Virus record (IMG/VR): IMGVR_UViG_3300009408_000044 | Location: 1-20,250 of that record | Strand: one strand, 5' to 3' | DNA length: 20,250 nt | Source: a virus | Part shown: piece by piece, positions 1 through 20,250 of the stretch | Numbering within the stretch: the stretch's first letter is position 1 | Layout of the letters: each line of letters opens with the position of its first letter | Made by a program: the position numbers and the translations under genes | Notes under the pieces: model-generated | Told to the model about the DNA's origin: nothing | Seen by the model: only the letters and a program-made list of their open reading frames with translations | The model's database searches: none

Positions 1-222
1 TCCCAGCTCCTTGTAATCTTCTGTGCGGGTGAGGTATTTACCATCTTTGAAGAGATTCAAATCTTGTGCAAGTCGATCATAATGCAGACTGTTTTTCATG
101 TGCCCTTTATGATCAGACCTATACCCTTCTCCAAGAGTGATTTCATACCCACGCTCATATGCAAATTTGAGCAATTCCGCCAGCATCTCTACGAATGCTG
201 ATTGTGCTTGTCGTAATGTCAT
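1..222 (-). CDS. Endolysin, M15 (VanY/L-Ala-D-Glu) peptidase family, 3' part outside window
   Basis: The ATG at 222 opens a frame that stays open to the window edge (74 codons visible), so the C-terminal part is missing. The visible residues hold the M15 signature S-x-H-x-x-R-L-A-x-D-L-N: S45, H47, R50 and D54, followed by a hydrophobic-Asp-Gly stretch (LFKDGKYL). In M15 peptidases this His and Asp bind the catalytic zinc; the second zinc His should lie beyond the edge. Such enzymes cut peptide cross-bridges or stems of peptidoglycan and act as phage lysins. No signal peptide is seen, so release through a holin is expected. The gene starts 3 nt after the upstream membrane-protein gene, with an AGAGG-like ribosome site 8 nt before the ATG. 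Its place at the end of the late operon fits lysis. Family assignment is firm; exact bond specificity is not known. Confidence 0.85.
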   Translation of the reverse strand, partial: MTLRQAQSAFVEMLAELLKFAYERGYEITLGEGYRSDHKGHMKNSLHYDRLAQDLNLFKDGKYLTRTEDYKELG

Positions 223-224
223 AG

Positions 225-482
225 TCAAGACCTCTTATCAAAATGCTTATCCATGCGATTTTCAATACGGTCAAAACGTCTGCCAAACTCTACCCGCATC
301 TGATCCACCGTCTTCGTCAAGGCTTCCACCTTGACTGCAATGGGACTGGATTTTTGCCATTTTTCATAATCATCCACAGTCATCCTGTTTTTGACACGGT
401 TGAATAGGAACCTCTGAACTAAAGCATTCGCCCCAACATAAGCTGTGACCAACACTCCGATAATCCAGTGCTTCTCCGGCAT
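225..482 (-). CDS. Small membrane-anchored coiled-coil protein, holin/spanin candidate
   Basis: The 85-residue product has one N-terminal hydrophobic segment (about residues 5-27: WIIGVLVTAYVGANALV and following), then a charged, heptad-like helix (about residues 45-80) ending in a basic tail. It sits directly before the endolysin gene, where phages usually keep holins or inner-membrane spanins. A single membrane span plus coiled coil also resembles XhlA-type or i-spanin proteins. No lipoprotein box and no embedded o-spanin gene was seen. An AGGAGG at 488-493 lies 2 nt from the first ATG (485) and 5 nt from the second (482). I chose the second, which gives a TGATG junction with the preceding 53-aa gene. 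Real gene: confident. Role: inferred from position and topology only. Confidence 0.75.
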   Translation of the reverse strand: MPEKHWIIGVLVTAYVGANALVQRFLFNRVKNRMTVDDYEKWQKSSPIAVKVEALTKTVDQMRVEFGRRFDRIENRMDKHFDKRS

Positions 483-643
483 CATCTCCTCCTCTTACGT
501 TTAGTTCCTTTCTTGTGGTACGTATCGTAGAACCCTTCTGCCCTACCCACTGCCTGTTTCTCCGTATACCCTTCCTTCCTGAACTCCGGGATAGCCCGTT
601 TCAGGTACTGCTTACGTGTTTCACCTTTTCTTGGTCTTGGCAT
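482..643 (-). CDS. Small basic phage protein, 53 aa
   Basis: A short frame reads MPRPRKGETRKQYLKRAIPE at its start and ends in a Lys/Arg-rich tail. It has a strong GGGAGG ribosome site (651-656) 7 nt before the ATG. Its 5' end overlaps the ATP-grasp gene by 23 nt and its TGA overlaps the next ATG (TGATG). The opening P-x-P-R-K-G-E-x-x-x-x-F/Y pattern recalls small proteins of unknown role found near head or portal genes of many phages ('PRKGE' start, then a helix with an A-V-x-x-A/C motif); this is recognition from memory, not a search. The protein is short and very basic, so binding to nucleic acid or to an acidic partner is possible. Without this gene the stretch 486-620 would be the only unexplained gap in the operon. 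I do not know its function. Confidence 0.72.
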   Translation of the reverse strand: MPRPRKGETRKQYLKRAIPEFRKEGYTEKQAVGRAEGFYDTYHKKGTKRKRRR

Positions 644-1916
644 CTTGAATCCTCCCTTGGGGTATATCCCACTTACCTACTTTTGGAAAAGTATACCCCC
701 ACTTTTCCAGTAAGGCTACTTCTTCCTGCATTCTATACCCTATATCTGATCTATACTGCTTTCCTACCAAATGAATTTTATCCACAACCTTATAGGCTTT
801 TTGCAAAGCTGTAAAAGCACTATGTCCCACTCCTGTAGCTACGCCAACAACTCCGTCATAAGCATTGGAGTACACCATAGTACCTTTTCTACTTACATCT
901 GTTGCCCAAAGGTCATTAGGCAAAAATTTTGCAAAATGACTTTTCCCTTTCATTTTTGGGTCAGGGGTGGAAGGGTAGGGAGGTACTGTTACCCGCACTC
1001 CAGCACCAACTTTCCACTTAAGTTCTCCTTTTCCAGAAAGGAAAGAAGTAAAGAAGTCTTCAATCTTCCCATCCCACATTGAAAGCAAAGTTTGGATTGC
1101 ATCATACCCGAATCGGGGTGTAAATTCCAACCCATGTGGAAGATGATCTGCTTGAGAAATTATAGAATTGATGTCAATAGGTCCCACAAACTTCATTCGA
1201 CGTAAGGTAGGAGTAAGTTTGTAGACAGTCTCCTTTGGAAGCTTCCCAGAAACTTGCATCACCACGTTTCCAGCGCATCCAATAGTAGGGCCTTTGTTAA
1301 AATCCATAAATTGCTTTTCTTCAAAGGTGCAGTTAGTGAAACCCTCAACAAAAGACTCTCCATTAAACCAACCCTCACAACTTACCTCAACCCCTTCTAC
1401 AAATTTTTGAAGCCCTACCACAGCTTTGGGATAGCGCCTTTGGTAATCAGAAAGTTTTTCAAGCATATCATCAGCAGAAGAAGCCACATAAGTAGATACT
1501 GTATCTACATTGTCATTTAACTTCACCACATACCTCTGTGGATGTTCAATCACAAAGCGCTCTGCTTCTGAGTAAGAAGTAAATGAATGCATCTTAGGCG
1601 AACGGATTTTGGAAACTTTCATAACTCCAATACCAAACAACCTATCAAGCTCAATCCTATCACCGAAACCACTTGCACCTATAACCCTTACCCCTCGTTT
1701 ACGTAAAGCATCTGCTTTTTTCCCAAACCCCACGTGGTCAAAAATAGCTACATCAACCCCTGCAACAGCAGATTCATAGGTAGAAGTAAAAGGAAAAAAG
1801 CCTTTGTAAACAGCTTTCGGGTCTTTAGCCCATACTTTTACCTTACTTCCTTCAAGAAGCATGCGATAAGCAATACTTAACCCATCCCCAAAAGCTGAAA
1901 TAAATGCCCATTTCAT
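621..1916 (-). CDS. PurD-like ATP-grasp enzyme (phosphoribosylamine-glycine ligase-related)
   Basis: The 431-residue product resembles GAR synthetase (PurD), normally 420-430 residues, over its whole length. It has an N-terminal pre-ATP-grasp-like part (residues 1-80, glycine-containing first loop then VKVWAKD), the nucleotide-binding strand VVKL (130-133), the hinge QKFVEGVEVSCEG (170-182), KGPTIGCAG (208-216; PurD has D-G-P-N-T-G-G-M-G), a D-I-N strand (248-250) and the metal/ATP motif LEFTPRFGYD (263-272; PurD has EFN-x-RFGDPE). The PurD glycine-rich loop after the lysine strand is absent (LNDNVDTVS instead), and the EFN Asn is Thr. ATP-grasp enzymes join a carboxylate to an amine through an acyl phosphate. 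Start: ATG overlapping the upstream TGA (ATGA), GGAGG 8 nt upstream. Lying among virion and lysis genes with no other purine gene visible, it is probably not simple purine synthesis; the substrate is unknown. Confidence 0.8.
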   Translation of the reverse strand: MKWAFISAFGDGLSIAYRMLLEGSKVKVWAKDPKAVYKGFFPFTSTYESAVAGVDVAIFDHVGFGKKADALRKRGVRVIGASGFGDRIELDRLFGIGVMKVSKIRSPKMHSFTSYSEAERFVIEHPQRYVVKLNDNVDTVSTYVASSADDMLEKLSDYQRRYPKAVVGLQKFVEGVEVSCEGWFNGESFVEGFTNCTFEEKQFMDFNKGPTIGCAGNVVMQVSGKLPKETVYKLTPTLRRMKFVGPIDINSIISQADHLPHGLEFTPRFGYDAIQTLLSMWDGKIEDFFTSFLSGKGELKWKVGAGVRVTVPPYPSTPDPKMKGKSHFAKFLPNDLWATDVSRKGTMVYSNAYDGVVGVATGVGHSAFTALQKAYKVVDKIHLVGKQYRSDIGYRMQEEVALLEKWGYTFPKVGKWDIPQGRIQDAKTKKR

Positions 1917-4900
1917 TGATATAACCTCCGTACCTCTGCAGCTCTCTTTTGAAGCGTTGTAGGAATCCTTCCGGGAGAAACAGTTTTTGCCTCTTGTAAT
2001 TTCCTTAAAAGGACTTGTGGAGAAAGATGAATCCTCTGGTAGGCAGGTTTCCCTCGGTTATAGTTTGCTAAGTCTCTTCTAACTTCTCTAAGACCTTCCG
2101 AATCTCCTTTATAAAAAGCTCTAACAAAACGATCATAGAAATACTCTCGATCAGTTGCAAGACGGTTTTGGAGAGAATGTATTGCATTTCTTGCTGCCCA
2201 AGTTTTTGCAACTCCAGAAGGAACAAAGCCTAAAGCCTTTAAAGTACTTTCTCCAAGAGATGGCTGGTAAATAAGCTTTCCTTTAGAAGTTCTGACTCCT
2301 TCTGTAGCATATTTGTAACCTTGTACTAAATTCCTCCCAGCTTCGGGAAGAAACTGAGAAAAAGCTTTTAAGGTATCCCCGGAACTTAAAGCTTTTGCAA
2401 GACGTTTAGGTCTTTGGAAAGTCACATCCCCTATAACGCCCAACACTCCAGGAAGATCTACCGAAGGAACAAGATCACCAACTCCGATACTCCCACTAAG
2501 GTCAACTCCCAAAGCACTTGGAACACCATGGTAAATAGAATCTGCAAGAACCCTCTCTGAAGAATGAGTTAAAAATCCTCCAGTTAAACGATGAAACCAT
2601 TCTCTAAAAGAAGTCTCTGGATCATACCCAGCTTTCTTCAATGCATAAAGAATAGGTCCACTAATAAGCACTCCAGAAAGACCTGAAAAAGCTGCCATAG
2701 CACCCATAGATTTGAGCAACGCTATTCCAGGATTTGTAGGAGATAATAAACCCTCCCCACTTGCCCTCAAAACTTCTTTTCCAAGACCTGACAACTCTGG
2801 CTGACGTCCTACCACATCCCTACCAATAAGCTGTCTTGCAAAGTTTACATTCATTAAAACATAGTTAAGAAGAAATGTACGAAAGGTACCTATTGGTGCA
2901 CCAATCCTACCTCTAAAGAGTTTTGGTCTATTAGCTTTTCCATACTCATAATGAGCATCCCTTACTAACTTCCGTGCAAAATTAGTGGCATCTATAAAAG
3001 AAAGTCCCTTCTCTCGTGCAACATCAAAAGCTGCAAGGAGCATTGTAGCACGATTGAAACGCTCAACCCCAGAAAAGAACATTCCACTGGAATCTCTCAG
3101 CTTCTTCACACTCTCTGGCAAAAAGCCTCCAGAGGTTTCTCCCTTAGCAGCACCCATTAATTCAAACATAAGTTTTGCCGATACATCTCCAGAAGCAATC
3201 CCAATTTCAAGGGCTTTTTGTTGCTCTGGCGAAAGAGGAGAATTTTTAGGGTTTACATAATGCATCATAACATCTTTTGAGGCCTTTGTTAAGCGCCTTA
3301 ATGCACCTTTGGTATATTGACTCAACACTGGCCAACCTGAAGTAATATTTTGTGTAGCATCAGCAAGAGCACTTTTTACATTCCACCCGAGATACATAGT
3401 GAAAAGTAACCCTCTAAGGGCTGCTGCTTCCTCTTGAGAGTTGAGGGTATACGACACATAGTCATCTGCATATGCTTTAAGATCTGACATAGATTGTGGG
3501 ATCTGAGCAAGGAGATCCCTCTGATCCCTCAAAGCAGGTGCTTTAGAAAGGTATCCTGCAAGACCAACAGCATAATCAGTAAGAGACCTTCCAAGATCCT
3601 CGCTAAACCCTGCTACATTTTTCCTATGAAGCAAATGAGAATTAAAACCTCTGTTGAGTAGAGGAGCCACTGAAGTAATGAACTCGTTTGCCACTCTGGG
3701 ATCAACTCCTGCAGTAGAAGCATAATTTTTCAATTCAGGAACAGAAAGTCCAGTGAAGATCTTCCTAAACTTCTTTGTCACAATCCCATGACGAATTCGA
3801 TTCTTAAGTGAAGGGTCTCTTTTTAGAAGATCAAGAATTGCAGCATCTCTTTCTCCTTTAGTCTTGAATTGTGCATACCAAGGAAGATCCTTCTCCCCCT
3901 TTTTGGGAGTAACTACTACATAGTACTTTCCAAAGCGGCTTTGTGGTATATAACCATTACGGGAGTTGATACTCTTATCAATCCTTTTAAGAGCTTTGAT
4001 CTTTTTGGTAAGTTCAGCTTTAAGGGCTTGGTCTTTTACAACCCCTCGAAAAGCAGCAAGCATAATAGGAGCATTATGCCAGTCCTTTTCTAACATAGCA
4101 ACCAACTTATTTGTCATATCTTCTGAAAGTGTTGCGTCATGAGCCCATTTTTGTAGATCGTATTTATTTACTACTTTTTCATACATAGCTTTATGTAAAT
4201 GGGTAAGCGCATCTTTCAAAAAGCTTGTTACTCCAAAATAAGCCTCTTTCTCTTTGGGGGAAAGCAAAGAAACTTCAGGGGAATTTTCATCAAAGTACCT
4301 CCCCTCAGAGTTACCTTTAAACAGTAAAGCACTCACTCTACCAAAACCCGGCAAGTCATTTTTCTGCATCTGTAGAAATGGACGAAGTTGCTGATGAAAT
4401 TGACTTGCCCATGAAGAAAAATGCTCTCCTTGCTGAAAAGCACGAAGGACGATAGGCTTAAAAATAGGATACCTATCAGCAAGATACAAAGGAGTAATGA
4501 TGTATTGTGAAAGTTTATCCCACCCAGTAAATTGCTTATAGGGTTTTTTCTCAAGAGAAGCAATTAGCTTCTTAATTTCTGGATCTTTAACCTTCGCTTT
4601 CATTCCTTCATAAATGTTACGAGTAGGAAGGTCAATAGAATCTCCCGTTTTTGGATCTTCTACTGGAGCACCAGCTGCTGCTCTTTTCCGTGCATCAGAC
4701 AAAGCTTTTTGGAAAAAGACTCTTCTGCCTCTTTTCAAAAAAGCTATCGTTGAAGCAAGCCCTAAAAGCCCTAAGAGGGGATAGTAATACCACTTTCCCT
4801 TTTCTTCTTTATCTCCCTGAAGTTGTGCTGCCTCAGCAGAAGAAGCAGATCCTACAAGTTTCAGTCCTGCCATGAGTCCTGCAAATTTGAGATACTTAGC

Positions 4901-7405
4901 CAACTTAGGGTCTTTCTTAAAAGCTTCTCTAAGAGAATTAAATAGCAGTGAATATTTTGGACTATGCACACCAACCCCGTTCTCAGCAATTTGCCCTATA
5001 GCTGTTGCCATTTGCTCTGCAGGGTCAGAAGCATAACTATCACTTATATGATCACCATACACACTATACATCAGATCTTTCCCCAAAGCTAATACTTTGG
5101 GAAATGGTACTTTTGGGTATAGACGTTTCAGTCCTACCCTCCAAGACTTTTCATACTCAGGTACTTTACGCTGCACTTCATGGGTATACTCATGTGCCAA
5201 AGTTTTTGAGGATAGATGAGCCAAGATAAGACCTAATTTTGTAAAATGCACCCCATACGACGGCCCCCCAGCAAAGTCTGCTATAATCTTAGAAGCTTCC
5301 TTCTGTGGAAGTGTAAGTACCCACGCACTTTTTTTGGGCATATTTTTCATAATAGACGCCACCACTGCTGGAAAAGCAGTTTCTGGTTTGTTACCAATCT
5401 TGATATGGTAATCGCCATTTGGATCGAAGGATTTATAAAGTTCTTCTATAGGAACAGCTCCAACCGAGTGAAAAAGAGTTTGAAGAGACTCCTTCACTTT
5501 ACTCTGCACATCCTTACTAAAAGTAGATCCCTCAACATCACTTACTGCAGCAATAAGATTATTTACTGTGCCCTCCAACCCTTTAGTCTTATACTGCTTC
5601 ATCCACTTATCAATATGATCCATTAACCCAACAGCATGTTCTAATTCAGCGTCTTCTATGGTGGGTTGTTGAGATCTCAAAAGATCCCGCCTTTTCATTT
5701 CTTCTACCGCATCAGCAAACCTCTCTTTGTAGAGATCCTTATTCTCTACATTTGCCCAATCAAGGCTGTTGGCTTTGTCAAGTTTGTCTTTTAGATGCGC
5801 ATAATTCTTAAGCAAAGCTTCGTCACTCATAGAAGCAAATGGATTACTTTCACCTCCACGAGATGTAGACTCATGCACTTTATCAAGAATCCTCTGTTCG
5901 GTAGGGGTAAACTTTTGCTCTCTAAACTTCCACATAGAGGGGTACTCTTTACTAAGAATAGAAGAAGTTCTAAAAGCAAGTCCTTGACGAGAAATTTGAG
6001 GATTCTCAGAAAGAACCTGCTCTGCTACCCTTTTCACCTCTTTCCCAAAGAGTAAGTTGGATTGAGGGTTTCCAGGAGATAGTTTCTCTTTAAGAGGTAC
6101 TTGCACTATAGGCTTCTGCAACTCCGGGTATTCTTTCAACACCTCCATGGGGACAGGTTTGCCTTCGGCGAGGGCTTTTTCAACAAGGTATTTATGTGGA
6201 TTATCTATACCCTGCTGCGGAATTTCAGCTATAGGCTTAGGCTGCAACTCCTCTATAGGAGTTCCTAATTCACCATAGCGAGCAATAATATCATTTACTG
6301 TTGCAGGTGTATCACCTATCCATAATAGATCCTTCGCAACATCTGCCTTGCGAGCAACTCTAATCTTAGGGTTCTTCACACCACGACGTTTTGCAAAGCT
6401 TTGTGCTTTCCCTAAATTAGCCCAAAAGGTGTTAGGCGCATTTATATTATCTGCGCCTACCCCTCTAAAAATATGAGCTTTCTCAAACTCCTCCTTTGTC
6501 ATCTGCCACGGTTCTTTCTTACCACCAACCTCTTCAGCCGCTTTATTTGCTACTACCAATCCTTCCTTGGGCGGCGTACCTCCACCCACAGGCAGCTCCT
6601 CAAGTTGTGGAACGGCTACTTTTGTAGGCTCTTCCGCAGGACTTTTTAAAGGTGGAGTTACTTTTTCTACTGGTTCACTGGGCTGAACTTTTCCAAGAGC
6701 GTCAAGGGATTTTAAAAACTCATCACCAGAAGAAAGCGCCTTCTTTGCTGCTACTTTTCCAGCAAGTTTGTGAGCACCTTTTACACCACCAAGCAAAATA
6801 GAATTTAAAAGAAAATCAGCGCCTACCTTTTGGGCTGAAGGTATTTTTCCTGTATTAGCATAAGTTTCAGCTTCTTGCACACCAGTAAGTCCCACCATTT
6901 CAGCAGGAAATCTTGCAGCTTTTGGAAGAAACTCAACAGGGCCTAAAAGTCCTCCAGTAAGAAACCCTAAAGCACCTTCCTTAGCACCTTCCGTAATACC
7001 TGCAACAACAGGATTTTTACCCTCTCTAAGAGCTGTCGCAGCAGATTGAGTACCTCCTACAGCAGCGGAACCACCCCCAAAAGCAAGAGCTTCTGGAAGA
7101 ATCTTGGCTACTAATGGTGCAAGTTTAACTCCAGCTTTTTCCAAAAGCGACATTCCGACTTTTTCAGCAATACCACCGGGGATAAGATACAAAGGAAGAT
7201 CCCCTAAGAGGTTGCCTGCACCATAAATGAGAGTTTCCCCAAAACCTTTAGGCCGGGTAATAAAGTGCTTCTTAACTCCTCCCATAGCTTCTACTAAAGA
7301 TGGAAGCGCAGCACTCTCCAACCCAGACATAAAGAGGGAACCTTTTGAAGGTCTTTGAGAAATATATTTATTATAAAGTGCCTGTGCTTCAGGTGAAAGA
7401 GCCAC
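1913..7405 (-). CDS. Giant internal virion/DNA-ejection protein with HExxH metallopeptidase motif and LPD38-like region
   Basis: At 1830 residues this is by far the largest gene, in the position of T7 gp16, after two helical internal virion proteins. Visible parts: Gly/Ala-rich hydrophobic N-terminus (50-215); Pro/Glu-rich linker (240-300); short segment with HIFRG and NTFWAN (302-380) of possible ADP-ribosyltransferase type; helical region; zinc motif H738-E-Y-T-H742 with a candidate third ligand E797 in SDPAEQMA; signal-like hydrophobic stretch (840-860) and membrane segment (872-890). A long helical C-terminal half includes GWNVKSALADATQN, ERFNRATMLLAA and GVDLSGSIGVGDL, which recall the LPD38-type regions of large phage polyvalent proteins. 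The expected role is ejection with the genome, cleaving cell-wall peptide or processing proteins and helping form a channel. Start is GTG with GGAGG 9 nt upstream; no ATG competes. Function as ejection protein: good inference; activity untested. Confidence 0.82.
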   Translation of the reverse strand: MALSPEAQALYNKYISQRPSKGSLFMSGLESAALPSLVEAMGGVKKHFITRPKGFGETLIYGAGNLLGDLPLYLIPGGIAEKVGMSLLEKAGVKLAPLVAKILPEALAFGGGSAAVGGTQSAATALREGKNPVVAGITEGAKEGALGFLTGGLLGPVEFLPKAARFPAEMVGLTGVQEAETYANTGKIPSAQKVGADFLLNSILLGGVKGAHKLAGKVAAKKALSSGDEFLKSLDALGKVQPSEPVEKVTPPLKSPAEEPTKVAVPQLEELPVGGGTPPKEGLVVANKAAEEVGGKKEPWQMTKEEFEKAHIFRGVGADNINAPNTFWANLGKAQSFAKRRGVKNPKIRVARKADVAKDLLWIGDTPATVNDIIARYGELGTPIEELQPKPIAEIPQQGIDNPHKYLVEKALAEGKPVPMEVLKEYPELQKPIVQVPLKEKLSPGNPQSNLLFGKEVKRVAEQVLSENPQISRQGLAFRTSSILSKEYPSMWKFREQKFTPTEQRILDKVHESTSRGGESNPFASMSDEALLKNYAHLKDKLDKANSLDWANVENKDLYKERFADAVEEMKRRDLLRSQQPTIEDAELEHAVGLMDHIDKWMKQYKTKGLEGTVNNLIAAVSDVEGSTFSKDVQSKVKESLQTLFHSVGAVPIEELYKSFDPNGDYHIKIGNKPETAFPAVVASIMKNMPKKSAWVLTLPQKEASKIIADFAGGPSYGVHFTKLGLILAHLSSKTLAHEYTHEVQRKVPEYEKSWRVGLKRLYPKVPFPKVLALGKDLMYSVYGDHISDSYASDPAEQMATAIGQIAENGVGVHSPKYSLLFNSLREAFKKDPKLAKYLKFAGLMAGLKLVGSASSAEAAQLQGDKEEKGKWYYYPLLGLLGLASTIAFLKRGRRVFFQKALSDARKRAAAGAPVEDPKTGDSIDLPTRNIYEGMKAKVKDPEIKKLIASLEKKPYKQFTGWDKLSQYIITPLYLADRYPIFKPIVLRAFQQGEHFSSWASQFHQQLRPFLQMQKNDLPGFGRVSALLFKGNSEGRYFDENSPEVSLLSPKEKEAYFGVTSFLKDALTHLHKAMYEKVVNKYDLQKWAHDATLSEDMTNKLVAMLEKDWHNAPIMLAAFRGVVKDQALKAELTKKIKALKRIDKSINSRNGYIPQSRFGKYYVVVTPKKGEKDLPWYAQFKTKGERDAAILDLLKRDPSLKNRIRHGIVTKKFRKIFTGLSVPELKNYASTAGVDPRVANEFITSVAPLLNRGFNSHLLHRKNVAGFSEDLGRSLTDYAVGLAGYLSKAPALRDQRDLLAQIPQSMSDLKAYADDYVSYTLNSQEEAAALRGLLFTMYLGWNVKSALADATQNITSGWPVLSQYTKGALRRLTKASKDVMMHYVNPKNSPLSPEQQKALEIGIASGDVSAKLMFELMGAAKGETSGGFLPESVKKLRDSSGMFFSGVERFNRATMLLAAFDVAREKGLSFIDATNFARKLVRDAHYEYGKANRPKLFRGRIGAPIGTFRTFLLNYVLMNVNFARQLIGRDVVGRQPELSGLGKEVLRASGEGLLSPTNPGIALLKSMGAMAAFSGLSGVLISGPILYALKKAGYDPETSFREWFHRLTGGFLTHSSERVLADSIYHGVPSALGVDLSGSIGVGDLVPSVDLPGVLGVIGDVTFQRPKRLAKALSSGDTLKAFSQFLPEAGRNLVQGYKYATEGVRTSKGKLIYQPSLGESTLKALGFVPSGVAKTWAARNAIHSLQNRLATDREYFYDRFVRAFYKGDSEGLREVRRDLANYNRGKPAYQRIHLSPQVLLRKLQEAKTVSPGRIPTTLQKRAAEVRRLYQ

Positions 7406-7407
7406 CT

Positions 7408-8265
7408 TTATTCTCCTCCCAAAGAGTTTATCACTGCAAGAGCGTTACGAAAACGAGCCGAGGCTTCCTTATCAGGAGTATAATGCTGCAAAGCATTCAC
7501 TTGAGCATTTACTAATCTTGCTGCAAGAATTTCTCTTGCGAGTTCCTGCTTCTTTCGCTGCAACGCTGAAAGAGATTCTTGGAACTGACGATCAATCTCT
7601 GCAAGCTGCTTTTGATACTCAGGTGATTGTGGTGTTGGTGTATCCAAAGGAGCATACCCTTGTAAAGCAGTTGCAAAACTTTGCCCTATAGAAGGAGCAA
7701 ATTGTTTGTTAAGAGCATCTAATGCTGCTTTCCTTTGAAGAGCTAACTTTTTCTCCTCCTCCTGAAAAGGAATTTCTACCAAGGAAGTTATAGGCTTTGA
7801 GTATATATCCTCAGCAGGGATTCCCATATTCTGCAAATCAGACACATACCCCACTCTTTGCTTTACAAGAGGCAACACCTGTTCACTATAAGAAGGTTCC
7901 TTAGCTTTACCTGCAAGAGCAGCACTTAACTCCTCCAACTTATATCTATGCTTTTGTGCCTCTGTTTGACTTTGCTCTGCGGGAATTGATGGAAGTGCGT
8001 ATTGTGTGTCATGAGAAATAGTGGGTAAGGGCCTCAAGAATACCCCAACATCCCGAGCAGCTTTAAGCATACGAGAACTTGCAGGAACAGCTGAGTTTGG
8101 CACTGTTGCCATATAGTTTTTTACCATCTCAAGTTCTCGCGCTCTCTTTGTAGCATCTTGAGCTGCATTCCATTTCTCAAGATCTATCTTATTTTGCAAG
8201 GCTCTCCTGGTTCCTATATCTCCGGGACCCGCAAGGTAGTGACCTATAAGATCAAGAAACCCCAT
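7408..8265 (-). CDS. Internal virion (ejection) protein, helical, 285 aa
   Basis: This 285-residue product is soluble and Ala/Gln/Lys-rich, with long predicted helices (about residues 20-50, 95-120, 165-190 and 220-260). There is a short hydrophobic N-terminus (MGFLDLIGHYLAGPG) and no catalytic motif. It lies between another helical protein and the 1830-aa ejection protein, matching the gp14-gp15-gp16 order of T7 and the ejection cassettes of other podoviruses. It is therefore likely packed inside the head or portal axis and released with DNA. AGGAGG stands 7 nt before the ATG, and the stop is 2 nt before the next GTG start, so translation is probably coupled. Family not recognised from sequence alone; the assignment rests on position and composition. 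Confidence 0.65.
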   Translation of the reverse strand: MGFLDLIGHYLAGPGDIGTRRALQNKIDLEKWNAAQDATKRARELEMVKNYMATVPNSAVPASSRMLKAARDVGVFLRPLPTISHDTQYALPSIPAEQSQTEAQKHRYKLEELSAALAGKAKEPSYSEQVLPLVKQRVGYVSDLQNMGIPAEDIYSKPITSLVEIPFQEEEKKLALQRKAALDALNKQFAPSIGQSFATALQGYAPLDTPTPQSPEYQKQLAEIDRQFQESLSALQRKKQELAREILAARLVNAQVNALQHYTPDKEASARFRNALAVINSLGGE

Positions 8266-8279
8266 TTTACTTCCTCCTA

Positions 8280-9317
8280 TTATGCAAAGGTTTTATCAAA
8301 CCCAATACCAAAAGACTTACCAGACTGCTTTCCAGTAGATGTAATAGTTCCAGTGCCACCACCCTTAAGCACATTAAGCAAAGTAACCAAAGTAGCAATC
8401 TTTTCTTCTGGAAACCCTTGTTGCCGAAGGTACTCTTGGAAAGCCACATCAGCTTTTTGCTGCGCCCTATTCTGAAGAGCTTCTGCCGCAGTTTTTCCCT
8501 CACCAATAGCACTCTGCCATGCAGGCAAATAAGTAGAAGCCACAGCATTTTGACCCCTAAGAAACTCTTGATATTTTCGGTCAAGAGCTGCCTGAGCATC
8601 TTGTTGCTGTAGTGCTCCTGCTTGATAAGCTTCTTTTGCTGGAATATATCCAGCTTCCATTACTCCAGGTAAAGCAGAAATAAGTGCCTGCTGCTTAGCC
8701 CGTTCATTTTCGTACTGACCCAAACCAAGCTGAGCTAACTGTCCAGCAAATTCTCCCTGAGCTTTTCCAAGGGCTTTCGCTTCCATAGAAGAAAGATCTG
8801 CACCATGTAGAGCATATTCATTCTTAATTGCAGGAAGTATATCCGAACTAAAAGTATCTGTAAGGTATTTGGTGTAGTCAGAAAAACCCGGAGCAGTTCT
8901 TGGATCAAGATATTTTCCAGATAAAACATCCTGCATGTAAGAAATAGTAGGATCATACAAAGCTGCTCCTGAAGTACCCCCCATAATAGATTGAAGGGCC
9001 TCAAGTTGTGCTTGATTCATTGGAGCTGTTAAATCACCAGAATAAGAAACTGGTCCAGTTCGCAAAAAATCCCTCAAAGCAGCATCACCTAAAGCTGCCC
9101 GCTGATCCATCCCAGTAAGAACATTTCTGTAGGTATCTGTTACAGGCGCAACTCTTTGACCAGAATAAGAAGTATAGGGAGCATTTAAATACTCCTTTCC
9201 ATAACCAAGAACATCCGCTACAAAAGGTTGATACTCTTTTGCAAAAGGGTTTCGTTGTTGTGTGGATGTCGCTTTACTCTTCTGCTTTTGATGCTTAAAC
9301 ATCCCTTTCACACTCAT
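8280..9317 (-). CDS. Internal virion protein, Ala/Gln-rich, 345 aa
   Basis: The product has a basic N-terminus (VKGMFKHQKQKSKA), a Tyr/Pro/Ser-containing region (30-130), an Ala/Gln-rich helical centre and C-terminal half (about 165-310), and a Gly/Ser/Thr tail (GGGTGTITSTGKQSGKS). No enzyme motif is visible. Such Ala/Gln-rich helical proteins, encoded between tail genes and a giant ejection protein, are typical podoviral core or ejection proteins (compare T7 gp14, P22 gp7/gp20 in role, not shown by identity). A GTG at 9320 and an ATG at 9317 are adjacent; the GAGGTG site fits the ATG better, and the ATG gives a TGATG overlap with the GNAT-like gene. Role inferred from context. Confidence 0.68.
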   Translation of the reverse strand: MSVKGMFKHQKQKSKATSTQQRNPFAKEYQPFVADVLGYGKEYLNAPYTSYSGQRVAPVTDTYRNVLTGMDQRAALGDAALRDFLRTGPVSYSGDLTAPMNQAQLEALQSIMGGTSGAALYDPTISYMQDVLSGKYLDPRTAPGFSDYTKYLTDTFSSDILPAIKNEYALHGADLSSMEAKALGKAQGEFAGQLAQLGLGQYENERAKQQALISALPGVMEAGYIPAKEAYQAGALQQQDAQAALDRKYQEFLRGQNAVASTYLPAWQSAIGEGKTAAEALQNRAQQKADVAFQEYLRQQGFPEEKIATLVTLLNVLKGGGTGTITSTGKQSGKSFGIGFDKTFA

Positions 9318-9757
9318 CACACCACCTCTTTCTTAAATTCATACGCATAAGGAATATACCCATAAGGCTGAAAAAGACGCTCCATTGCTTTATATCGAGT
9401 ACCACTAAAATGAATTTCTTTCACACTAAGCTTTTTTGCTATAGCATCTACTACCTTCATAGATCTCTTTAAAGGTACCTCTGAAGAAGCCATTCCAAAG
9501 TCAATATAAAGCATAGTATCATCGTAAACTCTGCAAGTAAAGAACCCCAAAACTTTATGCTTCAAAGTGATAAGTACAATAAAACCTCCTTCATCACAGA
9601 GAGTATAAAGTCTATCCATCACCTGACCTCGACTTTCTCCTACTAACTTAGCACTTTTTGTTTGCATATAAGCATCAACTAAATCCTTAAGCACACCACC
9701 AGCACCAAAGAAGTCAGTAGTTTGATAAGTCAAGCCATCTTTGAAATAGAATTTCAT
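9317..9757 (-). CDS. GNAT-fold acetyltransferase-like virion protein (T7 gp13-like position)
   Basis: The 146-residue product shows a GNAT-like pattern: helix, then hydrophobic strands GGFIVLITL and KVLGFFTCRVYDDTMLYIDFGMAS, a helix with KRSMKVVDAIAKKL, a strand KEIHFSGT, then a final RYKAMERLFQPYGYIP-Y segment like the 'GF' end of GNAT proteins. The canonical acetyl-CoA loop (R/Q-x-x-G-x-G/A) is not seen (S-S-E-V-P-L-K-R instead), so it may be a structural relative without activity. Gene 13 of T7-like phages is a small internal virion protein in the same place. The TTG at 9769 contains the ribosome site (GAGGG) in its own first codons, so I chose the ATG at 9757, 5 nt after that site. Fold: moderate confidence; catalysis: doubtful. 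Confidence 0.6.
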   Translation of the reverse strand: MKFYFKDGLTYQTTDFFGAGGVLKDLVDAYMQTKSAKLVGESRGQVMDRLYTLCDEGGFIVLITLKHKVLGFFTCRVYDDTMLYIDFGMASSEVPLKRSMKVVDAIAKKLSVKEIHFSGTRYKAMERLFQPYGYIPYAYEFKKEVV

Positions 9758-9765
9758 TAGATCCC

Positions 9766-10092
9766 TCAATATTGTGTATTATTTATCAAACAAAACCAAT
9801 GGTTTGTTCCTACCCCACTTCCCATATAAACATACAGTCCCGCTCCTCCTCCAGGATTCCATGAGCTTCCATCAGCAAACACTAACATCCCTTGGAATTT
9901 ATATGAAGGCTCTGTGTCTAAAGGCAAAAGAGTAACGCCATCAATCCCTTCATTACCTTTGTGGACACTATTAAGGTAGTGTGACAACCTACCAAAATAC
10001 TGATTTAGCATCTTTATTAGATGACTATGAAACTTAGTCACATCTTTTTCAGTTGGATCTGGAAAAATATAGGATGTAGCTAAATTCTTCAT
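9766..10092 (-). CDS. Small tail-associated protein with WNPGGGAGLY motif, 108 aa
   Basis: The first half is helical (TEKDVTKFHSHLIKMLNQYF). The second half is a small beta domain with FADGSSWNPGGGAGLYVYMG and a final HWFCLI strand. A 'G-x-L-x-x-A-D-G-x-x-W-N-P-G-x-G-x-G-x-Y' pattern occurs in short phage tail or fibre-linked proteins of unknown role; I recall the pattern but cannot name a family. The gene begins inside the stop of the nozzle gene (ATGA) with a GGGGAAG site close upstream, and lies between nozzle and ejection genes. It could be a tail-tip or nozzle accessory. Real gene: confident. Function: unknown. Confidence 0.65.
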   Translation of the reverse strand: MKNLATSYIFPDPTEKDVTKFHSHLIKMLNQYFGRLSHYLNSVHKGNEGIDGVTLLPLDTEPSYKFQGMLVFADGSSWNPGGGAGLYVYMGSGVGTNHWFCLINNTQY

Positions 10093-11657
10093 CGCTTCCC
10101 CATGAAAGAAATCTGAGGGTCATATTCTGTAAGACTGAACACATCCACCCCAGAAGAACTAACAAGCTTCAACACAAAAAAGGCTCCAGCCACTCTACAA
10201 TAACACTTTCCATTAGGCAAAACTGAAAAAGGACCCTTCCAAGTAAGAGCCTCGTGTTCAGAAAACTTTACCCCTATATATACCTTAAAATCTGTACTTC
10301 CTCCAGAAGAAAGAACAAACTGAATATTGTCGAGGATGTATACACCATCACCAGCATCACCCCGAAAAGAAGAACTTACGATAGAAGTTTCATAATCACT
10401 TCCTTCTATAGTGTAAAGTGTGGTATCATACTCATCAATGAATTGGTTGTATCTTCCAAAGAGGTTGCTGGGAGCATCTGCTTGAGTCCTAACCCCACTC
10501 CATGCAATACTTCCCCAAGAAGACCAGCCCCCAGAAGCTGTCGCCCAAGAAATGTCAGCACTTTTAAAGTAGTATCCAGCACAAGTGACCTGTGGAAGAT
10601 CCCTAAACCAATAAGCTCCAGTAAGCATGTTGTAGCAAAGAGCTTTGTCGTAGATGATTGCAATCTGCCCACTGGCTTCGATGGTTTGATTCTTGGAAGG
10701 ATAAAGCCACATAAGTAAAGCATCTTCTTCAATAAAGAACCCTTGAATAGCATACCATCCTCTGGGATGAACATCATTGAAGAAGTCTTGCCAGATATAG
10801 TCGCCTATTCCTTTAATACTCAAACCATTAAACACATAGATGTTGTCATTCCCTATAAAGATATGTTCATCACCAAGGTTCACAATCCCCTTTGCAGAGA
10901 GAGTTCCAACACCATCTACTTGAGTGTGAAAGTCAAACACATAAGGGCTTCCCACAAAAGAAACAAGGATAATTCCCCGCTCTTTGTAAAGAGCAAGGTG
11001 ACTTCCTAAGAGTGCCGCTGCAGTTAGCCAATCAGGATTATCAGCGAAGTCTTTACTTCCAGAGTCTCCCCCAGTAAAATTAGCAGTTCCTTTGTCACTC
11101 CACTTAACCATCTGACGAGAAATACTTGCTGACCCAGGAGCTATTTGAATCAAGTGGTCTTCAAAAGTAATGATGTTTTGACAATACTCTCCAGTCAACT
11201 TACCAGCTGGAGAAGTGGGACTCCCGGAAGTCATAGAAAGATCAAAAATTTCGTTAATGCCATTGGTGAGGTAAAGGTGCTCTCTAAAGAAAGTCCCATG
11301 CCAAAAGTGAGAAAGGTCGGCAGACACCGAAAGACTTCCCTTCAGAGAAGTAAATTTCACCCCAGTGGCAAGAGTATCATACCAAAAAAGATCATTTGTG
11401 GTGCCTACTATCAATGCAGAATTGTTATCATAATCAAACAGCTGGTCGATATAAGTAGGAACACCATTCAATCCAGTAGTGGAGGAAGGATACTCTGAAG
11501 CTGCCCCAAACAAACCCATTCCAGGAGCTTTAGTAACCCTATCCACAGTAAAATGCGCATTTTGGGTTTCCCGCCAAAAACGCTTGTCTTCTAAGTGAGA
11601 AGGTGCTGAAACCCTTTGCCCACCAAGAGGAGCTGGTATGTCAGTACGAGTTTGCAT
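10089..11657 (-). CDS. Tail nozzle / tail-hub protein, beta-propeller-like
   Basis: The 522-residue product is rich in short beta strands with aromatic and Asp/Asn turns recurring at propeller-blade spacing: FWYDTLATG, FREHLYLTNG, FEDHLIQI, GSHLALYKERG, DEHIFIGNDNIYVFNG and ALLMWLYPSK, and a C-terminal beta domain (about 420-522). The N-terminus is charged and extended. Podoviral nozzles (T7 gp12, P22 gp10, and the SU10 nozzle) are of this kind: they bind the adaptor ring, close the portal channel and hold the fibres. Position after adaptor and fibre genes agrees. The start ATG shares a base with the fibre stop (TAATG), and its ribosome site is weak (GGGA), so re-initiation after the upstream stop is likely. 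No enzymatic motif was found. Confidence 0.75.
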   Translation of the reverse strand: MQTRTDIPAPLGGQRVSAPSHLEDKRFWRETQNAHFTVDRVTKAPGMGLFGAASEYPSSTTGLNGVPTYIDQLFDYDNNSALIVGTTNDLFWYDTLATGVKFTSLKGSLSVSADLSHFWHGTFFREHLYLTNGINEIFDLSMTSGSPTSPAGKLTGEYCQNIITFEDHLIQIAPGSASISRQMVKWSDKGTANFTGGDSGSKDFADNPDWLTAAALLGSHLALYKERGIILVSFVGSPYVFDFHTQVDGVGTLSAKGIVNLGDEHIFIGNDNIYVFNGLSIKGIGDYIWQDFFNDVHPRGWYAIQGFFIEEDALLMWLYPSKNQTIEASGQIAIIYDKALCYNMLTGAYWFRDLPQVTCAGYYFKSADISWATASGGWSSWGSIAWSGVRTQADAPSNLFGRYNQFIDEYDTTLYTIEGSDYETSIVSSSFRGDAGDGVYILDNIQFVLSSGGSTDFKVYIGVKFSEHEALTWKGPFSVLPNGKCYCRVAGAFFVLKLVSSSGVDVFSLTEYDPQISFMGKR

Positions 11658-13186
11658 TAGTCATCCCAACAAACAAGGTCGTAATTAGTTGCATCCTCAT
11701 CGCAGTGGATAGTAATTTGTGTAGTCGTTTTGATTACCCAACAAGTAGCTGGAGCCTCTGGGGTAACTACAGCTGTAAAATTGGTATCTCCAAATGGATG
11801 GTTTAGTTTTTGGTAATAATCCCCATTACTTCCATTAAAAGATGCATATGACCACCCTGCTGGAAGTCTGTAAGTAGTGGTACTATCTACTTTCCCCCTA
11901 ATCCGATAAGGGTTTATTACAGATCCTTCAGTACCATGCACACCATCTACCATATCCGCATTCAGGTTTGCGACCTTGGTAGTATTCGTAGTGGTCAGGG
12001 TGTTAGCACCGAGAGCAAGATCGCCATTCATCGTGGTGGTCCCGGAGATGGTGAGGTTGCCTGTAAACGTCCCATCCCCGGCGGTGAATGGAGCATCCTC
12101 CCAGGTAATAGAGTCTCCTGCACTCCCGGTTGCCGCAGTGGCACGCTGAACACTGAATTGGGCATCAAGATCTGTTAGCGTTATCCGCATCGGGCGCAAA
12201 GTATTATCCGTCCAAGCATAATATGAAGTCCCCGAAGATGGGTTGTAGTTCCTGCACCACCTGATTATTCCATTCCCAGGCTGATGAAGTACAAACAGGG
12301 AAGTCATACTTGCAGGACCGAATTGTATAGCATGACTGTTCGTGGAAAGAGTAAATCTCCCTGTCATCGGCAGCGTGCCGTCTCGAAGGAGAAAATCCGT
12401 TGAGTCCTTACCGTCTACCTGGTCGGCGTTGAGGTTTGTTACCTTGGTCGTTGAGGCCGCCCCGCCAGCGAGGTCTGCGGTGCCGGAGACAGTGAGGTTG
12501 CCTGAAACCAACGTACTCCCGGCAAAGAATGGAGCATTTTCCCAAGTAACTGTATCTCCTGCGGAACCAGTAGCTGCCACTGCTCTTTGGATGCGCACTT
12601 CTGAACTGCTGTTGCTTAGGTAGGTTTTTTGTGGGCGTAATGCATTATCTGTCCAAGCGTAATAGGTTGTGAGTGTAGAAGGATTATAATTTTTGGTAAA
12701 GACCAAATCTCCATTCGAATCCTGATAAAGCAGATACAGAGAAGTCATACTTGCTGGGCCGAATTGTATAGGGTGAGTGCCTGTATATGGCTTGAAAATC
12801 CCCGTCATCCGCTGCGTGCCATCCGTCAACATTACTTTTGTTGCAGGATTTCCACTTTTGGTATAAACTAACGAATAACCATTATCAGAAATAGTCCCAC
12901 GCAGAGTACCTGAAGAGTCTTCAAGAGCGATTGAAGGATCTCCAGAAGTAGGGAGGATAGTAATATTTTTGTGCTCTCCATCAGTACTTGCGGGAACTCC
13001 GCTTGAAGTAATGTGATGTTCTACATCAAATCGCTCTCGGATATCTTGCTTAAAATCCCTAATCCGCCCAGCACCTAAAGCAATACTTTCAGTATCTGTG
13101 GGAACTGTCTCATCCCAATTATTCGTAAAAGCATAAGCAGATATCACAAAAGTAAGTAATAAAACGCCAACAATCCATTTTTTCAT
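11657..13186 (-). CDS. Tail fibre/appendage protein with N-terminal signal peptide and internal duplication
   Basis: The 509-residue protein starts MKKWIVGVLLLTFVISAYA, a textbook Sec signal peptide with an A-Y-A signal peptidase I site. A segment seen in many phage tail proteins follows: NNWDETVPTDTESIALGAG and IRDFKQDIRERFDVEHH. Next come two related modules of about 140 residues, sharing IQFGPASMTSL, NYNPS..YYAWTDN.LRP, QRA.AATGSAGD..TWE.APF and NLNAD.VDG, and a Trp/Tyr-rich C-terminal domain (about 435-509) likely forming the trimer tip or receptor-binding end. A signal peptide is unexpected for a cytoplasmically assembled virion protein. GTG 13189 and ATG 13186 are adjacent; GGAGG sits 7 nt from the ATG, which overlaps the upstream TGA (TGATG). 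Fibre role is inferred from repeats, neighbours and motif; an exported surface protein remains possible. Confidence 0.72.
   Translation of the reverse strand: MKKWIVGVLLLTFVISAYAFTNNWDETVPTDTESIALGAGRIRDFKQDIRERFDVEHHITSSGVPASTDGEHKNITILPTSGDPSIALEDSSGTLRGTISDNGYSLVYTKSGNPATKVMLTDGTQRMTGIFKPYTGTHPIQFGPASMTSLYLLYQDSNGDLVFTKNYNPSTLTTYYAWTDNALRPQKTYLSNSSSEVRIQRAVAATGSAGDTVTWENAPFFAGSTLVSGNLTVSGTADLAGGAASTTKVTNLNADQVDGKDSTDFLLRDGTLPMTGRFTLSTNSHAIQFGPASMTSLFVLHQPGNGIIRWCRNYNPSSGTSYYAWTDNTLRPMRITLTDLDAQFSVQRATAATGSAGDSITWEDAPFTAGDGTFTGNLTISGTTTMNGDLALGANTLTTTNTTKVANLNADMVDGVHGTEGSVINPYRIRGKVDSTTTYRLPAGWSYASFNGSNGDYYQKLNHPFGDTNFTAVVTPEAPATCWVIKTTTQITIHCDEDATNYDLVCWDD
11942..12382 (-). repeat. Fibre gene module, copy 2 of internal duplication
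   Basis: This part of the fibre gene encodes the second module (GTLPMTGRF to NADMVDG). It parallels the first at protein level and partly at DNA level: the 12305-12331 block differs by only a couple of bases from the one near 12746-12772. It has a GC-rich patch at its downstream end (about 57% in 12001-12060 by hand count). Confidence 0.75.
12410..12829 (-). repeat. Fibre gene module, copy 1 of internal duplication
   Basis: This encodes the first module (LTDGTQRMTGIF to NADQVDG). It shares ordered motifs with copy 2, including IQFGPASMTSL and TGSAGD..TWE.APF. Base composition is uneven inside the copy: 52 of 80 bases are G/C in 12421-12500, against 19 of 60 in 12661-12720, which suggests mosaic origin. 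Confidence 0.75.
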
Positions 13187-13812
13187 CACTGCACCTCCGC
13201 AAGATTCCCAGAATTTTCTGCCCTCTGAGACCGTAAAACAATTTTATCCAAACCATCCTGAAGCAACCCTCCCCAAACTTTTATTCGTTCATCATTCTGT
13301 AAAAAAGGTTCTGTCTCAAGAAGTGCAGAGTAAATTAATAAGTGATTATATGGAGGGGCTGTAAAAATGTTAGAGTCAGAATCCACTGAAAGAGTAGGCT
13401 GTCTCTGAAAAAACTGCATCATCAAAACCACATTTTCATCAAGTTCGGGAATAAAATAACCAAGTCCCCCAAAAATCACATAGCCCGAAGGAACTCCAGG
13501 AGATGTCGGAGTCCATTCAAGAGCCATAGCATCTTTAGGAGCTTTAACCAACTTTAACTTACTTCCATCCGAATACTCCAACCAAAGAAAAGCTTCGTGG
13601 AGAAACCGAGGAGGAAGAGCGAAAGTGGTGTCTCCTTTGGAAACACTTGCAGAATACAAAGCTTGCAACTCCACAAAATCAGCCGTAGCGAGAGTTTCCT
13701 CCAACTTCGCCTGACCCGTCTGCACAAACAAAGGCAACATTGCATCAAGATCAGTTCTTCCTGCAAGGTAGCTCTGCAAATATGTTTTAATTTCCCCAAA
13801 ATCGTTAGCCAC
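13186..13812 (-). CDS. Head-tail adaptor (connector) protein, podovirus type
   Basis: The 208-residue protein opens with a helical segment (DFGEIKTYLQSYL, LDAMLPLFVQTGQAKLEETL). A strand region around FALPPRFLHEAFLWLEYSDG follows, and then C-terminal helices (NHLLIYSALLETEPFL and VWGGLLQDGLDKI). The pattern 'L-P-x-F-V-x-x-A/G-x-x-x-L', then 'L-P-x-x-F/Y-L-x', then 'NHLL-x-Y-x-A-L' is typical of adaptor proteins of the P22 gp4/SU10 adaptor type that bind beneath the portal. Position two genes after the capsid protein and before fibre and nozzle genes agrees. The start is GTG, with GGGAG 7 nt upstream. Confident in class; no experimental support. Confidence 0.78.
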   Translation of the reverse strand: MANDFGEIKTYLQSYLAGRTDLDAMLPLFVQTGQAKLEETLATADFVELQALYSASVSKGDTTFALPPRFLHEAFLWLEYSDGSKLKLVKAPKDAMALEWTPTSPGVPSGYVIFGGLGYFIPELDENVVLMMQFFQRQPTLSVDSDSNIFTAPPYNHLLIYSALLETEPFLQNDERIKVWGGLLQDGLDKIVLRSQRAENSGNLAEVQ

Positions 13813-13830
13813 TTTCGCTCTCCCTTTTTA

Positions 13831-14085
13831 CTACTTCACCTCAGTCCAATTCCCTCTCGCAGCGTGCTTACGCACCAATTTCGCATCTTCCTCAGAGACC
13901 ATCAAGATGCCATTAATGAAACTGACAAGCTTGTGGCCAAGGGAGATACTCAACCCTCCTGGGTGATTAAGCTTAAAGCACGCCATGCCTTTTGGTACAT
14001 TTATAGGCTCCTCTGAAGGAGCATCTTTTGGAACATCAGGAATGTCCCTCTCATTCTTCACTTTTGCAGTTCCAATAGTAGCCAT
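13831..14085 (-). CDS. Small head protein of unknown role, 84 aa
   Basis: The 84-residue product has a charged, Pro-rich N-terminal arm (about residues 8-33), then a compact domain with KLNHPGGLSISLG, VSFINGILMVSEEDAKLV and a basic end. The 'F-x-N-G-x-x-x-V-S/T-x-E-D-A-x-x-V' pattern resembles short proteins often encoded next to capsid genes, possibly capsid decoration, head-completion or capsid-linked proteins. It lies directly after the major capsid gene, with a strong GGAGG 7 nt before the ATG, which suggests high expression. Role is inferred from position only. Confidence 0.65.
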   Translation of the reverse strand: MATIGTAKVKNERDIPDVPKDAPSEEPINVPKGMACFKLNHPGGLSISLGHKLVSFINGILMVSEEDAKLVRKHAARGNWTEVK

Positions 14086-14128
14086 AGTAAATCCTCCAGG
14101 TTAATCCGCAAAAATTTTGCCAAATGAC

Positions 14129-15322
14129 CTACACAGCGGTATAAGAAGTCAGATTCTCAAACCAACCATGGGTAGATGCATGATGGATCTCCAACCCACA
14201 CTCAGTGAGGTATTCATCCTGAGTAGCATCATAACCGGGACTCTGGCGATTGGAAAGAAATTTGGTGTCATCTACATAACGATAGATGAGATTCGCCCCA
14301 TCCACAATACACCCCGTCCCACGGAACTCTGCAATTTGGTTGAACAGAGGATGGAGTTTGAAGTAAAGAGTTCCGAAGTTGCTCACATGCTCAATGAATT
14401 TCATTCCCCATTTGGTGGTAACTGCTGGAGTGATCTGGGTAGCAGAAGCTTGATTGAACATCTTGGAAAAATTGTTCAGCGCCGTACTTCCAATAAAGCA
14501 GATTTTCTCCTGCGACCCATAGCGGAAGACTTTCTCCATATAGTCATTCCAAGTTTCAATCGAAGGGCCAGTAGACCAATCCATGAAAGTATCGGTGGAA
14601 TAGGTCTTCACCTCATTCCGAATCCCTCCTGTGGCCCTCTTAGGCTGAGTTCCACTAAGGTCTTCCTTCTTGTTTCCAAAGAGAAAAGCTTTCTCCATCT
14701 CAATGGAATGCAACTCCAGCGCCTCCCTTTTCGCTCGTTTGTAAGCGTCACCAGTACGAAGACGAGTCTTCTTCGCCGTACGAGTGATAGCAAGGGAAGT
14801 TCGAAAAATTTCGGTGTAGTTGTACTTTCGAGTAGGATCGTAAGTGATAGCACTCGGTACATCCGCACCTTCTTCATGCACCGAACCAATGATGATCAAA
14901 ACATCATTGTCAGAGGTAGTTCCAGTCTCTTTGGCCTTCCCCCAGCCACGGGAAACGGTGAGGGTGTCTCCAGATACAGAGGTCACAAGGAAAATCTCTT
15001 TTGTGTTGTTGTTCAACACAAGATGCCCAGCTTTGAAAAAAGCCCCAGTACCATTCCCTGCACCATCATCCACAGGGATTGTGGCTTTTGAGTCTGAAGT
15101 GGTTGCATCATTGATGTAAGCTTTCTGAGAAGCTGGATTCTTCTCATACCAACTAAATTCAGGGTCATCCACATTCTGCTTCTGCATCTTACTGGTAAGA
15201 GCAGTAAGAGGCGCAGAGCCGTTAGGGTAAAGGTAAAGAATACCTTCCCTGTAGTGTTTCGGCCTCGCAGTAGCAATAAAATCATCCGTTCCACGAAATC
15301 CAGCAAATACAACATCAGCCAT
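14129..15322 (-). CDS. Major capsid protein, SU10/DUF5309-like HK97 fold
   Basis: The 397-residue protein has an N-terminal region RGTDDFIATARPKHYREGIL and LTALTSKMQKQNVDDPEFSWYE, then an inserted beta domain (about 85-125; VLNNNTKEIFLVTSVSGDTLTV), then YNYTEIFRTSLAITRTAKKT and an A-K-R-E-A-L-E-L-H helix with E-K-A-F-LFGNK. This run of motifs is characteristic of the SU10-type (DUF5309) major capsid family of podoviruses and related phages, which have the HK97 fold. It directly follows the scaffold gene (3-nt gap) and has GGAGG 8 nt before its ATG. No protease gene and no maturation cleavage site were seen. This is one of the safest calls in the window. Confidence 0.88.
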   Translation of the reverse strand: MADVVFAGFRGTDDFIATARPKHYREGILYLYPNGSAPLTALTSKMQKQNVDDPEFSWYEKNPASQKAYINDATTSDSKATIPVDDGAGNGTGAFFKAGHLVLNNNTKEIFLVTSVSGDTLTVSRGWGKAKETGTTSDNDVLIIIGSVHEEGADVPSAITYDPTRKYNYTEIFRTSLAITRTAKKTRLRTGDAYKRAKREALELHSIEMEKAFLFGNKKEDLSGTQPKRATGGIRNEVKTYSTDTFMDWSTGPSIETWNDYMEKVFRYGSQEKICFIGSTALNNFSKMFNQASATQITPAVTTKWGMKFIEHVSNFGTLYFKLHPLFNQIAEFRGTGCIVDGANLIYRYVDDTKFLSNRQSPGYDATQDEYLTECGLEIHHASTHGWFENLTSYTAV

Positions 15323-15325
15323 AAC

Positions 15326-16018
15326 TTAATCCTCCAAGAGTTCAGCGATTTCTCGCTCCTCTTCTGAAAGTCCTGCAAGTGGATCAGCTGGAGGAGTACT
15401 ACCAACTCCGGGAACACCCCCTCCAGGTCCTGTCTTGCGTTTCGTTAACCCTAATTGTGCTCTCGCTCTTTCCGCAGTGAGTTTCAGAAGGTTTTCCAGC
15501 GGTGCATTTGGATGCTCTGTAACAACCTCTTGCATAGCGGCTTTTACCACCAACTTGTGCTTCTCCAGATCCTTATGAGTTGCATAGAAATCATCATGGA
15601 TCTTTTGAAGCTGTTGCTGAAGCTCAGTCTGCTGTTGGACAGTTTCAAACTTTTGCTGTGTAGCTTTTATAGTTTCCTCGAAGAGTTTCTTTGCTTCCCC
15701 TACAGTAAGGGGTCTGTCAAGATCCTCTTCTGAAGGAACAGAAGGCTCACCAGCAACTTTGTTAAAATCAATGTATTGAGAATAAAGATCAAACTGCCTA
15801 CTAAGACGTCCAATCTCTTCTTTCGCCTGAGCAAGTTCTGCCTCTCGTGCTTCCCAGGCTGCTTGGGCTTCATCAAGAGAAGAGAATTTACCAAAGATAG
15901 CTTCTTGTGTCTCTTCTTCTTCTTTCCCTTCACTGACCTCCTGAGAAAGGGAAGCATCCTGTGAGCCCTCTACTTTTCCTTCTTCTTTTACCTCTTCATC
16001 CTTAACCAAATCGTCCAT
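15326..16018 (-). CDS. Capsid scaffolding protein
   Basis: The 230-residue product is very acidic at its N-terminus (DDLVKDEEVKEEGKVEG and a Glu run near 35-40). Long coiled-coil helices follow (about 50-85 and 105-155, with the Gln-rich KATQQKFETVQQQTELQQQL), then a Gly/Pro linker (GPGGGVPGVGSTPP) and a short acidic C-terminal helix (LSEEEREIAELLE), the type of tail that contacts the coat protein in known scaffolds. Position just before the major capsid gene is standard. Scaffold proteins guide procapsid assembly and leave or are degraded. Two ATGs (16021, 16018) are adjacent; AAGGAG stands 4 and 7 nt away, so the second is slightly better. Confidence 0.82.
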   Translation of the reverse strand: MDDLVKDEEVKEEGKVEGSQDASLSQEVSEGKEEEETQEAIFGKFSSLDEAQAAWEAREAELAQAKEEIGRLSRQFDLYSQYIDFNKVAGEPSVPSEEDLDRPLTVGEAKKLFEETIKATQQKFETVQQQTELQQQLQKIHDDFYATHKDLEKHKLVVKAAMQEVVTEHPNAPLENLLKLTAERARAQLGLTKRKTGPGGGVPGVGSTPPADPLAGLSEEEREIAELLED

Positions 16019-16022
16019 CATT

Positions 16023-16268
16023 TTACTCCTTTCTGCTATATTCTTCGGAAGAGAGCTTAATCTCCAACAAAGATATAGCTAAAGCTAAACCCTCACAAAC
16101 CCCAACACGGTGGTTATGCTCTGCCAACGTGTCTGGAGTAACCAACTCTTTTCCAAGACCTTTTAAACGCTCGTCGATACAAGTTTTAAGGTACCTCTTG
16201 TAAATTTCCCATCCCAAAGATGCTGATAACTCTCTGAGTTTCCTAAGCTCTTCCACCTGCAAGCCCAT
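16023..16268 (-). CDS. Small helical protein between portal and scaffold, 81 aa
   Basis: A frame opens at ATG 16268, inside the 3' end of the portal gene (26-nt overlap), with AGGAGG at 16278-16283, 9 nt upstream. The same frame is open further upstream, but that part lies inside portal coding sequence and has no ribosome site, so the short start is right. The product is mostly helical (EELRKLRELSASLGWEIYKRYL, then AEHNHRVGVCEGLALAISLL). Small genes in this place are common in podoviral head modules; this one could be a head accessory or a packaging helper. No family recognised. It stops 4 nt before the scaffold start. Confidence 0.68.
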   Translation of the reverse strand: MGLQVEELRKLRELSASLGWEIYKRYLKTCIDERLKGLGKELVTPDTLAEHNHRVGVCEGLALAISLLEIKLSSEEYSRKE

Positions 16269-18081
16269 TAGCAAGCGCCTCCTGAAGTGGGATAACATTC
16301 CCTTTTTGCTGCTCATCAAGAACTTGTTGATCTGGTGCAGTCTGAATTTCAAAATCTGCAATATTCTTTGCCCCAAGAAGCCTTGCAGTGTGTTTAAAAA
16401 GTCCAAAAAGATCAATTCTTTGTGACAATGCCTCAGATTGACCCACTCCCAACAAAAGTTCCTTCCACACCTGAGCCTGCGCATATTTATCAGATACTAT
16501 TGCACCATCAAAAGGTGCAAGAAAGTATTGTCCTTGAATGTCTTCTGGAGCAATTTTCACCAAACTTTGAGCTCCATCATTAGTTCCAAGAATTTTATAA
16601 ACCCTTTCTTCAGAAAGAAATTGCTGGGTGTTTTGGATCAACCTCATTGCATGGGGTTGTATAGCTTGGATACTTATAAGTTCCGCAAGTTTCTGCAAGC
16701 GTCCTACAGCACTCTGCTGTGCCTGACGACTTTCAGTTGCAGACCTCCGTGAAGCATCATCAAGCATACCCATCACATTATCAGTTGCAGCAGTAATCCT
16801 TTGTATAATATCCCACACAAAGGACATATCTCGAAGATGCGCTTGAGTGACATCAACCGAAGAGAATTGAGCAAACATGGAACGAACATCCTGACCATAC
16901 CCTGCAGGCTTTACCCTAATACGCTTTCCAGGTTTGGGGTCCATTACATCACTAATCTCTAACCGAGATGGATCAAAGACAATCTCATCATTCACCGTTT
17001 TCCTTACATTCTCCATATGAGAGTTGAAAAGAAAGGTGGTGATATGCTGTAAAGGGGTAATAAGCTCCATATAAGATTGTGAAAGAAAAGAGTGCCCATC
17101 ACCTTCAGGTTCTGCTACTCCGAAAGGAAATCCTCCATGGTTGTAAGCATACCTCTTTTTACGAATAATAGCGGTGTCATTTGCGAGGACTATATTCCAA
17201 ATTTCCGGGTAGGTAGAGTCTCCCAACCCATATATTTTAGGGATAAGTTTAATATAACCTACTTTGAGATTCACAAATCCAGTGTCTTTCTCATCCACTA
17301 AATCTCCGACAGTAATCCCATACTTTAAATTTCGGTCACTTAAGGGGTACTCATCCCCTTTAGGTCGCACCTTTGGAATAGCCCCAATATTCTCAAATCG
17401 TCCTCCATAGAAACCTTCTACAATAGCAGATCTGCTTAAGTCTTGCTCAATAATAACAAACTCTCCCTTCTGAACCTCAGGAAGGGGTACTCTTGGATCG
17501 GGGAAATAACGTCGGGGATCAATAGCCATAACACTATTCCCCTCATAAGAAGTTACCCAATCCTCCATCTCCACAAGACCCAGAGGAGTAGGCACTCTCA
17601 TAAGCTGCATACCACTATCCACCACCCAATCCTCATGCAGAACACCAAAACCATACTTAAGAGAATCAAGAAGAAAAGTGTGATAGTACATTCTAAATTG
17701 CTTCACTCTTGCTTGATGCTCAAGAAGCGCCTCCATATCTACCCCAGATTGTGCTAAGCGAGAATCCCGACGAGTCCCATAGATTTCATAAAGAGGGTAG
17801 CGAGAAAGAAAAATGCCGGTAAGGTATGTAAGGATTGTTTGTATTGCTGCATAACCTACAGGAATCACGATAGGGACAATAGGCACATACCCATCCTGCT
17901 TTATTTTCTGCTCTTTCCTCAAACGGTCGTAGTCAGAAAGTTTGATATAAGCTTGGTATTGACGCTCTACCTCTTTCCACACAGTATCCTTAGAAGTCAT
18001 AGCTCTTTTGGACATCTTGTAGCGATCAAGAACAAGCTTACGCAAAATGATATCTTCTTTTGGTGTTTGTATATTAGACAT
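16243..18081 (-). CDS. Portal protein
   Basis: The 612-residue protein is built like a podoviral portal. N-terminal helices include YQAYIKLSDYDRLRKEQK; next comes a hydrophobic conserved part (VPIVIPVGYAAIQTILTYLTGIF), a central wing domain with DPRRYFPDPRVPL and YGLGDSTYPEIW, the segment FLSQSYMELITPLQHITTFLFN, then DNVMGMLDDASRRSATESR.. and a helical C-terminus. 'ATE-x-x-x' after G-M-x-x-x-S-R-R-S is typical of portal families. The portal forms the 12-fold ring for DNA entry and binds terminase and adaptor. The ATG at 18081 has GGAGG about 4 nt before it and overlaps the terminase end by 8 nt; an upstream ATG at 18111 has no ribosome site, so I rejected it. Confidence 0.85.
   Translation of the reverse strand: MSNIQTPKEDIILRKLVLDRYKMSKRAMTSKDTVWKEVERQYQAYIKLSDYDRLRKEQKIKQDGYVPIVPIVIPVGYAAIQTILTYLTGIFLSRYPLYEIYGTRRDSRLAQSGVDMEALLEHQARVKQFRMYYHTFLLDSLKYGFGVLHEDWVVDSGMQLMRVPTPLGLVEMEDWVTSYEGNSVMAIDPRRYFPDPRVPLPEVQKGEFVIIEQDLSRSAIVEGFYGGRFENIGAIPKVRPKGDEYPLSDRNLKYGITVGDLVDEKDTGFVNLKVGYIKLIPKIYGLGDSTYPEIWNIVLANDTAIIRKKRYAYNHGGFPFGVAEPEGDGHSFLSQSYMELITPLQHITTFLFNSHMENVRKTVNDEIVFDPSRLEISDVMDPKPGKRIRVKPAGYGQDVRSMFAQFSSVDVTQAHLRDMSFVWDIIQRITAATDNVMGMLDDASRRSATESRQAQQSAVGRLQKLAELISIQAIQPHAMRLIQNTQQFLSEERVYKILGTNDGAQSLVKIAPEDIQGQYFLAPFDGAIVSDKYAQAQVWKELLLGVGQSEALSQRIDLFGLFKHTARLLGAKNIADFEIQTAPDQQVLDEQQKGNVIPLQEALANGLAGGRA
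16278..16283 (-). promoter_or_regulatory. Ribosome binding site within portal gene for the 81-aa gene
   Basis: AGGAGG on the minus strand lies inside the portal coding sequence, 9 nt before ATG 16268. It fixes the start of the overlapped 81-aa gene. Confidence 0.65.
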
Positions 18082-19498
18082 GAACCCTCCAAGAATCTTC
18101 GAGAGGAGCATAAGAAGGAGAAATTCCTTCAGAACCCTTTAAAAAAGCAGTACCAATTTCAGTGATTTTTGCAAGAGTGTCGGATAAATCATCATGTGTT
18201 GCAGCAGGAAAATCAAGCAATTCTGCTTCTAATTCATCCATCTGACCTTTATGGTGAAAAACCCTTCCAGATGAATAGTAAGGATGAAGAGCTCTGATTC
18301 GAGAGATCTTTTTTTGCTTTTCTTTAATCTCCACAATAGGAAGGGATACACCTCTCCTCAACATTTCATCCATAAGGAAAGGAACAATGACTTTCTGATA
18401 TATATCTGCTGGCATACCTATCTTTATAGGCTTCCAATAGGCACTCATGCGGAAAAGCTCATTGATAAACATATGTGGACTCATCCCAAATTGGCGAATG
18501 TAGGAAAGAACATAAATGTTAGGAGAAGCAATCCCTACTGCCATGAGAACAGAAGCATCAGCGGAAGCAGTAGTACCTACTGCGTGGTCTGTAAGGAGAA
18601 AGGTTTTCATCCCCATTGGAAGCTCTCCAGGAGTAGTCCAATATTTAAACTGTTCCTGGCGAAAGATTCGATTCTCTTGAGCAATAGGAATGTTACGATA
18701 CTCTCGGTAGTAGGCATCAATAAGACCTTCTTTGGCATACTCACTCTTAATCTCTTTAAGCTTTTCCATTGGAAGTGCTTCAGGCCAAAGGGATTTTCCT
18801 TCTTCATCCCCCACTTCCGCATCAAAACACAAGGTTTTCCACTTAGGGCTCTTTAAGTTACGATTAAGGATAGAGTCTTCATGAAGAATCGTACCAATTT
18901 GGCGAATTTTTGGGGTTTGGAAAGATGACTTTGCAGGCATAAGAGATCCATAGAACCACCTGCGTAACTTCAATCGGCGATCAGCATTTTCTACTAACTC
19001 ATCATTCTCAAGATCGTCAATGAGAATCAAAGAAGGACGAAAGTTTCTCCACTTCAAACCCCTCACCCTTTGTCCAGCGCCTCTTGCAAGAACCATACAA
19101 CCAGTATTAGTAACCAGCATCTTCTCATTCAGCTTTCCTTGAAGACCGAAAAAGACTTGATTCAAAAGATCATTTGTTTCAAGCTCTTGTCTAAGATTGT
19201 CAAGGAAGAAAACACTCTGTGTTTCTGAGTCAGAAATGAGCACAGCGAAATTGAATTCCCCATAAACAAGTTCATGGGCAAGGTAGATAAGATCTCCCCA
19301 AGTGGACTTTCCATGCCCACGAGGCGCAGCGATAGCAACAAACTCAGCAGGAGAGAGGAAAAGTTCTCCAATCTTTCGCTGAAAAGAGGGGATTGTTTTT
19401 GATGGAATTTGGTGAGGGAAAAAGGTCTTCCCAAAGAGGGGAAGATTTCGATAGCACATAGATGCTATCTCCCTCGCTTCAGCTTTACTCATTCCCAA
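18074..19498 (-). CDS. terL: Terminase large subunit (packaging ATPase-nuclease)
   Basis: The 474-residue protein carries a full set of terminase motifs. Walker A is APRGHGKST (58-66), the arginine/loop motif RGAGQRVRGLKW is followed by RP (139-155), Walker B is LILIDD then LEND (157-166), and the coupling C-motif is IGT (201-203). The RNase H-like nuclease part has the first acidic residue in LLTDHAVG (D304), DASVL (D314) and the terminal HDDLSDTLA (D436-D437). It translocates DNA through the portal and cuts the concatemer. The start is TTG at 19498, favoured because GGGAGGG lies 9 nt before it; the ATG two codons later would be 15 nt away. It follows the small subunit by 21 nt. Very confident. 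Confidence 0.95.
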   Translation of the reverse strand: MGMSKAEAREIASMCYRNLPLFGKTFFPHQIPSKTIPSFQRKIGELFLSPAEFVAIAAPRGHGKSTWGDLIYLAHELVYGEFNFAVLISDSETQSVFFLDNLRQELETNDLLNQVFFGLQGKLNEKMLVTNTGCMVLARGAGQRVRGLKWRNFRPSLILIDDLENDELVENADRRLKLRRWFYGSLMPAKSSFQTPKIRQIGTILHEDSILNRNLKSPKWKTLCFDAEVGDEEGKSLWPEALPMEKLKEIKSEYAKEGLIDAYYREYRNIPIAQENRIFRQEQFKYWTTPGELPMGMKTFLLTDHAVGTTASADASVLMAVGIASPNIYVLSYIRQFGMSPHMFINELFRMSAYWKPIKIGMPADIYQKVIVPFLMDEMLRRGVSLPIVEIKEKQKKISRIRALHPYYSSGRVFHHKGQMDELEAELLDFPAATHDDLSDTLAKITEIGTAFLKGSEGISPSYAPLEDSWRVHV

Positions 19499-19507
19499 GA
19501 GATTTAT

Positions 19508-19514
19508 CCCTCCC
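19508..19514 (-). promoter_or_regulatory. Ribosome binding site deciding the TTG start of terL
   Basis: GGGAGGG on the minus strand, 9 nt before the TTG at 19498 and 15 nt before the ATG at 19492; the spacing favours the TTG. Confidence 0.7.
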
Positions 19515-19519
19515 TAAAC

Positions 19520-19933
19520 TCACTTTACCACAACTTCTCTCTCCTGCTCCTCCTTGATTTGCCGCACATCTTCCGGGGTCAGGGAAACAGAAGCAATTTG
19601 GTGTTTTTGGATAGGCACATACCCATCAAGATTCAACGCTTTAAAGCCTATATCCGTAGCAAGTTTGTCGTCTTGTGTGGTATCGAGGACTTTCTCAATC
19701 TTTTTCAAACCCTTCTCAGCAATACGATGGATATGAGCGGCAAAATCAACAGCTTCGGAGTCTCTCCCTCTGGAAAGGGTAGAGAGATACTCTTGAAAAA
19801 TAGGAGAGTTGATTATGATAGACAAACGGGATTCAGTAAGCCCAAGGATACCTGCAATTTCCCTCTGTGGCATTCCAGCCACAAGAAGCCTCCCAATTTC
19901 CCTATGCCTCTCCTTCAATTTTTGCAAATACAT
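19520..19933 (-). CDS. terS: Terminase small subunit (DNA-recognition)
   Basis: The 137-residue protein opens with a helix and a helix-turn-helix (about 12-42: GRLLVAGMPQREIAGILGL then TESRLSIIIN), with P-x-F-Q-E-Y-L after it as in many phage small terminases. A helical oligomerisation part (65-90) follows, then the conserved 'K-A-L-N-L-D-G-Y' segment (98-105) and an acidic/charged C-terminal tail. Small terminases bind the packaging site and pass DNA to the large subunit, whose gene follows. It is the first gene of the late operon, with AGGAG 7 nt before its ATG and a strong promoter 33-61 nt upstream. Confidence 0.88.
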   Translation of the reverse strand: MYLQKLKERHREIGRLLVAGMPQREIAGILGLTESRLSIIINSPIFQEYLSTLSRGRDSEAVDFAAHIHRIAEKGLKKIEKVLDTTQDDKLATDIGFKALNLDGYVPIQKHQIASVSLTPEDVRQIKEEQEREVVVK

Positions 19934-19965
19934 ACCACTTCTCCTTTTGAAAATATCTACCCTCT

Positions 19966-19994
19966 ATTATGCCATTCCCAAATGGATTTGTCAA
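19966..19994 (-). promoter_or_regulatory. Promoter for the late operon (sigma70-like)
   Basis: On the minus strand TTGACA (19994-19989) is followed by a 17-nt spacer and CATAAT (19971-19966): a perfect -35 and a 5/6 -10. The predicted start is near 19959, about 26 nt before the small-terminase ATG. It is the only strong promoter seen for the leftward operon and looks like one read by unmodified host polymerase. Confidence 0.8.
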
Positions 19995-20054
19995 CCCCTC
20001 TTTTTCCCTTTAGAATCAATGGGTTAGAAATGTATCAAATGCTACCTTTAAATT

Positions 20055-20083
20055 TTGGTGAAAATATATGGAGGGTCTATAGT
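20055..20083 (+). promoter_or_regulatory. Possible weaker rightward promoter
   Basis: TTGGTG, 17 nt, TATAGT on the plus strand. The -10 matches 5/6 but the -35 only 3/6. If used, its transcript would begin right at the G/C-rich hairpin at 20089-20108. Tentative. Confidence 0.3.
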
Positions 20084-20109
20084 AAAAACCCCCACTTTTC
20101 CATGGGGGG
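20084..20109 (-). terminator. Leftward rho-independent terminator-like hairpin
   Basis: Read on the minus strand: CCCCCA (20108-20103), loop TGGAAAAG, TGGGGG (20094-20089), then TTTTT (20088-20084). The stem is six base pairs, almost all G-C, followed by a short T run, as in an intrinsic terminator. It would stop leftward transcripts entering the late operon from the right. The stem is short, so efficiency is uncertain. Confidence 0.5.
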
Positions 20110-20126
20110 AAATAGGGGGGAGGGAC

Positions 20127-20155
20127 TTGACAAGAAGGAAAATTTAGGGTAGACT
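20127..20155 (+). promoter_or_regulatory. Rightward promoter (sigma70-like)
   Basis: TTGACA (20127-20132), 17-nt spacer, TAGACT (20150-20155): perfect -35, 4/6 -10. The predicted start is near 20162, giving a leader of about 48 nt before the ATG at 20210. It is divergent to the late promoter and probably drives an early or middle operon to the right. Confidence 0.75.
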
Positions 20156-20176
20156 TGTGTATAAAATCAACCAAAG

Positions 20177-20195
20177 TTCCCTCAAAAAGGGGGAG
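20177..20195 (+). other. Leader hairpin next to the ribosome site
   Basis: TTCCCTC, loop AAAAA, GGGGGAG can pair over seven positions (two G-T/U pairs). It lies three bases before the AGGAG (20198-20202) of the rightward gene. It may shape translation of that gene or protect the 5' end of the mRNA; no T run follows, so it is not a terminator. Confidence 0.35.
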
Positions 20196-20209
20196 AAAGG
20201 AGAAAAGAG

Positions 20210-20250
20210 ATGAAGTACACAGAAGAAGAAGTACAATGTGGAAGTCAAAC
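20210..20250 (+). CDS. Start of a rightward gene, only 13 codons visible
   Basis: ATG at 20210 with AGGAG seven nt upstream and a promoter at 20127-20155. The visible product begins MKYTEEEVQCGSQ and runs off the window. Too little is seen for any functional call; it is the only plus-strand gene I support, and its orientation marks the edge of the late module. Confidence 0.6.
   Translation, partial: MKYTEEEVQCGSQ

Follow-up and report, generated by a model that had tools for sequence, protein, structure and literature searches.

PurD-like proteins that are judged not to be GAR synthetases were partly noticed in cells in 2011. In PMC3261824, the 'extra' PurD proteins of haloarchaea, Hlac_1553 and rrnAC0307, are described as lacking the GARS_N domain, the Asp of the PS00184 signature (given there as R[LF]GDPEx[EQIM]) and the usual P-loop, and are judged to be non-GAR synthetases. 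In phages, LUZ24-like phages and PhiM6 carry modules of ATP-grasp, GATase and COOH-NH2 ligase proteins, for which a modification of peptidoglycan or peptides has been proposed (Iyer et al. 2009, as cited in work on those phages). The gene analysed here lies in an IMG/VR virus record; the window, meaning the whole stretch of 20,250 bases that was analysed, is only part of the phage genome. For the phage clades that we describe below, no description was found in the open-licence literature searched.

The ligase gene and its surroundings

The features of the window are as follows.

1..228, minus strand: start of an endolysin-like gene for an M15-type peptidase, with the N-terminal part inside the window and the rest beyond its edge (phrog_1768, E 2.5e-4)
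225..485, minus strand: 86-aa ORF with a hydrophobic N-terminus and then a coiled-coil-like stretch, of holin/spanin type by position only (phrog_462, weak match, E 0.019)
482..643, minus strand: basic ORF of 53 aa that overlaps the ligase gene at its 3' end and has a Shine-Dalgarno-like GGAGG of its own
621..1916, minus strand: PurD-like ATP-grasp ligase, 431 aa, ATG start, assigned by profile, structure and tree to a non-GARS paralogous family
1913..1916, minus strand: ATGA overlap of the ligase ATG with the TGA of the 1830-aa gene, a translational coupling arrangement
1925..1929, minus strand: Shine-Dalgarno GGAGG of the ligase gene, 8 nt before the ATG and within the 3' end of the upstream gene
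1913..7405, minus strand: putative ejection / DarB-like polyvalent protein, 1830 aa (phrog_11358, E 2.2e-71; phrog_10089, DarB-like, E 3e-28)
7408..8265, minus strand: candidate internal/ejection-type protein, 285 aa, by position only
8280..9320, minus strand: DNA ejection protein-like, 346 aa (phrog_4287, E 2.1e-8)
9317..9769, minus strand: GNAT-like acetyltransferase ORF in the same operon (phrog_3810, E 0.0041), with a GNAT likewise placed in MW202796
10089..11657, minus strand: virion structural protein of the short-tail stabilisation type, 522 aa (phrog_3287, E 1.9e-36)
14129..15322, minus strand: major head protein (phrog_1328, E 1.2e-34)

The ligase gene is real as predicted: the 431-aa frame compares with a longest open stretch of 163 aa in 200 shuffles of the first 2.7 kb, its start region reads GGAGG-TTATATCA-ATG on inspection, with a strong Shine-Dalgarno sequence, and it overlaps the 1830-aa gene by ATGA. 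Along the minus strand the order is terminase-side genes, head, stabilisation-type, GNAT-like, ejection-like, 285-aa and 1830-aa genes, the ligase, small genes and the endolysin-like start. This one-strand run of virion, 1830-aa, ligase and lysis-like genes fits a late operon. The neighbour that had been called a giant ejection protein is a putative one, recognised by PHROG similarity and position rather than by proteomics. In the uncultivated freshwater phage MW202796 the genes are arranged as in the window: the stabilisation protein is followed by the GNAT, internal proteins, a larger gene and the ligase. The GNAT-like ORF stands at 9317-9769 (minus strand) in the window and at the corresponding late-operon place in MW202796 (L001:15900-16346).

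Relation of the ligase to PurD

Against the GAR synthetase model TIGR00877, the window ligase scored 79 bits (E 2.2e-22), which does not reach the curated cut-off of 288 bits that 13 of 14 control genomes passed. Pfam GARS_A and GARS_C scored slightly under their cut-offs, and the GARS N-terminal domain went undetected by Pfam although the predicted fold contains it. PDB chains of PurD matched with E values down to 1.5e-12, and neither PHROGs (E 0.01) nor PADLOC assigned a family. An AlphaFold model, built with 24 relatives in the alignment (pLDDT 90.1, pTM 0.89), has the multi-domain fold of PurD with N-terminal, ATP-grasp and C-terminal domains. When this model was compared with known structures, the first 13 places were all taken by GAR synthetases (Z 34.2 to 29.1; rmsd 3.2-4.4 Å over 370-389 residues), followed by a clear drop to PurT/PurK at Z 23.7 or lower, and an earlier model from a different alignment gave the same ranking. 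PylC, a peptide-type ligase, was also matched by the model in Foldseek, though it is not among the 50 matches listed from VIA-align, which does not count against the relationship. The original prediction of a full-length PurD relative is borne out by the profile match and by the predicted full-length GAR-synthetase fold: PurD is the nearest family, and an ATP-grasp fold is predicted rather than lacking. The motifs on which it was based were located at residues 130-133 (VVKL), 171-179 (KFVEGVEVS), 208-216 (KGPTIGCAG) and 264-270 (EFTPRFG).

To see which residues separate the ligase from PurD, 78 phage, 80 cellular and 11 true PurD sequences were compared in one alignment. The catalytic set K132, E199, K201, G209, G213, E264, R268, G270, R389 and D391 is invariant in the phage members, with E199 standing for PurD D214. 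At other positions the family departs from PurD. K105 of PurD is R92, invariant in phage and cellular members; Y271 is D248 and E187 is Q170, both invariant in phages and 96% conserved in cells; G273 is N250. N288 is T266, invariant in both groups, in the cellular set because the pattern by which its loci were picked, LE[FW]TxRFGY, demanded this residue together with R268, G270 and Y271 of the ligase. R92, Q170, D248 and N250 lie outside this collection pattern and are still conserved in cells. Some phage loci were picked by LE[FW]TxR[PF]G[WY] and the first phage set by other peptides. D293 of PurD is Y or W in the family, where the PS00184 signature R[LF]GDPEx[EQIM], whose GDPE is conserved in the PurD set, is absent (RFGYDAIQ in the window), and R11 and H13 of the GGREHA loop, kept in all PurD rows, are missing family-wide. 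The altered glycine-rich loop and the change from EFN to EFT, first seen in the window ligase, are thus traits of the whole family, and the window ligase carries its complete pattern (R92, Q170, D248, N250, T266, R268, G270).

The Asn lost in the N-to-T change is the usual ATP-grasp metal ligand. The ligase retains the ATP-grasp features K132 and E264, has Thr at the usual Asn ligand, and carries D248, likewise invariant in phages, which we infer may make up for the lost N288. Because the catalytic positions are kept while the PurD-specific positions are replaced, we read the alignment as showing an intact ATP/acyl-phosphate site and a new acceptor site.

Distribution in phages and cells

A scan of IMG/VR with the window protein as a single sequence found no relatives, which were found with a relative's sequence and with alignments; alignment-based scans gave 183 and then at least 552 phage relatives. 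The loci kept, together with the window and MW202796, form 79 clusters at 70% identity; gene calls are rough in the G+C-rich loci L053, L055, L083 and L093. Among about 50,700 phage records searched, MW202796 was the one recognisable member. In cellular genomes at least 572 relatives were detected by a scan, and the best 80 of these come largely from DPANN archaea, Nitrososphaerota, CPR bacteria, Acidobacteria and Parvularculaceae, with Woesearchaeota, Nitrososphaerota and Halobium among the archaeal holders.

In a tree made by a quick method, with SH-aLRT values as the only supports, PurD is set apart from the family at 100. Phage clade 1 comprises 16 rows including MW202796 (support 99) and a second phage clade comprises 61 phage rows including the window (support 99); one phage row, L179, is placed on the cellular side. 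By its sequences, this PurD-like non-GARS family is paralogous to PurD and distinct from it, with a set of invariant residues of its own. With a clade separate from PurD and acceptor-side residues replaced family-wide, the different substrate suspected from the window gene alone appears likely.

A contig of a Sulfuriferula MAG that is labelled cellular (L191, JARLJL010000016.1) groups in the window's phage clade and has phage-like neighbours. It is likely a viral contig and possibly gives a weak hint of a host.

Proposed function

On sequence and model, the window ligase is an ATP-grasp enzyme with a predicted PurD fold, yet not a GAR synthetase. We give a probability of roughly 0.6 to the reading that it is a late-made ATP-grasp carboxylate-amine ligase of a PurD-derived paralogous family, acting on an acceptor other than phosphoribosylamine. 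Such an enzyme would retain the PurD fold and the ATP/acyl-phosphate machinery with the features of the phosphoribosylamine site swapped, would use ATP to activate a carboxylate as an acyl phosphate, and would then pass the acyl group to an amine other than phosphoribosylamine. It would be made late, from the virion-assembly/lysis operon, with its translation coupled to the putative ejection-protein gene; because of this late production from that operon, its product would be needed at assembly, at release or in the last stage of infection.

As to the target, we tentatively rank first, at clearly less than even odds, a late change of envelope, peptide or small metabolite that is linked to lysis. 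A virion protein comes second and is rather doubtful, and a nucleotide or DNA-related substrate, like any other kind of target, is unlikely. The location on the lysis side suggests a role in the envelope or in release, and the coupling on the ejection side suggests a virion substrate in some phages. It is a speculative proposal that a large unnamed phage family with the PurD fold forms amide bonds late in infection at the expense of ATP, on a component of the phage or of the envelope and at the step of virion assembly or lysis, in many unrelated uncultured phages; if true, this would be a new kind of late phage function.

Neighbouring genes and alternative explanations

The ligase directly follows a gene of at least 500 aa (500-1830 aa) in 18 of the 79 clusters, nine of which belong to clade 1, and a 4-base overlap is present at the ligase in 27 of 79. 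In other clusters the preceding gene encodes a small hydrolase and often overlaps the ligase gene by 4 bases; in yet others the ligase gene has capsid genes on one side and tail genes on the other (L114, L130), or tail-fibre-like genes as neighbours (L120, L128, L167). The original prediction had placed the gene between ejection and lysis genes: the neighbourhood survey agrees with the late region, and the ejection link is confined to those 18 clusters. A tie to an ejection protein as a general rule was discarded, since most clusters have other neighbours such as lysis and tail-fibre genes.

Among the ligase neighbours are matches to many different PHROGs of endolysins and holins, and the adjoining hydrolases are of M15-like, Tlde1, P5/SLT-like and GH24 types, whose folds are unrelated. 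Because the models of a first, biased hydrolase survey had been seeded with ligase neighbours (the endolysin start of the window was in its M15-type set), a second survey searched 50 large contigs with Pfam models of four hydrolase families. Eight of the 13 hydrolases above cut-off lay no more than 650 bp from the ligase, with 0.38 expected and none of 20,000 random draws reaching eight, in a test that overstates independence because the clusters are related. No Amidase_2 hydrolases were found in this Pfam survey, and in four records 14-35 kb separate the ligase from the detected hydrolase. Most of the 50 contigs had none of the four families, and most lysis genes there are therefore unassigned by the survey. 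Since the phages are related and late genes cluster, the nearness to hydrolases marks an association with the late/lysis region and not a function.

Two further observations concern these regions. About 12 clusters have, no more than about 700 bp from the ligase, a member of a family of about 125 aa with an HE-x-x-E-type motif, zincin-like by eye and without a Pfam match over cut-off (examples are L082:9609-9983, L176, L153, L163, L162 and L168). At seven loci (L110, L117, L122, L126, L131, L139, L185), the large ejection-type proteins (1410-1869 aa) hold a stretch that matches the small P5/SLT-like hydrolase family.

Among specific explanations, the one that survives best, itself unlikely, is that the enzyme, together with the endolysin, alters a component of the cell envelope or of peptidoglycan at lysis. 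It draws on the several unrelated hydrolase types beside the ligase and on the eight of 13 Pfam-detected hydrolases within 650 bp, and is opposed by the four records with distant hydrolases and by the members in Woesearchaeota, Nitrososphaerota and Halobium, which are archaea not known to have peptidoglycan. Because of these archaeal members, the family reaction would not be peptidoglycan-specific unless it changed in phages.

A little less probable is the modification of a virion or ejection protein by an added amino acid or peptide (amidoligation), in which the adjoining ejection gene would supply the substrate or a companion. In favour of it, the ligase is coupled to a large ejection-type gene in each of the two phage clades, and the operon holds a GNAT in both the window and MW202796. 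Against it, the ligase adjoins no such gene in most clusters, where the neighbour varies, and the cellular members stand alone, with no conserved neighbour found among them. Because they do so, a dedicated phage-protein substrate is unlikely as the ancestral role. A conserved GNAT partner was considered and rejected: a GNAT-like gene lies directly downstream in 3 of 80 cellular loci (DPANN), and its profile missed the GNAT of the window.

A HAD-like C-terminal domain of about 110 aa (WIGVDLDGTLA...ILTAR...DDRVVQVE) is fused to the ligase in seven clusters of one subclade (L130:9995-11578, L128, L129, L133, L145, L148, L175), an assignment made by motif reading and one annotated phage homologue, with no match in Pfam. 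Cultured phages of Rhizobium, Burkholderia and Vibrio have this domain as a separate protein. The fused domain hints at phosphorylated substrates, and the ancestral enzyme uses phosphoribosylamine, so that a nucleotide or sugar-phosphate amine, as in DNA or nucleotide modification, could be the acceptor. We consider this improbable: the fusion is limited to that one subclade, no DNA-modification gene was recognised beside the ligase in the window, and late expression is poor timing for the modification of precursors.

More improbable still is a catalytically dead PurD descendant that serves as a structural or binding protein. The loss of the N288 metal ligand and the position among virion genes would agree with it, but the positions that bind phosphate, ATP and metal do not vary among very divergent members.

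The original prediction had also noted that no other purine gene is visible near the ligase. This applies to the window and extends to 32 phage records tested, none of which has PurM or a genuine purF; two weak PurF-like matches of 38-41 bits, against a cut-off of 350, are probably other amidotransferases. Family members beside purine genes in phages were thus looked for in these records and not seen. Of 18 cellular genomes, 10 carry a true PurD (365-585 bits) alongside the family member (86-118 bits). The family member is also present in four small genomes of archaea or CPR bacteria (G002, G003, G009, G018), in which PurD and PurF do not exceed their cut-offs and PurM has no match. One acidobacterial MAG (G016) has PurM and PurF beside the family member, with PurD not over cut-off; the missing PurD may be an assembly loss, and this exception therefore keeps some room for a GARS role of some cellular members. 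A check of the phage-collection matches near 22-25% brought up a true PurD (464-595 bits) in four unannotated UNVERIFIED records labelled as phages (OR845008, MT835525, OR848135, OQ572412; L292-L295), which were set aside as probably bacterial contigs or contamination.

That the window ligase functions as a GAR synthetase, its gene serving as an auxiliary metabolic gene to raise purine supply, is highly improbable despite its full PurD fold and PurD being its best curated family, given the 79 bits against 288, the family-wide loss of the PS00184 GDPE motif and the GGREH loop, the true PurD already present in 10 of 18 cellular genomes, the 32 phage records without purM/purF, the late gene position, and the same verdict reached in 2011 on two haloarchaeal proteins of like description (PMC3261824).

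Comparison with known systems

Other ATP-grasp enzymes share the fold with the ligase at a greater distance than PurD. PurK, PurT and biotin carboxylase reach Z of about 22-24, compared to 29-34 for PurD, and these three and PylC give Foldseek E values of 5e-17 or weaker, compared to 1e-24 or better for PurD. With GAR synthetase itself (EC 6.3.4.13; TIGR00877; PDB 2XCL, 2QK4, 2YW2), the ligase shares the N-terminal, ATP-grasp and C-terminal domains and the equivalents of K132, K201, E264, R268, R389 and D391; it differs in that GDPE, GGREH, K105, Y271, N288 and E187 of PurD are replaced in the family, which has no purine context and scores far under the cut-off. An automatic pipeline would name members of the family purD and enter them among the auxiliary metabolic genes for purine synthesis, a reading that the evidence contradicts.

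The amidoligase modules resemble the ligase in having phage-encoded ATP-grasp ligases with no assigned substrate. The module of UFV-P2 is early and includes amidoligase and amidotransferase genes, and its ATP-grasp protein is shorter, at 291 aa. The window gene differs in that it encodes a 431-aa PurD-type ligase and belongs to a late operon. Among its neighbours in the window, Pfam and PHROGs showed no Amidoligase_2, COOH-NH2 ligase or GATase partners, the 20-kb window being part of the genome.

By description there is also a likeness to Hlac_1553 and rrnAC0307, which are cellular; the Halobium member of our family fits the published account, and phage members are not mentioned in that passage of PMC3261824. 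The phage family forms two deep clades in hundreds of uncultured phages in IMG/VR. It links two orphan genes, one of phages and one of cells (archaea and small-genome bacteria), so that the substrate of either would inform both.
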